A DNA stretch of 64,000 nt, from assembly GCF_013408825.1 (NCBI RefSeq), contig NZ_JACCBZ010000006.1:62001-126000 (forward strand), written 5' to 3'. The notes under the pieces are model-generated. The model had not been told where the DNA came from, did not search any database, and saw only the letters and a program-made list of their open reading frames with translations. How positions within the stretch are numbered: the first letter of the stretch is position 1; each line of letters opens with the position of its first letter. This document shows, piece by piece, positions 1-64,000 of the stretch. The position numbers and the translations under genes were made by a program. The DNA comes from Mucilaginibacter tundrae. Lineage in GTDB: Bacteria; Bacteroidota; Bacteroidia; Sphingobacteriales; Sphingobacteriaceae.

Positions 1-215
1 TAAAGCCAGCCGTAATTAAACCTACCACAGATGTACAAATACCAACATCGCTTTATGATAAATTGAATCTGGAGCAGAGTTCGCATACTGTGCGAAAATT
101 CAGCATGGAGCAACCAAAGCTTCCCGAACCTATTGTTGAAAGTGCAATTAGCGGAAGTGCTGTAGCCAGAAAACCGATGTTTAAACCAACCTTTAAAAAG
201 CCTGAAAATGAGTAA
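1..215 (+). CDS. C-terminal end of a CDS, probably NADH-quinone oxidoreductase subunit A (partial)
   Basis: An open frame enters from the left edge and ends at a TAA overlapping the nuoB start by 8 bases. About 70 residues are visible. They are hydrophilic and proline- and lysine-rich, ending [10 protein letters not shown], with no membrane segment. Overlap with nuoB suggests translational coupling, and nuoA normally precedes nuoB, so this may be an extended cytoplasmic tail of NuoA. The conserved NuoA core lies outside the window, so the identity rests on position alone. Confidence 0.45.
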
Positions 216-714
216 TGATATAACCAGTGAAAATGGCGGTGTGGTAATCACCAAAATAGACGACCTGTTAAACTGGGCCCGTTTGTCATCATTATGGCCT
301 TTAAGTTTTGGTATTGCCTGCTGCGCTATTGAGATGATGGGGTCATTTGCTTCTACTTATGATTTGGACCGCTTTGGCGTTTTCCCTCGCCCTTCGGCAC
401 GCCATGCGGATGTGATTATTATTGCCGGCACTGTTACCTTTAAAATGGCTGAACGCATTAAACGCTTATATGAGCAAATGCCGGAACCTAAATATGTGAT
501 CTCGATGGGCTCTTGCTCCAACTGCGGCGGGCCCTACTGGCAGCATGGTTACCACGTGGTTAAGGGTGTTGATAGGGTCATTCCTGTTGATGTTTATGTA
601 CAGGGTTGTCCACCAAGGCCGGAATCGTTGATCGGGGCTATTTTAGAATTGCAGAAGAAGATTGAGGGGGAAAGTTTGAAGGGGAATCAAGCTACTAAGG
701 TGGAAGTGGTTTAG
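208..714 (+). CDS. nuoB: NADH-quinone oxidoreductase subunit B
   Basis: This is the peripheral-arm subunit of respiratory complex I that carries iron-sulfur cluster N2, the last electron carrier before quinone. The four expected cysteine ligands are present: the tandem pair C38-C39 in [11 protein letters not shown]103 in [11 protein letters not shown] and C134 in VQGCPPRPE. The length of 168 residues is normal. The start overlaps the end of the preceding frame. It is not followed by nuoC/D; a repeat and an unrelated ArsR operon come next, so either the nuo genes are split in this genome or this is a separate nuoA-nuoB pair. Confidence 0.95.
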
Positions 715-720
715 ACCTTT

Positions 721-790
721 TCGCGCTCCGTATACCCTCCCCGACTCCGCTTCGCTGGTCGACCCTCCCTTTGCTGCGCAAATGGCGAGA
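721..790 (+). repeat. Degenerate copy of a dispersed hairpin repeat
   Basis: This stretch carries the core CGACTCCGCTTCGCTGGTCG followed by a CCCTCC...GCTGCGC hairpin. It resembles the copies at 3458-3523, 9731-9795 and 10736-10802. Each copy is two short adjacent hairpins: CGAC/GTCG, then CTCTT/AAGAG. It sits directly behind nuoB. The rest of the gap up to the ArsR promoter shows no gene. Confidence 0.6.
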
Positions 791-939
791 TCTGCATTTC
801 TATTCTTGCTCTTTACTTCTTTACTTCACTCGTTTGAAACAAGTGCTTATATCGTTTTGCGAATGTGTCGTAATTTATATTAATCCGCTTAAACAGTCTA
901 CGGACATCCCGGTGAACCATTAAACTTCCGACATTTTAC

Positions 940-1009
940 TTTGAAAAAATAATTGCAAATAAATTTGCGCAACTCAAAAGTTGCACGTAAATTGCAACCT
1001 CAAAGTTGC
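940..1009 (+). promoter_or_regulatory. Promoter with two operator-like dyads upstream of the ArsR operon
   Basis: A TAAATTTG (960-967) matches the Bacteroidota -7 consensus TAnnTTTG, with a TTTG at 940-943 as a possible, slightly close -33 element. Immediately downstream are two near-identical dyads, GCAACTCAAAAGTTGC (969-984) and GCAACCTCAAAGTTGC (994-1009), 25 bp apart. That suits a dimeric winged-helix repressor binding twice on the same DNA face over the transcription start. Autorepression by the adjacent ArsR protein is an inference. Confidence 0.6.
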
Positions 1010-1023
1010 GCAATTAGATTTAA

Positions 1024-1344
1024 ATGAAACAAGATATATTTCAAGCCATAGCCGACCCAACCCGCAGGGCTATTTTAACTTTACTTACTATCCAGGCATT
1101 AACACCAAATGTAATGGCGGAAAAGTTTGATATGAGCCGGCAGGCTGTATCCAAGCATATTAAGGTATTACACGAATGCGATTTAATAAAACCTGAACAA
1201 TCAGGCAGGGAAATTTATTATCACTTTAATGCAAAAAAAATGCAGGAGTTTGACCATTGGCTGGCCCAATTCAGGCAAAACTGGGCAACTCAATTTAATC
1301 AACTTGACGAAGTATTATCAACAATTAAAGAACAAAAAAAATGA
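1024..1344 (+). CDS. ArsR/SmtB-family winged-helix transcriptional regulator
   Basis: A 106-residue DNA-binding protein with an ArsR core: the N-terminal [13 protein letters not shown], the recognition helix region [19 protein letters not shown], and the wing [11 protein letters not shown]. It lacks the cysteine clusters of metal-sensing ArsR proteins. It therefore belongs to the subgroup paired with SRPBCC genes rather than to an arsenic sensor. Its stop overlaps the next start (ATGA), so the two are co-translated. Dyads in its promoter suggest autoregulation. Confidence 0.9.
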
Positions 1345-1832
1345 ACAACGATTTGCTATTTGATTTTAACGTTGACAAGGCAGCGAAAACGGTATACATC
1401 ACCAGGGAGTTTAATGCCGGTCAGGCCTTAGTATGGGATGCCTTTACCAAGGCCGAACTACTGGACCAATGGATGGCGCCGGCACCTATGCGCGCCAAAA
1501 CCAAGTATATGAACTTTGAAGTAGGAGGGCGCCGGTTTTACGCCATGATAAGCCCCGACGGACAGGAGCGCTGGGCGGTGCAGGAATTTACTTCTATTAC
1601 CCCGAAAACCAATTTTAAGATGTACAACGCGTTTGCGGATAAAGACGAAAATAGAGAACTGCCTGGTTCTGAATGGGATTACAATTTCAGCGAACAAAAT
1701 GGCATAACCAAAGTGGACATTACTATTTTCAATGAATCGTTTGAGCGACTGGAGAAATTATTAGAGGGCTTCAAAATAGGATTCATCATGACCTTAAAAA
1801 ATCTGGAAGAATTGTTGGCCTCCTTATCGTAG
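1341..1832 (+). CDS. SRPBCC (AHSA1-like) domain protein
   Basis: A 163-residue START/Bet v1-like protein of the AHSA1 type. The N-terminal [17 protein letters not shown] and the segment [10 protein letters not shown] are typical of the family, which forms a hydrophobic-cavity fold that binds small ligands. It overlaps the upstream ArsR gene by 4 bases. The ArsR-SRPBCC pair is widespread in bacteria, and the SRPBCC protein is commonly assumed to respond to the same signal as its regulator. The ligand here cannot be told from sequence. Confidence 0.85.
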
Positions 1833-1875
1833 AAAACATAAAAAGAAATTTACAATCACTTTAAAAAATAAAATT

Positions 1876-2304
1876 ATGAGAACAATTAATCCATGGATCA
1901 ACTTTAACGGCAATGCCGAGGAAGCATTCACTTTTTACAAATCAGTTTTTGGCGAAGAGTTTACGAAGATCGTTCGTTTTAAGGAGCTATCAAGCGAAGA
2001 ATTCCCGATAGCGGAAGATGACGCGAACAAGATCATGTACATTGGTTTGCCTATTGGCAAAAACAATGTGTTAATCGCTAACGATGTTCCGGAGTTTATG
2101 GGCAAAGTAAATGAACAAGAAAACAGGTCGAAAATAGCTGTTAGTGCCGAAAGCCGTGAAGAAGCTGATAAGGTATTTAACGGTTTATCAGCAGGCGGAG
2201 ATGTTGAAGGGCCAATTGGCGAGAGCCCCTGGGGTACCTATGCCGGCATGTTCAGGGATAAGTATGGTATTGAATGGATAGTGGAATTTGATCCAAATAT
2301 ATAA
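1876..2304 (+). CDS. VOC family (PhnB-like) protein
   Basis: A 142-residue member of the vicinal oxygen chelate superfamily, PhnB/3-demethylubiquinone methyltransferase-like subgroup. It begins NPWINFNGNAEEAFTFYKSV, and near the C-terminus has SPWGTYAGMFRDKYGIEW, the signature of this subgroup. Biochemical roles in the group are mostly unknown despite the historical names. It lies 43 bases behind the SRPBCC gene and most likely belongs to the same operon. Small stress or detoxification functions are a guess from context. Confidence 0.85.
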   Translation: MRTINPWINFNGNAEEAFTFYKSVFGEEFTKIVRFKELSSEEFPIAEDDANKIMYIGLPIGKNNVLIANDVPEFMGKVNEQENRSKIAVSAESREEADKVFNGLSAGGDVEGPIGESPWGTYAGMFRDKYGIEWIVEFDPNI

Positions 2305-2308
2305 CGAC

Positions 2309-2386
2309 CAGCCAGGGCCAGCAAATACTCCTTACCTGTAGAAAAAACTACGGGTAAAGGATTTGCAGATATCTTGCCCGTGGCTG
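2309..2386 (+). other. Nested imperfect hairpin behind the VOC gene
   Basis: Four complementary blocks nest around one centre: CAGCCA/TGGCTG outermost, then GGGC/GCCC, GCAAAT/ATTTGC, and CTTACCTGTAG pairing imperfectly with CTACGGGTAAAG around a short A-rich loop. It starts 5 bases after the VOC stop. No T-run follows directly, so it is either an RNA structure in the operon's 3' UTR or another mobile palindrome. The gap beyond it is AT-rich with no gene. Confidence 0.5.
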
Positions 2387-2538
2387 AGCAATGTATAATT
2401 TTCATTACATTACAAACCTATTACATTCATTATCAACACATTGAATATAACATTATTTAACAGGCGGATTGTGTGCTAAACTTTAGTATTTCTGTAATAT
2501 CTTACTAATAAATATTATTCAACTTAATACTTATCGCA

Positions 2539-3111
2539 ATGAAAAAGCTACTCGTAATGGCGCTTATTATTTTCACTAAAAGCGCCTTCGCACAAAAAGA
2601 TACTGTTGGGTTAAACATTGCCTTTACTAACAACACCGTTGCTTATGAAAAGATTATAGAGGTACCGAACGCTTCTAAAAATATGCTTTACAGTAATGCC
2701 GCGCTTTGGCTTGCAGAAACCCGCCCGTATGTTGCAGATACGCAACTTGAACTGGCAGATCCGGTTTTATCTCGTGTGGTAGGCAGGGTGACTTCGTCTT
2801 TTACTGAGTCTTATAAAGTTTTGTGGCAGACTAATTATTTCTCGCACATTTATAATTTTACCGTACAAATTGATTGTAAAGACAATAGGTATAGGATCCG
2901 CATTTATAATATACAGGATGTGGTGGGGACTACATACACACCGATAGATAACCTGATGTATGCACTTATTAATTCAAAGTCATACACTTTAGGTAACGGC
3001 GGCGTTTTAAAAGTATCGGACTTACAGGACCGTTTTAGAACGTTAAATACAATTGTACAAGACGTAACTACTGATATTAGTAAAAGTATGGTGGTAGATA
3101 ACAGTTTTTAG
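2539..3111 (+). CDS. Secreted DUF4468-like protein
   Basis: A 190-residue protein with a cleavable signal peptide (MKKLLVMALIIFTKSAFAQ, cut expected after AFA or AQ). The mature part holds the motif YEKIIEVPNASKNMLYSNA followed by an alternating strand/helix pattern, resembling the DUF4468 (TBP-like fold) proteins common in Bacteroidota. No catalytic residues are evident, and the function is unknown. It is probably periplasmic and transcribed alone, with an AT-rich promoter region upstream. Confidence 0.7.
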   Translation: MKKLLVMALIIFTKSAFAQKDTVGLNIAFTNNTVAYEKIIEVPNASKNMLYSNAALWLAETRPYVADTQLELADPVLSRVVGRVTSSFTESYKVLWQTNYFSHIYNFTVQIDCKDNRYRIRIYNIQDVVGTTYTPIDNLMYALINSKSYTLGNGGVLKVSDLQDRFRTLNTIVQDVTTDISKSMVVDNSF

Positions 3112-3252
3112 TTTGTCAATGAATTTGTAGCGCCGGGATTTGTAAAATTTCAAAGAACTTGACTTGCTCTTTCGCAAGAGCTGTTAACCGGATACATACA
3201 AATTTCGGGAAATGATTTGGGACAAGTGCTGACACTGTTTTGTCAGTAGGTT

Positions 3253-3342
3253 GTCTGAACTCGAATTATGGAATTTAGGAATGTGCAGAATAATCATGCA
3301 TCGTTCGATAAATTAGTTAATTCAATAAATTCGGGTTCTGAC
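3253..3342. repeat. 90-bp palindromic intergenic repeat
   Basis: The ends are imperfect inverted copies: GTCTGAACTCGAATT at the left, and the complement of AATTCGGGTTCTGAC at the right. Similarity continues inward through ATGGAATTTA / ATTGAATTAA. It is a MITE-like hairpin with no coding content. Two smaller hairpins precede it: GCTCTT/AAGAGC near 3166-3181 and CTGACA/TGTCAG near 3229-3247. Confidence 0.6.
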
Positions 3343-3355
3343 AATAACAGCCTGC

Positions 3356-3523
3356 CGCGTTAGAAGTGGATACCAGCCCTGAGCCTAAAGCCTGCGGGCG
3401 TATGAACGGATAGCGCGGGCCGGAGGCAACGCCCAAATATGGTCAAGACTTTTGCGCACTTCTTTGACTCACCCCGACTAGGTTGCGCTGGTCGGCCCTC
3501 TCTTCGCCTACGGCGGAAAGAGG
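3356..3523 (+). repeat. Composite structured repeat, copy 1
   Basis: This ~168-bp tract aligns along its length with 10630-10802. The first ~100 bp contain AGTGGATACC and GCGGGCCGGAGGCAACGCCC, which fold back on the GCGTTAG and CCGGCC-type segments. A linker AAGACTTTTGCGCACT follows, then two hairpins (CGACTAGGTTGCGCTGGTCG, and CTCTTCGCC with its complement GGCGGAAAGAG). It fills much of the gap between the DUF4468 gene and the ABC-F gene, which otherwise shows no gene. Confidence 0.75.
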
Positions 3524-3604
3524 GAAAGAAACACACCTTTTTTGTTTACATTTCCTTAACTAATCTGGTTGGGTTTTAGCTTTCAAAATTCGGTTCAAAA
3601 AGCG

Positions 3605-3612
3605 TATCTTTG
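3605..3612 (+). promoter_or_regulatory. -7 promoter element of the ABC-F gene
   Basis: TATCTTTG matches the Bacteroidota TAnnTTTG consensus and ends only 5 bases before the ATG. Transcription would begin at or next to the start codon, giving a leaderless or nearly leaderless mRNA. No convincing -33 TTG is seen at the usual distance. Confidence 0.5.
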
Positions 3613-3617
3613 CGGAA

Positions 3618-5546
3618 ATGATAGCTATAAATAACCTTACGTTTGAGATTGGTGCAAGAGCCTTATATGATGAAGCGAACTGGCATATTAAACCTGGAGA
3701 AAAGATAGGCCTTATTGGCGCTAACGGAACGGGTAAAACCACGTTGCTTAAAATTATTGTGGGCGAGTACAAACCTACATCGGGTACCATATCAATGGCG
3801 AAGGACCTGCTGATGGGTTATTTGAACCAGGATCTGCTATCATACTCATCCGACAAAAACATTCTGCATGTGGCTATGGAGGCTTTTGAGCGCCAAAACC
3901 AATTGCATGATGAGATTGAGGTGTTGCTGCAAAAATTGGAAACAGATTACAGCGATGAGCTGCTGAACAAGTTAAGTGATAAACAGCATGAGTTTGAATT
4001 GCTGGATGGCTACAATATTGAATACAAAGCACACGAAATTTTAGCGGGTTTAGGTTTTAGCGAAGCTGATACGCACCGCAAGCTGAGCACCTTTTCGGGT
4101 GGATGGCGCATGCGTGTGATGCTGGCTAAGATACTTTTACAGGCTCCGGATATTTTGTTACTGGATGAACCTACGAATCACCTGGATTTACCGTCCATTC
4201 AATGGTTAGAAGATTATTTGAAGGCTTTTGAAGGCGCGGTTATTATCGTATCGCACGATAGGTGGTTCTTAGATAAAGTGATCAACCGTACGGTTGAATC
4301 GCGTAAGGGTAAACTTACCGTTTACGCGGGTAACTACTCTTTTTATCTAGAGGAAAAAGCGCAGCGCGAAGAAATTCAGCGTGGTGAGTTTAAAAATCAG
4401 CAATCAAAAATAAAACAGGAAGAACGTTTGATCGAGCGTTTCCGTGCGAAAGCATCTAAGGCTAAAATGGCGCAGTCGCGTATTAAGGCATTGGATAAAC
4501 TGGAGCGTGTGGACGATGTGGATGATGATAACCCATCGGTAAACTTCAGCTTCCGTTTCTCGAAGCAATCGGGCAGAAACCTGGTTACTTTGGAGAATGT
4601 GACCAAGAAATATCCGGCTATTGATATTTTGGATAATGCTGATGCCATTATTGAGAAAGGCGACAAGATCGCTTTGATCGGTGCCAACGGTAAAGGTAAA
4701 TCTACCCTATTACGTATTGTCGCGAATGCTGATAATGAATTTGAAGGCAAAAAAGAGATAGGCCATAACGTAACACAAACTTTCTTCGCGCAGCACCAGT
4801 TGGAATCCTTGCATTTGGAGAGCCAGATCTTGCAGGAATTACAGGCTTTCGCGCCTAAGCATACTGAGACTGAACTGCGTTCGATATTAGGGTCGTTCCT
4901 GTTTACCGGGGATGATGTATTTAAGAAGATCAAGGTGCTTTCGGGTGGTGAGAAATCGCGCGTGGCGCTGGCTAAGGCCTTAACCGCTGATGCTAACTTT
5001 TTGGTACTGGATGAGCCGACGAATCACCTGGATATTGCTTCGGTTAATATATTGATACAGGCTTTGCAGCAGTTTGAAGGTACATTTATCGTGGTTTCTC
5101 ACGACAGGTATTTCCTGGATAATGTGGCGAACAAGATCTGGTATATCGAGAACCAAAAGGTTAAGGTTTACCCTGGTACATATGCCGAATACGAAGAGTG
5201 GAACGCTAAGCGTAAACTTGAGCAAAAAGGCTTGCCTGCTGCCGCACCTAAAGTTGAAAAGAAAGAAGAAAAGAAACCGGAGCCTGTTAAACAGCCGCAG
5301 TCGGAAAATAAATTCCAACAATTAAAAAAGCTTAACCAGGATTTGGCTAAAATGGAAGAGCAAATGACCGAGCTTGAAAAACAAGTGAAGCAATTTGAAA
5401 CTCAATTAGCTGACGAAAAGCTTTATAGCGATGCAAATAAATCAAAAGAAGTTACCCGTCAGTATGATGCTAAAAAGCTGGAATTAGGCGCGGTACAACA
5501 ACGCTGGGAGGCTTTAGCCGAACAGATAATGGAATTGGAAGCGTAA
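3618..5546 (+). CDS. ABC-F family ATPase (Uup/YheS-like ribosome-associated)
   Basis: A 642-residue soluble protein with two ABC ATPase domains and no membrane segment, the ABC-F layout. Domain 1: Walker A GANGTGKT (34-41), signature FSGGWRMRVMLAKIL, Walker B ILLLDEPTNHLD. Domain 2: Walker A GANGKGKS (about 353), signature LSGGEKSRVALAKAL (about 440), Walker B FLVLDEPTNHLD. Between them is a charged helical linker, RLIERFRAKASKAKMAQSRI, the ribosome-contacting P-site tip motif region. The C-terminus (about 545-642) is a lysine/glutamate coiled coil as in Uup. ABC-F proteins act on stalled or special ribosomes; the exact subfamily is not resolved. Confidence 0.92.
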   Translation: MIAINNLTFEIGARALYDEANWHIKPGEKIGLIGANGTGKTTLLKIIVGEYKPTSGTISMAKDLLMGYLNQDLLSYSSDKNILHVAMEAFERQNQLHDEIEVLLQKLETDYSDELLNKLSDKQHEFELLDGYNIEYKAHEILAGLGFSEADTHRKLSTFSGGWRMRVMLAKILLQAPDILLLDEPTNHLDLPSIQWLEDYLKAFEGAVIIVSHDRWFLDKVINRTVESRKGKLTVYAGNYSFYLEEKAQREEIQRGEFKNQQSKIKQEERLIERFRAKASKAKMAQSRIKALDKLERVDDVDDDNPSVNFSFRFSKQSGRNLVTLENVTKKYPAIDILDNADAIIEKGDKIALIGANGKGKSTLLRIVANADNEFEGKKEIGHNVTQTFFAQHQLESLHLESQILQELQAFAPKHTETELRSILGSFLFTGDDVFKKIKVLSGGEKSRVALAKALTADANFLVLDEPTNHLDIASVNILIQALQQFEGTFIVVSHDRYFLDNVANKIWYIENQKVKVYPGTYAEYEEWNAKRKLEQKGLPAAAPKVEKKEEKKPEPVKQPQSENKFQQLKKLNQDLAKMEEQMTELEKQVKQFETQLADEKLYSDANKSKEVTRQYDAKKLELGAVQQRWEALAEQIMELEA

Positions 5547-5584
5547 TATTTTTATTGCCTTAACAGGCTGTGCTTCTTTGTGCA

Positions 5585-5592
5585 TATCTTTG
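5585..5592 (+). promoter_or_regulatory. -7 promoter element of the T9SS plug gene
   Basis: TATCTTTG matches TAnnTTTG. It lies 54 bases before the chosen ATG and 38 bases after the ABC-F stop, so the gene probably has its own promoter. This is also why the upstream in-frame alternative start codon is not preferred. Confidence 0.45.
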
Positions 5593-5646
5593 AGTTATGT
5601 GATTAACCGATCACTAATTAAAGACCTGTACGAAGAAGCATTTTTT

Positions 5647-6903
5647 ATGAATAAACATCTTGCCTTTATAATGCTATTTTTTTCTTTAAATAGCATAGCC
5701 CAAACCGCCCCCTTCGATAATAATATTTATAACCCGGCTATAAAAACTGTTGAGTTTTATAATACTAAAAAGGAACCCTCCTTCCCTATTGTTAACTTAA
5801 ATAGTGCTGAGCAAGTACAGCTTGCCTTTGATGACCTGCGTGGCGGCGTGCGTAATTACTATTATTCTATTGAGCATTGTGATGGCGATTGGAACTCATC
5901 CAACCTGTCACCCACCCAATATTTGCAAAATTTTACCGAGGATAAGATAATAGATTATACTTATTCATCGGCTACATTTCAGAAGTATACGCACTATACC
6001 GTAAAGTTCCCGAATGAGTATATTAAGCCTAAAATATCGGGTAATTATATTTTAAGGGTTTATGAGGATGATGATCCAACTAAACTTATTTTAACCCGCA
6101 GGTTTTATGTATTGAGCACCAAGGTTACTGTAAGCGGCGAAGTTGTGGCATCCAGTGATATGGATAAAAGGGCACATGATCAGAAAATCAATTTCCAGAT
6201 AGATTATGGGACACTTAAAGTGCAGAACCCGAATACTGATATCCGTACATGGGTGATGCAAAATCAGCGTAATGAGACGGGCTCATTTACTACTCAACCG
6301 CAATATATTCGTGGCTCGCAATTAATTTATGGCGATTTGAGTACTAATGAGTTTCCAGGCGGCAATGAGTTCAGGCATTTTGATACGAGGAGTTTGAAAT
6401 TGAATTCGGACAGGGTTTCGCATATTTACAGGGATACCGCGAATTCGGTTGTATTGTTGACTGATATGAGCCGCAACCTGCCCAACTATACTTTCTTATA
6501 TGATAATGATGGGCAGTTTTACCCACTAAACCAAGACGGAACAGACCCAACCATTGATGCTGATTATGCGCATATGTTTTTTAGTCTGGCTGCGGGAAAG
6601 GCGTCGGCTGATGGCTCTGCTTATATAGTGGGTAAGTTTAACGACTACAAGCTGGACGAGCACAGTAAACTCGATTATGATGACAAAGGTAAATTCTATA
6701 CACACCTGTTCCTAAAACAGGGTGTTTATGATTACCAATATGTATGGGTCGACAATGCCACCAAAAAGCCTGATTATACCTTTTTTGAAGGCAATTATTT
6801 CGATACGGAGAATAAGTACCAGGTATTGGTTTATTATCATCCACCCGCGGCGCAATGGGAGGAATTGGTTGGGTATGTGGTTTTGAGTTCAACACAAAAA
6901 TAA
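5647..6903 (+). CDS. Type IX secretion system plug protein (DUF5103 family)
   Basis: A 418-residue secreted protein. The ATG chosen gives a clean signal peptide, MNKHLAFIMLFFSLNSIAQ; the longer frame to an upstream TTG would bury it. The mature part starts with NIYNPAIKTVEFYN and includes LRGGVRNYYYSIEHCDGDW and LSPTQYLQNF, matching the DUF5103 family. The founding member was identified as the periplasmic plug that closes the SprA translocon of the type IX secretion system. It therefore likely acts in the periplasm or at the outer membrane as a gate. No other T9SS gene is adjacent. Confidence 0.85.
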   Translation: MNKHLAFIMLFFSLNSIAQTAPFDNNIYNPAIKTVEFYNTKKEPSFPIVNLNSAEQVQLAFDDLRGGVRNYYYSIEHCDGDWNSSNLSPTQYLQNFTEDKIIDYTYSSATFQKYTHYTVKFPNEYIKPKISGNYILRVYEDDDPTKLILTRRFYVLSTKVTVSGEVVASSDMDKRAHDQKINFQIDYGTLKVQNPNTDIRTWVMQNQRNETGSFTTQPQYIRGSQLIYGDLSTNEFPGGNEFRHFDTRSLKLNSDRVSHIYRDTANSVVLLTDMSRNLPNYTFLYDNDGQFYPLNQDGTDPTIDADYAHMFFSLAAGKASADGSAYIVGKFNDYKLDEHSKLDYDDKGKFYTHLFLKQGVYDYQYVWVDNATKKPDYTFFEGNYFDTENKYQVLVYYHPPAAQWEELVGYVVLSSTQK

Positions 6904-6925
6904 GAACCTGGATAATTTGAGCATT

Positions 6926-7319
6926 GGCTATCATACTGCGCGTAGTCGAAGTATGTGCGCCGGGCTGACGGATTATTTTAATAACAAGAACTTTGTATGA
7001 ACCAATACTTTTATGTAGTGATAATTCTTATTACACAGGTGTAACTAATGACTTGGAACGAAGATTAGCTGAGCATGAGAATGGAATTAATCCTAATTCT
7101 TATACACACACTAGAAGACCGCTTAAATTAGTTTTCCATGAGATGTTCCCGGATATTAACCAGGCAATAGCTTTTGAAAAACAGGTTAAGGGCTGGACAC
7201 GGGCGAAGAAAGAGGCTATTATTAAAGGAGATTGGGAATCATTGCCAAGAATAGCTAAAGAGAAGAAACATCGATGAGGTCTTTGCGCACATACTTCGAC
7301 TACGCTCAGTATGACAGCC
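6926..7319. mobile_element. Candidate mobile unit: GIY-YIG gene between 35-bp inverted repeats
   Basis: The arms at 6926-6960 and 7285-7319 are inverted copies of each other with two mismatches in 35 bp; the inner ends read GCGCACATACTTCGACTACG when pointing outward. They tightly enclose one GIY-YIG nuclease gene: the stop is about 7 bases from the right arm. No transposase is present and no target-site duplication was recognised. The arrangement suggests a non-autonomous or nuclease-mobilised cassette, which is an inference. Confidence 0.6.
6993..7277 (+). pseudogene. GIY-YIG nuclease (YhbQ/UPF0213-like), 5' end frameshifted
   Basis: The frame encodes SDNSYYTGVTNDLERRLAEH, FEKQVKGWTRAKKEAI and a basic C-terminus. 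These are the YIG tyrosine-glycine, the helix-1 arginine and the catalytic glutamate of single-domain GIY-YIG proteins. The first (GIY) strand is missing from this frame. It appears in another frame from the ATG at 6997 as MNQYFYV, which runs into a stop after 15 codons. A 16-nt deletion between two TACTTTTATGTA copies in the expected ancestral sequence would explain the shift. Translation could only start at a TTG and would lack the GIY tyrosine. Probably inactive. Confidence 0.6.
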
Positions 7320-7343
7320 TTTCGCGCTTTGTGTAAACGAAAA

Positions 7344-7374
7344 ATCCCCGACTTGCTTTCCGCAAATCGGGGAT
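7344..7374 (-). terminator. Terminator of the DPP IV-type peptidase gene
   Basis: A 13-bp stem (ATCCCCGACTTGC with GCAAATCGGGGAT, one mismatch) around a 5-base loop. Read on the minus strand it is followed by TTTTTCG. It lies 22 bases behind the stop of the minus-strand peptidase gene. Confidence 0.8.
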
Positions 7375-7396
7375 CATCATATATAATCAAATAATC

Positions 7397-9652
7397 CTAC
7401 TGCTTATTATTCAAATTAGGCAGATCACAAACGCCTTTCAAATAGTGCTGTAAATAGTTGAAATTTACTTCAGATATTAAAATATAACTCTGCAAGTTGT
7501 AAGCCGCACCGTGTGCCCCTGGTGGGTAGATGCGCAGATCAACGTCTTTACCGGCATTGGTAAGGGCTGTTAATAGTTGCATGGTATTGGCCGGGTGTAC
7601 GTTATCATCGCTCATGGAGTGGATCAACAGGAAATGATCTTTTAATCCTGCGGCGTGGGTCATGTCTGAGCTGTTTTTGTAGCCTTCGGCATTATCATCT
7701 AAAGTGTCCATGTAACGCTCGGTGTAGATATCATCATATAAACGCCAGTCGGTTACCGGGGAGTTTGACATACCTACTTTAAATACACCGGGATGGGTAA
7801 GTAAGGTATAACTGCTGATATAACCGCCGTAACTGGTGCCCATAATAGCCATATTAGCGCTATCGATAAAAGGCATGGTGCCCATATAATGCGCGGTTTC
7901 GGCGAAATCTTCACTTTCAAATTTACCCAGTTGTTTGTAAACACCTTTCAGGAATGCACTGCCGTAGTTGGCGCTGCCCCTGTTGTTTACGTTTACTACC
8001 ACATAGCCGTTTTGCGCTAACCATTGCGCCCATGCATCACCAGAAAATCTATTGAATACCTCGTGTGATTCAGGGCCACCGTAAACGGTCATTACCATTG
8101 GGTATTTTTTGTTTGGATCGAAGTTGAATGGTTTGATCATGTAGCCATCCAGTTCAACGCCATCACGGGTTTTGAAGTGAAAGTTTTCCTGCGGCGAATA
8201 AGCATGATTAGTTATAAAATCGCTTACCGCTTTATTGTCTTCCAGTGTTTTAAGCACTTTGCCCTTATCATCGCACAAATCAACATGGGTTGGCACCTTT
8301 ACACTGCTGTATTTGTCTATATAATACTTAGTGTTAGGCGACATGTTGATGTCGTGGTAACCCGGCTGATTGGATAGCCTTGTTTTTTTGCTGCCATCGT
8401 ATTTTATCGAATAGAATTGCTGCTCGATCGGAGAAGTCTCTGCTGACAGGTAATAGATGATTTTTGAATCGGGATTGATGCCGATAACCTTTAACATATC
8501 CCAATTGCCTTTGGTTACCTGGTTCAATAATTTACCCTCATAATTATAACGGTAAATGTGGTAGTAGCCTGAGCGATCTGACACCCAGAAAAAGTCTTTT
8601 GACTTTTCGGGGAAGTACAGCATATCATTGATATTGGTGTAGAAGTTGGAGATAGCCACCCAGGTAGTGTTCTTCTCTTCTAAAACTACATGATGCTCGC
8701 CGGTTTTTACGTTGAAGAAGTATAGCTTCATATCGTTTTGCGCACGGTTTAGGGTAACCATGGCTAATACATCAGGGTCGCTTGTCCAGTAGATACGCGG
8801 GATATAGAAATCACCGGTTTCATCGGGGCTTAACCATACTTTTTTGCCGGAGTTTACATCGATCACACCGATTTTAACCGAAGGGTTTGGATCACCAACC
8901 TGCGGGATAGAAATGTGAATGTTATTCGGATGCTGACCTTCGTAATTGGTCATTTGGAAATCTGGCACTTTGCTTTCGTCAAATTGCCAGAAAGCCATGT
9001 ACTTGTTATCAGGCGACCAGTTCCAGGCTTGCGATACTTCCAGTTCTTCTTCATAAACCCAATCACCGTGGCCATTGAAGATGCCATTTTCGCTGGTTGA
9101 ATCACTGGTTAGTTGTTTTTCTTGTCCGGTAGCGAAGTTGTAAACGTACATATTACCACCACGCTCAATACCTACCATTGAACCATCGGGAGATAATTCG
9201 GCTGAACGGGCGCTTTTAGCGGCTGCCTTTAATTGTTTGCTTTGAATATCATACACGTAATAATCAGACACACCTGAGCGGCGGTAGATCTTGTGAAAAT
9301 TGGTTTGGAAAACCAGGTGTTTAAAATCATGCGTCCAGTCGAATTTTTCGTATTCGAAAGGTTTATCGGTACCAGGGTATTTTAGATCGGCATTATTGAA
9401 GATCACGCTTTCCTTTAGTGTTGCCGGATCCATTGAGCTGATACCGTCTTTACTTGCGAAAGAATACTGATTGCCGCCATTGATCCAGTCGACATTTTGA
9501 GGACCTGATTTTCCGCGAAGCATTCTGCCCGTCATTAAGGCATCCGTTAAGCTGGTGTATTGGGTTTTAGTTTGCGCGATGGTATTTTGGGGTAATACAC
9601 AGCCAAACAAACAAAGGCACGCCAACATGCCTTGTAAAGACTTATTTTTCAT
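7397..9652 (-). CDS. S9 family dipeptidyl peptidase (DPP IV-like)
   Basis: A 751-residue serine peptidase with a signal peptide (about 27 residues, ending NTIAQ), so periplasmic or outer-membrane associated. An N-terminal beta-propeller (about 60-480) contains DWVYEEELEVSQAWNWSPD, including the paired glutamates that bind the substrate amino terminus in DPP IV. The C-terminal alpha/beta hydrolase has the triad Ser607 (GTSYGGY), Asp682 (SMSDDNVHP) and His714 (PGAHGAA). It should remove X-Pro or X-Ala dipeptides from peptide amino termini, supporting peptide scavenging. It is transcribed alone and its terminator is visible. Confidence 0.93.
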   Translation of the reverse strand: MKNKSLQGMLACLCLFGCVLPQNTIAQTKTQYTSLTDALMTGRMLRGKSGPQNVDWINGGNQYSFASKDGISSMDPATLKESVIFNNADLKYPGTDKPFEYEKFDWTHDFKHLVFQTNFHKIYRRSGVSDYYVYDIQSKQLKAAAKSARSAELSPDGSMVGIERGGNMYVYNFATGQEKQLTSDSTSENGIFNGHGDWVYEEELEVSQAWNWSPDNKYMAFWQFDESKVPDFQMTNYEGQHPNNIHISIPQVGDPNPSVKIGVIDVNSGKKVWLSPDETGDFYIPRIYWTSDPDVLAMVTLNRAQNDMKLYFFNVKTGEHHVVLEEKNTTWVAISNFYTNINDMLYFPEKSKDFFWVSDRSGYYHIYRYNYEGKLLNQVTKGNWDMLKVIGINPDSKIIYYLSAETSPIEQQFYSIKYDGSKKTRLSNQPGYHDINMSPNTKYYIDKYSSVKVPTHVDLCDDKGKVLKTLEDNKAVSDFITNHAYSPQENFHFKTRDGVELDGYMIKPFNFDPNKKYPMVMTVYGGPESHEVFNRFSGDAWAQWLAQNGYVVVNVNNRGSANYGSAFLKGVYKQLGKFESEDFAETAHYMGTMPFIDSANMAIMGTSYGGYISSYTLLTHPGVFKVGMSNSPVTDWRLYDDIYTERYMDTLDDNAEGYKNSSDMTHAAGLKDHFLLIHSMSDDNVHPANTMQLLTALTNAGKDVDLRIYPPGAHGAAYNLQSYILISEVNFNYLQHYLKGVCDLPNLNNKQ

Positions 9653-9730
9653 GAATGAGGGAAATTAAAACTTGCTAAAGCTAGCATATTTTAAGGATGA
9701 TTACAAGTGTAGCGGAAATGTTATGAAGAT

Positions 9731-9795
9731 TGACTCACCCGACTACGCTACGCTAGTCGATCCCTCTTCGCCTGCGGCGGAAAGAGTGGAAAGAG
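9731..9795 (+). repeat. Dispersed hairpin repeat copy
   Basis: It carries CTCACCCGACTACGCTACGC, then CTAGTCGATCCCTCTTCGCC and TGCGGCGGAAAGAG, nearly identical to the second half of the composite repeat at 10736-10802. It lies in the gap upstream of the DPP IV gene. The rest of the gap to 10006 is AT-rich with no gene seen. Confidence 0.75.
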
Positions 9796-10006
9796 AATAG
9801 GTTTTATAAGTTAGAACATTTAGACTGCATATTAAATATAACTTTTATAGACATAATTTTATAAGAAGAGCCCACCTTTTGATGTTAAAACCATAAGTTT
9901 CTGTAATAGAACTATATAGTAAGAAAGAATAAATTCCCGATTATATTTTATTGTTTTTCAGATAATTACATTTGATTATAGTTTCACTATTAACTACAAA
10001 AAGGAA

Positions 10007-10405
10007 ATGATACAAGAAAAATTAATGGCAGATGAATTATTTAATCGATTAATCGCAGACATCAATAAATCGATTAAAATACGGGGGCAGGTTGGCAATC
10101 TTAAAATTCAAATGGCGAATATTTTGGAAAACAGTGTTCAAGATTTTGTTTCGTCTTTAAATATGATGGAATTTGATACACATCTTGATGTTGTTATACA
10201 ATTTTTGGCGACAAAATCTATAAATCATCAGCAGGGTAAAAAACTAAATATACAAAGCATACTGAATGAGTTACAAGCTAATAAAAATGAAATTATTGAA
10301 CGTGTAAAATTCATATTGGATGACAATTTAATTTCATTCAATGGTGAATCTATATCTGGATTACTAAGAGATGAGTTTGAGTGGATACATCGCGCTACAA
10401 TATAA
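10007..10405 (+). CDS. Hypothetical protein, 132 aa
   Basis: Not recognised. The sequence is helix-rich, with no signal peptide or membrane segment: a charged N-terminus (ELFNRLIADINKSIKIRGQ), a middle segment with LDVVIQFLATKSIN, and a C-terminus DEFEWIHRATI. The gene is clearly more AT-rich than its neighbours and is bracketed by repeats (9731-9795 and 10451-10531), which suggests acquired DNA. An alternative ATG lies six codons downstream. No conserved motif was found to indicate function. Confidence 0.5.
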   Translation: MIQEKLMADELFNRLIADINKSIKIRGQVGNLKIQMANILENSVQDFVSSLNMMEFDTHLDVVIQFLATKSINHQQGKKLNIQSILNELQANKNEIIERVKFILDDNLISFNGESISGLLRDEFEWIHRATI

Positions 10406-10450
10406 TTTGAGAATATTTTTGTTTGCATGTAACGACATAATTGGCGTTTT

Positions 10451-10531
10451 GTCATTGCTGTAAGGAACGAAGCAATCGCACGTAGAAAGGCGGTGTTGCA
10501 AGTTCTCGATTACTTCGTTCCTCGCAATGAC
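10451..10531. repeat. Palindromic repeat with GTCATTGC ends
   Basis: The left arm GTCATTGCTGTAAGGAACGA and following AGCAATCG pair with the right arm CGTTCCTCGCAATGAC (10516-10531) and the preceding GATTACTT, apart from a two-base bulge and isolated mismatches. Repeats with the core GTCATTGCGAGGAACGAAGC recur in many bacterial genomes. It opens a 629-bp gap (10406-11034) in which no convincing gene is seen and which is largely repeats. Confidence 0.65.
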
Positions 10532-10577
10532 ATGGTGGAGAGCGGCCCGTTAACGACATGGTGTCGATGGCCTGCGC

Positions 10578-10606
10578 TTATGCTTCGAGGACCTCAGCAT
10601 GACAAC
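10578..10606 (+). repeat. Solo relic of the GIY-YIG flanking repeat
   Basis: ATGCTTCGAGGACCTCAGCA followed by TGACAAC matches the terminal repeat of the 6926-7319 unit (ATACTTCGACTACGCTCAGT then ATGACA) with several changes. A second, weaker relic, TTCTTCGTTTCGCTCAGAAC, is at 10912-10931. Neither is linked to a GIY-YIG gene here. Confidence 0.4.
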
Positions 10607-10629
10607 GCACTTGGAATAAAAAAGGATTT

Positions 10630-10802
10630 GGCGTTAGCGATAGTAGTGGATACCGGCCAGGTGGTTAAGGCCCAGTGTAGTATGAGCGAATAGCACGGGC
10701 CGGAGGCAACGCCCAAAGCTTGTGTAAGACTTTTGCGCACTCCGCTGACTCACCCGACTACGCTGCGCTGGTCGACCTCTCTTCGCCTGCGGCGGAAAGA
10801 GG
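10630..10802 (+). repeat. Composite structured repeat, copy 2
   Basis: This aligns with 3356-3523 over its length. It begins GGCGTTAGCGATAGTAGTGG and continues ATACCGGCC; GGGCCGGAGGCAACGCCC at 10697-10714 closes the first structured module, with outer pairing of GGCGTT to AACGCC and CCGGCC to GGCCGG. The linker AAGACTTTTGCGCAC is identical to copy 1, and the double-hairpin module follows. A short open frame runs into this area (10493-10693) but is made of repeat sequence and is not a gene. Confidence 0.75.
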
Positions 10803-10820
10803 TGAAAACACAAGTTTATT

Positions 10821-10882
10821 TCCCTCTTTACCGCAAAGCGGAAGAGAGGGAAGGTTGAGCGGCTGAGCGAAAACCGGGTGAG
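10821..10882 (-). repeat. Inverted, diverged copy of the double-hairpin module
   Basis: Read on the minus strand it begins CTCACCCGG and contains CCCTCTCTTCCGCTTTGCGG, matching the start and second hairpin of the module at 10750-10802. The two together form a large inverted repeat. Downstream to the thioesterase gene there are only short degenerate repeats such as AAATCCGAAATCGAAC. Confidence 0.5.
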
Positions 10883-11034
10883 TTGTCTGCAAGCAGCAAT
10901 TAACGTACAGGTTCTTCGTTTCGCTCAGAACGACAAAGCATGAAGCAGAATGACAAGGCGGCGAGCAATAAATCCGAAATCGAACTTCCGAAATCCGAAA
11001 TTACAGTATATTTACAGCTAAAATCACTGACCCG

Positions 11035-11556
11035 ATGCAAGGAAAGACACCGAAGGAATCATACACCATAATGAATGAGCTGGTATTGCCCAATGATACC
11101 AATACGCTAAATAACCTGATGGGTGGGCGTTTGTTGCATTGGATGGATATCGCGTCGGCTATTTCGGCGCAGAAGCATTGTAACAGGATTGTGGTTACGG
11201 CTTCGGTGGATAATGTATCGTTTAAGGCACCCATCAAATTGGGTGATGTAATTAGTATTGAGGCCAGGGTTAGCCGGGCATTTACTACTTCGGTTGAGGT
11301 TAGAATGGATGTTTGGGCGGAGAATATACCCAGCGGGACGCGTGTAAAAAGCAATGAGGCTTATTATACTTTTGTGGCCCTGGATAGCGACGGCAATACA
11401 GTGAAAGTACCTGAACTGATACCGGAAACTGCTGAAGAAATGATGTTATTTGACGGTGCTTTGCGCCGCAGGCAATTGCGCCTGATACTAGGCGGTAAGA
11501 TGAGCCCTGATGATGCTACCGAACTGAAGGCTTTATTTTTCGCGGCGCAACAGTAA
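11035..11556 (+). CDS. Acyl-CoA thioesterase (hotdog fold)
   Basis: A 173-residue hotdog-fold thioesterase of the YciA/BFIT type. Visible motifs are NDTNTLNNLMGGRLLHWMDI (an active-site loop with N/T and a conserved HWMD segment), ASVDNVSFKAPIKLGD and the strand NEAYYTFVALD. These enzymes hydrolyse acyl-CoA to free acid and CoA in the cytoplasm; chain-length preference cannot be told. It sits 6 bases ahead of the YfcC carrier gene, so the two are probably an operon that may handle organic acids. Confidence 0.9.
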   Translation: MQGKTPKESYTIMNELVLPNDTNTLNNLMGGRLLHWMDIASAISAQKHCNRIVVTASVDNVSFKAPIKLGDVISIEARVSRAFTTSVEVRMDVWAENIPSGTRVKSNEAYYTFVALDSDGNTVKVPELIPETAEEMMLFDGALRRRQLRLILGGKMSPDDATELKALFFAAQQ

Positions 11557-11562
11557 CAGCCT

Positions 11563-13056
11563 ATGGCCAGCCTGAAGAAACTCCCCTCGCCTATCACCAT
11601 ACTTTTTATAGTGATTATTATAGCCGCGGCGGCTACATGGCTACTGCCCGCGGGTGAGTATGATACGTTGAGTTATAACAGCGGGTCGTTTACCATTAGC
11701 ACCGTTAAGGGTGATAAAGCCGTCCCGGTTACGCAGCATACTTTAGACAGCCTTAAGATTTTAATTACGCTTGATAAATTTAAAAGCGGCGATATATTTA
11801 AACCGGTAGCCATACCGGGCACTTATCATCAGCTTAAAAGCAATAAACAGGGATTTTTGGAGGTGATACAGGCCCCGGTAAAAGGTTTGTATGATAGCAG
11901 CGATATTATATTCTTTCTGCTTTTTATCGGCGGTTTTATAGCCGTATTTCAACGAACCGGGGCTATGGAGGAGGGCGTTGCCTGGCTGTCGCATAAGATG
12001 AAGGGACAGGAAGCCTGGCTGATCATCATCATCACCTTCTTTTTCGCTTTTTGTGGCGCTGCCGAAGGGATGGCAGAGGAAGGTTTGGCCTTCTACCCTA
12101 TTTTAGTGCCTTTGTATTTGGTGGCGGGTTATGACTTGCTGGTGCCTGTAGCGGTAATTTTCGCGGGGACTAATATTGGGAATATGGCATCGTTCAGCAA
12201 CCCGTTCTCTACGGTGATCGCTTCTAACGCGGCGGGGATCAACTGGACGGACGGTATTTACGAGCGTTTGCTATTTTTTGCTATTACTACCGTCATTACC
12301 ATTTGGTACATTGTACGTTACGCGCAAAAAACTAAAAAACATCCTGCAACATCATTGGTATACCGGTTTGATGGCGCGGTGAAATCTAACTTCCCGGCTT
12401 TTGATACCGAGGGTGGCCAAAAAGTAAAACTGGAGCCGAGGAATGCTTTACAGATAGTAATATTTTTAGGAACTATCGGTATCATGATCGGCGGGTTTAT
12501 TGAGGGCTGGTCGATGGTTGGAGCTACGGCTTTATTTATCGTATCGTCGATGCTGATCGCGGTGATTGCCCGGATGAAGGAAAAGGTATTTATGGATACC
12601 TTTATTGAGGGTGTAAAATCGCTGGTATCGGTAACGTTAATCGTCGGCGTGGCGCGCGGAGTTACCATCGTTTTAAATGACGGGCATATCAGCGGCACGC
12701 TGTTGTTTTACTCGGCCATGATGGTGGGTAAAATGCACGCGGTATGGTTTATTTTAATGATGATGGTAATGTACATGGTGTTTACGCTGTTCATTTCCTC
12801 CTCATCGGGCATGGCGGTGCTGACGATGCCGATATTTGGGTCGCTCGCGGTAATTGTGGGTGTACCGGGTAAGGAGATTGTAAATGCTTACCTGTTTGGC
12901 ATGGGGATAATGGGTTTGGTAACCCCTACCGGAATTATGCTGCCATCATTAAATATTGCCAATGTAAGCGTAAAGGCCTGGCTGAGATTTGTGTATCCGC
13001 TGATGGTGATATTGCTGCTTGTTTCGGCGGTATTTTTGGTGGTTGGGGTGTTGTAA
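11563..13056 (+). CDS. YfcC family membrane transporter
   Basis: A 497-residue inner-membrane protein with roughly 12 hydrophobic helices, of the YfcC / C4-dicarboxylate anaerobic carrier-like (PF03606) family. Typical segments are AATWLLPAGEYD at the N-terminus, FCGAAEGMAEEGLAFYPILV, FAGTNIGNMASFSNPF and GLVTPTGIMLPSLNIANVSV, the last forming the re-entrant substrate region. The family includes carboxylate and arginine/ornithine-type carriers, and the substrate here is unknown. It follows the thioesterase gene closely and ends before a strong terminator. Confidence 0.88.
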   Translation: MASLKKLPSPITILFIVIIIAAAATWLLPAGEYDTLSYNSGSFTISTVKGDKAVPVTQHTLDSLKILITLDKFKSGDIFKPVAIPGTYHQLKSNKQGFLEVIQAPVKGLYDSSDIIFFLLFIGGFIAVFQRTGAMEEGVAWLSHKMKGQEAWLIIIITFFFAFCGAAEGMAEEGLAFYPILVPLYLVAGYDLLVPVAVIFAGTNIGNMASFSNPFSTVIASNAAGINWTDGIYERLLFFAITTVITIWYIVRYAQKTKKHPATSLVYRFDGAVKSNFPAFDTEGGQKVKLEPRNALQIVIFLGTIGIMIGGFIEGWSMVGATALFIVSSMLIAVIARMKEKVFMDTFIEGVKSLVSVTLIVGVARGVTIVLNDGHISGTLLFYSAMMVGKMHAVWFILMMMVMYMVFTLFISSSSGMAVLTMPIFGSLAVIVGVPGKEIVNAYLFGMGIMGLVTPTGIMLPSLNIANVSVKAWLRFVYPLMVILLLVSAVFLVVGVL

Positions 13057-13097
13057 GCGAGTGGGTGCAATTATAATACTAGTCGAACACTGTTTCA

Positions 13098-13335
13098 AAG
13101 TGGTACACATTTGTCACAATTTCAATTCACTTTCATGTAAAAACTGCTATTTTATGACGGTATTTTTGGCTAAAAATGATGTTATTTAGTCGAACTTACC
13201 GTTTTTCATGCAAAAAGACCCCGTTTTCAAGTTAAAAACAGGGTCTTTTTGCGCTTTTTCGATTGTAATATCGGCCTTTTTAGCACTAAAAACGGGTTTT
13301 TTAGGGCTTTTTTTGTACCAAGTGTACCATGTGTT
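13098..13335. repeat. AT-tract intergenic element A
   Basis: A non-coding 240-bp tract rich in A/T runs broken by G/C triplets, bounded by GTGGTACACATTTGTCACAA and TTGTACCAAGTGTACC. Its reverse complement resembles 52243-52495 at the ends (GGTACA...TTGGTACA, and a GTGACA/GTCACA end) and in style (CAAAAAGGC, AAAAAGCCC blocks). It fills the gap between the convergent YfcC and CBM9 genes and includes their terminator. No gene is seen. Confidence 0.4.
13210..13252. terminator. Bidirectional terminator between YfcC and CBM9 genes
   Basis: GCAAAAAGACCCCGTTTT pairs with AAAACAGGGTCTTTTTGC, an 18-bp stem with one mismatch around a short loop. The arms end in A-runs and T-runs, so the hairpin can work in both directions between two converging genes. 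Confidence 0.8.
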
Positions 13336-13383
13336 TCATATCTACCGCGGTACAGTACGGTTTGTATCGGGCGTTATTTTCTA

Positions 13384-14487
13384 CTAATAATTTCCAATTT
13401 CACTTTGTTGGTTGATCGTCCAACCGGTACTATTTTGAGTGTCATGTATCAGCCCCATAAACTGGTGTTTGGTGGCCTCCAGGGTTAACTGATTAGTTTT
13501 ATCATTTATTACCGCTGTACTATTAATTTTGAGTTGTTTTAATGACAGTGCATAGCTATGGTACTTTTTGAAATACAAATGCTCGCGGTAATATATCAAC
13601 CATAAATATCGTTTTTGCAATTCAGAATAAGGCATCGTGAAAAAATTATTACCTGCAGAGCTTTTGCTAAACTGCAAATACCCCCAACGTTCGGGGAAGT
13701 GCATATCAATCACTCCTTGCGCCGACCACACCCAATTATGCTCCGGTTTTAGCCCACCTGTGGCAGTTGTTTGCTTTACATATCTACCGTTATGCACATC
13801 TGTATCCCACTCCACACGCGAAAAATTTATACGCCACAGATCACCATCCCCAGGTATATTTACATTATTGCCAATACTAATGGATTTAAATGGAATAGCT
13901 ATCTCAACGGTCCAACCTTGATCGGTATCAGCGGGATTATTTACTGTGCCCTGTACCTTTACAGCAGTACGTAACCCTTCCGCGTTCCAGTTTATCATTG
14001 CACTGCCCCAATCCCGGTATGGGCGATCAAGGAAAAGATCGAAAATGGTGTTCAACGCGTTTACCTCGAACTCGTAATATTGGTGAATAGTATTATTGGG
14101 GTTGATAAATACCTCAAAATCATTATCATGATAAACCACTGCGTCGTGCCTGGTTTCATAGGCCCAAACATTAGGTTCTTCTAACTTTGCAGCAATATAA
14201 ATGCAACTATCACCCCAAAGCATTTTTACCTGCGTATGAAAAGTCGGACGTGGCTTTTTATCGCCCTCAATATCCAGGAATTGATCAGTCCAAGCGGCTT
14301 TGTTCCAGGTTGAATCGTTAATATCGCCATCAATTACAGGTGGCGTTTTTGTATAGTGAATGATGTAATCGCGGGGAGTAGTAAATAAATTTTCAAGCCC
14401 TTTAAATGGCGACTGCGCTTTAGCACAAAATACCGCAAATAGGAGAAATATGGTTAAGAGTCTTTTCCGATAGATGTTTGATCTCAT
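13384..14487 (-). CDS. Secreted carbohydrate-binding family 9-like protein
   Basis: A 367-residue protein. The ATG used gives the signal peptide RLLTIFLLFAVFCAKAQ; an upstream in-frame codon would overlap the EVE gene. The mature part reads PPVIDGDINDSTWNKAAWT, DSCIYIAAKLEEPNVWA, NDFEVFINPN and YYEFEVNALNTIFDLF, characteristic of CBM9-like domains that bind sugars or uronates through aromatic residues. A C-terminal ~120-residue region has no recognised domain. It follows the EVE gene by 13 bases, so the two are likely cotranscribed. Probably periplasmic or surface exposed. Confidence 0.85.
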   Translation of the reverse strand: MRSNIYRKRLLTIFLLFAVFCAKAQSPFKGLENLFTTPRDYIIHYTKTPPVIDGDINDSTWNKAAWTDQFLDIEGDKKPRPTFHTQVKMLWGDSCIYIAAKLEEPNVWAYETRHDAVVYHDNDFEVFINPNNTIHQYYEFEVNALNTIFDLFLDRPYRDWGSAMINWNAEGLRTAVKVQGTVNNPADTDQGWTVEIAIPFKSISIGNNVNIPGDGDLWRINFSRVEWDTDVHNGRYVKQTTATGGLKPEHNWVWSAQGVIDMHFPERWGYLQFSKSSAGNNFFTMPYSELQKRYLWLIYYREHLYFKKYHSYALSLKQLKINSTAVINDKTNQLTLEATKHQFMGLIHDTQNSTGWTINQQSEIGNY

Positions 14488-14500
14488 GCTGTCATAATGA

Positions 14501-14905
14501 TCAGCTTCCCAGTTCAACAATGCGGTCAAACTCTTCGCGTTTTAACCCCATTACAGATAGCCTTCCCTGCCGTACCAGTCCAACATCTTTTAATTGCTCG
14601 TCAGCTTTTATGATTTCGAGCGTAACAGGATTCTTTATGTTTTCAAATGGGACAAGATCAACTACTACCCAGTTTTTATCGTCAGTGGTGGGATCCTGGT
14701 AAAATTCTTTTACTACTTTAGCTATACCTACTACTGCTTTACCTTCGTTACTGTGGTAATATAATACCAGGTCACCCTCCTTCATCTCACGTAAATTATT
14801 ACGGGCCTGATAATTGCGAACGCCATCCCAAAAGGTACGGCCATCGTCATTAAATTTCTCCCAGCTATATTTATGCGGTTCACTTTTTACAAGCCAATAA
14901 TTCAT
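14501..14905 (-). CDS. EVE domain protein
   Basis: A 134-residue single-domain EVE protein, a PUA-like fold. Motifs are MNYWLVKSEPHKYSWEKF at the start, WDGVRNYQARNNLREMKEGD and GDLVLYYHSN, plus the C-terminal LVRQGRLSVMGL. EVE domains are thought to recognise modified bases in DNA or RNA, and the human homologue is THYN1. It is upstream of the CBM9 gene in a two-gene unit with no obvious functional link. Cytoplasmic. Confidence 0.92.
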   Translation of the reverse strand: MNYWLVKSEPHKYSWEKFNDDGRTFWDGVRNYQARNNLREMKEGDLVLYYHSNEGKAVVGIAKVVKEFYQDPTTDDKNWVVVDLVPFENIKNPVTLEIIKADEQLKDVGLVRQGRLSVMGLKREEFDRIVELGS

Positions 14906-15005
14906 CTGCGCGGTATAATGTTTATACAGTAAAGATGTTAAAAAGTACTGTAATTGTAAAGTTGAATTAAGAGTAGAAAGTAGTAATAAGATGAACCATT
15001 ACTTA

Positions 15006-15194
15006 TTATGACCTTTTAATGTATTTTTTATACAAGTGTTCCGCATAGCCCACGCTTACGTAATCCAAAAATTTCCAACTTTCCTGAAATCGTGTACGTT
15101 GAAAATGTTTAAGAACACTGAAGATTATTACCAAAAAAATAAGCACTAGCCCTAAAGAAAATAAAACTATGCAAAAAATGATAAAAGCATTCAT
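15006..15194 (-). CDS. Small single-pass membrane protein, 62 aa
   Basis: Not recognised. One strongly hydrophobic helix (residues 4-28, FIIFCIVLFSLGLVLIFLVI) is followed by a basic and aromatic tail ending YKKYIKRS, predicted to lie in the cytoplasm. It starts at a good ATG and has its own intergenic space on both sides. It could be a real small membrane protein, but its short length leaves doubt. Confidence 0.5.
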   Translation of the reverse strand: MNAFIIFCIVLFSLGLVLIFLVIIFSVLKHFQRTRFQESWKFLDYVSVGYAEHLYKKYIKRS

Positions 15195-15324
15195 AAGAAA
15201 AAACGTAATGATTAATTAATTCGTTTTACGATAATTTAACTAATAAGTTACCTTATAAACAAAATTTCTATTGCTTTTATCACTAAATCTATCTAAAGAA
15301 AAATTCAAGGCTTAAAAAAGGAGC

Positions 15325-16341
15325 CTAATGTAATATTTTAAACATCAGCTCTTTAAGCAACGCGCCATCTTCAGCATTAGAATCAACACCCTTGCTTTTT
15401 AAATCATATTCACGCAGGTAACTTATAATATTCATAGTTTTTCCATAATCGTAACTGCGGGCGGCCTGTTCATAATCTTTAACAAAATAAGGATTCACTC
15501 CAATTTCACGGGCAAGATTTGATCTGTCTTTTACATAGTGGCATGCCAGCACTTTGCTAAAAAAATTATTCAAATTACCCAACACCAAAACTATTGGATT
15601 TGCTTTAGGATTAGCCTCAAAATAATTGATGATTTGGTTCACCTTGAAGGCGTTTTTTTGGCAGAGTGCTGTTTGCAACTCAAACACATTGTATTCCTTA
15701 CTAATTCCTATGTTATTTTGAATGTGCTCTAAAGTAATTTCCTGCCCGGCTGATATATTCAGCATTAGCTTTTCAAGCTCGTTGGCAATTTTGGAAAGAT
15801 CATTACCCAAATATTCTGCCAGAATTGCTGACGCATGCTGATTGATACGATAACCTTTGCCGGTAATATAGCTTTCAATCCAGCCTGGTACTTTGTTATC
15901 GTATAATGTTGCCGATTCGAATATCAACCCATTTTTTTCAATTGCCTTATAGGTTTTTTTACGTTTATCAAACTTGCCATATTTATAGCAAAAAACAAGG
16001 ATGGTACTTGGTAATGGATTTTCAAGATAAGCCAACAGTGGGTTGATGCTCTTTTTATCCTCATCATCCTTTCCCCACTTCATATCCTGCGCCTCTTTTA
16101 CCAAAACAACCTGGTAATCAGCCATCATGGGGTAGCGTTTTGAAGAATTAAGAACCGACATCAGATCGGTATCCTTACCATAAAACACTGTCTGATTAAA
16201 ACCTTTTTCAGCATCAGATAACAGTTGATGTTCTACATAATTACTAACCTGATCTATATAGAAAGGCTCTTCACCATGTAGTAAGTACAGGGGCTTAAAT
16301 TTGCGGTTTTTAAGATCTTTTAATATATCAGCAGCAGTCAT
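15325..16341 (-). CDS. holA: DNA polymerase III subunit delta
   Basis: A 338-residue clamp-loader delta subunit. The N-terminal segment KFKPLYLLHGEEPFYIDQVS is the family signature (a modified Walker region without ATP binding). It is followed by VLNSSKRYPMMADYQVVLVK and the C-terminal helical collar domain (NPIVLVLGNLNNFFSKVLA). It opens the beta clamp during replication together with tau/gamma and delta-prime. It is transcribed divergently from the HsdR_N-like gene across a 117-bp region bounded by perfect inverted repeats. Confidence 0.92.
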   Translation of the reverse strand: MTAADILKDLKNRKFKPLYLLHGEEPFYIDQVSNYVEHQLLSDAEKGFNQTVFYGKDTDLMSVLNSSKRYPMMADYQVVLVKEAQDMKWGKDDEDKKSINPLLAYLENPLPSTILVFCYKYGKFDKRKKTYKAIEKNGLIFESATLYDNKVPGWIESYITGKGYRINQHASAILAEYLGNDLSKIANELEKLMLNISAGQEITLEHIQNNIGISKEYNVFELQTALCQKNAFKVNQIINYFEANPKANPIVLVLGNLNNFFSKVLACHYVKDRSNLAREIGVNPYFVKDYEQAARSYDYGKTMNIISYLREYDLKSKGVDSNAEDGALLKELMFKILH

Positions 16342-16347
16342 TTCAAT

Positions 16348-16450
16348 TCAAAAATCAAAAGTAAAAATTCGTACTCCAAAAGCACCATTCCAATCAACAA
16401 TATATTATCGCAATATAAATCCGTTTTGAATTTTTACTTTTGATTTTTGA
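16348..16450. promoter_or_regulatory. Mirror-image promoters between holA and the HsdR_N gene
   Basis: Two perfect 23-bp inverted arms, 16348-16370 and 16428-16450, contain TACTTTTG, a match to the -7 consensus TAnnTTTG, pointing outward on each side. Each arm ends 6-8 bases from its start codon, so both mRNAs would begin with the same short leader. The 57 bp between the arms are AT-rich. Confidence 0.55.
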
Positions 16451-16458
16451 CTTTCAAT

Positions 16459-16926
16459 ATGGAACAACTGCAACCGCTTAACCTACCGCCCTATCCTTTT
16501 AAAATAAGTGATAGCAATGGGCAGTTAACGTTGTTTGATGAAATAAGAAAAAAACACCTGGTTATAACGCCTGAAGAATGGGTACGACAGCATTTTGTAC
16601 AATATCTGATCAACCAAAAAAAATACCCAAAAACATTAATCAAGCTTGAGGGTGGTGTAAAACTTAACGGTATGGCCCGAAGAACAGATATTGTTGTATT
16701 TAATCCTGCCGGTGAGAAAATTTTGATGGTAGAATGTAAGGCGCCATCTATCGCCATAAATCAAAAAGTATTCGATCAGGTTGCCCGATATAATATAACC
16801 CATAAAATTGGCTTGCTTGCGGTTACCAACGGCTTACAACATTACTATTGCGCAGTTGATTTTAACAATCAAAATTATCAATTCATTGAAGATTTGCCTG
16901 AATATGGCAGCTCAGAAAAACCCTAA
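16459..16926 (+). CDS. Type I restriction HsdR N-terminal-like (PD-(D/E)XK fold) protein
   Basis: A 155-residue stand-alone HSDR_N-like domain. It contains the nuclease-fold core: glutamate in TPEEWVRQHFVQYLI, aspartate in ARRTDIVVFNPAG and the E-x-K pair in ILMVECKAPS, followed by FDQVARYN. These are the residues of a PD-(D/E)XK active site. There is no helicase domain and no hsdM or hsdS nearby. Close relatives lie next to holA in many Bacteroidota, so a housekeeping nuclease role seems more likely than restriction. The 3' end overlaps the convergent kinase gene by 4 bases. The ATG chosen is preferred over an upstream TTG. Confidence 0.85.
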   Translation: MEQLQPLNLPPYPFKISDSNGQLTLFDEIRKKHLVITPEEWVRQHFVQYLINQKKYPKTLIKLEGGVKLNGMARRTDIVVFNPAGEKILMVECKAPSIAINQKVFDQVARYNITHKIGLLAVTNGLQHYYCAVDFNNQNYQFIEDLPEYGSSEKP

Positions 16927-18722
16927 ACCTGAATGGTCAGATTTTGTATTTTCTCCAACAATTCTTCCGGCTTAAATGGCTTGGATACATAATCATTCAT
17001 ACCTGAATTAAAAACGCGTTCCCTAATGTCAAACAGCGCGGAAGCTGTTAAAGCGATGATAGGTATATTTGCTTTTTTAGTGTCAGGCAGCTTTCTTATT
17101 TCAATAGCTGCATCAAATCCATTCATAATTGGCATTTGAAGATCCATTAAAATAATATCAAAGTTACCGTATTGCACCAGTTGAACCGCACGTTCTCCAT
17201 TTTCAGCAATTGTTGGGACGATATTCCATTTGGATAACAGCTTTTTCATCAGCATCACGTTAACCACATTATCTTCGGCTATAAGCATCCTGATATTGCT
17301 TAAAGTATCGTTTGCCTGGAACGGTAATTTATTATCAACCCTTGGAACATGTTGTTCGGTTGATACAGGAAACTCCATGTTAAATGAAAACTCCGATCCT
17401 TGCCCTACAACGCTATTAACATTCATTTTTAAGCCTTGTAATTCAAGCAGGCGTTTGATAATTGCCAGACCCAAACCGGTACCACCATATTGGCGGGTAG
17501 TGGTTATTGATTCCTGGGCAAAAGGCTCGAATATGGTATCTATATTGTGTTGATCAATACCTATCCCTGTATCCTTAACCGCAAAGTTCACAGTAATGGT
17601 ATTATGCCTGTCTTCAATTACGGTACACCTCACGCTAATACTGCCTTCCTTAGTAAATTTTATAGCGTTGCTAATGAGGTTAAAGATAATTTGGGTAATA
17701 CGGGTAGGGTCACCAAATAAAACTTTCGTGTTTAGGCTGCTGTCAACATCCAGTTTAAATAACAAGCCCTTTTCTTCTGCTTTAATTTTTTGACCGCCAC
17801 AAATGCCTTGCATTAGCTCGGTTAAATTAAAGCCTATATTCTCAAAAACAACTTTTCCCGATTCGATCTTATTAAAATCAAGTACATCATTTACTATAGC
17901 TAACAGATTTGACCCAGAGAATTTCAAGATCTCCAGGTTTTCCTTTTGATCGTGCCGGGGATTGCTCATCAATAGCAGATTACTCATACCAATAACGGCA
18001 TTTAACGGGGTACGAATCTCATGCGACATGGTAGAAAGGAACTCTGATTTTGCCTGTGATGATTTCTCGGCCTTTTCAATGGCGGAACCCAATTTTTCAT
18101 TTAACACTGCCTGGTCTTCCGATGTTTTTTTCAGCTCCTGAATGTTTCGATAAAACGCTGTGTAAAAATGGCTGTGTATATAAATAAGTATTATAAAGTT
18201 GGCAAATACAGCTATAATTATTGTGGATTGATCTATTTGTTCTGGTTTAAACTGAATAAAATAAGCGTCATTATACTGGATAACAACGAAAACCAACACC
18301 GGAATAAGATTCAGTATGGAATAAAAAATCCCATAGGTCTGGCCCAGCATATAAAAACTGAATATGATAACCATTATAACCATTTGAATGGTTACGATAT
18401 TTACATTTTGTAGCGTATAAAATACATTAAATAAGTTCGCTAGAGTAGCCAGGATAAGTAGCCCATGCGATACAACGCGCCAATTACCGTTATAAGTTAA
18501 AAGCTTAAAAAATAACACTGTGCAAACCAGCAGCACAACAGCAGTATAAGTAATCAATGGTTGAAACTGATAATAAATATTGCTTAATAGCGACGCGAGA
18601 GCGATAAATACAATGCCTAAACCATAATATAATAAGCGAATACGTGCCTGATCAAGAAATGATTGATCATCTGATAATATTTTATCAAGCGATAGGTTAA
18701 AAAAGCCGGCACTTTTGCTCAT
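16923..18722 (-). CDS. Hybrid sensor histidine kinase / response regulator
   Basis: A 599-residue inner-membrane kinase. The N-terminal sensor region (about 28-190) has six hydrophobic helices and no large periplasmic loop. A coiled coil (about 190-225) leads to the dimerisation domain with phospho-acceptor His234 (SHEIRTPLNAV). The ATPase domain follows, with NLISNAIKFTKEG, DTGIGI and GGTGLGLAI, then a C-terminal receiver domain with Asp527 (ILMDLQMP). No HPt domain or partner regulator is adjacent, so the output partner is unknown. The sensed signal probably lies in or near the membrane. Confidence 0.92.
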   Translation of the reverse strand: MSKSAGFFNLSLDKILSDDQSFLDQARIRLLYYGLGIVFIALASLLSNIYYQFQPLITYTAVVLLVCTVLFFKLLTYNGNWRVVSHGLLILATLANLFNVFYTLQNVNIVTIQMVIMVIIFSFYMLGQTYGIFYSILNLIPVLVFVVIQYNDAYFIQFKPEQIDQSTIIIAVFANFIILIYIHSHFYTAFYRNIQELKKTSEDQAVLNEKLGSAIEKAEKSSQAKSEFLSTMSHEIRTPLNAVIGMSNLLLMSNPRHDQKENLEILKFSGSNLLAIVNDVLDFNKIESGKVVFENIGFNLTELMQGICGGQKIKAEEKGLLFKLDVDSSLNTKVLFGDPTRITQIIFNLISNAIKFTKEGSISVRCTVIEDRHNTITVNFAVKDTGIGIDQHNIDTIFEPFAQESITTTRQYGGTGLGLAIIKRLLELQGLKMNVNSVVGQGSEFSFNMEFPVSTEQHVPRVDNKLPFQANDTLSNIRMLIAEDNVVNVMLMKKLLSKWNIVPTIAENGERAVQLVQYGNFDIILMDLQMPIMNGFDAAIEIRKLPDTKKANIPIIALTASALFDIRERVFNSGMNDYVSKPFKPEELLEKIQNLTIQV

Positions 18723-18832
18723 GCAATTGTTAGTATATTAAATTAAAGTTCAGGTTGTTAAATATATAACACTTAAGGCATATACCCAGTAACTTTGCTA
18801 TATATTTACAACTGATACAATACCATTTGCAA

Positions 18833-21466
18833 TTAGCAAGCCAAAGCAGTTAGATTCTCTTCAATTATCTTCAATTTCGCTTCAGCATCGGCCTTTTTCT
18901 TTAGCTCATTATCAATAATATCAGGTTTGGCATTATTCATAAAGCGCTCATTACTAAGCTTGGCATTCACCGACTGTAAAAAGCCGTCGAGATATTCTTT
19001 TTCCTTTTTCAATCTTTCACACTCAATGGCAGGGTCAATGGTTTCTTCCATTGGGATGAAAAACTCATCGGTACCTACCATAAAGCTAACAGCACCGCTA
19101 ATTTTATCATCAACAGAAGTAAGTTCAGTGACATTACCTAACTTTGAAATAATTGAACCGTAAGTGTCATAATTGATATTACCGCTTGATTTCACAGTAA
19201 GCTGTAGTGTTTCCTTCGGTGATATTTGTTTACTGTTGCGAACGTTTCTTATTTGAGTAACCACTTGCTTAACACTCTCAGTAGCAGTAAGCAGTTGAGT
19301 ATTTATTTCCCCATTTTTCAGTAATTGCGCAACAATACAACAATCTCTCTCGCTACGTTCTCCAAACAATTCGTCGTGCCACAGTTCTTCCGTTATAAAA
19401 GGCATAAACGGGTGAAGTATTTTTAGTATATTTTCAAAGAATGAAACAGTCGCCGTGTAGGTTTCTTTATCTATAGGTTGCTGATAAACAGGCTTTATCA
19501 TCTCCAGATACCAGGCGCAATAGTCATCCCATACCAATTTGTAAGTAGCCATTAAAGCTTCTGATAAACGATATTGCTTAAAGTTATCTTCAATCTCGGT
19601 TAAAGCCTGGTTAAAGCGACTATCAAACCACTCAATTGCTATTTTATTAGGATTAGATAAATTTTCGTCTATATCCCAACCTTTTATTAATTTAAAGGCG
19701 TTCCAAATTTTGTTAGCGAAGTTTCTTCCCTGTTCACAATAACTTTCATCAAACATCAAATCATTCCCGGCAGGTGAGCATAACAACATCCCTACCCTAA
19801 CACCATCAGCACCAAATTTTTCAATCAGCTCGATCGGATCAGGAGAGTTTCCTAATGATTTGGACATTTTACGCCCCTGCTTATCCCGAACAATACCAGT
19901 TAAATAAACATTCTCAAAAGGTAGTTTACCACGAAACTCATGACCAGCCATAATCATCCTCGCTACCCAGAAAAATAAGATCTCCGGAGCAGTAACTAAA
20001 TCATTGGTTGGATAATAATAATTGATATCAGCATTATCAGGATCTTTAAATCCGTCGAAAACAGATATCGGCCACAGCCATGATGAAAACCAGGTATCTA
20101 GTACATCTTCGTCTTGCAGTAAGTCTGCATCGGTTAAATTGGTATTATCAGGCGATATTTTTTTTGCTTCTTCTAAAGCTTCTGCATTAGTTTTCGCTAT
20201 AACGTATTGCCCGTTTGGTAAGTACCATGCTGGTATTTGTTGCCCCCACCACAATTGGCGGCTGATACACCAATCCTTCACGTTCTCCATCCAATGGCGA
20301 TAGGTATTAGTGAACTTTTCAGGAATCAATTTAATCTCACCATCCAAAACATAATCTAATGCAGGCTTAGCCAACTGATCCATTTTGCAGAACCATTGCA
20401 TGGATAATTTGGGCTCGATAACCGCATCCGTACGTTCAGAGAAGCCTATTTGTGATTTATAATCTTCAACTTTTTCTAATGAACCGGCTTCTTCCAAAAG
20501 CGGAGCTATTTTCTTACGTGCCACAAAACGATCTACACCAACTAAAATTTGCGCTTTCTCGTTCAGCGTGCCATCATCATTCAATATATCAATAACCGGC
20601 AGGTTATGTTTAATACCAAGTTCATAGTCATTTAAATCATGGGCAGGGGTAACCTTCAAGCAACCTGTACCAAAATCCATGGTTACATACTCATCCAGAA
20701 TAATTGGAATTTCCCTATTTATTAAAGGAATAATCGCATTTTTTCCATGCAGATGTAAATAACGTTCGTCATTAGGGTTGATACAGATTGCCGCATCAGC
20801 CATAATAGTTTCCGGGCGGGTTGTGGCTATTGTTAAATAACTATCCTCGCCCGAAATTTGATACTTGATATAATACAATTTCTGATTTACTTCCTTGCGG
20901 ATCACCTCCTCGTCAGAAACCGCGGTTTTACCTTGCGGATCCCAATTCACCATACGTACACCACGGTAAATAGAACCTTTTTTATATAGATGGATAAACG
21001 TTTCGATAACTGCATCGGATAATTCCTCGTCCATCGTAAAACGTGTACGATCCCAATCACATGATGCGCCTAATTTTTTAAGCTGATCTAAAATAATACC
21101 ACCGTATTTTTCCTTCCATTCCCAAGCGTAACTTAAAAAAGCTTCGCGACTAAGGTCTTTTTTTGCAATGCCGCGCTCTTTAAGCATGGCAACAACTTTA
21201 GCCTCGGTAGCAATACTGGCATGGTCGGTTCCCGGCACCCAGCATGCATTTTTGCCTTGCATACGGGCACGACGAATCAGCACATCCTGTATAGTATTGT
21301 TCAACATATGGCCCATGTGCAAAACGCCGGTAACATTTGGCGGCGGCATCACAATAGTATAAGGCTCACGTTCATCAGGCACCGACCTGAAAAACTTGTG
21401 CTGTAACCAATAGCTGTACCATTTATCTTCTGCTTCTTTAGGCTGATATGTTTTAGAAATACTCAT
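18833..21466 (-). CDS. valS: Valyl-tRNA synthetase
   Basis: An 877-residue class I aminoacyl-tRNA synthetase that charges tRNA-Val. The ATP-binding HIGH motif is HMGH (50-53) in [13 protein letters not shown], and KMSKS is at about 533 in [11 protein letters not shown]. The editing domain, [12 protein letters not shown] and [13 protein letters not shown], removes mischarged threonine. The C-terminal coiled coil (about 805-877, [16 protein letters not shown]) is the ValS-specific tRNA-binding arm. The ATG used is the second candidate; an upstream TTG is less likely. The 295-bp gap before the M13 gene shows no further gene. Confidence 0.97.
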
Positions 21467-21761
21467 AGTTTGCAAAAATAATCAATTAGTTTATAGTTCA
21501 CGGTTCATGCCCTCAGTAATTGTAATTTATACTTGGAATTAGGAATAATCTACCACTAACCGTAAATCTTTATCTCGTAATCCTCTGCAACAATAATTTT
21601 ACAATTCCATTTTAGCAACCAAAACATAACCATCAAGGTAATTTTCAATAGATCATTTATTTAATTGGAGTTATCGATTTAAAAATCAAATCACTAAATA
21701 TATTACCCGCTTACAGGATTTTCCTATATTTTATTACCTTTAAGTTTAATTTGATCTCATT

Positions 21762-23837
21762 ATGGAATTTAAGTACTCGAATTTAGTACTTGCTGGAGTT
21801 TTATGCATTTCGGTAAGTGCTTTTGCGGTAGATGGTGGCAAAAAACCACATCATCCTGCCCCACCCACACATCCCAGAAAATTTATTGATTCGGCTAATA
21901 TGGACTTATCCATTAAACCCGGCGATGATTTTTATGATTATGCCGATGGTAACTGGATAAAAAACAATCCAATACCCGCTAAGGAAACCCGTTGGGGCAG
22001 CTTTAATACCCTAATACAGGATAACACAACCAAACTATTAAACTTACTGAAAGAAGTTAGCACTACATCTGCGCACCAGCCAAAAGGAAGCTTAAAACAA
22101 CGTGTAGGCGATTTATATGCCAGCGGAATGGATAGCTTAACCATTGAAAAACTAGGTTATACTCCTATCCAGCCGGATTTGAAACGTATCGATAGGATTA
22201 CATCAACACAAGGCGTTATTAATGAAATGGTTTACCAACGCGTACATGCATTGGGTAGTCCATTATTCAGGTTTGGTGTTGGTGGTGATGATAAGCACCC
22301 TAATGTAAATATTGTGGGGCTTGATCAAGGCGGCACCAGCTTGCCTGATCGTGATTACTATTTAAAAAACGACCCACGCACTTTAAAAATTCAGGAAGCT
22401 TATAAAAACTACCTGATAAGCCTATTCACACTGACCGGGACCAGTGCTGAAGAAGCTGAAAAAAATGCCGCGATTGTTTTTGACATTGAAAAAGCATTGG
22501 CAAAAGCACAATTAAGCCGTGTCGCCATGCGCGATCCAAACGTTACTTATAACAAATTTTCCGTGGTTGCATTCAGCAAAACTACGCCTCATTTAAATTG
22601 GGTACAATTACTACCCGAAATGAAAGCGCCAGGGCAAGATACTATCTTGGTAGGAGAGCCCGCATTTTTTAAAACTGCTGATAGCTTAGTAGCTGCGACA
22701 CCTGTGAGCGACTGGAAAGTTTATTTAAAATGGAATATCCTTAAAGGTTCGGCAGGATCATTAAGTTCTCCGTTTGTAGATGCCAGCTTTAAATTTAGCC
22801 AGGCTTTAAGTGGCCAAAAAGTTCAGGCGCCACGCACTGAGCGCATGTCAGGTATGGTTGATGGTAGTTTGGGCGAATTGTTAGGTCAATTATATGTTGA
22901 GAAATACTTTACTCCTGCAGCTAAGCAATACATGGTTAACCTGGTTAACAATTTAAAAACCACCCTTGGCGACCGCATACAACGCCTTGATTGGATGAGC
23001 GATGAAACCAAAGCACACGCGCTTAAAAAATTAGCCGCTTTCACCGTAAAAATTGGTTATCCTGATAAATGGCAAACTTATGATGCCGTTATCATAAACC
23101 GTGGTGATTATATAGGAAACTTAAGAAGCGTTGGCGAGTGGCGTTATAATTACATGGTAAGTCAATTAGGTAAGCCTGTTGATAAAACCCGTTGGGGAAT
23201 GACGCCGCCAACTGTTAACGCATATTACAATCCGTCAAATAACGAGATCGTTTTCCCGGCTGGTATATTACAGTTCCCTTTCTTTGATTTTGATGCTGAT
23301 GATGCAGTAAATTATGGAGGTATTGGCGCTGTGATCGGTCACGAAATGACGCATGGTTTTGACGATCAGGGTCGCCAATATGATGGCGATGGAACTTTGC
23401 GTGACTGGTGGACAAAAACTGATGCAGACAGGTTTAAAGTACGTGCCGACCAGGTTGTCGCGCAATACAATGCGTTCACCGTGTTAGATACCATCCATGT
23501 AAATGGCAAATTAACATTAGGCGAAAACCTTGCCGACTTAGGCGGTGTAAACATTGCTTATGAAGCGTTTAAAAAGACTAAAGAAGGCCAATCAAAAGAT
23601 ATTAAGATTGATGGTTTTACTCCAGATCAGCGTTTCTTCTTATCATGGGCACAAGTATGGAGAGGCTCACAAAGACCTGAAGCTGCTGCTCAGCGAATCT
23701 TGGTTGACCCGCACTCACCTGAGAAATATCGTTGTAACGCACCTATCAGCAATGTAGATGCATGGTATGCCGCATTTGACGTGCAACCAGGCGACAAAAA
23801 TTACAAAGCTCCTGCTGATAGGATAAAAGTTTGGTAA
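21762..23837 (+). CDS. M13 family zinc metallopeptidase (PepO/neprilysin-like)
   Basis: A 691-residue secreted peptidase. A signal peptide (about 23 residues, ending SAFA) is followed by the M13 N-terminal domain (PGDDFYDYADGNWIKNNPIP). The catalytic domain has zinc ligands His527 and His531 with Glu528 (VIGHEMTHGFDDQG) and Glu588 (GENLADLGG). The C-terminus has VDAWYAAFDVQPGDKNY, the conserved substrate-pocket end. It cleaves oligopeptides in the periplasm or outside the cell. It is a single-gene unit ended by a strong terminator. Confidence 0.95.
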   Translation: MEFKYSNLVLAGVLCISVSAFAVDGGKKPHHPAPPTHPRKFIDSANMDLSIKPGDDFYDYADGNWIKNNPIPAKETRWGSFNTLIQDNTTKLLNLLKEVSTTSAHQPKGSLKQRVGDLYASGMDSLTIEKLGYTPIQPDLKRIDRITSTQGVINEMVYQRVHALGSPLFRFGVGGDDKHPNVNIVGLDQGGTSLPDRDYYLKNDPRTLKIQEAYKNYLISLFTLTGTSAEEAEKNAAIVFDIEKALAKAQLSRVAMRDPNVTYNKFSVVAFSKTTPHLNWVQLLPEMKAPGQDTILVGEPAFFKTADSLVAATPVSDWKVYLKWNILKGSAGSLSSPFVDASFKFSQALSGQKVQAPRTERMSGMVDGSLGELLGQLYVEKYFTPAAKQYMVNLVNNLKTTLGDRIQRLDWMSDETKAHALKKLAAFTVKIGYPDKWQTYDAVIINRGDYIGNLRSVGEWRYNYMVSQLGKPVDKTRWGMTPPTVNAYYNPSNNEIVFPAGILQFPFFDFDADDAVNYGGIGAVIGHEMTHGFDDQGRQYDGDGTLRDWWTKTDADRFKVRADQVVAQYNAFTVLDTIHVNGKLTLGENLADLGGVNIAYEAFKKTKEGQSKDIKIDGFTPDQRFFLSWAQVWRGSQRPEAAAQRILVDPHSPEKYRCNAPISNVDAWYAAFDVQPGDKNYKAPADRIKVW

Positions 23838-23860
23838 GCACATGTTTTACAATATTAATT

Positions 23861-23896
23861 AATAACAAAGCCCGGTAATTATCGGGCTTTGTTATT
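23861..23896 (+). terminator. Terminator of the M13 peptidase gene
   Basis: A perfect 14-bp stem, AATAACAAAGCCCG with CGGGCTTTGTTATT, around an 8-base loop, 23 bases after the stop. The downstream arm contains the T-rich end TTTGTTATT. Confidence 0.85.
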
Positions 23897-23937
23897 CAGC
23901 TTTATATAGTATTGAAAGTCACCCAAAATCAATTTAA

Positions 23938-25458
23938 ATGAAAAAAATAATCTTCTTTTTGTTATTTAATATTTTCACAGTGATGTTTTGCTTCGCGCAG
24001 CAACCATCATTTATTACAAATGACTTAGATGCCTACATTAACAAAGGATTAAAAGACTGGAATTTACCTGGACTTGCCATAGCTATTGTTAAAGACGGCA
24101 AAGTAGTAGTGATGAAAGGGTATGGCGTACGAAATGTTAAAACTAATGAACCTGTAGATGAGAACACATTATTCATGATAGCCAGTAACACCAAACTTTT
24201 TACTGCTACCGCATTAGCACAACTGGACTATGATAAAAAGATCTCACTGAATGACAAGATCAGCAAATACTTTCCTGATTACACACTTTATGATCCCAAC
24301 ACTTCGGCTTTGGTTACAGTAAGGGATATGCTTAGTCACCATATCGGTACAAAAACATTTCAGGGAGATTTTACCTATTGGAACAGCACTTATACCCGTA
24401 AGCAAATTATGGATAAAATGAAACTGATGAAACCGGTTAATGGTTTCAGGCAAACATTTGGCTATTGCAATAGTTGCTTTTTAACTGCAGGCCAGGTAAT
24501 AGAAGCCGCTACAGGTAAACCATGGGAAACCGAAATAAGGGATAGTATTTTAACGCCGATGGGAATGACAAATACCTACACTTCCGGCGCTGACATGGCG
24601 AATATGAAAGATGCCGCGCAGCCTTATTCAACGTTTTTTACCGGGCAATTAACCGCATTACCTTATGACAGGCTTGATAATCTTGCACCGGCTGCAAGTT
24701 TGGTAAGCTGTGTGAAGGATTTGGCCAAATGGCTTACAATGCAATTAGATAGTGGAAAATTTGAAGGCAAACAAATTATTGAATGGAAAGCCCTGCAAAA
24801 AACCCGCGATATGAATACTGTTATCACTAGCAGAAAATCACCATACCTGCCAAGTAACTTTAGCGGATACGGGTTAGGTGTTGATATTACTGATTACAAC
24901 GGCAAACAAGTATTTTCTCATACCGGTGGTGCAGACGGCTTCGTTACCAATACATGTTTTGTTCCGGAAGAGCATTTGGCAATAACTATTTTAACTAATA
25001 ATGATAATCAGGATTTTTTTGAGGCCCTACGCTATCAAATATTAGATGCTTATTTAGGGGTACAAAATACCGACAGAAGCGCATTCTTCCTAAAGTACTT
25101 CAATCAGGAAATGAAGGAGACTGTAAAAACCACTACCGATATGCAGGCACGTGTAAAAGGCAAGATTCCCGAATTATCACTTTCGGCCTACGCCGGTACG
25201 TACGCGAATGAACTTTACGGAACAATTAGTGTTACCGCTGACAAGAAAGGCTTATCGGTTAAATTTAACAATCACGTAGACTATGCGGCCAGCTTAAAAT
25301 ATATGGATAACGGCGAATGGCTATTAACTTATACCAACGCGTCTTACGGTATTTTCCCGCTAAAATTTACTATTGAAAATGGCAAAGTAGTATCAACCGT
25401 AGTAAAGGTAAATGACGAGTTAGAATACGATCCTTATTTATTTACCAAAGTAGATTAA
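23938..25458 (+). CDS. Serine hydrolase, beta-lactamase (class C)-like
   Basis: A 506-residue secreted penicillin-binding-protein-like hydrolase. A signal peptide ends VMFCFAQ. The catalytic signature is Ser83-x-x-Lys86 (ASNTK) with Tyr176 (GYCN) and the third box HTGG (about 328). The C-terminal ~100 residues (YAGTYANELYGTISVTADKK) form a beta-rich DUF3471-like lipocalin domain. Family members include esterases, D-amino peptidases and beta-lactamases; the substrate is not predictable. Single gene between two terminators. Confidence 0.9.
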   Translation: MKKIIFFLLFNIFTVMFCFAQQPSFITNDLDAYINKGLKDWNLPGLAIAIVKDGKVVVMKGYGVRNVKTNEPVDENTLFMIASNTKLFTATALAQLDYDKKISLNDKISKYFPDYTLYDPNTSALVTVRDMLSHHIGTKTFQGDFTYWNSTYTRKQIMDKMKLMKPVNGFRQTFGYCNSCFLTAGQVIEAATGKPWETEIRDSILTPMGMTNTYTSGADMANMKDAAQPYSTFFTGQLTALPYDRLDNLAPAASLVSCVKDLAKWLTMQLDSGKFEGKQIIEWKALQKTRDMNTVITSRKSPYLPSNFSGYGLGVDITDYNGKQVFSHTGGADGFVTNTCFVPEEHLAITILTNNDNQDFFEALRYQILDAYLGVQNTDRSAFFLKYFNQEMKETVKTTTDMQARVKGKIPELSLSAYAGTYANELYGTISVTADKKGLSVKFNNHVDYAASLKYMDNGEWLLTYTNASYGIFPLKFTIENGKVVSTVVKVNDELEYDPYLFTKVD

Positions 25459-25470
25459 TCTTATATTGAG

Positions 25471-25505
25471 AACCGTAGGAGTTTTTGAATACTCCTGCGG
25501 TTTTG
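25471..25505 (+). terminator. Terminator of the serine hydrolase gene
   Basis: A 12-bp stem, AACCGTAGGAGT with ACTCCTGCGGTT (one G-T pair), around an 8-base loop, followed by TTGATT and starting 12 bases after the stop. Confidence 0.8.
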
Positions 25506-25553
25506 ATTACAAATTACTGACTAGTATTGATCACCCCATTTGAAGCAAACATA

Positions 25554-25561
25554 TATCTTTG
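25554..25561 (+). promoter_or_regulatory. -7 promoter element of the MBL-rhodanese gene
   Basis: TATCTTTG matches TAnnTTTG and ends 8 bases before the ATG chosen, giving a very short leader. It also argues against the in-frame TTG upstream, which would lie before the promoter. Confidence 0.5.
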
Positions 25562-25569
25562 CACCGAAT

Positions 25570-26910
25570 ATGATTATCCATCAATTTTACGATAAAGGCT
25601 TGGCGCATGCCTCCTACGCGATCATCAGGACAGGGAAAATGATTGTGATCGACCCATCACGGGACCCTCAACCTTACTATGACTTTGCCACGCTACACGA
25701 AGCTGATATTATTGGCGTAATAGAAACTCACCCCCATGCCGATTTTGTAAGCTCTCATCTGGAAATACACCAAACTACCGGTGCAACTATTTACGTAAGC
25801 AAACTTACCGGTTCAACGTATCCTCACGAAAGCTTTGATGACGGAGATGTTATTGAATTGGATGATATCAAACTAAAAGCTATCAATACGCCTGGCCATT
25901 CACCCGATTCTATTTGTATTTTATTGCAGAACGAGCACGGGCACGATGCCGCCATTTTTACAGGTGATACTTTATTTGTTGGGGATGTTGGCAGACCTGA
26001 TTTACGTGAAGACGCAGGCAATATCACCGCTAAAAAAGAGGAATTGGCTAAGCTAATGTATCATTCCACACGTGATAAGCTAATGCATTTGCCTAAAAAT
26101 GTAATAGTTTATCCCGCACATGGGTCCGGCTCGTTATGCGGTAAAAACATGAGTGCTGATTTGCAAAGCACAATTGGTCGTGAGTTGCGCGAAAACTACG
26201 CGCTGCAATTGATGAACGAGTTACAATTTGTTAAAACACTAATTACTGATCAGCCCTTTGTGCCTAAATACTTTGGGCATGATGTGGAATTAAATAAAAC
26301 CGGTGCCCCTTCGCTACAAAACAGCATTGATGCTATTGAAAAATCAGCTTCCATCTCTGATAAAAATACGGTCATTATTGACACCCGACCAAAAGCTGAT
26401 TTCAGAAAAGGCCAAATAAAAGGATCGATCAATCTACAAAATGGTGAGAAATTTGAAACTTGGCTAGGTTCAATCATCAGTCCAAATGAAAAATTCTATC
26501 TGATTGCTAATACTGATAACGAACTGGATATAATGATCAAAAAAACGGCTAAAATTGGTTATGAAGGAAATATAAAAGCGGCTCTATTAACGCCGGATAA
26601 TGCAAATGAGAAATCAGCTGACCTTGACCTGTCCGATTTCCAAATTAATCAGGGTAATTATACCATTGTTGATGTGCGCAATTGGGGTGAGGTTAATGAT
26701 GGAACATTATTTACGAACCCAATTATCATTCCTTTACCTGAACTGCGTGAACGCATCAGCGAGATCCCAACTGATAAACCCATAGTTGTACACTGCGCTG
26801 CTGGTTATCGCTCGGCTGCGGCTTCCAGTATACTCGCGGCACAAATAAAATCTGTTCCTGTTTATGATTTAGGTGAGGAGATTTTGGAAATAGCAAAGAC
26901 CAACGCTTAA
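25570..26910 (+). CDS. MBL-fold hydrolase with two rhodanese domains (persulfide dioxygenase-like)
   Basis: A 446-residue cytoplasmic protein. The N-terminal metallo-beta-lactamase fold (1-250) has His54-x-His56-x-Asp58, His113 (TPGHSPDS), the GDTLFVGDVGRPDL aspartate and YPAHGSGS. The position after Asp58 is Phe rather than the His of binuclear enzymes, as expected for mononuclear iron persulfide dioxygenases (ETHE1/CstB type). A first rhodanese domain (about 255-350) lacks an active-site cysteine. The second (about 360-446) keeps Cys409 in VVHCAAGYRSAAAS. It likely oxidises or transfers sulfane sulfur. mnmD follows after 1 base, so they are one operon. Confidence 0.88.
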   Translation: MIIHQFYDKGLAHASYAIIRTGKMIVIDPSRDPQPYYDFATLHEADIIGVIETHPHADFVSSHLEIHQTTGATIYVSKLTGSTYPHESFDDGDVIELDDIKLKAINTPGHSPDSICILLQNEHGHDAAIFTGDTLFVGDVGRPDLREDAGNITAKKEELAKLMYHSTRDKLMHLPKNVIVYPAHGSGSLCGKNMSADLQSTIGRELRENYALQLMNELQFVKTLITDQPFVPKYFGHDVELNKTGAPSLQNSIDAIEKSASISDKNTVIIDTRPKADFRKGQIKGSINLQNGEKFETWLGSIISPNEKFYLIANTDNELDIMIKKTAKIGYEGNIKAALLTPDNANEKSADLDLSDFQINQGNYTIVDVRNWGEVNDGTLFTNPIIIPLPELRERISEIPTDKPIVVHCAAGYRSAAASSILAAQIKSVPVYDLGEEILEIAKTNA

Positions 26911-26911
26911 T

Positions 26912-27583
26912 ATGCTCGAAATTGTGAAAACCTCCGATGGTTCAAATACCATATTCAATAGCGAAGTTGGTGAGAATTACCACTCCCGCCACGGTGCTTT
27001 ACAGGAGAGTAAGCATGTATTTGTTAAATCAGGTTTGCAGTATTTTCTGGATAAGAGCGAGACTAAACAAATTTCTATTTTAGAGGTCGGATTTGGCACC
27101 GGATTAAACTTTTTACTAAGTGCTGATTACTGCTTCGCTGAAAACATACAGCTTAATTATACTGGTATCGAAGCTTATCCTTTAACCATTGAGATGATTA
27201 GCCAAACAGGCTATGATGAGTACGTTTCACCCGGTATATGGCAACAATTTATTAAAGATTATCCCTCCGCACTTCAAAATGCTATCGAGCTTAATAAAAA
27301 TTGCCATCTACAAATTGCAAAAGTCAAACTGATGGAATTTCAATCAAATCAAAAGTTTGATGTAATTTATTTTGATGCCTTCGCTGCCATTCACCAACCC
27401 GAAATGTGGAATGAAGCCGCTATTACCCATACGCTTCAATTTTTAAATCCGGGCGGCGTATTTGTTACCTACGCCATTACCGGAAACCTAAAACGCATAG
27501 TTAAAGGCTTAGGCTTAAAAGTTGAAAAAGCACCCGGCGCGCCTGGAAAAAGAGAAATGTTAAGAGCGGTGAACCAGGATTAA
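26912..27583 (+). CDS. mnmD: tRNA 5-methylaminomethyl-2-thiouridine methyltransferase MnmD
   Basis: A 223-residue SAM-dependent methyltransferase, the stand-alone MnmD half of bifunctional MnmC. It completes mnm5s2U at the wobble position of certain tRNAs. Family motifs are NYHSRHGALQESKHVFV, the SAM loop LEVGFGTGLNFLL, YTGIEAYPL, VIYFDAFAAIHQPEMW and the C-terminal GAPGKREMLRA. It lies 1 base behind the MBL-rhodanese gene; both touch sulfur chemistry, which may be why they are linked. Its last residues and stop codon lie inside the left arm of an inverted repeat. Confidence 0.92.
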   Translation: MLEIVKTSDGSNTIFNSEVGENYHSRHGALQESKHVFVKSGLQYFLDKSETKQISILEVGFGTGLNFLLSADYCFAENIQLNYTGIEAYPLTIEMISQTGYDEYVSPGIWQQFIKDYPSALQNAIELNKNCHLQIAKVKLMEFQSNQKFDVIYFDAFAAIHQPEMWNEAAITHTLQFLNPGGVFVTYAITGNLKRIVKGLGLKVEKAPGAPGKREMLRAVNQD

Positions 27584-27691
27584 ACGGATTTATTTGATTT
27601 TCAGGATTTATTTAATTGATGGAATGTATAGTGTATTTTTGTTATGCAGGTAACATCCTGTTAATTCTATAAATCCGTTAAATCCTGGTTC
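27571..27691. repeat. Inverted repeat overlapping the mnmD stop codon
   Basis: The outer 22-bp arms (27571-27592, starting GAACCAGGATTAAACGG, and 27670-27691, ending AATCCTGGTTC) match with one change. Inward, AACGGATTTA and CAGGAT blocks recur in inverted order. No gene lies between the arms. Sequences with AATCCTGGTTCAGAC ends are common intergenic repeats in this phylum (from memory). Confidence 0.7.
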
Positions 27692-27701
27692 AGACAACAC
27701 T

Positions 27702-28505
27702 ATGCCACTAACTCCTCCCATTGCATCCACTACCCCCGCAGGCGCTTTTGAAAGATTACTTACCATTATGGATGATCTGCGCCTGAATTGCCCATGGGAT
27801 AAGAAGCAGACACTGGAAAGCCTTCGCCACTTAACCATTGAGGAAGTTTATGAGCTATCGGATGCGATACTAAGCGGTGATATGCCCGAGATCAAAAAAG
27901 AATTGGGCGATGTTATGCTTCACCTCGTATTCTATGCGAGAATCGGTTCAGAAACTAACGATTTTAACATAACAGATGTACTAAACGGAATATGCGATAA
28001 ACTGGTAAACCGCCATCCGCATATCTATGCTGATGTAGATGTTCAAAACGAGGATGATGTAAAACGCAATTGGGAGCAGATCAAATTAAAAGAAGGCAAT
28101 AAATCTGTATTGGGCGGTGTTCCTGCGTCCTTACCTGCACTGATAAAAGCCTCTCGCATACAAGAAAAAGCCCGCGGCATCGGTTTCGATTGGGAAGAGA
28201 AAAGTAAGGTTTGGGCAAAAGTTGAAGAAGAACTGCAAGAATTTAAAGATGAATTTAATGTAGAGGATGAAACAACTATCGACCATGAACGCGCCGAAAG
28301 TGAATTTGGTGATCTGCTATTCTCATTAATTAACTACGCCCGCTTTATCAACATTAATCCTGAGGATGCCCTCGAAAAAACTAATCGCAAATTCATCAAA
28401 CGTTTTCAATACTTAGAAACTAAAGCAAATGAAAATGGCCAGCAACTCCAAAACATGAGCCTTGCCGAGATGGATGTATATTGGAACGAAGCGAAAAAAC
28501 TTTAA
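27702..28505 (+). CDS. mazG: Nucleoside triphosphate pyrophosphohydrolase MazG
   Basis: A 267-residue house-cleaning enzyme that hydrolyses (d)NTPs to NMP and pyrophosphate. Two MazG helical domains are visible. The N-terminal one has LRLNCPWDKKQTLESLRHL, EEVYEL and KKELGDVMLHLVF, the E-x-x-E and E-x-x-D metal ligands. The C-terminal one has WAKVEEELQEFKDE and ESEFGDLLFSLINYAR. The length and two-domain form match the E. coli-type protein rather than the short phage-type ones. It ends base-to-base with the convergent permease gene. Confidence 0.95.
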   Translation: MPLTPPIASTTPAGAFERLLTIMDDLRLNCPWDKKQTLESLRHLTIEEVYELSDAILSGDMPEIKKELGDVMLHLVFYARIGSETNDFNITDVLNGICDKLVNRHPHIYADVDVQNEDDVKRNWEQIKLKEGNKSVLGGVPASLPALIKASRIQEKARGIGFDWEEKSKVWAKVEEELQEFKDEFNVEDETTIDHERAESEFGDLLFSLINYARFININPEDALEKTNRKFIKRFQYLETKANENGQQLQNMSLAEMDVYWNEAKKL

Positions 28506-29726
28506 CTATTTAAATCGGATAGCTTTCACTGGTGATATTTTACTCACCAACATTGATGGTATTACCAATACTACCAGGCAAACTATCAAAATGCCCAAAT
28601 TAAGCTCAACAGCGTCCAGCCAATTAAACTGGATAGGTACAAACGGCATGTAATATGATGCCGGATCAAGCTTAAAAGTATGTGTCAGGTTTTGAAATAT
28701 CCCGAGCCCAAAACCAAATAGATTCCCCAATACCATCCCTACTCCCACCAGATAGGAGGCATTTATCAAAAATATTTGCTGAATACTCCAATTGGTTGCA
28801 CCCATCGCTTTCAACATACCTATCATTGAGGTACGCTCCAATATCATAATTAATAAAGCCGATATCATATTAATTACAGCAACAATAAGCATAAGAGCCA
28901 GCATTACTACCGTATTGGTATCCAATAAGCTAAGCCACTCAAATATGGTTGGATAAGTTTGTTCAACAGTGTAAGCCTTAAGCTTGGTTGGCAAAACATC
29001 GTTTATATTATTTTCAGCATAATTAAGCAAATCAAAATCCTTTACCCTTATTTCATACCCACCGATTTGGGTTGGCAGCCAATCATTAAGACGCTGGATT
29101 AAAGATAATGAACCAACTACATAAGTTTTATCTACCTCATCAACCCCTGAACTGAATATACCCACAATTTTAAACGATCGCTCGCGTAACGGTTGTTGTA
29201 TAAAATACATCAGCAGTTTATCGCCAACCTTTAATTTAAGCCTGTCGGCGGTTTGTTGGGATATCATAATCTCTTTTTGCGCAGCGATGGAATCAGAAAA
29301 GTCTATTACCCTACCAGCAACGATTATTTTCTTAAAAAAACTCCAATCATAAGTTTTATCAACTCCTTTTAAAACAACACCCTCAATTTCGTTATTGGCT
29401 TTTATAATACCCGGCTTGGTAGCAAAGGGCATTACTTTGGTAATCGTTGTTTTATGGAGTGCTTCTTTTACAAATTTTGGGTCTGTTAAAAAAGGTGAAT
29501 TTTCGTAGGAGTTATTAAGATCGTATTTCACTACCTGCATGTCACCCGCAAAACCCCGCATCTTTTCACGGATCTCCTGTTTAAATCCACGCACAACAGC
29601 TAAGGACAATATCATAATACCCAAACCGAGCATAATGCCCACAATAGCTATCCGCACGATGAGTTTTGAAAACGTACGTGTAGACTTAAATGTTATTCGG
29701 CCGGCTATGAAAGATGCGAAACTCAA
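28506..29726 (-). CDS. LolC/LolE-like ABC transporter permease
   Basis: A 406-residue inner-membrane protein with the FtsX/MacB layout: one helix near the N-terminus (IAIVGIMLGLGIMILSLAVV), a ~230-residue periplasmic MacB-like domain (about 50-270) and three C-terminal helices (VVMLALMLIVAVINMISALL, ASYLVGVGMVLGNLFGF, LGILIVCLVVLVIPSML). The motif LGLGIMILSLAVVRGFKQ and the cytoplasmic SMIGMLKAMGATNWSIQQIF are typical of LolC/E. It probably extracts lipoproteins from the inner membrane. The ATPase partner LolD is not adjacent. Confidence 0.88.
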   Translation of the reverse strand: MSFASFIAGRITFKSTRTFSKLIVRIAIVGIMLGLGIMILSLAVVRGFKQEIREKMRGFAGDMQVVKYDLNNSYENSPFLTDPKFVKEALHKTTITKVMPFATKPGIIKANNEIEGVVLKGVDKTYDWSFFKKIIVAGRVIDFSDSIAAQKEIMISQQTADRLKLKVGDKLLMYFIQQPLRERSFKIVGIFSSGVDEVDKTYVVGSLSLIQRLNDWLPTQIGGYEIRVKDFDLLNYAENNINDVLPTKLKAYTVEQTYPTIFEWLSLLDTNTVVMLALMLIVAVINMISALLIMILERTSMIGMLKAMGATNWSIQQIFLINASYLVGVGMVLGNLFGFGLGIFQNLTHTFKLDPASYYMPFVPIQFNWLDAVELNLGILIVCLVVLVIPSMLVSKISPVKAIRFK

Positions 29727-29783
29727 TGCAGGGATGTTTTTTGTACCTTCGCAAATATGCGCTTTTGCAGTTAAAAATGCAGT

Positions 29784-30998
29784 ATGACTATGATAAGGAT
29801 AAACACTTTTAGATTAATTGCCCTTATTGCCTGCTTTTGCAGTGCTGTTACTTTTGGACGAGGCAGTTTGCACCATCAATATGCAAAAAAAATCATCCCC
29901 GGTGCGGACCAAACAAGCTTATACCTCAATTACCTTAAAGGTAAAAACATTGGGATGGTGGTTAACCAAACATCTGTAATAGGCGACAAACTTACTCCAA
30001 GTGTTGACAGCTTATTGAAACTTGGTATTAGTATAAAAAAAATATTCGGGCCAGAGCATGGTTTCAGGGGTAATGCCAGCAATGGCGCAACGGTTAATGA
30101 CAGCATCGATCCGAAAACAGGCTTACCTGTCATCTCACTATACGGCAAACACTATAAACCTACACCTTTCGATCTAAATGGTATTAACCTGATAATATTT
30201 GACATACAGGATGTAGGCGCCCGGTTTTATACCTATTTATCTACATTGCAATATGTAATGGAAGCTTGCGCCGAAAACAATGTCGAGTTGATGATATTAG
30301 ATAGGCCCAACCCCAATGGGTTTTATGTAGATGGACCGATATTAGACACAACTTACAAATCATTTGTAGGCATGGATTCTGTACCCATAGTTTACGGAAT
30401 GACAATAGCCGAATATGCCCAAATGATCAATGGCGAAGGTTGGCTTAAAAACCACATACAGTGTAAATTAAAAATCATTAAAGTTGCCAATTACAACCAT
30501 AATTCAACTTATACATTACCGGTTAACTCATCCCCAAATTTAAATACAGCACAATCGGTTTTATTATACCCAAGTTTGTGTTTGTTTGAGGGTACTACCT
30601 TGAGTTTAGGCCGAGGCACTTATACACCGTTTGAAGAAGTGGGACATCCTCTATTGAAAGGAAAGTATGCTTACAATTTCACCCCAATAAGCATTCCCGG
30701 AATGAGCGAAGACCCGCCGCAAAAGAACAACGTTTGCTATGGCATCGACCTAAAAAATTATGATACCGGAATTATACGAAGCAGCGGCAAACTTAATTTA
30801 ACATGGCTGCTGGAATTATATAATGCCTTCCCTGATAAAACTCATTTTTTTAACGCTTACTTTGTAAAACTTGCCGGCACAGATCAGTTAAGAAAGCAGA
30901 TTGAAGCCGGAAAAACTGAACGTGAAATTCGCGAAAGCTGGGAACCGGCGTTAAGCAGATTTAAAGTTATGCGCCGAAAATATTTGTTATACAACTAA
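29784..30998 (+). CDS. NamZ-like exo-beta-N-acetylmuramidase (DUF1343)
   Basis: A 404-residue protein with an N-terminal hydrophobic signal (LIALIACFCSAVTFG). DUF1343 signatures are present: GMVVNQTS, IFGPEHGFRGN, LYGKHYKPT, FDIQDVGARFYTYLSTL and ILDRPNPNGFYVDGP. The characterised family member NamZ removes terminal N-acetylmuramic acid from peptidoglycan fragments, so this protein likely helps recycle cell wall in the periplasm. Two in-frame ATGs two codons apart are possible starts. Divergent from the permease gene, upstream of fmt. Confidence 0.87.
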   Translation: MTMIRINTFRLIALIACFCSAVTFGRGSLHHQYAKKIIPGADQTSLYLNYLKGKNIGMVVNQTSVIGDKLTPSVDSLLKLGISIKKIFGPEHGFRGNASNGATVNDSIDPKTGLPVISLYGKHYKPTPFDLNGINLIIFDIQDVGARFYTYLSTLQYVMEACAENNVELMILDRPNPNGFYVDGPILDTTYKSFVGMDSVPIVYGMTIAEYAQMINGEGWLKNHIQCKLKIIKVANYNHNSTYTLPVNSSPNLNTAQSVLLYPSLCLFEGTTLSLGRGTYTPFEEVGHPLLKGKYAYNFTPISIPGMSEDPPQKNNVCYGIDLKNYDTGIIRSSGKLNLTWLLELYNAFPDKTHFFNAYFVKLAGTDQLRKQIEAGKTEREIRESWEPALSRFKVMRRKYLLYN

Positions 30999-31093
30999 GC
31001 ATTTTTTTTGCTAAATTGTTGCCTATAACTGAACCTGTACTTTAATCGACTAAAAACACAATATTACACCACTAAAAAAGAAAGATATATAGC

Positions 31094-32011
31094 ATGAGAA
31101 TTGTATTTATGGGCACGCCCCAGTTTGCTGTAACATCGCTTGATGAACTATTAATGGCAGGTTGTGATATTGTTGGCGTTGTTACCGCGCCTGATAAACC
31201 GGCAGGCCGCGGACAGAAATTGAGCCAGTCTGCCGTTAAGGAATACGCCATTGCTAAAGGGATAAAAGTCCTTCAACCAGAAAAGTTAAGAGATCAATCA
31301 TTTTTAGATGAATTAAAGGCGCTTCAGGCCGATTTATTTGTAGTGGTAGCTTTTCGTATGTTACCTGGTATTGTTTGGACGATGCCTATCCGCGGCACTA
31401 TAAATTTACATGCTTCCCTTTTACCACAGTACCGTGGCGCTGCTCCTATTAACTGGGTTTTGATCAATGGTGAAAAGGAAACCGGCGTAACTACCTTTTT
31501 CTTGAAACAGGATATTGATACTGGCAACTTATTATTTACCGAAAAAATAACTTTGACCGGCACAGAAACTGCGGGTGAACTGCATGACCGCTTAATGAAT
31601 AAAGGCGCTGGTCTTTTAGTTAAAACTGTAAAAGCCGTTGAAAGCGGGCGTTACAGCGAATTGCCTCAACATGAACTTGTTGATGGCACGGAACTAAAAC
31701 ATGCTCCAAAGATCTTTAAAGAAGATTGCCAGATCGACTGGGATAATACTACTGAAACAGTGTTTAACCTAATACGTGGTTTAAGCCCTATTCCTACTGC
31801 CTTTACCAAACTGAATGATAAAACGTTCAAAATATATTATGGGCAGCAAGAGGTTTCTGAAACTACCGACCTGCCGGGCACTTATCTAACTGATAACAAA
31901 ACATACCTGAAATTTGCTTGTACAGATGGTTATATCAGCGTAAAGGATGTACAACTAGAAGGCAAAAAGCGAATGAGTATCGAAGAGTTTTTACGGGGAG
32001 TGAAATTATAA
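31094..32011 (+). CDS. fmt: Methionyl-tRNA formyltransferase
   Basis: A 305-residue enzyme that formylates initiator Met-tRNA. The N-terminal formyltransferase domain begins MRIVFMGTPQFAVTSLDELL. The active site shows Asn104, His106 and the conserved loop SLLPQYRGAAPINW (108-121), and an aspartate follows in KQDIDTGNLL. The C-terminal tRNA-binding barrel (about 205-305) contains IRGLSPIPTAF. Normal length. A def gene is not adjacent. Confidence 0.96.
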   Translation: MRIVFMGTPQFAVTSLDELLMAGCDIVGVVTAPDKPAGRGQKLSQSAVKEYAIAKGIKVLQPEKLRDQSFLDELKALQADLFVVVAFRMLPGIVWTMPIRGTINLHASLLPQYRGAAPINWVLINGEKETGVTTFFLKQDIDTGNLLFTEKITLTGTETAGELHDRLMNKGAGLLVKTVKAVESGRYSELPQHELVDGTELKHAPKIFKEDCQIDWDNTTETVFNLIRGLSPIPTAFTKLNDKTFKIYYGQQEVSETTDLPGTYLTDNKTYLKFACTDGYISVKDVQLEGKKRMSIEEFLRGVKL

Positions 32012-32024
32012 TCTCCTCTTCTAC

Positions 32025-32113
32025 TGTCATTTCGAACGTAGAGAGAAATCTTCTAAATCTTGCCAGCGAACTTTGCATATCGAAGAAGATTTCTCTCTAC
32101 GTTCGAAACGACA
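32025..32113. repeat. 30-bp inverted repeat hairpin behind fmt
   Basis: The arms 32025-32054 (TGTCATTTCGAACGTAGAGA then GAAATCTTCT) and 32084-32113 are inverted copies with one mismatch, separated by 29 bases. This matches the widespread GTCATTTCGA...AGAAATCTTCT palindrome type (from memory). It begins 14 bases after the fmt stop and could also act in termination. It has no cargo gene. Confidence 0.75.
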
Positions 32114-32211
32114 ACACGTTAAAAACTCCATCAACCCAAAGTCAAAAAATTATCTCGCATAACATTTTCTGTTTTATGTCGTTATTTTTACGCACTAATT
32201 AATTTACAGGC

Positions 32212-33012
32212 ATGGTATTTTACACCGACAGGATAGAGCGCTTAAAAGCAGGGATAGAACCACTTCGCAAGCAACTTATAGAGCACCCGTTATATAAGCA
32301 TATTAATTCCTTGCATGATCTAAGTGTTTTTATGGAGTATCATGTTTTCGCGGTATGGGATTTTATGTCTTTGTTAAAATCGTTGCAACAAAAGCTTACC
32401 TGCACTACCCTACCATGGATGCCTGTTGGTAATGCCAATACCCGCTACCTGATAAATGAAATTGTAACCGGCGAAGAAAGTGATATTGATGAGCATGGTA
32501 ACCGCACCAGTCACTTCGAGCTTTATTTAAAGGCAATGGAACAAGCAGGCAGCCCGGCTAATGCTATTAATGATCTCTTCGACGAATTAAATTACGGCAA
32601 ACTTATAGATGAGGCATTGATCATTGCCAATATTCCCAAACCTGCACGTAATTTTGTACAACATACTTTTGATGTAATAGATGCTGGTAAAGATCATGTA
32701 ACCGCTGCCGTATTTACTTTTGGCCGTGAGGATCTGATCCCTGACATGTTCATTAGTATAGTAAAGGAACTCAGCCAGCAATTACCCGGTAAAGTTGATA
32801 CGCTGCTATATTATTTAGAAAGGCATATTGAAGTCGATGGTGACCACCACTCCCATCTGGCCTATCAAATGACTGCCGAACTTTGCGGTGATGAGGACGA
32901 AAAATGGCAGGAAGCATTTATTGCTGTTGTTGAGGCTCTTACCTCGCGTATTGCGCTTTGGGATGGTATTTTGGCTGCTATAAAATCAACGGTAGCTATG
33001 GAAGTAAATTAA
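32212..33012 (+). CDS. DUF3050 protein (heme-oxygenase-like fold)
   Basis: A 266-residue helical protein of the DUF3050 family. It begins [20 protein letters not shown]. Conserved blocks are [20 protein letters not shown] (Glu42, His44, Asp50), [19 protein letters not shown] and [18 protein letters not shown] (His205 to His213). The Glu/His/Asp placement resembles that of heme-oxygenase-like diiron proteins, so metal-dependent oxidation is possible. No substrate is known and no neighbour suggests one. Convergent with the aminotransferase gene. Confidence 0.85.
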
Positions 33013-33025
33013 TATTTGACATTAA

Positions 33026-33862
33026 CTACAACTTATTTAATTCGTCCATCAACATTTTGCTGAGCTTGTTAAAATAGCGTTTTACGCCATAGCCCATGAC
33101 ACACTGAATACCACGGCTTGCATTAGTCAGGAAAACCTCATCAGCTTCATATAAAATATCAGGATTGATTTGCGCTTCGGTTACACCGATATTATTTTCT
33201 TTGGCAATATTGATGATCACCTGGCGCATGATACCCTCTACACAGCCTTCACTAAGTGCAGGAGTATATAAGTGATTATCGTAATAAACAAAAACGTTCG
33301 AGCTGCCGGCTTCACACAAAAATCCATTCTGGTTCAACAGGAAAACTTCATCAAGCTTATTTTGCTCCTTGAAAATCCCTGCCATTACATAAATAAGCGA
33401 ATTACAGGTTTTTATATTGGATAAATAGTTAGTAGCCTTCGGCAGATCGGTAAAAATATCCATGATCAAACCCTTGTTATTCAAAAAGTATCGCGGCTCA
33501 TCTACTGGTTGCATCTCCATGCAATAGCCCATCTTATTTAACGATGGTGTATATAAACCCTCAGCATCACGATAAACAGTTAAGCGTATACGGCCATGCT
33601 TTATTTTATTGCGGATGGCAAGCTCTTCAACTTTCTCCTTTAAAAACCAGGTGTCCATTTGCGAGTAGCCGTCAATTTTAAGTGCTTTCATGCCACGCTG
33701 TAAACGATCGGCATGCAAGTCGGCAAATTTAAGCTGACCTTTCATCAGGCGAATGCTTTCAAATAGCCCATCACCATACCTAAAGGATCTGTTAGCTGTA
33801 GTTAGTAGTTGCGTACTTGCAGGTACTATTTCGCCATTAAAGTTTATGAAAGCCGATGTCAT
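33026..33862 (-). CDS. Class IV aminotransferase (aminodeoxychorismate lyase or branched-chain type)
   Basis: A 278-residue PLP-dependent fold-type IV enzyme. Visible residues are the arginine-tyrosine block NRSFRYGDGLFESIRL, the PLP lysine Lys151 in SNIKTCNSLIY, and the phosphate-binding region CEAGSSNVFV followed by GCVEGIMRQVI. The size fits 4-amino-4-deoxychorismate lyase (PabC) as well as small D-amino acid or branched-chain aminotransferases. A pabB gene lies 11 kb away, which slightly favours PabC. The symbol is left blank because the motifs do not decide. Confidence 0.85.
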   Translation of the reverse strand: MTSAFINFNGEIVPASTQLLTTANRSFRYGDGLFESIRLMKGQLKFADLHADRLQRGMKALKIDGYSQMDTWFLKEKVEELAIRNKIKHGRIRLTVYRDAEGLYTPSLNKMGYCMEMQPVDEPRYFLNNKGLIMDIFTDLPKATNYLSNIKTCNSLIYVMAGIFKEQNKLDEVFLLNQNGFLCEAGSSNVFVYYDNHLYTPALSEGCVEGIMRQVIINIAKENNIGVTEAQINPDILYEADEVFLTNASRGIQCVMGYGVKRYFNKLSKMLMDELNKL

Positions 33863-33880
33863 GGTGGTGTAAACACAAAA

Positions 33881-34924
33881 TTACCCTTTTTGATCTACGG
33901 TTGCAGCAATATATTTTCGCCATTTTTCTAAAACGGTTTCAAAATCCTGCGGCAGAGCGGATTCGAAATAAATATATTTTTTTTGCGTGGGATGTATAAA
34001 GCCCAGTGTTTGCGCATGCAAAGCCTGGCGAGGCATTATTTCGAAGCAATTATCGACAAATTGCTTGTATTTGCTGAATACCGTACCTTTTAAAATTTTA
34101 TCGCCACCATAGGTAGCATCGCTAAACAAAGGGTGGCCAATATGTTTCATATGGGCCCTTATCTGGTGCGTACGGCCGGTTTCCAGTTGGCATTCAATCA
34201 GTGTAACATAATTCATGCGCTCTAAAACTTTGTAATGAGTTACGCTCCATTTCCCCTTTTCGGGGTCATCATAAATAGCCATTACACGCCTGTCGTTAAT
34301 ACTGCGTCCAATATAACCGGTAACCGTACCATCCTGCTCCAAATCGCCCCAAACCAAGGCTAAATATTTACGTGTAATAGTATGTTCAAAAAACTGGCGT
34401 GCCAGCCAGGTCATAGCTCGCTCATTTTTACTGATTAGTAATAATCCCGATGTATCCTTATCAATGCGGTGGACTAATCCCGGCCTGCCATCGTTACCCG
34501 GCAAGGTTGGCAATTGCTGAAAATGGTAAACTAAGCCGTTAACCAACGTACCTGTATAATTATTATAACCAGGGTGTACAACCATGCCGGCTGGTTTATT
34601 CACAATAAGCACATCATCGTCCTCATAAACGATATCCAAAGTGATGTTTTCAGGGTAAACTTCCGTATCACGTGGTGGATGTGGCAGAACAACCGATATC
34701 ACATCAAGTGGCTTAACTTTATAACTTGGTTTTATTGGTTTATCATTTACCAGCACATTACCCAAATCAATAGCATTTTGTATGCGGTTACGGGATGCAT
34801 TCTCAACTCGGTGCATCAAAAATTTATCAATACGTAAAAGCGACTGGCCCTTATCAACAACTACACGTAAATGCTCATAAAGATCCTGTTCGTCCTGTTC
34901 GTTTATTTCAACATCATCTGTCAT
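33881..34924 (-). CDS. rluD: RluD-family 23S rRNA pseudouridine synthase
   Basis: A 347-residue RluA/RluD family enzyme. The N-terminal S4 RNA-binding domain (about 28-90) contains LLRIDKFLMHRVENASRNRI. The catalytic domain carries Asp155 in VHRIDKDTSGLLL, preceded by VNKPAGMVVHPG and followed by LETGRTHQIRAHMKHIGHPL. It should isomerise uridines in helix 69 of 23S rRNA if truly RluD; the C-terminal extension fits that. It lies 18 bases upstream of the aminotransferase gene and probably shares a transcript. Confidence 0.9.
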   Translation of the reverse strand: MTDDVEINEQDEQDLYEHLRVVVDKGQSLLRIDKFLMHRVENASRNRIQNAIDLGNVLVNDKPIKPSYKVKPLDVISVVLPHPPRDTEVYPENITLDIVYEDDDVLIVNKPAGMVVHPGYNNYTGTLVNGLVYHFQQLPTLPGNDGRPGLVHRIDKDTSGLLLISKNERAMTWLARQFFEHTITRKYLALVWGDLEQDGTVTGYIGRSINDRRVMAIYDDPEKGKWSVTHYKVLERMNYVTLIECQLETGRTHQIRAHMKHIGHPLFSDATYGGDKILKGTVFSKYKQFVDNCFEIMPRQALHAQTLGFIHPTQKKYIYFESALPQDFETVLEKWRKYIAATVDQKG

Positions 34925-34998
34925 TGCCGCAAAAGTACTCGTTTTAGGGTTTATTAATAAATGCTATTTTTACGTCATCAAAATACCCCCAACTACAC

Positions 34999-36075
34999 AT
35001 GAGAAAAATTTGCTTAGCCCTTTTTGCCTTTTTGTTAGCTGTAAGTAGTACAAAGGCACAGGATTCATTTTCAGGATTGATAAAATCAAGTCCCGGCGAT
35101 GCGACCAAATTATTCAACGCTTTCGCAATGCCGCTGTTTAAAGGACTTGGCGTTGATCAAAACAGTGGTTGGACTAATACCGCAAAAACCAAAAAACTAC
35201 TCCGCTTTGATATACGCATAACCGCATCTGGGTCAATGGTATCAACATCCGACAAAACTTTTAATGTAACCCAAATTGGCTTATCCGACCACGTAAAACC
35301 TGCCGATCCAAGCCAAACCATTGCCCCTACTTTTGGTGGCGCTAAAACTACAGGCCCATTATTGAATATATATGATGACAATGGTAACAAAGTATCCAGT
35401 TTTAACACCCCTAAAGGTATAATATCATTTATCCCTGCGCCGCAAGTGCAAGCAACCGTAGGTGTTTTTGACAATACAGATTTTACTTTACGTGGCATTC
35501 CCTACATTAATGTTGGTAATAATGTTGGCAGTATATCAATGATAGGCTTTGGTTTGAAGCATGATATTATGCAGGATATTATAGGCAAAACTGCCGATAA
35601 ATTAGTTCCTTTTGATCTAGCCCTAGCAGTTGGCTATAGTCATTTAAACTTGAGCAGACCATTGAATGTAAGTCCAGATCCGGGTTCTACCCCTGAAAAT
35701 AATCAACAAAGCACTGATTTTAGTAACCAGCATTTTGAAGGTCATTTCAACAGTTTTATAGGGCAACTGATTATATCAAAACAAATACTATTCTTTACTC
35801 CATTTTTAGCGGTTGGTTACAATACTACCCATGCCAATATTACCTCCGTTGGTAACTACCCGGTAACAACCGGTACTACTTTAACACCCGGTCCAAATTT
35901 TGGTAATGAAACTTATACCACCTTTACTAATCCGGTAACAATAAGCGAAAATGTTTTAAATGGTGCACGCGCTGATATTGGCTTCCAGCTAAACCTTGGT
36001 TTCTTCCGTTTTTATGCTTCTTATAGCCAAGCACAATACAAATCCGTTAATGGCGGTATTGGATTCGGAATTTAA
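34999..36075 (+). CDS. DUF6588-like outer-membrane beta-barrel protein
   Basis: A 358-residue protein with a signal peptide (MRKICLALFAFLLAVSSTKA). The body shows amphipathic strands typical of outer-membrane barrels and ends in strands with aromatic residues (FFRFYASYSQAQYK). Blocks such as FAMPLFKGLGVDQNSGWTNT and ASGSMVSTSDKTFNV are characteristic of the family named DUF6588. The function is unknown. It is 9 bases ahead of the ACC deaminase-like gene but unrelated in role. Confidence 0.7.
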   Translation: MRKICLALFAFLLAVSSTKAQDSFSGLIKSSPGDATKLFNAFAMPLFKGLGVDQNSGWTNTAKTKKLLRFDIRITASGSMVSTSDKTFNVTQIGLSDHVKPADPSQTIAPTFGGAKTTGPLLNIYDDNGNKVSSFNTPKGIISFIPAPQVQATVGVFDNTDFTLRGIPYINVGNNVGSISMIGFGLKHDIMQDIIGKTADKLVPFDLALAVGYSHLNLSRPLNVSPDPGSTPENNQQSTDFSNQHFEGHFNSFIGQLIISKQILFFTPFLAVGYNTTHANITSVGNYPVTTGTTLTPGPNFGNETYTTFTNPVTISENVLNGARADIGFQLNLGFFRFYASYSQAQYKSVNGGIGFGI

Positions 36076-36084
36076 TTATATCGA

Positions 36085-36978
36085 ATGAATATCGGTCTCG
36101 AAATTTATAGCCCTGTTCACCAAATAACAAATAAATTGTTTGATGAACAGGGTTTATCTGTTTTCATAAAACGGGATGATTTGATACATCCGCTCATTTC
36201 TGGTAATAAATGGCGCAAATTAAAATACATCCTAAAAAGAGCATCTGCAGAAAATAAAAAACATTTGGTAACATTTGGCGGAGCTTATTCTAACCATTTA
36301 TTGGCAACCGCAGCAGCAGCGGCAAAATTTGGTTTTAAGTCGACAGGAATTGTGCGTGGTGAACAAATAACCAACGACACCCTATTCTTATGCAACTTGC
36401 ATGGTATGAAACTGATATTTGTTGATAGAGAAAGCTATCGGCATAAAGAAGAATTATTCGATAAGTATTTTGGTATTGATGCCGACGCATTTTTCGTCGA
36501 CGAAGGTGGTGCATCATTTGAAGGCGCCAAGGGCTGCGCCGAATTAGTTGATGAACTGACTGAAAGCTATGATCATATTTTTTGTGCCTGCGGAACCGGT
36601 ACTACGGCAGCAGGAATTATTAATGGTTTGCAGACGCATCAATTGACTACTCAGTTTAATGCCATACCTGTTTTTAAAAATGGGGAATTTATGCGGGATG
36701 AAATCAATCAGTATTTGTTGCGTCCCACTAATTACAACCTATATACCGATTATCATTTCGGAGGCTATGCTAAAATAAATGATAAATTGACCGGGTTTAT
36801 AAAAACCTTTGTAACTGACACCGGAATTTTAATAGAACCTGTTTATACCGGCAAAATGCTCTACGCTATTTACGATCTGGCGGCTAAAAGTCATTTTAAA
36901 TCTGGTAGCAAAATTTTGGCGATACATACCGGCGGGTTGATAGGCTTGTTAGGGATGAAAGATAAATTTCAATTATAG
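36085..36978 (+). CDS. ACC deaminase / D-cysteine desulfhydrase-like PLP enzyme
   Basis: A 297-residue fold-type II PLP enzyme. The PLP lysine lies in LISGNKWRKLKY (Lys42 by position). Next come the substrate-binding TFGGAYSNHLLATAAAAAKF and the phosphate loop CGTGTTAAGIING. True ACC deaminases are usually about 340 residues, and the shorter length here is common for uncharacterised relatives that may act on D-cysteine or other D-amino acids. Likely cotranscribed with the upstream barrel gene because the gap is 9 bases. Confidence 0.85.
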   Translation: MNIGLEIYSPVHQITNKLFDEQGLSVFIKRDDLIHPLISGNKWRKLKYILKRASAENKKHLVTFGGAYSNHLLATAAAAAKFGFKSTGIVRGEQITNDTLFLCNLHGMKLIFVDRESYRHKEELFDKYFGIDADAFFVDEGGASFEGAKGCAELVDELTESYDHIFCACGTGTTAAGIINGLQTHQLTTQFNAIPVFKNGEFMRDEINQYLLRPTNYNLYTDYHFGGYAKINDKLTGFIKTFVTDTGILIEPVYTGKMLYAIYDLAAKSHFKSGSKILAIHTGGLIGLLGMKDKFQL

Positions 36979-37123
36979 CATTTTCGCAATTTCAGGCAGA
37001 AACCAGATTATCTGCACATCTAAAGGTCGAGCATCAGCACATCATATCCATCCGACCAAAATAATTTTCAGTTCAAAAACTAGGTTTAGTTAATTTAAAG
37101 TTACTTTTTTACCAATCGGTTCA

Positions 37124-37168
37124 AAAAGTGCTTAAATTGTTATTTTTGGGCACTTTTTAGTAAATTTG
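37124..37168 (+). promoter_or_regulatory. Promoter and overlapping dyad upstream of lysine 6-aminotransferase
   Basis: TTG (37137-37139), a 21-bp spacer and TAAATTTG (37161-37168) fit the Bacteroidota promoter pattern, with the ATG 16 bases after. A dyad, AAAAAGTGC (37124-37132) and GCACTTTTT, spans the -33 region and part of the spacer. It could be an operator. Confidence 0.5.
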
Positions 37169-37184
37169 GTGAAACCAATTTACT

Positions 37185-38516
37185 ATGTATAACTTGCTTG
37201 TATCCCCACAAAATGTTCAGGCCGCTTTAAATAAGCATGTGCTAGCTGATGGCTTCGACTTAACTTTTGATATGGAAAAAAGTAATGGTGTTTATATTTA
37301 CGACGCGAAGTATAACCGCACCTTGCTTGACTTTTTCACCTGCTTTGCATCAGTGCCTTTGGGATATAATCACCCTAAGATGGTGAATGATGAGGCGTTC
37401 AAAAAGAACCTGATGCTGGCAGCAATGACCAACCCATCAAACTCCGACATTTACACCACACAATATGCCCAATTTGTTGACATGTTTGACAAGGTTGGCA
37501 TTCCTGATTACCTACCCCACGCATTCTTCATCTCAGGCGGCTCTTTAGCTATTGAGAACGCTTTAAAAGTAGCGATGGACTGGAAGGTACAAAAGAACTT
37601 AGCAAAGGGCTACACCAAGGAAAAAGGCTTCCAGGTGATACATTTTGAGCATGCCTTCCACGGTCGCTCTGGTTACACACTTAGCCTTACCAATACACAA
37701 CCCGTTAAAACCAAATGGTTCGCTAAATTTGATTGGCCACGGGTGTCGACACCTTACATGAATTTTCCTTATTCTGATAGTAATCATGATGATTTGCTGA
37801 GGCGGGAGGAGTTATCCATCGCCCAAATAAAAAAAGCGTTTGAGGATAACAAAGATGATATATGCGCTATTATTATAGAACCAGTTCAATCCGAAGGCGG
37901 TGATAATCATTTACGCACAGAATTCATGGAAAAGCTGAGGCAATTGGCCGATGAAAACGAAGCTTTACTGATATACGATGAAGTGCAAACCGGGGTTGGA
38001 TTAACCGGAAAATTTTGGTGCCATGAGCACTTTGGTGATAATGCCCGTCCTGACATTATCGCCTTTGGTAAAAAGATGCAGGTATGCGGCATATTAGCCA
38101 GCAGGCGGATTGATGAAATAGAGAACAACGTATTTAAAATTTCATCGCGTATTAATTCAACTTGGGGCGGTAGCTTGGTTGATATGGTACGATCATCCAA
38201 AATAATGGAAATTATTGCTGAAGATAACCTTTGCGATAATGCCGCGAAAATGGGTGATTATTTACAAGATCAACTTGCAGATATTGCAGTAAAACACCCC
38301 GCCATTAGCAATGTGCGGGGTAAGGGATTACTAACTGCTTTTGATTTTCCGAACAAAGTTATGCGCGATAAATTTATTGACACAGGCTTAGCGCATAACG
38401 TAATGTTTTTGGGTTGTGGTGAAAAAAGTATCCGCTTTAGGCCTGCACTTATTATTGAGAAGAAACATATTGATGAGGGATTGGAAATACTACAAAAAAT
38501 AGTCCCTAATTTATAA
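37185..38516 (+). CDS. lat: L-lysine 6-transaminase
   Basis: A 443-residue class III PLP aminotransferase that moves the epsilon-amino group of lysine to 2-oxoglutarate, forming 2-aminoadipate semialdehyde (cyclising to piperideine-6-carboxylate). Family traits are DFFTCFASVPLGYNHPKM, FISGGSLAIENALKVAMDWK, FEHAFHGRSGYTLS, LIYDEVQTGVGLTG and the PLP lysine in DIIAFGKKMQVCG (about residue 295), then STWGGSLVDMVR. The partner dehydrogenase is not adjacent. Single gene with its own promoter and terminator. Confidence 0.92.
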   Translation: MYNLLVSPQNVQAALNKHVLADGFDLTFDMEKSNGVYIYDAKYNRTLLDFFTCFASVPLGYNHPKMVNDEAFKKNLMLAAMTNPSNSDIYTTQYAQFVDMFDKVGIPDYLPHAFFISGGSLAIENALKVAMDWKVQKNLAKGYTKEKGFQVIHFEHAFHGRSGYTLSLTNTQPVKTKWFAKFDWPRVSTPYMNFPYSDSNHDDLLRREELSIAQIKKAFEDNKDDICAIIIEPVQSEGGDNHLRTEFMEKLRQLADENEALLIYDEVQTGVGLTGKFWCHEHFGDNARPDIIAFGKKMQVCGILASRRIDEIENNVFKISSRINSTWGGSLVDMVRSSKIMEIIAEDNLCDNAAKMGDYLQDQLADIAVKHPAISNVRGKGLLTAFDFPNKVMRDKFIDTGLAHNVMFLGCGEKSIRFRPALIIEKKHIDEGLEILQKIVPNL

Positions 38517-38536
38517 TACTGTAATAATATTGCTAC

Positions 38537-38575
38537 AAGCACCTGTTTTTGACCTAAATAGGTGCTTTTTTATTT
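38537..38575 (+). terminator. Terminator of the lysine 6-aminotransferase gene
   Basis: AAGCACCT pairs with AGGTGCTT around a 15-base loop, followed by TTTTTTATTT. It starts 20 bases after the stop. Confidence 0.8.
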
Positions 38576-38683
38576 AAAAAAATACTATAATCGTTCGCAA
38601 ACGTTAAACAGGGTATTAAAAGGCTAATTATTGGTTTCTTACAGAAATAATATAGGCCATAAATAATAGCAACGGCAATTATT

Positions 38684-39124
38684 ATGAGTAAACACATTGA
38701 AAAGTTAAAAAAACAACTTACAGAGATTGCTGAAGTTGTTAACGCATTTAAATCAGAAGCGGTACAATTAAAAGTTGTTGACAAATTATTGGATGTACTT
38801 GTTGATTTTGACAAAGCTGATATAGAAGGTGCCGACTTTTTAATCAAAAAAGTTTATAAAAAAACAGATGAAACGGAGAATTATCCTTTCGCCTTGGGAC
38901 GCAAAAAACCGGGTGCTACAAAAGTATTAAATCAACTTTTAGGAAGTGATTTCTTCCATACCGCACGTTCTATATCTTCCATAGCCGAATATTGTAAAGA
39001 GAATTTCGATTCGGATTTTAAAACCTCCGAATTATCCGGGATTTTATTAAAACTAGCTAATGAGAATAAACTAAAAAGAGAAAGAAGCAAGGATAATAAT
39101 CGCTTTGAATATGTTGCAGTATAA
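38684..39124 (+). CDS. Hypothetical protein with a winged-helix-like C-terminus, 146 aa
   Basis: Not recognised. The first ~45 residues form an amphipathic, probably coiled-coil helix (EKLKKQLTEIAEVVNAFKSE). After a basic hinge (ALGRKKPGATKVLNQLLGS), the C-terminal ~70 residues have a helix-turn-helix-like pattern with FKTSELSGILLKLANENKLK and a final strand NNRFEYVAV that could be a wing. It may bind DNA or another protein. It has a good ATG and its own intergenic space, and converges on bshB1. Confidence 0.65.
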   Translation: MSKHIEKLKKQLTEIAEVVNAFKSEAVQLKVVDKLLDVLVDFDKADIEGADFLIKKVYKKTDETENYPFALGRKKPGATKVLNQLLGSDFFHTARSISSIAEYCKENFDSDFKTSELSGILLKLANENKLKRERSKDNNRFEYVAV

Positions 39125-39135
39125 TTAGTATCAAG

Positions 39136-39858
39136 CTACCTTAACGCAAACAAATTATCAACCCCCAACAACTTTCTTGAAGTAAAGCCTTCGCCATATC
39201 TGGCCTGAATGCTTTTACCAAACTCCATTGCCCGGCTTTCAACTATTTTTATAAAATCGGGTGATGAAATATAGGTTTGTGGCTCATCCTCATTCCAATC
39301 GGGATTAAAGAATTGTGAACCATAGGCTAATATACTTTCAATCTTTTTATCCCAATATTCAGTAACATCAATTATAATATCAGGTTCAATATAGCGATCC
39401 TGTATAAAATGCAAAACCATTTTTGGGCGCCATGCCTCCTGGGCTTTTCCGTCAAAGCTGGTTTCTATCCTCCGTAAACCCGATAAAAACGCCGATGTCT
39501 CAACCAACTCATTAGCCCGCCCATGATCAGGGTGCCGGTCATGATAAGCATTGGTTATAATTATATCCGGTTGATATTTACGGATAGATTCAATCACCTT
39601 TAATTGATATTCGGGTGTATTTGTAAATAACCCATCGGGTATGCCTATATTTTCTCTAACTGATAGTCCTAATATTTCAGCAGCTTTGGCAGCTTCCTGC
39701 TCGCGAATTTCCGCGGTGCCTCTTGTGCCCAGCTCACCTTTAGTTAAGTCAGCAATACCAACTTTATGGCCCAGTGCAATATGTTTTAAAATAGTTCCGG
39801 CGCATCCTAATTCAGCATCATCAGGATGTACTGGCATTACTAATATATCTAATTTCAT
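39136..39858 (-). CDS. bshB1: Bacillithiol biosynthesis deacetylase BshB1
   Basis: A 240-residue zinc-dependent LmbE-like deacetylase that converts GlcNAc-malate to GlcN-malate in bacillithiol synthesis. Zinc residues are in PVHPDDAELG (His11, Asp14) and YHDRHPDHGRANEL. The BshB1-type features DLTKGELGTRGT and the C-terminal SRKLLGVDNLFALR are present. It sits 1 base behind a glutathione peroxidase-like gene, so low-molecular-weight thiol production and peroxide removal are probably linked. bshA and bshC are not in the window. Confidence 0.92.
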   Translation of the reverse strand: MKLDILVMPVHPDDAELGCAGTILKHIALGHKVGIADLTKGELGTRGTAEIREQEAAKAAEILGLSVRENIGIPDGLFTNTPEYQLKVIESIRKYQPDIIITNAYHDRHPDHGRANELVETSAFLSGLRRIETSFDGKAQEAWRPKMVLHFIQDRYIEPDIIIDVTEYWDKKIESILAYGSQFFNPDWNEDEPQTYISSPDFIKIVESRAMEFGKSIQARYGEGFTSRKLLGVDNLFALR

Positions 39859-39859
39859 T

Positions 39860-40360
39860 TTATTTAGTGACGGCTAATAAGTGTTGAATTTTCTTTTTAA
39901 CCTTCGAGGTATTTGGTTTGGTAAACGGATAAAAGAAGTCTTGCGCTATACCATCCTTATCAATTAAAAACTTGTGGAAGTTCCACCTTGGTACTGAATT
40001 GAATTTACCATTTTGCTTTTTATCACTCAAAAATTTATACAATGGGTGAGCATATGGCCCCCTAACCCTTATCTTATCAAAAATTGGGAAGTTTGAACCG
40101 TAATTTTCGCAAAAGGTAGCTATAGCAGCACCATCCAAAGGTTCCTGGCCACCAAAATCGTTAGAAGGAAATCCTAATATTTCAAAATCTGTATTCTTAA
40201 TCTCATTTTTCAAGGCTGCCAAATCTTTCAGTTGCGGCGTAAATCCACATTGAGAGGCTGTATTAACTACCAAAAGCACTTTGCCTTTATATGCCGATAG
40301 ATTTATCTCTTCGCCGTCAATGTTTTTGATATCGAACTGGTAGATGCTTTTGTTATCCAT
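39860..40360 (-). CDS. Glutathione peroxidase-family thiol peroxidase
   Basis: A 166-residue cysteine-type peroxidase. The catalytic tetrad positions are Cys38 in VNTASQCGFTPQ, Gln in FPSNDFGGQEP, and Trp-Asn in VPRWNFHKF. The second family cysteine is in IATFCENYGSNFP. An ordinary Cys codon is used, not a selenocysteine UGA. Bacteria of this phylum generally lack glutathione, so reduction by thioredoxin or bacillithiol is more likely. First or middle gene of an operon with bshB1 (1-base gap) and the DUF4294 gene (2-base gap). Confidence 0.93.
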   Translation of the reverse strand: MDNKSIYQFDIKNIDGEEINLSAYKGKVLLVVNTASQCGFTPQLKDLAALKNEIKNTDFEILGFPSNDFGGQEPLDGAAIATFCENYGSNFPIFDKIRVRGPYAHPLYKFLSDKKQNGKFNSVPRWNFHKFLIDKDGIAQDFFYPFTKPNTSKVKKKIQHLLAVTK

Positions 40361-40362
40361 TA

Positions 40363-40977
40363 TTAATTTTTAGATGAATCATATCCTTCCTTTAGCAGGA
40401 TATTTTCAATGTCCCTATCTTCATCAGCATCATAGGTTTCTTTAAGGTTATGGCCAAACACCCGTGCAACAGATTGAAGCATAAATGCATCAAGCCCACC
40501 CTTTAGTTGTTTAACCAAATCATAACTGGTGCTGCCTGTTTCGCGGTCAATCAACTTTATCAGCACCTCTCCCTGACTTATTGTCAGATTTTCAACTTCC
40601 TTTTTAAAAATGTCTTTTATCTGATTATTACAAGCAGTGACTAATTCCTTCTGCTTACGTTTATCGGCGGTGAGTGCTAGGTCACGTTGTAATTGGCGGT
40701 ATCTTTCGCCGGCAAAGTGTGCGTAGGGTATAACTTTACGCACATTATACTCCAGCTGGTTATAAGCAACCCGATCAGCTTCACTTTTAAAAATACGCGT
40801 ATCTACTATTCTTATTTCGCCATACATTATCCATGGCACTGGCTGGCCATCAAGCATAGTGACATAGGTTTTAATGGTATCATTTTTGCCCATCTTCATA
40901 GGCGCTGGTTTTGGTGCTTGAGCTACGGTAGAGCCAACCACACAACAAAACACCAACAAGAAACCAATAAATTTCAT
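40363..40977 (-). CDS. DUF4294 protein with signal peptide
   Basis: A 204-residue protein. The ATG used gives the signal peptide MKFIGFLLVFCCVVGSTVAQ; a longer frame would start nine codons earlier. The mature part reads LDGQPVPWIMYGEIRIVDTR, YNQLEYNVRKVIPYA and LIKLIDRETGSTSYDLVKQL, the DUF4294 family pattern. The last part, LKGGLDAFMLQSVARVFGHN, is also conserved. Function unknown; periplasmic. It is the first gene of the DUF4294-Gpx-bshB1 operon, with a 2-base gap to the next. Confidence 0.85.
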   Translation of the reverse strand: MKFIGFLLVFCCVVGSTVAQAPKPAPMKMGKNDTIKTYVTMLDGQPVPWIMYGEIRIVDTRIFKSEADRVAYNQLEYNVRKVIPYAHFAGERYRQLQRDLALTADKRKQKELVTACNNQIKDIFKKEVENLTISQGEVLIKLIDRETGSTSYDLVKQLKGGLDAFMLQSVARVFGHNLKETYDADEDRDIENILLKEGYDSSKN

Positions 40978-41085
40978 ATTTTTACCTATACAAAAATAAT
41001 GCAATTTATTTTGTATTTTGAAATATGGCTTGATTTATAATTTTTTGTTACAATTTTTATACTTATTTTTTGTTAAAACTGCAGG

Positions 41086-43308
41086 ATGAAAGACTTGGTG
41101 ATAGATTTAGAAGCTGAAAAGAACGAGATATTAAAACGATACCGAGCTTTGCTGCGTGCCTGTAAATCAACCCTTGAAAAAGGCGACAAACGCATGATAC
41201 GCAAGGCTTTCGATATGGCTTTGGAGAGTCATTCTGATATGCGCCGCAAATCCGGCGAACCTTATATATACCACCCTATCGCGGTAGCTCAAATTGCTGC
41301 AGAAGAGATAGGATTAGGTACCACATCCATAGTTTGCGCTTTATTGCATGATGTGGTTGAGGATACCGATGTTACACTTGATGACATTGAAAGGGAATTT
41401 GGTAAAAAAGTAGCTAAAATTATTGATGGGCTAACCAAAATATCTGGCGTATTTGATACAAACAGTTCGTTACAGGCCGAAAATTTTCGTAAAATGTTGC
41501 TTACCCTGGCCGATGACGTTAGGGTTATACTGATAAAACTTGCCGACCGCCTGCATAATATGCGTACCATGGAGTTTATGCCACGTGATAAGCAACTTAA
41601 ACTATCATCAGAAACAGTTTACTTGTATGCTCCACTCGCACACCGATTGGGTTTGTATGCTATAAAATCCGAGCTGGAAGATCTGTCCATGAAATACATG
41701 GAACGCGAAACTTACCAGTTCATCAAAAATAAGCTGAACGAGAAAAAAGCCGAGCGGGAAAAGTTCATCCGTGACTTTAGCGAACCGGTAAAAAAAATAG
41801 TTGAAGGGCAAGGCTTAGTCGCTGATGTTTTTGGCAGGCCAAAATCTATCCACTCCATATGGAATAAGATGAAGAAAAAGGCCATACCGTTTGAAGAAGT
41901 ATATGATCTTTTTGCTATCAGGATAATATTAGATAGCACGCCTGAAAATGAAAAAGCTGATTGTTGGAAAGCGTATTCTATAGTTACTGATCTATACAGG
42001 CCTAACCCGGATAGATTGCGCGACTGGATATCATCACCAAAAGCAAATGGCTACGAATCGTTACATACAACGGTAATGGGCCCCCGTGGGCAATGGGTTG
42101 AAGTACAGATCCGTACCAAACGCATGAATGAAATTGCCGAAAAGGGTTTCGCTGCACATTGGAAATATAAAGAATCCTCCACAGATAGCGGCTTAGATCT
42201 TTGGGTGCAAAAAGTTAGGGATCTGCTTAAAAACCCGGAATCAAATGCCTTAGACTTTTTAGATGATTTCAAGATGAATTTATTCTCTGACGAGATATTC
42301 ATTTTCACACCAAAAGGCGCACTTATACAGCTGCCATTAAATGCTACCGCATTAGATTTTGCTTTTGAGATACATACTGATGTTGGTGCCAGCTGCATCG
42401 GCGCCAAGGTAAATCATAAATTGGTACCGCTTAGCTATAAATTACAAAATGGCGATCAGGTGGAGATCATCACCTCAAGTAAACAAGTCCCAAAAGAGGA
42501 TTGGTTGAATTTTGTAGTTACAGCGAAAGCGAAAGCCAAAATAAAATCATCCCTAAAAGAAGAAAAACGCCGTATTGCTGAAACCGGTAAAGAGATATTA
42601 GAACGGAAGTTAAAGTCATTAAAAATAACGTACAACTCCGAAAACATACACAAGCTCAGCTATTATTTTAAGCTGCCATCAACGCTCGATCTGTTTTTTG
42701 AAGTAGCGAAGGGCACTATTGACATGAAAGATCTGAAGGAGTATCAGGCCTCTGAAAAAATAATAGAAAACAAACCCCAGGATAAAATAGAGGCCGAGCA
42801 GGTACAAAGCCTGGTAAGAACGCTGAAATCAAAAGATGCGGATATGCTTTTGATTGGCGAGGACATGCAGAAGATTGACTATAAATTAGCCAACTGCTGT
42901 AACCCTATACCAGGTGATGATGTTTTTGGTTTTGTTACCGTTAGCGATGGCATAAAAATACATCGTACCAACTGTCCTAACGCTGCTAAATTAATGGCCA
43001 ATTATGGTTATCGTGTAGTAAAAGCCAAATGGACTAATCAACAGGAGCTTGCATTTTTAACCGGCCTGCGTATTACAGGTATTGATGAGGTTGGATTGAT
43101 AAACCAGTTAACTACTGTGATATCAAATGATTTTAAGGTAAACATACGCTCTATAACCGTTGATAGCGATAACGGTATTTTTGAAGGGACTATAATGATT
43201 TATGTTAATGACACCCATCATCTTGACAATTTGACCAAACGTTTAAAAATGATAAAAGGCATCAGCACCGTTACGCGGTTTGATTCCGAAATCGAAAAAG
43301 CATCTTAA
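41086..43308 (+). CDS. Bifunctional (p)ppGpp synthetase/hydrolase (RelA/SpoT)
   Basis: A 740-residue long RSH protein of the stringent response. The N-terminal HD hydrolase has ALLHDVVEDTD (about 86-96) and the metal-binding LIKLADRLHNMRT. The synthetase domain (about 240-350) has YDLFAIRIIL and GYESLHTTVMGP. A TGS domain (about 401-465, FTPKGALIQLPLNATALDFA) and a C-terminal ACT domain (about 660-735) follow. A zinc-finger-like CCNPIPGDDVFGFV precedes the ACT. Both active sites look intact, so it is likely the main Rel enzyme. Confidence 0.96.
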   Translation: MKDLVIDLEAEKNEILKRYRALLRACKSTLEKGDKRMIRKAFDMALESHSDMRRKSGEPYIYHPIAVAQIAAEEIGLGTTSIVCALLHDVVEDTDVTLDDIEREFGKKVAKIIDGLTKISGVFDTNSSLQAENFRKMLLTLADDVRVILIKLADRLHNMRTMEFMPRDKQLKLSSETVYLYAPLAHRLGLYAIKSELEDLSMKYMERETYQFIKNKLNEKKAEREKFIRDFSEPVKKIVEGQGLVADVFGRPKSIHSIWNKMKKKAIPFEEVYDLFAIRIILDSTPENEKADCWKAYSIVTDLYRPNPDRLRDWISSPKANGYESLHTTVMGPRGQWVEVQIRTKRMNEIAEKGFAAHWKYKESSTDSGLDLWVQKVRDLLKNPESNALDFLDDFKMNLFSDEIFIFTPKGALIQLPLNATALDFAFEIHTDVGASCIGAKVNHKLVPLSYKLQNGDQVEIITSSKQVPKEDWLNFVVTAKAKAKIKSSLKEEKRRIAETGKEILERKLKSLKITYNSENIHKLSYYFKLPSTLDLFFEVAKGTIDMKDLKEYQASEKIIENKPQDKIEAEQVQSLVRTLKSKDADMLLIGEDMQKIDYKLANCCNPIPGDDVFGFVTVSDGIKIHRTNCPNAAKLMANYGYRVVKAKWTNQQELAFLTGLRITGIDEVGLINQLTTVISNDFKVNIRSITVDSDNGIFEGTIMIYVNDTHHLDNLTKRLKMIKGISTVTRFDSEIEKAS

Positions 43309-43331
43309 GAAAATAGTTGAATAAGCGATTG

Positions 43332-43387
43332 GTGAGTAGGTAGATTAAGTTTAATTTCAGTCAAAAAATCATGAGTAACCTACTCAC
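43332..43387. repeat. Inverted repeat between relA/spoT and fur
   Basis: GTGAGTAGGT (43332-43341) and ACCTACTCAC (43378-43387) are perfect inverted arms, flanked by GATTG and TTAATC, with a 36-base loop. It may terminate the relA/spoT transcript or be a repeat relic. Confidence 0.45.
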
Positions 43388-43439
43388 TTAATCAACTTAA
43401 TCAACAAATTAACTACCTTTACAAGTTAATAATCCAATA

Positions 43440-43907
43440 ATGTCGCAAGTAGAAACCATTGCATTGGTTAAGAAAATTTTTGAGGCTTATCTCGAAAATA
43501 AAAATCTCAGGAAAACCCCTGAGCGTTTTGCCATACTCGAAGAAATTTATTCCAGAAGTGATCATTTTGATGTGGAGTCGTTGTATATCCATATGAAAAA
43601 TAAAAAATACAGAGTAAGTCGCGCCACTGTATACAATACCTTAGAACTATTAGTATCCTGTGACTTAGTTACCAAGCACCAGTTCGGTAAAAACATGGCG
43701 CAGTTCGAAAAGTCATATGGCTATAAACAACATGACCATATCATCTGCCTGGATTGTGGAAAAGTGGTTGAATTTTGCGATCCGCGCATCCAACAAATAC
43801 AAAGTATGATGGGTGATTTGCTTAAATTCGAGATAAAACACCACTCTTTAAACCTTTATGGTAATTGTGAAAAACTTAAGGCGGGGTTTTGTGATAGAAA
43901 AATATAA
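43440..43907 (+). CDS. Fur-family transcriptional repressor
   Basis: A 155-residue Fur/PerR-type regulator. The winged helix has [14 protein letters not shown] and the recognition helix [14 protein letters not shown]. Sensing residues include [16 protein letters not shown], with the first zinc Cys-x-x-Cys pair. The second cysteine pair is spaced unusually ([12 protein letters not shown] instead of a CxxC), so the structural zinc site may differ. It could sense iron, zinc or peroxide. It lies between relA/spoT and purA, a neighbourhood seen in other Bacteroidota. Its stop codon overlaps a promoter for purA. Confidence 0.9.
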
Positions 43908-43912
43908 CTTTG
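43905..43912 (+). promoter_or_regulatory. -7 promoter element of purA overlapping the fur stop codon
   Basis: TAACTTTG matches TAnnTTTG. It includes the TAA stop of the Fur-family gene and lies 33 bases before the purA ATG. No good -33 TTG is seen at the standard spacing, so it may be weak or activator dependent. Confidence 0.4.
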
Positions 43913-43945
43913 CCACCTTTCATTAACACTCGAATAGATATTTAA

Positions 43946-45223
<1,278 letters not shown>

Positions 45224-45233
45224 AAAATAAAAT

Positions 45234-45260
45234 GTAGAGACGCAATATTTGCGTCTCTAC
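45234..45260 (+). terminator. Perfect 12-bp palindrome behind purA
   Basis: GTAGAGACGCAA and TTGCGTCTCTAC are exact inverted arms around the loop TAT, starting 11 bases after the purA stop and followed by TTATATAAA. It could terminate purA. The GTAGAGACGC core is also a known style of mobile palindrome, and the pabB start lies just 10 bases beyond. Confidence 0.6.
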
Positions 45261-45269
45261 TTATATAAA

Positions 45270-46541
45270 GTGATCATACAAATAAAAGACCCGCAAATCT
45301 TCAAACAAAAGGCCCTGCAATGGGCAGCTACTTTTGATGCGGTTTGTTACCTCGATTCAAATAACTTCCCTGATAAATATTCCAAATTTGATGCATTAAT
45401 TGCAATTGGAGCAAAAAGCTCGCTTATAGCTAATACAGGAAATGCATTTGAGCATCTGGCGAAGTTTCACACCGAAAACCCAGGCTGGATAACCGGCTTT
45501 TTCGGATACGACCTAAAAAATGAAGTGGAAAATTTAACGTCGTCAAATCATGATGAGCTTCACTTTCCTGATCTTTATTTTTTTGCGCCTAAGCATTTTA
45601 TTCTGCTCAAGGGAAATCAAATCGATATCATTTCAGATGATGAGCAGTTCGTTTTGAATATCATACAAAATTATCAGATCGATGAACCTACAAAACCCTC
45701 ATCAATAAACATACAATCCAAGTTTAGTAAAATCGAATACATTGATACCGCCAATGAAATAAAAGAGCATATTAGTCGCGGCGATATTTATGTAACCAAT
45801 TTTTGCCAGGAGTTTTTTGCGAAAAATGCAATGATTAATCCTTTGGAAGTTTTCTCAAAACTGAATGCAATATCCCCTAACCCATTTGCGGGATTTTTTA
45901 AATGGGAAGACAATTATATTTTATCAGCTTCACCCGAACGCTTTTTAGCTAAGCGTGATGAAAAGCTCATCTCCCAACCTATAAAAGGAACGGCTAAGCG
46001 AGGAATAACCGCCGAAGAAGATGAGATTATCAAACGGCAGCTACGTACTCACACTAAAGAATTACAAGAAAATGTAATGATAGTTGACTTGGTACGCAAC
46101 GATCTTACCCGATCCGCGAAACAGGGCACCGTAAAAGCCGAGGAGCTTTTTGAAATACGTAGTTTCAATCAATTACATCAAATGATTTCTACTGTTTTTT
46201 GCGAGATTGATGAAAATATTACGCCCATCGAAGCAATAAAGAATACCTTTCCAATGGGTAGCATGACAGGCGCGCCTAAAATAAGCGCGATGAATTTGAT
46301 GGAAGAATTTGAGCGTAGTAAGCGTGGTATTTATTCAGGGGCAATAGGATATTTTAGTCCTGATGGTGATTTTGATTTTAACGTAGTGATACGCACTATT
46401 CTTTACAATGCCGCAAATAAATATCTATCCTTCCAGGTTGGTAGCGCTATAACCTACCATGCAGATGCTGAACAAGAATATAAAGAGTGTTTACTTAAAG
46501 CCAAAGCTATTTTGCAAGCGCTGGGTCAACAAATAGTTTAG
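45270..46541 (+). CDS. pabB: Aminodeoxychorismate synthase component I
   Basis: A 423-residue chorismate-utilising enzyme that makes 4-amino-4-deoxychorismate for folate. The motif PIKGTAKRG carries the lysine that distinguishes PabB from anthranilate synthase. The chorismate-binding core contains SASPERFLAKRD, EELQENVMIVDLVRNDL, GSMTGAPKISAMNLMEEFE, SGAIGYFSPDGDFDFNVVIR and ITYHADAEQEYKE. The start is a GTG after the palindrome; an in-frame TTG inside the palindrome is less likely. No pabA glutaminase is adjacent. The 3' end overlaps the opposite DUF2071 gene by 35 bases. Confidence 0.9.
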   Translation: MIIQIKDPQIFKQKALQWAATFDAVCYLDSNNFPDKYSKFDALIAIGAKSSLIANTGNAFEHLAKFHTENPGWITGFFGYDLKNEVENLTSSNHDELHFPDLYFFAPKHFILLKGNQIDIISDDEQFVLNIIQNYQIDEPTKPSSINIQSKFSKIEYIDTANEIKEHISRGDIYVTNFCQEFFAKNAMINPLEVFSKLNAISPNPFAGFFKWEDNYILSASPERFLAKRDEKLISQPIKGTAKRGITAEEDEIIKRQLRTHTKELQENVMIVDLVRNDLTRSAKQGTVKAEELFEIRSFNQLHQMISTVFCEIDENITPIEAIKNTFPMGSMTGAPKISAMNLMEEFERSKRGIYSGAIGYFSPDGDFDFNVVIRTILYNAANKYLSFQVGSAITYHADAEQEYKECLLKAKAILQALGQQIV

Positions 46542-47250
46542 CGCCCATCCGTACACTTATTGGCGAACCCTTAGCGAATAACGCAGAATGTGGTTTTACT
46601 GATAAATACGGTTCAAATTCTACACCATATAACGAAGCAATATCAGCCTCAAAAATTGGGTCGGTAACCTCATTAGTTTCCCAGGAAATATGTTCAACCT
46701 CGTATTCCATCGTAACAGCTTCGCCCCAGCTATTATACCCCCAATAATGTTCAAAAATGAATTCCTCTGGGCTATCTGCTTTAATGGGTTGGCTTTTATT
46801 GCTTACAGTCGCCCCTAATTTATTCCAATTACCTTTTAGTTTCCACTCATATAAGAATCGAGTATGATCATTTGAAGTATGCACCACTGAATGCCGCATC
46901 CGTAATGCTTTATAATGCTCTTTATATAAATTATTGGCAATTACAGCAATAATTCTTTTGGGCACTATCTCACTTACAAAAACAGCACCACGTCTCCACT
47001 CTTTTCCATCAAAATGGCGAACATAAAAGCGCAAATTAACTTCTTCAAAATTCACATGAAATGGCCACTTGATACCTAACACACTGGTTTCTTCAAATAA
47101 AAACCCAACCATACTTACTAAAGCTTTTCCCTGCCATAAATCTAGTACAGTATATGCCGGCAAATACGGTTCTAATATATTGGGATTGACTTCATAGTTA
47201 AGCATCAGCAGGTTAGTCCAGCGTGCTTTTAAGAATCGTGGATGGCTCAT
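46507..47250 (-). CDS. DUF2071 (YqjF-like) protein
   Basis: A 247-residue cytoplasmic protein of the DUF2071/YqjF family, an acetoacetate decarboxylase-like fold. It begins with ARWTNLLMLNYEVNPNILEP and LPAYTVLDLWQGKALVSMVG, and includes NFEEVNLRFYVRH and FIFEHYWGYNS. The substrate and function are unknown. Its 3' end overlaps pabB by 35 bases on the other strand. It lies 22 bases behind plsY, so the two could share a transcript in the order plsY then DUF2071. Confidence 0.85.
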   Translation of the reverse strand: MSHPRFLKARWTNLLMLNYEVNPNILEPYLPAYTVLDLWQGKALVSMVGFLFEETSVLGIKWPFHVNFEEVNLRFYVRHFDGKEWRRGAVFVSEIVPKRIIAVIANNLYKEHYKALRMRHSVVHTSNDHTRFLYEWKLKGNWNKLGATVSNKSQPIKADSPEEFIFEHYWGYNSWGEAVTMEYEVEHISWETNEVTDPIFEADIASLYGVEFEPYLSVKPHSALFAKGSPISVRMGAKLFVDPALAK

Positions 47251-47272
47251 GCTTGTTAATATAAATAAATGC

Positions 47273-47920
47273 TTACGCGGATTTTCGCTTGAAGAAATTC
47301 ACCTTTGACTCGGTGCCTTTTAACAAACGCTCAATGTTTTTTTGATGGGTAACCAATATAAGCAAACACATGCACATGCCGTAAATTATTACGGCTCGTA
47401 TATACATCGGGAACACAAATGTAACACATATAGGGTATGCAAAGCCAGCCATAATAGAACCTAACGATACGTAACGTGTAATTAACAAAACCGTAATAAA
47501 TATGCCTACACAAAATAATGCAGCAGGTAGGTTAATAGCTAATATCATTCCGAATAATGTTGCTATCCCTTTTCCGCCCCTGAAACCAGCAAATATTGGG
47601 AATAAATGCCCCATAACTGCGGCTATACCAAGTGCTAAAGCATAGTTCATATATTCAGGTGAATTATAAGCACCCGTTGTTGAAACCCCAATAAAATAAG
47701 CTATGTTGGTGGCTGTCCATCCCTTTAAAATATCGATAAGCATAACAGGTATTCCTGCCTTTTTGCCTAAAACTCTAAAAGTGTTGGTTGCGCCTGCATT
47801 TCCGCTGCCATATTCACGTACGTCTACGTCAAAAAATGCTTGCCCTATCCAAACTGCGGTTGGGATAGATCCACATAAATAGGCCAGTATGAGCGCTGAA
47901 ATCGAATAGATTGATATCAT
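47273..47920 (-). CDS. plsY: Acyl-phosphate:glycerol-3-phosphate acyltransferase PlsY
   Basis: A 215-residue inner-membrane enzyme with about five helices that starts phospholipid synthesis by acylating glycerol-3-phosphate. The three family motifs are present: LCGSIPTAVWIG, SGNAGATNTFRVLGKKAG and GFRGGKGIATLFG. The PlsX partner is not in the window. It lies between nadC and DUF2071 on the same strand. Confidence 0.95.
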   Translation of the reverse strand: MISIYSISALILAYLCGSIPTAVWIGQAFFDVDVREYGSGNAGATNTFRVLGKKAGIPVMLIDILKGWTATNIAYFIGVSTTGAYNSPEYMNYALALGIAAVMGHLFPIFAGFRGGKGIATLFGMILAINLPAALFCVGIFITVLLITRYVSLGSIMAGFAYPICVTFVFPMYIRAVIIYGMCMCLLILVTHQKNIERLLKGTESKVNFFKRKSA

Positions 47921-48008
47921 CTCTGCACAATATTACTAAATTGTAATCATACTTAAATAGTAAACATTAATAAATAGTAAAATGAATTTTTTAATTAGAA
48001 ATCGCTAA

Positions 48009-48854
48009 TCATTTTACAGCCTTTAAACTCAAATCAAGGCTTTTAACAGAATGTGTTAAGGCTCCCACTGATATATAATCAACACCACTGGCCGCATACT
48101 CACGTATATTATCAATTGTAATACCCCCGGAAGCTTCTGTAATAAATCTTCCCTCAATCATATCAACGGCATCTCTAAGGTCGTTAAAATTAAAATTATC
48201 AAGCAATATTCTGTCAACACCGCGGGTTTGTATAACTTCTTCCAATTCTTCTATGTTTCGCACTTCAATTTCAATAGCTAATTTTTTATGATTAGCAGCT
48301 AGATAGTTACGTGCACCTTCAATCGCTTCACTTATACCTCCCGCATAATCAACATGATTATCTTTTATCAAGATCATATCATACAACCCAAAACGATGAT
48401 TTACACCTCCGCCAATACGTACTGCCCATTTTTCAAGGTATCGTAAGCCTGGTGTAGTTTTCCGGGTATCTAAAACTTTGGTGTTATAGCCTTTCAAAAT
48501 ATCAACAATTTCGTTGGTTTTAGTTGCTATACCGCTCATATGCTGCATGCAATTTAGTACCAGGCGCTCGGCTTTTAGTATGCTTTGGGCATCGCCCTCT
48601 ACTTCGAAGGCGATATCGCCGTATTTTATATCGGCGCCATCTTTTAAGTAAGTGGTCATTTTTAAGCTTTCATCCACAACACGAAATATTTCAGCAGCAA
48701 GTTCAACACCGGCTAAAACACCATTATCTTTCACTAAAAGCTTTGCTTTGCCTATTGTACCGGCAGCGATGGTTGCCAACGATGTATGGTCTCCATCGCC
48801 AACATCTTCTTTTAAGGCACTTATTATAAACTGGTCAACGTATTCTTTATCCAA
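48009..48854 (-). CDS. nadC: Nicotinate-nucleotide pyrophosphorylase (carboxylating)
   Basis: A 281-residue quinolinate phosphoribosyltransferase that forms nicotinate mononucleotide in de novo NAD synthesis. Signatures are EDVGDGDHTSLATI at the N-terminus, NCMQHMSGIATKTNEIV, DTRKTTPGLRYLEKWAVRIG and GGVNHRFGLYDMILIKDNH, then the C-terminal EASGGITIDNIREYAASGVD. nadA and nadB are not adjacent. It is in a same-strand cluster with DUF4783 upstream and plsY downstream. Confidence 0.96.
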   Translation of the reverse strand: MDKEYVDQFIISALKEDVGDGDHTSLATIAAGTIGKAKLLVKDNGVLAGVELAAEIFRVVDESLKMTTYLKDGADIKYGDIAFEVEGDAQSILKAERLVLNCMQHMSGIATKTNEIVDILKGYNTKVLDTRKTTPGLRYLEKWAVRIGGGVNHRFGLYDMILIKDNHVDYAGGISEAIEGARNYLAANHKKLAIEIEVRNIEELEEVIQTRGVDRILLDNFNFNDLRDAVDMIEGRFITEASGGITIDNIREYAASGVDYISVGALTHSVKSLDLSLKAVK

Positions 48855-48900
48855 AATATTTACTTTTTAAACAGGCTCAAAAGTAAAAACAATTAGATTA

Positions 48901-49296
48901 TTATTTAGTTTTTTCGACTTCTATCCTCATTTCAACAATTTTCATTTCGGTGCCATGCTTATCTAATGTTAATGCTATGCGGTACAAGCCTTTATCGGTG
49001 TTCAAAAAAACTACTCCAAACAAATAATTAGGATTTGAATCTATTTTATGAAAAAGCCGTACGCTTTTAGGTTTATTGTCTGCGAAAAATTTATCTAGCG
49101 CGGGTACTGCTGTGGCTTTATCTAAGCTATTATCACTATCTAAAACGGTAACTTCTACATTATCTGAAAACAGTTTCGACAATTCATACGTATTGCCCTG
49201 CCTTAGCATATGCATGATGTTATCAATAGGATCAGCCTTAACTCCAAGCGGCTGTAAAAACAGCAAAATGATCGAATGCAGGTAAATAACTTTCAT
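48901..49296 (-). CDS. DUF4783 protein with signal peptide
   Basis: A 131-residue protein. An N-terminal hydrophobic signal (VIYLHSIILLFLQPLGVKA) precedes a compact domain with IDNIMHMLRQGNTYELSKLF, ALDKFFADNKPKSVRLFHK and the final strands YRIALTLDKHGTEMKIVEMR. This matches DUF4783, an NTF2-like small domain found in Bacteroidota. Probably periplasmic; the function is unknown. It lies upstream of nadC with a 46-base gap and diverges from gpmI. Confidence 0.8.
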   Translation of the reverse strand: MKVIYLHSIILLFLQPLGVKADPIDNIMHMLRQGNTYELSKLFSDNVEVTVLDSDNSLDKATAVPALDKFFADNKPKSVRLFHKIDSNPNYLFGVVFLNTDKGLYRIALTLDKHGTEMKIVEMRIEVEKTK

Positions 49297-49363
49297 GGTG
49301 ACTAACAGGTTGGTTCCTAATAAGAACTCAATTTAAGAAAAAAGTTGCATGATTGAATTATTA

Positions 49364-49395
49364 TTGATGATTATACCGTGTTGATTTTATATTTG
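49364..49395 (+). promoter_or_regulatory. Promoter of gpmI giving a near-leaderless mRNA
   Basis: TTG (49364-49366), a 21-bp spacer and TATATTTG (49388-49395) match the Bacteroidota consensus well. The GTG start of gpmI is only 4 bases after the -7 element, so the transcript should begin at or within the start codon. Confidence 0.6.
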
Positions 49396-49399
49396 CATT

Positions 49400-50923
49400 G
49401 TGGAAAATAAGAAAAAAGTTGCATTAATAATTTTAGACGGCTGGGGTTACGGCCGTAACGATCAGTCGAACGCTATATTAGCCGCTCACACGCCTTTCTT
49501 TGATTCTTTATTGGAGAAATATCCTCACTCCAAGTTAGAGGCATCTGGCATGGCTGTTGGCCTGCCTGACGGACAAATGGGAAATTCAGAAGTTGGACAC
49601 ATGAATTTGGGTGCCGGCCGAACTGTTTATCAAGAACTGGGCCGCATACACAAAGCTGTATTAGATAACGAGCTACCTACAAACCCGGTATTAAAAAGTG
49701 CTTTTGAATATGCGAAGCAAAATAATCGCGATGTACATTTTATAGGTTTGGTTTCTGATGGTGGCGTACACTCACACATTAAACATATAAAGGGTTTATG
49801 CGATGCCGCTGGAGTATATGATTTACAAAATGTATTCGTACATGCCTTTTTGGATGGACGTGATACCGATCCAAAATCCGGTATAAATTTCATGACCGAA
49901 CTTGAAGAGCATATCGCGAATACTCCTGTTAAAATAGCCTCTGCCATTGGTCGCTATTACGCCATGGACCGCGATAACCGTTGGGAGCGCGTTAAATTAG
50001 CTTATGATCTGATGGTCAACGGCGACGGCACAGCAACACAAAACATTAACCAGTCTATAAAAGAATCTTACCTGAAAGGTGTTACCGATGAATTTATCCA
50101 GCCGATTGTGAATGTTGATGCCAATGGAAAGCCTGTAGCTGTTATAAAAGAAGGTGATGTGGTAATCTGCTTTAATTTCAGGACTGACCGTGGGCGCGAA
50201 ATAACACTGGCGCTTACACAAAAGTCCTTCCCCGAATATAACATGCACCCGCTTAACCTGCATTATATTACCATGACTACCTATGATGATACATTTAAAA
50301 ATGTGCAGGTAGTATTCACAAAAGATGATCTAACAAAAACCCTTGGTGAAGTTTTACAGGATGCAGGCAAAAACCAGATCCGTATTGCCGAAACTGAGAA
50401 ATATCCTCATGTAACTTTCTTCTTCTCAGGTGGTCGCGAAAAAGAATTCATAAATGAAAAACGCTTATTAGTGCCATCTCCAAAAGTAGCTACGTATGAT
50501 TTGCAGCCTGAGATGAGTGCCGAAGGTATTCGCGATGCCATCATTCCTGAACTGGAAAGTGGCTGGCCTGATTTTATAGTGTTAAACTTTGCCAATACCG
50601 ATATGGTTGGGCATACCGGAGTATTCAGCGCTGTAATAAAAGCTGCCGAAACTGCCGATGCTTGCACAAAAGCGGTAGTGGAAACGGGCTTGGCTAATGG
50701 CTACTCATTTATAATTTTGGCAGATCACGGCAATGCTGATTATATGGTTAATGATGACGGCTCACCAAATACCGCGCACACAACCAACTTAGTGCCTTGT
50801 ATTATTATTGATAAGGATGTAAAACAGGTAAAAGACGGTAAACTTGGTGATATTGCACCTACCGTACTCCAACTATTAGGTGTTACCATACCTGAAGAAA
50901 TGAGCGGTAATGTGTTGGTATAA
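49400..50923 (+). CDS. gpmI: 2,3-bisphosphoglycerate-independent phosphoglycerate mutase
   Basis: A 507-residue glycolytic enzyme that interconverts 3- and 2-phosphoglycerate using manganese. The start is a GTG, consistent with the family N-terminus ENKKKVALIILDGWGYGRND. The phosphoserine is Ser62 in DGQMGNSEVGHMNLGAGR. Metal ligands are in NFANTDMVGHTG and ILADHGNADYM. Normal length. The last 14 bases overlap the next gene, which starts at an internal ATG in another frame. Confidence 0.96.
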   Translation: MENKKKVALIILDGWGYGRNDQSNAILAAHTPFFDSLLEKYPHSKLEASGMAVGLPDGQMGNSEVGHMNLGAGRTVYQELGRIHKAVLDNELPTNPVLKSAFEYAKQNNRDVHFIGLVSDGGVHSHIKHIKGLCDAAGVYDLQNVFVHAFLDGRDTDPKSGINFMTELEEHIANTPVKIASAIGRYYAMDRDNRWERVKLAYDLMVNGDGTATQNINQSIKESYLKGVTDEFIQPIVNVDANGKPVAVIKEGDVVICFNFRTDRGREITLALTQKSFPEYNMHPLNLHYITMTTYDDTFKNVQVVFTKDDLTKTLGEVLQDAGKNQIRIAETEKYPHVTFFFSGGREKEFINEKRLLVPSPKVATYDLQPEMSAEGIRDAIIPELESGWPDFIVLNFANTDMVGHTGVFSAVIKAAETADACTKAVVETGLANGYSFIILADHGNADYMVNDDGSPNTAHTTNLVPCIIIDKDVKQVKDGKLGDIAPTVLQLLGVTIPEEMSGNVLV

Positions 50924-51467
50924 TCCAAAATTACTTTTAGCTGCCGGATTCGGCTTATTCTTAATGTCAGGTTTGCAGTCATGTAAGCCTGACATTAAGG
51001 AAAATCGCGACGCCATGAAATATTTTGATATAAAAGGCTTTTTTAAAAGTGATTCCGCACGCCTTACACGGCTCAATCAGCCAATTTATAAAGTAATTAA
51101 ACATAATGGAGTAAGTGAAAGCAAAATCGTACATATTACAAACTGGGGTTCTGAGTTAAGTTTATTTAGCGAAGCTGATATTAATAAGCCGGCATGGAAA
51201 GACAGCTATAAGGTAACGGCTGATAGCAATATCATCATTTATCAGGCATTATCGCCCGAACTAAAAACACGTGAAATATTGATAAAATTAGTTGCAGGAA
51301 AAGTTAAGTATATGATGATTCTGGATTCAACTAAAAACATTCTATACAATTCTCTGGAAAAACTATCCTATTTTCCTGATTCATTATACCTGATACAAAA
51401 GGCACAAACGGTAAGGTTATTGGGGACAAATAAATACGATATAAGCGGATATTTTAATCATCGATGA
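50910..51467 (+). CDS. Lipoprotein-like hypothetical protein, 185 aa
   Basis: Not recognised. The N-terminus (PKLLLAAGFGLFLMSGLQSC) looks like a lipoprotein signal with Cys25 as the lipidation site (LQSC). The mature part is a mixed alpha/beta domain with IVHITNWGSELSLFSEADIN and REILIKLVAGKVKYMMILDS. It starts 14 bases inside gpmI, so it is probably translationally coupled. A 15-bp hairpin lies within the signal-peptide codons. It converges on the TPR gene with a 10-base overlap, and both proteins end in NHR. Confidence 0.7.
   Translation: MCWYNPKLLLAAGFGLFLMSGLQSCKPDIKENRDAMKYFDIKGFFKSDSARLTRLNQPIYKVIKHNGVSESKIVHITNWGSELSLFSEADINKPAWKDSYKVTADSNIIIYQALSPELKTREILIKLVAGKVKYMMILDSTKNILYNSLEKLSYFPDSLYLIQKAQTVRLLGTNKYDISGYFNHR
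50960..50999 (+). other. Intragenic hairpin behind gpmI
   Basis: CTTAATGTCAGGTTT pairs with AAGCCTGACATTAAG (one G-T pair) around a 10-base loop, starting 36 bases after the gpmI stop but inside the lipoprotein gene. No T-run follows, so it is not a standard terminator. It covers the lipobox codons and could stall ribosomes or set the ratio of the two products. Confidence 0.6.
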
Positions 51468-52087
51468 TTATCAACGCTGGCTAGTTTCGCTTTGGAAGCA
51501 TCCATCAAAGTTGAAATATCTGTTCTGGAAGGATCGTTGTTCAAAACCTTTTCAAAATCGGCAATTGAGGCTTTTAAGGAGTTAATACCCCTTGCCTTGT
51601 CATAAAAACGAAAATTTGTTTGCAATTTAAAGCAACCATAATCGTGATAAGCAATACCTCTGTTCTGGTAAAACTTAATATCGTTGGGATCAGGATTTAT
51701 ATCAATGGCTTTGGTAAAGTCATAAATAGATCCCAATAAATATTTTTCCTTATCTGCCGGTGAAAGTGAATTATCTTTACCTAAATAGCTTTTTGCCCTT
51801 GCCCGGTAATAGTATGCGGATGCGTCTGTAGGCTTAATAGAGATTACTTTGTTATATGCTATGATAGATTTTTTGTAGTTGTCGCTGTGATAATAAGAAT
51901 AACCCAGCATCCACAAAGCGTTGGCATCAGTTGAATCAACACTGCATGCTTTTTCTAACTGCGATATGGCCGATTTAAAATCACCGTCCATAAAGGCTTG
52001 CTGCCCTAATTTAACATAAGCGTTTTGCGCGTAAGCTACATCAAGCGTTGAGAATATTAATAACGATACAATGACCGATAACTTCAT
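51458..52087 (-). CDS. Tetratricopeptide repeat protein, secreted
   Basis: A 209-residue protein with a signal peptide (MKLSVIVSLLIFSTLDVAYA) and three to four TPR units: AYVKLGQQAFMDGDFKSAIS, ALWMLGYSYYHSDNYKKSII, then YYYRARAKSYLGK and FYQNRGIAYHDYGCFK with degenerate spacing. The TPR solenoid probably binds a protein partner in the periplasm. The ATG used gives the best signal peptide; a start 7 codons upstream is possible. It shares its last 10 bases with the opposite lipoprotein gene. Confidence 0.85.
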   Translation of the reverse strand: MKLSVIVSLLIFSTLDVAYAQNAYVKLGQQAFMDGDFKSAISQLEKACSVDSTDANALWMLGYSYYHSDNYKKSIIAYNKVISIKPTDASAYYYRARAKSYLGKDNSLSPADKEKYLLGSIYDFTKAIDINPDPNDIKFYQNRGIAYHDYGCFKLQTNFRFYDKARGINSLKASIADFEKVLNNDPSRTDISTLMDASKAKLASVDNHR

Positions 52088-52242
52088 CCGGAGTCTAATC
52101 TGTAACAAAATAATATAACATTAACTGAATTTGCAAGTTATTATTATCCGGTTATATAGTTTTACTATAAAAAAAATTAATAAACAACTTGTTTAGCATT
52201 ACCGTTACCTGCATCTTTTTGGGCAGTGTTTACAGATGACAC

Positions 52243-52495
52243 ATTTGGTACAGTTGGTACACTTTTCAGCAAAAAAAGGCTCAAAAAAGCCTCAAAAAGG
52301 CGGTTTTTACTTCTGTATTTGATCGTTTTTTATGTTAAAATGGCTTATTTCAACCAAAAAACTACTTAAAAAGCACCTTTTTCACCTATTTTAAACCGTT
52401 TTTTGCACAAAAATTTTGGCTTTTTCGCCTAATTTGCTCTTTTTTATAGCGACTTCTTAACTCGTTTTAAGCAATTTTGTGTCACAATGCAATCG
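52243..52495. repeat. AT-tract intergenic element B
   Basis: A non-coding tract between the TPR gene and lon with repeated A-runs split by GC pairs (AAAAAAAGGCTCAAAAAAGC, CTCAAAAAGGCGG), bounded by TTTGGTACAGTTGGTACAC and TTTGTGTCACAATG. It resembles the reverse complement of 13098-13335. The remaining ~340 bp up to lon are AT-rich, with no gene recognised and no clear heat-shock operator. It is not a CRISPR: the repeats are short and unequal. Confidence 0.4.
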
Positions 52496-52845
52496 CTATT
52501 CATTTTAATCACCCGTTATAAATGATCGCGATTTTTGGTATTTGTACAAGGTTTGCGCCATTAAGGTTGAAGTATCTCCCATTGAGAAGAGGCAGCATGA
52601 CTTTTTTTCATCTTTACCTGCTATATTACATGAAATTAATCTCTGGCTGAATAAATTTATAACCACCAAACAATCAGTATATTATATCTTTACAATAAAT
52701 AACAACGTATATTAAATCATCTTGGCATAGGTCTTGAAACATATGATATAGTTGTTAATCAACGTTATTTTTTAACGCATTTATTAACCCTGCACATTTC
52801 AGGGTGACAAGATGACGTTTGATTTTTATATAAAAAACCATTTTG

Positions 52846-55320
52846 ATGAGTTTTGATCCATACGATTTTAAGAGCGCTTTACCGATAATAAACGACGATT
52901 CCGAGTTTTTTCCGTTGATGTCATCAGAAGATGAAGCGGAAATGAATAATGAGCAGGTGCCTGATGTTTTGCCTATACTGCCTTTACGCAATACTGTGTT
53001 GTTCCCGGGTGTGGTTATTCCAATAACTGTAGGGCGCGATAAATCTATAAAATTAATACGCGATGCCAATAAAGGCGATCGTATGATAGGTGTTGTATCC
53101 CAACAGGATGTAGGTATTGAAGACCCAACTTTTGATCAGCTTAACCGCGTGGGTACCGTTGCATTGATCATAAAAATGCTTCAAATGCCCGATGGCAATA
53201 CCACTGTCATCATTCAGGGTAAAAAGCGCTTTATTTTAAACGAAGAGGTACAAAGCGAACCTTATATTAAGGCTACCATCAATCCTTTTAAAGAGACTAA
53301 AATAAAAGAGGATAAAGAATTCAAAGCCATGATCTCGTCTATAAAGGACATGGCAATGAATATCATCCAGCTTTCGCCGAACATTCCCAGCGAGGCTGGT
53401 ATAGCTATACGCAATATTGAAAGCACTTCATTTTTGATCAATTTTATATCATCAAATATGAATGCCGAAATGACTGCCAAACAGCAATTGCTGGAAGTAA
53501 CCAATTTACGTGAGCGCGCCAACCTTGTTTTAGAACATCTGACACTTGATTTGCAGATGCTGGAATTGAAAAACCAGATCCAATCTAAAGTACGTGTTGA
53601 TTTGGACAAACAGCAACGGGATTATTTCCTGAACCAGCAATTAAAAACCATTCAGGAAGAACTTGGTGGCAATTCGCCCGATTTAGAAGTAGATAATCTG
53701 CGCCAAAGAGGTTCAAAAAAGAAATGGGCAAAAGATATTGGCGACCATTTTAATAAAGAGTTAGAAAAACTTGCGCGTATTAATCCGGCTGCGGCTGACT
53801 ACTCGGTACAAATCAATTATTTGGAGCTGCTGCTTGATTTGCCATGGAACGAATTTACTAAAGACAACTTCGATCTTAAACGCGCTCAAAAGGTATTAGA
53901 TAAGGACCATTTTGGTTTAGATAAGGTAAAACAACGTATTATAGAATACCTGGCAGTGCTTAAGTTAAAGCGCGACATGAAGGCCCCTATCCTATGCCTT
54001 GTTGGCCCTCCGGGTGTTGGTAAAACATCTTTAGGCAAGTCAATAGCTAAGGCTTTGGGGCGTAAATATGTAAGGATGGCATTAGGAGGTATACGCGATG
54101 AAGCCGAAATACGTGGTCACCGTAAAACTTATATAGGTGCTATGCCCGGCCGTATCATTACGTCTATCAAAAAAGCTGGCGCAGCAAATCCGGTGTTTAT
54201 ATTGGATGAGATTGATAAAGTCGGCAATGATTTCAGGGGCGATCCGTCATCGGCATTATTAGAGGTACTTGATCCTGAACAAAATAGCACATTTTATGAT
54301 CATTATGTTGAGATGGATTTTGACCTGTCGAATGTAATGTTTATCGCGACAGCAAATTCCTTAAGCAGCATACAGCCGGCATTATTGGACCGCATGGAGA
54401 TCATCGAGGTAAATGGATACACCATCGAGGAAAAAATTGAAATAGCAAAACAGCACTTAGTACCTAAACAACGCGAGGCCCATGGCCTAAAAGCAAAAGA
54501 TATTACCTTAAAAGGCGACGTACTTGAAAAAATAGTAGAAGACTATACCCGCGAATCAGGCGTACGTGCTTTAGAGAAAAAAATAGGCTCAGTAGTACGT
54601 GGCATAGCCAAAAACATTGCTATGGAGGAAGACTATAACTCTGCCGTTAGTAAAAAAGATATTGAGAAAATATTAGGTGCGCCCATTTATGATAAAGACC
54701 TTTACGAAGGCAATAACGTAGCAGGTGTAGTTACAGGTTTAGCCTGGACATCAGTAGGTGGTGATATATTGTTTATTGAAGCCAGTTTAAGCCCGGGCAA
54801 AGGCCATTTGTCGCTAACAGGTAGTTTGGGTGATGTAATGAAAGAATCTGCAACCATCGCGCTCGCTTATCTGCGTGCGCATGCATCCTATTTTGACATT
54901 AACCCTAAGTTATTTGAGCAATGGGATGTGCATATACACGTACCTGCCGGCGCTACTCCAAAAGACGGCCCTTCGGCTGGCGTTACCATGTTAACGGCGC
55001 TTACGTCAGCATTTACGCAACGTAAAATAAAACCACATTTAGCCATGACCGGCGAAATAACACTTCGCGGCCGTGTTTTACCGGTAGGTGGGATAAAAGA
55101 AAAAATATTGGCGGCAAAACGCGCGAATATTAAGGAAATAATACTCTGCAAATCAAACCAAAAAGATATACAGGAAATTAGGGAAGACTATATTAAAGAC
55201 CTAAAATTTAACTATGTTACTGATATGCGCGAGGTTATAAACCTTGCACTATTAAATGAAAAGGTTGATGATGCGCTTGATCTAACCGTAAAGGAGGATA
55301 AAAAGCCAATATTGAATTAA
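52846..55320 (+). CDS. lon: ATP-dependent protease Lon
   Basis: An 824-residue cytoplasmic protease that degrades damaged and regulatory proteins. The N-terminal LON domain (about 40-240) has VLPILPLRNTVLFPGVVIPI. The AAA+ domain has Walker A GPPGVGKT (387-394), Walker B PVFILDEIDKVG and sensor ATANSLSSI. The C-terminal protease domain has the catalytic dyad Ser710 (PKDGPSAGVTM) and Lys753 (GGIKEKILAAKRA), 43 residues apart as in E. coli Lon. The ATG is preferred over the TTG one codon earlier. Confidence 0.97.
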   Translation: MSFDPYDFKSALPIINDDSEFFPLMSSEDEAEMNNEQVPDVLPILPLRNTVLFPGVVIPITVGRDKSIKLIRDANKGDRMIGVVSQQDVGIEDPTFDQLNRVGTVALIIKMLQMPDGNTTVIIQGKKRFILNEEVQSEPYIKATINPFKETKIKEDKEFKAMISSIKDMAMNIIQLSPNIPSEAGIAIRNIESTSFLINFISSNMNAEMTAKQQLLEVTNLRERANLVLEHLTLDLQMLELKNQIQSKVRVDLDKQQRDYFLNQQLKTIQEELGGNSPDLEVDNLRQRGSKKKWAKDIGDHFNKELEKLARINPAAADYSVQINYLELLLDLPWNEFTKDNFDLKRAQKVLDKDHFGLDKVKQRIIEYLAVLKLKRDMKAPILCLVGPPGVGKTSLGKSIAKALGRKYVRMALGGIRDEAEIRGHRKTYIGAMPGRIITSIKKAGAANPVFILDEIDKVGNDFRGDPSSALLEVLDPEQNSTFYDHYVEMDFDLSNVMFIATANSLSSIQPALLDRMEIIEVNGYTIEEKIEIAKQHLVPKQREAHGLKAKDITLKGDVLEKIVEDYTRESGVRALEKKIGSVVRGIAKNIAMEEDYNSAVSKKDIEKILGAPIYDKDLYEGNNVAGVVTGLAWTSVGGDILFIEASLSPGKGHLSLTGSLGDVMKESATIALAYLRAHASYFDINPKLFEQWDVHIHVPAGATPKDGPSAGVTMLTALTSAFTQRKIKPHLAMTGEITLRGRVLPVGGIKEKILAAKRANIKEIILCKSNQKDIQEIREDYIKDLKFNYVTDMREVINLALLNEKVDDALDLTVKEDKKPILN

Positions 55321-55458
55321 TCATTGGTTATTCATTTTTTAATTAAATGTTTCACATTGATAACAAAAGTTAAATCTAATATTATTGATGCGAAACATTT
55401 TTTTATTAGTTAACGTTTCATAGGATAATTAACATAGCTAATACCCGCTACCTATTTT

Positions 55459-56385
55459 ATGAAAGGCACTATCCCGTTAAAAATTATTTTAACATTATTT
55501 TTCCTTATAACCTATAGCTTTAGATCGAGTGCTCAAAATACTGGCAGCCAAAATGACACGATAAAAAGAGTAATTATTGTAGTTAGGCCAGGTTATAACG
55601 ATCAATCTTCTACCACCCCTTCAGGCAACTCGCCATCAAATAATAATTTGGGGGGCAGCACATCTGGTAGTCCCGCGTCAACTAGCCAATCATCTTCTCC
55701 CAATTCAAACTCAGGAACATCGTCATCATATACTCCATCAGCTCCAACAACATCCGAAAGATCAGGCACACCGGACTATATGAATACCGTAGTAAAAAAG
55801 CATGTTACTACAAATGCAAATTCTACTAATCCAACTGTAGTAAAAAAAACAATAGCAACATCCGATTTAAAAGCCGCTGACACTACGCTATCATCAACAA
55901 TTATTAAAACAAAACGGGATACCGTGTTTATTACTAAAACGGATACAATACTAATAAGTACCCCGAAGCACACCAGTAATAGAATTTTGTTTCTTGAATT
56001 AGGTGGGCCGGGGCTTGCCATATCATTAAATTACGACCAACGTTTTTCGGGAGGAAAAGAAGGATGGGGTTATCGTGTAGGCATGGGCTATTTTGGCGAC
56101 GGTGGTAATACCGTGTTTACCATACCATTACAAGTTAACTATCTGATTGGCTCAAACGGCAAGTATTTTGAATTTGGCGGAGGTACTACTTTTTTAAATA
56201 CTACAGGTGATAACACAGGCAAAACATTCATATTTGACAGGATCACCGGGTTTATAGGCACAGCCACTATCGGCGTTCGTTACGAACCTGAAAAGAGCCT
56301 CAACTTTCGTTTAGGTTTCGTTCCAATATTTTCTAACGATGAAATAATATACGCCGGGGGCTTTAGTGTGGGCTATACTTTTTAA
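55459..56385 (+). CDS. Outer-membrane protein with Ser/Thr-rich linker, 308 aa
   Basis: Not recognised as a named family. A signal peptide ends FRSSAQ. Residues about 50-105 are low complexity, rich in Ser, Thr, Asn, Gly and Pro, probably an extended linker. Next is a repetitive Thr/Lys region (TIIKTKRDTVFITKTDTILI). The C-terminal ~130 residues look like an eight-strand-type barrel (LELGGPGLAISLNYDQRFSG, YRVGMGYFGDGGNTVF, ending FSVGYTF). The final aromatic residue fits outer-membrane insertion. Single gene after lon, upstream of the LpxR-like gene. Confidence 0.65.
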   Translation: MKGTIPLKIILTLFFLITYSFRSSAQNTGSQNDTIKRVIIVVRPGYNDQSSTTPSGNSPSNNNLGGSTSGSPASTSQSSSPNSNSGTSSSYTPSAPTTSERSGTPDYMNTVVKKHVTTNANSTNPTVVKKTIATSDLKAADTTLSSTIIKTKRDTVFITKTDTILISTPKHTSNRILFLELGGPGLAISLNYDQRFSGGKEGWGYRVGMGYFGDGGNTVFTIPLQVNYLIGSNGKYFEFGGGTTFLNTTGDNTGKTFIFDRITGFIGTATIGVRYEPEKSLNFRLGFVPIFSNDEIIYAGGFSVGYTF

Positions 56386-56461
56386 TATTAATTGTCAAAT
56401 TAATATTAAAACCGGTTTCAATTCGGTGGTTTTGTTACTTTAGCCAAGTAATTCCTCCTGT

Positions 56462-57433
56462 ATGAAACTAAAGTTACTCATTTTATCAGCTTTACTGTTT
56501 AGCAGTATTCAAGTATTTGCGCAAAGTCATAGTAACGAAATTGGCGTAGAAACAGATAATGATTCTTATTTATTGCGAGGATCAGACAGGTATTATACTG
56601 ATGGCATTTTCATTTATTTCAGGCATGCTTTAGCTGTAGATAGCAGTTCAAAGCTTCAAAATAAAGTACTCGGGTTTGAGGCAGGGCAAAAAATATTCAA
56701 TCCTCAAACCGGAAATATAAACGTAACAGGCTATTATGATGATCCATCCTATATTGATCGTCCGTTTGCCGCTTATTTGTATGTTGGGTCAACACTCAAT
56801 TTTCTTTATAGCGATGAGAGTAATCTAAAATTAAGTGCTCAATTTGGTATAATTGGGCCAAGTGCGTACGGCAAACAAGTACAAACCTGGGTGCATAAAA
56901 CTTTGGGATTCTACACACCGGCTGGTTGGGAATATCAGATTGATAATAATGCGGTTTTAAACCTATCAGCAGAATACAATAGGTTATTGGCAAGAACAAC
57001 AGGATTTGATGTTTCCCTAAGTAGCTATGGAAATTTAGGTAATGGCTTTAGCGGCGCGGGTTTAGGGCCTTTATTCAGGTTCGGAAACTTTAATCAGTTA
57101 TTTAACTCCGTTAGTACACAAAGTACTGTGATCAGGAAAAATAAAAAAGCATCTTTACATCAACATGAGCTGTTTTTTTACTATAAACCACAGATAAATT
57201 ATGTGGCCTATGATGCAACAATACAAGGAGGCTTATTTACTAAACATAATCCAAATAGCATGGAAGTTACATCTGACAAAGAACCCTTCATTTTAAGTAA
57301 TCAATTGGGTGTTGCATTTAGCACTTCGCGCTTTGTGTTTGATATCGCAGCTATATTTCATTCAAAAGACGATAAAGAAATGGCCCGTGTTCATCAATGG
57401 GGAGCTATAACAGGCTTATATCGGTTTAAATAA
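56462..57433 (+). CDS. LpxR-like lipid A 3'-O-deacylase
   Basis: A 323-residue outer-membrane barrel with a signal peptide (LKLLILSALLFSSIQVFA). The N-terminal motif EIGVETDNDSYLLRGSDRYY followed by TDGIFIYFRH is the LpxR signature: the Asn-Asp pair and Asp-Arg-Tyr-Tyr-Thr-x-Gly segment form the calcium-dependent active site. The sequence GPSAYGKQVQTWVHK supplies the expected His. It would remove the 3'-acyloxyacyl chain from lipid A, remodelling the outer leaflet. Confidence 0.85.
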   Translation: MKLKLLILSALLFSSIQVFAQSHSNEIGVETDNDSYLLRGSDRYYTDGIFIYFRHALAVDSSSKLQNKVLGFEAGQKIFNPQTGNINVTGYYDDPSYIDRPFAAYLYVGSTLNFLYSDESNLKLSAQFGIIGPSAYGKQVQTWVHKTLGFYTPAGWEYQIDNNAVLNLSAEYNRLLARTTGFDVSLSSYGNLGNGFSGAGLGPLFRFGNFNQLFNSVSTQSTVIRKNKKASLHQHELFFYYKPQINYVAYDATIQGGLFTKHNPNSMEVTSDKEPFILSNQLGVAFSTSRFVFDIAAIFHSKDDKEMARVHQWGAITGLYRFK

Positions 57434-57440
57434 CAATCTG

Positions 57441-57848
57441 CTAATCAAATTTAGCTCTTCGGCTTTCTTTTTTGGCGGAATTTAGCCTTTTATTTTCCAA
57501 CCGGATCGCCTTTGCTGCTTTGCTTATTCCCTTTTTCTTCCTAACCTTCGGCTTATGAAGTGATATAGTGAGTAACCCCACCAAACGTTCTAAAGCCTTT
57601 TGTTTATTCATGTATTGGCTCCGGTCTTCATCACAAATAACCTGTATTAACCCATCTTTATTAAAACGTGATTGTAGTTTATCGTTCAGCAAAACCTTTT
57701 CATCATCAGTAAAAAGCACCGAATCATTTACTGAAAATAATAACTCAACTTTAGGAGAAACCTTATTTACATTTTGCCCACCCTTACCCCCGCTGCGCGA
57801 AGTTTTGTAAAAAACTTCCTTTTGTAATATATCTCTATTGATGTTCAT
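57441..57848 (-). CDS. arfB: Alternative ribosome-rescue factor ArfB-like hydrolase
   Basis: A 135-residue release-factor-like peptidyl-tRNA hydrolase. The GGQ catalytic loop is at 23-25 in SRSGGKGGQNVNKV. The protein ends in a long basic tail (KAAKAIRLENKRLNSAKKES) that in ArfB enters the empty mRNA channel of stalled ribosomes. It lacks the codon-recognition domains of RF1/RF2. The ATG used is the better start; a frame to an upstream TTG adds 14 unlikely residues. Confidence 0.9.
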   Translation of the reverse strand: MNINRDILQKEVFYKTSRSGGKGGQNVNKVSPKVELLFSVNDSVLFTDDEKVLLNDKLQSRFNKDGLIQVICDEDRSQYMNKQKALERLVGLLTISLHKPKVRKKKGISKAAKAIRLENKRLNSAKKESRRAKFD

Positions 57849-57940
57849 TGGGTGCAGAGGTTTAAATTTCGACAAATATAACCGAATCAAATTATTAGCT
57901 TAACTAACCAATCAACTAATTTTGTTATTTTAGTTGCTTC

Positions 57941-58621
57941 ATGAGCAAAAATATTGTAGTTGCCATTGATGGCTATTCTTCGTGCGGTAAAAGCACCTTA
58001 GCTAAAGCATTAGCTAAAAAACTTCATTTTATTTACGTTGACAGCGGTGCGATGTACCGTGCGGTTACACTGTACTTTTTACGTAATAACATCGACCGGG
58101 CTAACATTTCACAAGTTGCTGAGGCGCTTAAAAATATTCATCTGAACTTTCACTCACGTGACTATGAAACGCATATTACGTTAAATGATGAAGAAGTTTC
58201 TGACGAAATCAGACAAATGCCTGTTTCTGATAATGTGAGTGCGGTTTCGGCCATACACGAAGTACGTGTAGAAATGGTTAAACAGCAGCAACGCATGGGC
58301 AAATCAAAAAATGTTGTAATGGATGGCCGCGATATTGGCACAGCGGTATTTCCGCATGCTGATATTAAAATTTTTATGACTGCCGATCCGAAAGTCCGTG
58401 CCGAAAGACGGTATAAAGAAATGATCGGCAAAAACCCAAACATCACATTGGAAGAAGTTTTTAAAAATATTGCTAACAGAGATTATCAGGATACCACCAG
58501 GAAAGAAAGCCCATTGGTTAGGGCTGATGATGCTATAATATTAGACAATACAAACTTAACGCCACAGCAACAGCTAGATTTCGCGCTGGATAGGATTCAC
58601 CCCTTGGTAACTAATATATAG
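57941..58621 (+). CDS. cmk: Cytidylate kinase
   Basis: A 226-residue kinase that phosphorylates CMP and dCMP. The ATP-binding loop is IDGYSSCGKSTLAKAL. CMP-binding features are VDSGAMYRAVTLYFL and NVVMDGRDIGTAVFPHADIK, and the lid region has ERRYKEM and NRDYQDTTRKESPLVRADD. The length fits the family. Nearby is a dCMP deaminase gene on the other strand, so pyrimidine nucleotide genes cluster here. Confidence 0.95.
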   Translation: MSKNIVVAIDGYSSCGKSTLAKALAKKLHFIYVDSGAMYRAVTLYFLRNNIDRANISQVAEALKNIHLNFHSRDYETHITLNDEEVSDEIRQMPVSDNVSAVSAIHEVRVEMVKQQQRMGKSKNVVMDGRDIGTAVFPHADIKIFMTADPKVRAERRYKEMIGKNPNITLEEVFKNIANRDYQDTTRKESPLVRADDAIILDNTNLTPQQQLDFALDRIHPLVTNI

Positions 58622-58639
58622 TAATCACACTTTAGTAAA

Positions 58640-59092
58640 CTAATCAACAAACTTCTCGGTAACTACGCCGAATTTATTCAAAAAGTCTACTCCTTCGTCA
58701 CTTGGTAAACCCTTATATTCCGCATAAGAGTGTTTGTAGTAAACATGTTTTATACCTGCTGAATAAATCAACCTCGCGCAAGCAATACAAGGCGATAAGG
58801 TGGTGTACAAAACTGAACCTTCTAATTTGGCGCCATTTTTAACAGCATACAGAATCGCGTTCTCTTCCGCGTGCAATGCCAATGAACAACTACCTTTTGA
58901 ATCTCGTGGGCAACCTGTTTCGGGCCACTCTTCATCACAGTTATGCGTAGCCGCCGGGGGGCCATTATATCCGATGGAAATAATACGGGTATCCCTGGTT
59001 AAAACCGCTCCTACATGCGCCTTAATACAATGTGACCGCAGTGCCAGATCTGTTGCCAGATTCATGAATATATGATTGAAACTCGGTTTCAT
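58640..59092 (-). CDS. Deoxycytidylate (dCMP) deaminase
   Basis: A 150-residue zinc-dependent enzyme that converts dCMP to dUMP for thymidylate synthesis. Zinc ligands are in LALHAEENAILYAVK (HAE) and LSPCIACARLIYSAG (PCxxC). The extra GYNGPPAATHNCDEEW and ETGCPRD segments are typical of dCMP rather than cytidine deaminases. It converges on cmk with an 18-base gap. Confidence 0.93.
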   Translation of the reverse strand: MKPSFNHIFMNLATDLALRSHCIKAHVGAVLTRDTRIISIGYNGPPAATHNCDEEWPETGCPRDSKGSCSLALHAEENAILYAVKNGAKLEGSVLYTTLSPCIACARLIYSAGIKHVYYKHSYAEYKGLPSDEGVDFLNKFGVVTEKFVD

Positions 59093-59119
59093 CTTTGAAT
59101 GTAATTACGCCATTAACGC

Positions 59120-59171
59120 CATTGAGTCATTAAATCACCTGTAATATACAGAATGACCTAATGACTCAATG
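59120..59171. repeat. 13-bp inverted repeat between the MFS and dCMP deaminase genes
   Basis: CATTGAGTCATTA (59120-59132) and TAATGACTCAATG (59159-59171) are exact inverted arms with a 26-base loop. It lies just behind the minus-strand MFS gene and may serve in its termination, but there is no clear T-run. Confidence 0.5.
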
Positions 59172-59195
59172 AATAATGACTAGAAAATATTAATA

Positions 59196-60833
59196 TTAAT
59201 GTCCGCCTTTTGCTTCCACATGATCTAGATCAATACCCTGGCTGCGTAATTCACGGCTAACCTTCCAGGCGAAATAAACAAGATATGCAAAACCTAATGC
59301 AGGAACTATGTATGAAAAGTGAATACCACTCATACCTTGTATTAAATTATTACTACCATCGGCAATTTTACCTTGCAGTGGTGGAATAATCGAGCCCCCT
59401 AATATCATCATAATTAAAAATGCGGAACCCTGACTAGTGTATTTACCCAAGCCTGTTATAGCTAAGGAGAATATTGAAGGCCACATAATTGAACAGCATA
59501 AACCACCGCTAATAAAAGCAAATGTGCCAACCCTGCCGGTTGTAAATAAGCCCACCATTATAAATATAACACCAAGCACGCCTAATGTAGATAAAGTACG
59601 TACAGGTTTTTGCCCGCCTATAAAGAAAGCTACAACCAATATACCCACACAAACAGCATAAACATATAAATTACTTACATCAACGCCTGCAAAGAATTTA
59701 TTTACTGCCAACACAAGTGCAAATGCAATAAATGGCACCAAAACATATAAAATATACTTTGTCGTCTTTGAAAGATTAAAAGCACCTATTGAACCTGCAA
59801 AACGGCCGATCATTAAGCTACCCCAATATAATGAAATGAATGGCGCAATTTCTGATTCATTGAATGCTCCAAATGCAGGCGTTTTTAACAACGCACCCAT
59901 ATTACTTTGAATAGTTACCTCGGTACCTACATAAGTAAATATAGCTATCATGCCTAAAATTAATTGCGGGTATTGCATAGCACCCCAACCATGTGTGCTT
60001 TTCTTAGCGGCAAATATGGTACCTACTAATGTAAATATGATAATGGCAAGCGAAGCATAAACAAAGTATTGACTAGGTATTGATGTTTTAAGACTGATAG
60101 GGTCAGCAGCAAGAATCAACAAAAACGCGATAAAAATGATAAATAGCGGTGTATTTGCTTTTGAACTTGACTCAAGCTCTTCGTCACTAGTAACCTTTGG
60201 CAGGTTTGACACCCAGAAGAATATAGCAACAGCTATAAATAAGCCCGCCAATATGTAGTACAGATTATCTATTGATGATATTTTTACATCGGCCACCGCT
60301 ATTTTGGCTGATGCCGAGCCAAATAATACTAAACCAACAACAACGGGGCCTAATAAAGCGCCAATATTGTTTATGCTACCTGCAAAATTCAAACGGTTTG
60401 AACCTGTTTCAGGCGGCCCAAGGGCAACAACAAACGGATTCGCCGCGGTTTGTTGTAATGAAAACCCGATAGCTATGATAAAAAATACTGTTAAGATCAA
60501 ACCAAATGAACCGGATGCAACAGCGGGAATCATACCTAACGCACCGGCAGCAGATACTACCAAACCAAGAATAATACCATTTTTATAGCCTAATTTATTT
60601 AATATATCAACTTTACTTGCTTGTGATGCAAAGTACAATATCAACGATCCAATAAAATAACCACCATAGAAGGTAAAGTCAATTAGTTGTGATTGAAATT
60701 GCGATAAATTAAAGTGTGATTTGCAAAAAGGTATAAAAACCCCATTCGAGGCAGCTAAAAAGCCCCAGAAGAAAAATACGGTTATTAGCGTATATAACGC
60801 CGAGCCGTAGCTTTTTTGTTTGTTTTGTTCCAT
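59196..60833 (-). CDS. FucP-like sugar MFS transporter
   Basis: A 545-residue inner-membrane carrier of the fucose/glucose-galactose:proton symporter group. N-terminal features are [20 protein letters not shown] and [19 protein letters not shown]; a central [20 protein letters not shown] and [20 protein letters not shown] are typical. Usual members have about 430 residues and 12 helices; this one has roughly 100 extra residues with two more hydrophobic stretches in the middle ([15 protein letters not shown] and [16 protein letters not shown]), suggesting 14 helices. The sugar is unknown. Confidence 0.88.
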
Positions 60834-60993
60834 TATTTAATTAGGTTGTACAGTAATTGATTTAAACTACTAACATAAATGATTTTTTAGAAATACAACA
60901 CTGTTTTTTTAATTAATGATACCTAAACATTAAGTTTCTTTTTTTAAGAGATAAAAATTGCATATTCGCATTGTTCAACTGAGCTTATAATTA

Positions 60994-61647
60994 ATGATAG
61001 AAGCTGTTATTTCGGGACTGGGGTTTGGATTAGTACTGACATTCCTTACAGGCCCGGTTTTTTTCGCTTTAATTAAAACTAGTATTGCAAATGGCTTTCA
61101 AGCCGGCGTCGCATTGGCGCTGGGTGTGGTTTGCAGCGATGTGGTATTTGTTGGCGGCCTTTTATTCGGTTCACAGTATATCAATATATCTGAACAACAA
61201 AAAATTATTGCCGGGGTAATTGGCAGTGCCATTTTGTTCACGGTTGGGGTATATTATTTCTTTAAAAAAGCCGAGATCACTTATAAAACATCGGTACCAT
61301 CAAGCATTAACCGGGCTGGTTATTTTTTAAAAGGATTTGCCATGTGCATATTCAATCCAAGCTTATTATTTCATTGGGTTACAGTTATAACTGCTGCAAG
61401 TACCCTGTTCAGGGTTGGCGCTCATCACCGTTCCTTAGATATCGGAATCATGTTTTTAACCATCCTGATCGTTCAATTTGGCATGGATACCACGAAAGCT
61501 TTTTATGCTGATAAATTGCGCGCACGGATCTCCGTTAAAATGGTACACCGCCTTAACGAAGTTGCCGGGATTGCGCTAATTATAGCTTCGCTGGTAATAT
61601 TAGATAAACTGGTTACCCATTTTATTTTCGCCGCCCCTTCTGTTTAA
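60994..61647 (+). CDS. LysE family amino-acid exporter
   Basis: A 217-residue inner-membrane protein with about six helices. The N-terminus GLGFGLVLTFLTGPVFFALI and the following KTSIANGFQAGVALALGVVC, then SDVVFVGGLLFG, are LysE/RhtB-type. Later segments include FLKGFAMCIFNPSLLFHWVT. The family exports amino acids such as lysine, threonine or homoserine. The substrate is unknown and no LysG-type regulator is adjacent. Single gene between the MFS and yceH genes. Confidence 0.88.
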   Translation: MIEAVISGLGFGLVLTFLTGPVFFALIKTSIANGFQAGVALALGVVCSDVVFVGGLLFGSQYINISEQQKIIAGVIGSAILFTVGVYYFFKKAEITYKTSVPSSINRAGYFLKGFAMCIFNPSLLFHWVTVITAASTLFRVGAHHRSLDIGIMFLTILIVQFGMDTTKAFYADKLRARISVKMVHRLNEVAGIALIIASLVILDKLVTHFIFAAPSV

Positions 61648-61649
61648 AA

Positions 61650-62297
61650 CTACGACAGTTCCTTCATCAGATTATCAAAAGCTTCCTTTAACGTTGCTAA
61701 CTCTTGTTCCAGTTTGCTAACGCGTGCCTCTAATTCACTTGAAGACCTTACAGGCTGTTCATCATTTAAATCTTCCGTTAAATCCGGCGTACCGGCTAAT
61801 AAATGAGCATAACGAACTTCTTTTTGTCCCGCGCGACGCGGCAATTGAATTACAAATGGTGTTTCCCCTTCTGATAATTTTTCCAATGTAGCTTGCACGT
61901 CCTCAATAGATTCAAACTCATACAATCTGCCTGAATTGGTATTCAGTTCACCCGGGGTTTGCGGGCCGCGCAGGATTAACAAACAAATAATAGCGACCTC
62001 AGATGGCACAACAGGGAACACAATTCCAAAATTGTGTTTGTATTTTACGGAACGATCCGATCCACCGGTAGCTGTTGATACCAATCCACGCCTTTTTAAT
62101 GTATTTAAAGCTAATACTACCGTTTCCTCATCATAGTTTACCACCGGTTTACGGCTGGTTTTTTGATTACAGGCCGCAATCAAACTATTAACCGTCATAG
62201 GATAATAATCCGGAGTGGTTTTGCTTTTTTCCATTAGCACGCCGAGCACACGTAGCTCAGGCGCATCAAGTACAGGTAAAGTTTTTGATGAATCCAT
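61650..62297 (-). CDS. YceH family protein (DUF480)
   Basis: A 215-residue protein with two winged-helix-like domains. Signatures are LDAPELRVLGVLMEKSKTTP, YYPMTVNSLIAACNQKTSR, ALNTLKRRGLVSTATGGSDR and ILRGPQTPGELNTNSGRLYE, all typical of YceH/DUF480. The C-terminal ~40 residues are a coiled coil (SSELEARVSKLEQELATLKE). The function is unknown; DNA or protein binding is plausible. Convergent with LysE with a 2-base gap. Confidence 0.9.
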   Translation of the reverse strand: MDSSKTLPVLDAPELRVLGVLMEKSKTTPDYYPMTVNSLIAACNQKTSRKPVVNYDEETVVLALNTLKRRGLVSTATGGSDRSVKYKHNFGIVFPVVPSEVAIICLLILRGPQTPGELNTNSGRLYEFESIEDVQATLEKLSEGETPFVIQLPRRAGQKEVRYAHLLAGTPDLTEDLNDEQPVRSSSELEARVSKLEQELATLKEAFDNLMKELS

Positions 62298-62357
62298 GGG
62301 CCAAATATAATCATCCGTTTTGTATTGAAATTTTAAGTTTTTTGATTAAAAAGCGAG

Positions 62358-62365
62358 TATTTTTG
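62358..62365 (+). promoter_or_regulatory. -7 promoter element of the YycJ-like gene
   Basis: TATTTTTG matches TAnnTTTG and ends 8 bases before the ATG, giving a very short leader. The in-frame GTG that overlaps this element is therefore unlikely to be the start. Confidence 0.45.
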
Positions 62366-62373
62366 TGGCAAGA

Positions 62374-63186
62374 ATGTCGCTATTTATTACATCGTTAAAT
62401 TCGGGGAGTAACGGAAACTGCTATTATATTGGTAATGAGCACGAAGCCGTGTTGGTTGATGCCGGGATTTCATGCCGTGAAACAGAAAAACGCATGCTCA
62501 GGCTGGGTTTATCTATTCAAAAAGTAAAAGCGATATTTATTTCTCACGAACATAGCGATCATATAAACGGCGTACCCGTACTGGCAAAAAAGCATAATAT
62601 TCCGGTTTATATAACCCCCGGCACGCTAAAACATCTGCGCGTTAACCCGGGGGACTATCAAATAATTCATTTTATCGCTTATAACCCGGTTGTTATAGGC
62701 GGGTTAACTATTACGGCATTTCCTAAGTTTCATGATGCTATAGAGCCGCATAGCTTCATTATCTCCTGTAAGGATATTACTGTAGGTGTATTTACAGATA
62801 TTGGTGTAGCTTGTGAACATTTAATATCACATTTCAGCAAATGCCATGCAGCATTTTTAGAGGCCAATTACGATGATGAGATGTTGGATAATGGGGGTTA
62901 CCCCTATCATTTAAAACGAAGGATTCGTGGCGGCCATGGCCACCTTTCTAACAAACAGGCATTGGAGCTTTTCGTAAATTATAAGCCTGAGTTTATGAGC
63001 CATTTGTTACTTGCGCATTTATCTAAAAATAATAATTCACCCGAGTTAGTATACGAGCTTTTTAACGCTAATGCTAATGGCACAGAAGTTATTGTTGCTT
63101 CTAGATATGAAGAAACACCTGTTTATCACATTGGACAGACAGATGTTATTATCGGCAGGGCAAAACAATTAGCCTTTAATTTATAG
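62374..63186 (+). CDS. MBL-fold hydrolase, YycJ/WalJ-like
   Basis: A 270-residue metallo-beta-lactamase fold protein. It begins FITSLNSGSNGNCYYIGNEH, the family hallmark, then has the zinc motif FISHEHSDHINGVPVL and later FPKFHDAIEPHSFII, VFTDIGVACEHLI and LLLAHLSKNNNSPEL, supplying the remaining ligands. Gram-positive relatives (YycJ/WalJ) have been linked to coordination of cell division and DNA repair; the role in Bacteroidota is unknown. Convergent with the amidase gene with no gap. Confidence 0.88.
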   Translation: MSLFITSLNSGSNGNCYYIGNEHEAVLVDAGISCRETEKRMLRLGLSIQKVKAIFISHEHSDHINGVPVLAKKHNIPVYITPGTLKHLRVNPGDYQIIHFIAYNPVVIGGLTITAFPKFHDAIEPHSFIISCKDITVGVFTDIGVACEHLISHFSKCHAAFLEANYDDEMLDNGGYPYHLKRRIRGGHGHLSNKQALELFVNYKPEFMSHLLLAHLSKNNNSPELVYELFNANANGTEVIVASRYEETPVYHIGQTDVIIGRAKQLAFNL

Positions 63187-64000
63187 CTATTTACTATCCA
63201 CTTCGTTTTTATACTCCCCTATCGCTTTAACAATCGAGCCAACAATTTCCGCTTGTCCATTTGCTGAATTAAGGTAATCTTCTTCTTCCGGGTTATTAAT
63301 AAAGCCGGTTTCGATCAGCACATTAGGCATACCACTGTGGGCTAATACTAATACACTTTGTTCCTTAACACCTAATGCTACCCTATCACCTGTCGCTTTA
63401 AACTGATCCATTAGCAAGTCGCCAAACAAAATACTCTGCTTGCGGTATTTTTGCATATAAGTATTTAAAACAATCTGATTTACCGGGTCAGTTTCGTCGT
63501 AGCTTTCATAAGTTTCTTTATAATTTTTTTCCTGATAGATAGATGAGTTTTCACGAACCGCCTCTAATTGCTCGCCTTTTCGTTTGTAACTGTACACCAA
63601 CACCATTACCCCTTTTTGTTTATGGGCTATACTTGCAGTGCCTTCCGGCGATGAGTTGCAGTGTATTGAAATAAACAGATTGGCATTGTTATCATTCGCG
63701 ATCTCAGACCGATGATTCAGCGGAATAAAAGTATTATCAGACCGTGTCATAATAACTTTTATCTCCGGATAGTTTTCATGTATAGCATCACGAAGCTTCA
63801 AAGCAATATCTAACGCTACGGTTTTTTCAACCGAGTATGACCCATGAGCGCCCGGATCTTTTCCACCATGGCCTGCATCTATAACAATAGTCCTTACTTT
63901 AAATGGCTTAGCCGTGGTATCTTGCTGTGGAAATGTAAAGGATACAATTGCAGTATAGGTTGTAAAAAACAATATCGCTATCCCTGTAATCGTACTTATT
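63187..64000 (-). CDS. N-acetylmuramoyl-L-alanine amidase (5' end outside the window)
   Basis: About 270 residues of an Amidase_3 zinc hydrolase that cuts the bond between MurNAc and the peptide stem. Zinc ligands are in VIDAGHGGKDPGAHG, the glutamate in SVEKTVALDIALKL, and the histidine in LFISIHCNSSPEG; the catalytic glutamate is in VLIETGFINNPEEED. The frame stays open to the window edge through a hydrophobic stretch (ITGIAILFFTTYTAIVSF), probably a signal peptide or anchor that starts beyond it. The enzyme works in the periplasm. Confidence 0.92.
   Translation of the reverse strand, partial: ISTITGIAILFFTTYTAIVSFTFPQQDTTAKPFKVRTIVIDAGHGGKDPGAHGSYSVEKTVALDIALKLRDAIHENYPEIKVIMTRSDNTFIPLNHRSEIANDNNANLFISIHCNSSPEGTASIAHKQKGVMVLVYSYKRKGEQLEAVRENSSIYQEKNYKETYESYDETDPVNQIVLNTYMQKYRKQSILFGDLLMDQFKATGDRVALGVKEQSVLVLAHSGMPNVLIETGFINNPEEEDYLNSANGQAEIVGSIVKAIGEYKNEVDSK

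Follow-up and report, generated by a model that had tools for sequence, protein, structure and literature searches.

REPs are common short repeats of bacteria. Two REP superfamilies were described in 2013 (Di Nocera et al., PMC3733652). According to that paper, members of one of them, the CGTC REPs, carry a CGTC or TGTC tag, start their stem with A-T, mostly form head-to-head dimers in intergenic DNA and occur in several phyla, including Alphaproteobacteria and Bacteroidetes. The consensus build given there is an 8-9 bp stem with a short tail, mostly CCA. In the same paper, CGTC REPs are reported as 'not associated to transposase genes', and the tyrosine transposase genes of the CGTC-positive species named had no flanking CGTC sequences.

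Here we analysed a stretch of 64,000 nucleotides from Mucilaginibacter tundrae (the window), in which inverted repeats enclose a GIY-YIG gene. With a probability of roughly 0.7, this cassette is a two-part mobile element, composed of a single-domain GIY-YIG nuclease of ~95 amino acids and CGTC-type REP hairpin ends, that works like a RAYT/REPIN pair with an unrelated hydrolytic nuclease.

The M. tundrae cassette and its REPs

An earlier sequence-only reading of the window had described the inverted arms with two mismatches, and this proved exact: the two 35-nt arms pair at 33 of 35 positions (94% complementary) and are separated by 324 nt (Table 1). When the 23-nt core of the right arm was searched in the window with up to 3 mismatches, only the two arms matched (chance expectation 0.00). 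A single reading frame lies between them, as that reading had stated, and PF01541 (GIY-YIG) was the sole Pfam match of its protein at E≤0.001. However, the gene is frame-shifted and has lost its N-terminal strand. Read by eye against the orthologue (L095) of genome G009, which is 86% identical to M. tundrae across the 4-kb region of the cassette, a short deletion that is not a multiple of three lies just past the old start codon; it removed the first strand of the fold and left the ATG out of frame. This strand is intact in the G009 unit and in two metagenome relatives (P0002 and P0003). The conserved Tyr-Gly, Arg and Glu of the GIY-YIG fold are present in 14 aligned relatives, in which Y17, G19, R27, H31 and E65 are invariant. 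An Rfam search of window positions 6500-11500 gave no match.

Table 1. Features of the cassette and of nearby REPs in the window
Feature	Position	Strand	Basis and remarks
Whole cassette	6926..7319	+	394 bp; in the gap of a convergent gene pair (5578-6903 + / 7397-9652 -)
Left arm, family A REP, tag decayed to TATC	6926..6960	+	Inverted-repeat search; faces the right arm head-to-head
GIY-YIG nuclease gene remnant, clade A	6993..7277	+	PF01541, E=1.9e-16; frame-shifting deletion removed the N-terminal strand
Right arm, family A REP, TGTC tag intact	7285..7319	-	Inverted-repeat and core-motif searches
Gene-less head-to-head dimer, REP family C (GTCATTGC...GCAATC)	10450..10532	.	Inverted repeat; sequence
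Solo REP, family A variant	10574..10604	-	Read by eye; close to the variant in L209
Solo REP, related to family B	10910..10938	-	Read by eye

Both cassette arms are the same kind of repeat as gene-less dimers found elsewhere in the M. tundrae genome (G000). At up to 2 mismatches, the 16-nt arm core had 24 matches in this genome versus 1 for the reversed pattern. These were the two cassette arms, eight gene-less head-to-head pairs spanning 58-64 bp and six singles. The dimers are laid out as TGTCAT-stem-loop-stem-ATG, a spacer and then the same reversed. Their inner flank GTGCGTAAAGGCC resembles GTGCGCAAAGACC inside the right arm of the cassette, and a similar inner flank occurs in both arms of locus L037. 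That gene-less dimers share the inner flank of the cassette is as expected of deletion derivatives.

Two solo relics of the cassette terminus had also been proposed, at 10578-10606 and about 10912-10931. Both are real REPs, but they do not carry the same core and belong partly to other families: the 15-nt arm core found no match there at up to 3 mismatches, and its only match in the window outside the arms was at 33953. The family C dimer was absent from the earlier list; family C REPs flank clade C nucleases. A single intergenic stretch between 10440 and 10940 thus brings together a family C dimer, a family A variant and a B-like REP, as might be seen if REPs commonly landed in such gaps. A 62-nt direct repeat (9731-9792 and 10746-10807, 90% identical) was not recognised as a REP of families A to D. 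The genome also holds a second decayed GIY-YIG gene (L003, G000:C3:456897-457109), by eye of the clade D type, with family D REPs on its flanks in head-to-head orientation.

Nuclease clades and REP families in Mucilaginibacter

Four REP families (A, TGAGC..GTCGAAG; B, TGAGCGATAGCGAAG; C, GTCATTGCGAG; D, GTCATTTCGA) were set by eye from arms already seen, without use of the proteins, and wider patterns served for labelling. Flanking REPs labelled 52 of the 56 distinct Mucilaginibacter loci (29 A, 9 D, 7 B and 7 C, with 4 unlabelled); three labelled loci (L213, L332 and L340) also carry the motif of a second family. On the nuclease protein tree, which was built from 102 columns and in which 31 of 53 inner forks are open while the branches leading to the four groups reach support values of 82 to 99, the four REP families need 3 changes. 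This is the minimum possible; 1000 shuffles needed at least 17. By their flanking proteins the 52 labelled loci form 44 neighbourhood groups, and the match between clade and REP is therefore not accounted for by inheritance of a single site, with the reservation that the flanks reached at most about 1.3 kb per side (less than 0.6 kb for 20 loci) and shared sites may be missed. Two family-B loci have a neighbour in common with one family-A locus.

Such a one-to-one match over 44 groups would not be expected if the nuclease were a passenger, or a preferred landing site, of REPs that are spread by a RAYT-like Y1 transposase or by host repair. This alternative, which we consider unlikely, draws on the presence of RAYT-like Y1_Tnp genes in 109 of 120 Mucilaginibacter genomes and on REP-rich genomes that have no clade-A gene. 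However, A-D REPs were found on neither side of any of 20 Y1_Tnp loci (L388-L407, hand-picked from among the matches listed), whereas they flank 53 of the 56 GIY-YIG loci, 41 of these on both sides. Other inverted arms surround 10 of the 20 Y1_Tnp loci, and the motif TTTGTAG was present at 7 of the 20 versus 5 of the 56 GIY-YIG loci. The CGTC-positive species speak against a passenger as well, given the tyrosine transposase genes without flanking CGTC sequences described in PMC3733652.

A simple RAYT explanation of the family A-D REPs was discarded, since the 20 Y1_Tnp loci carry other repeats. A GTAG-type system may coexist in Mucilaginibacter, as one of two nuclease-REP systems that stand side by side with separate repeats. 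The Y1_Tnp genes may still have a helper role.

Over the 120 genomes, family-A REPs averaged 12.7 copies in the 33 genomes with a clade-A gene versus 2.6 in those without (Mann-Whitney P=4e-4, a statistic that ignores kinship), and at least 10 copies were present in 8 of 33 versus 4 of 87 genomes. The reversed-pattern control gave zero in all 120. Three genomes without a clade-A gene at E≤1e-20 were nevertheless rich in family A (G022, 51 copies; G065, 37; G136, 40), while 9 of the 33 genomes with the gene had no copy by pattern. The family-C pattern matched in 13 of 25 genomes of other taxa, and its control had no match. G389 contains 63 copies of the family-C pattern, although the nuclease locus analysed from it (L140) carries arms of another kind. 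Head-to-head REP dimers were also found in Flavobacterium genomes.

The two free positions of the family-A pattern keep their pair in 102 of the 104 perfect copies listed, which are related copies from 8 genomes (77 G-C, 17 A-T, 2 C-G and 6 G-T pairs; 2 unpaired A-C). This speaks for selection on the hairpin. Predicted folding of single Bacteroidota arms was no better than that of shuffled DNA (z 0.36 to -1.17). In contrast, alphaproteobacterial arms (z -3.2 to -5.1), one clostridial arm (z -2.4) and a complete Mucilaginibacter dimer (z -4.8) were predicted to fold better than shuffled DNA. The predicted stems have at least 8 pairs in three alphaproteobacterial arms, and 5-6 pairs broken by mismatches in Bacteroidota arms. 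On these predictions, the nuclease of Bacteroidota may act on the dimer or on a cruciform.

Filled sites, empty sites and inverted arms in other bacteria

A comparison of empty and filled orthologous sites, suggested in the sequence-only reading as a check, revealed relatives with and without the unit. At the M. tundrae cassette site, the unit is present in G009 and G026 and absent in G101 (88% identical flanks), G132 and G070. G123 has a solo arm remnant there, and G121 and G029 have a dimer of another REP family. In Azospirillum lipoferum 4B, the nuclease and two REP dimers lie between sufB and sufC of the suf operon; the same site of A. ramasamyi, A. oryzae and strain B510 (95.6-96.7% identical flanks) consists of an 87 to 129 bp spacer without unit. 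The unit of Shinella HZN7 is missing from two other Shinella (about 80% identical). No target-site duplication or exact junction was readable at filled and empty sites, where the intergenic DNA is too diverged. The same holds for the junctions of 11 M. tundrae REP sites compared with G009, G101 and G123, where the diverged DNA often contains other REPs.

In Sphingobium TomTYG64 and TomTYG74, in Sinorhizobium K101 and at another site of G101, a perfect or nearly perfect single palindrome takes the place of the relatives' unit or dimer. Single collapsed palindromes with the tag on both sides stand at L326, L327, L318 and L300, where relatives carry a cassette or dimer. These palindromes are likely a decay footprint, because their form fits slippage between self-complementary stems. 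Tandem nuclease matches occur at L306 and at G292:C18:37967-39156, and in the Sinorhizobium meliloti record the upstream tandem copy has been reduced to the 3' end of the gene, with REPs on either side.

The nuclease could instead be a domesticated guard that trims or resolves replication-stalling REP hairpins or cruciforms, with the flanking REPs controlling its expression as terminators or by autoregulation. GIY-YIG proteins such as Slx1 cut DNA structure-specifically, which would suit this role. In four Flavobacterium loci (L138, L149, L155 and L178) the nuclease gene precedes one common downstream gene, which from its sequence we take to be DUF393-like; this is the picture of a retained gene and suggests long retention at one site. 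However, sister species carry the unit at different sites, one genome (G192) has 19 GIY-YIG matches, and tandem cassettes occur along with decayed copies such as that of M. tundrae and L003. All of this has the look of a mobile element, and we regard the guard as improbable, much like the passenger.

To score inverted arms, the 300 bp before each GIY-YIG match were aligned with the reverse-complemented 300 bp after it; a best pair scoring at least 28 counted as a pass, and equal-size stretches elsewhere in the same loci served as controls. HNH and Y1_Tnp genes were added as extra controls, because most gene-sized controls fall in coding DNA. Proteins already seen, loci with less than 150 bp on a side, the window's copy and L408 (the same locus as L172) were left out of the counts. 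The test was passed by 47 of 53 distinct loci in Mucilaginibacter (controls 0/68), 43 of 74 in other Bacteroidota (1/70), 44 of 76 on GTDB contigs of many phyla (0/136) and 21 of 29 in Hyphomicrobiales (1/53), that is, by 155 of 232 GIY-YIG loci versus 2 of 327 controls. Among 21 HNH loci (15 of 25 genomes of one surveyed set), 1 passed, with an AT-rich match. Samples picked blind to the arms gave 20 of 20 Mucilaginibacter loci scoring at least 36 and 19 of 38 other Bacteroidota loci scoring at least 28. Outside Mucilaginibacter, 71 of 179 loci (about 40%) failed the test, and some relatives of the cassette gene, for example L309, L310 and L315, have no arms.

Two other ways of counting were set aside. 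Strict-stem hairpin counting was replaced by arm-to-arm alignment, as the Bacteroidota stems are interrupted; it had found head-to-head hairpins in 1/28, 4/29, 20/76 and 0/28 loci of four sets (controls 0/56, 0/56, 3/136 and 0/56). Mismatched upstream and downstream pairs gave an inflated null (score of at least 28 in 42 of 58 loci versus 16% of 600 such pairs), since the arms of different loci are similar, hence the gene-sized controls from the same locus. The 106 best arm pairs, taken from overlapping sets, comprised 58 head-to-head, 9 tail-to-tail, 12 of both kinds and 27 unassigned, and a TGTC or CGTC tag is present in the arms of many loci.

By record titles, arm-positive taxa include Bacteroidota, Fibrobacter, Oscillospiraceae, Alpha- and Gammaproteobacteria, Treponema, Elusimicrobium and Cloacimonadota. 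We also examined 13 plasmid records of named bacteria, chosen from 32 and 51 records with a match. Strong arms were present in eight (Azospirillum lipoferum 4B, Sinorhizobium meliloti, two Shinella, Rhizobium CIAT894, Sphingobium TomMM7A, Novosphingobium aromaticivorans and Neorhizobium EC2-8), two passed weakly (Sinorhizobium C101 and Planktothrix), and the test found no arms in Rhizobium tumorigenes, Rhizobium K1/93 and Sphingomonas parapaucimobilis. On the Planktothrix agardhii plasmid (L316), an MmeI-type enzyme gene and the DISARM gene drmA flank a related GIY-YIG gene, in a region with TGTCATTCTGAG repeats. One alphaproteobacterial query of phage records gave no match.

The sequence-only reading had also named flanking beyond chance as a check and, as a refutation, orthologues without arms together with arms distributed independently of the gene. 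Arms flank GIY-YIG genes far more often than controls. Some relatives of the gene do lack arms and some arm-rich genomes have no gene of the matching clade, but not enough to make the association chance. REPs are frequent enough in the intergenic DNA of some genomes to flank some genes by accident, yet it is very improbable that a frequent repeat and a frequent gene merely came together in M. tundrae by chance, given the rarity of passing scores among gene-sized controls and HNH genes.

Proposed mechanism and known systems

On sequence evidence, the GIY-YIG gene and the REP ends are associated and co-mobile, and in Mucilaginibacter each nuclease clade keeps to its own REP family. We infer that the nuclease cuts the REP and that the unit transposes. 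The nuclease would recognise the hairpin form of its own REP, be it within single-stranded DNA or within an extruded cruciform, and nick beside the unpaired GTC tag. Host replication or repair would then copy the gene-bearing cassette into a new intergenic site, and gene-less dimers would be copied in trans by the same route. Units would decay when the gene is lost, and also when self-complementary stems slip against each other, which would collapse them to one palindrome.

The notion of a nuclease-REP pair with REP/RAYT logic, already put forward in the sequence-only reading, is thus partly supported, namely by arm enrichment, dispersed gene-less arms and filled and empty sites. The small GIY-YIG nuclease is a strong candidate for the enzyme that spreads CGTC-type repeats. 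Beyond Mucilaginibacter, we find it reasonably likely that such nucleases are dedicated CGTC-REP mobilisers across bacteria, forming a second, independently evolved REP system in which a hydrolytic nuclease replaces the transposase. The REP superfamily left without a reported transposase gene in the 2013 paper gains a testable candidate, a gene of ~95 codons that tracks REP families. This candidate would help to explain the wide spread of genes annotated 'GIY-YIG nuclease family protein'. If the proposal is true, the range of enzymes that can drive mobile elements of prokaryotes would extend to a GIY-YIG hydrolase.

Among the published papers listed by text searches, no title or abstract start linked GIY-YIG to REPs and none assigned an enzyme to the CGTC REPs after 2013; a term search of the RepRanger main text (2025, PMC12306157) did not find the term GIY.

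Like the CGTC REPs in PMC3733652, the cassette arms have an unpaired TGTC tag (decayed in the left arm), an A-T stem start and multi-copy head-to-head dimers. Unlike the CGTC REPs reported there, they enclose a GIY-YIG gene, and the Mucilaginibacter arms have other tails (for example GTGCG) and an interrupted stem. A CCA tail is present in alphaproteobacterial-type arms (L172, L305-L308 and L317). Sequence relatives of the cassette protein are the single-domain GIY-YIG proteins of UPF0213/COG2827, whose structures (PDB 1zg2 and 1ywl) are named hypothetical proteins, with no tie to repeats in the structure listing.

As in pairs of MITEs and insertion sequences, gene-less copies share their ends with the gene-bearing copy. 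In contrast to such pairs, there is no DDE or serine transposase domain, PF01541 being the sole Pfam domain of the cassette protein. No target duplication was seen either, in DNA too diverged around the junctions to be read. GIY-YIG homing endonucleases share the nuclease family and the selfish logic with the cassette; unlike them, the M. tundrae unit has hairpin ends and occupies the gap between two genes instead of an intron or intein.

Like the RAYT/GTAG-REP pairs (REPtrons and REPINs), the cassette consists of a nuclease gene flanked by its own REP family, with gene-less head-to-head dimers elsewhere and a match between enzyme clade and REP family. However, a GIY-YIG hydrolase takes the place of the HUH tyrosine transposase, and the tag is GTC instead of GTAG. 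What we class as new is therefore the pairing of a REP with a dedicated nuclease that involves an unrelated enzyme and the other REP superfamily.
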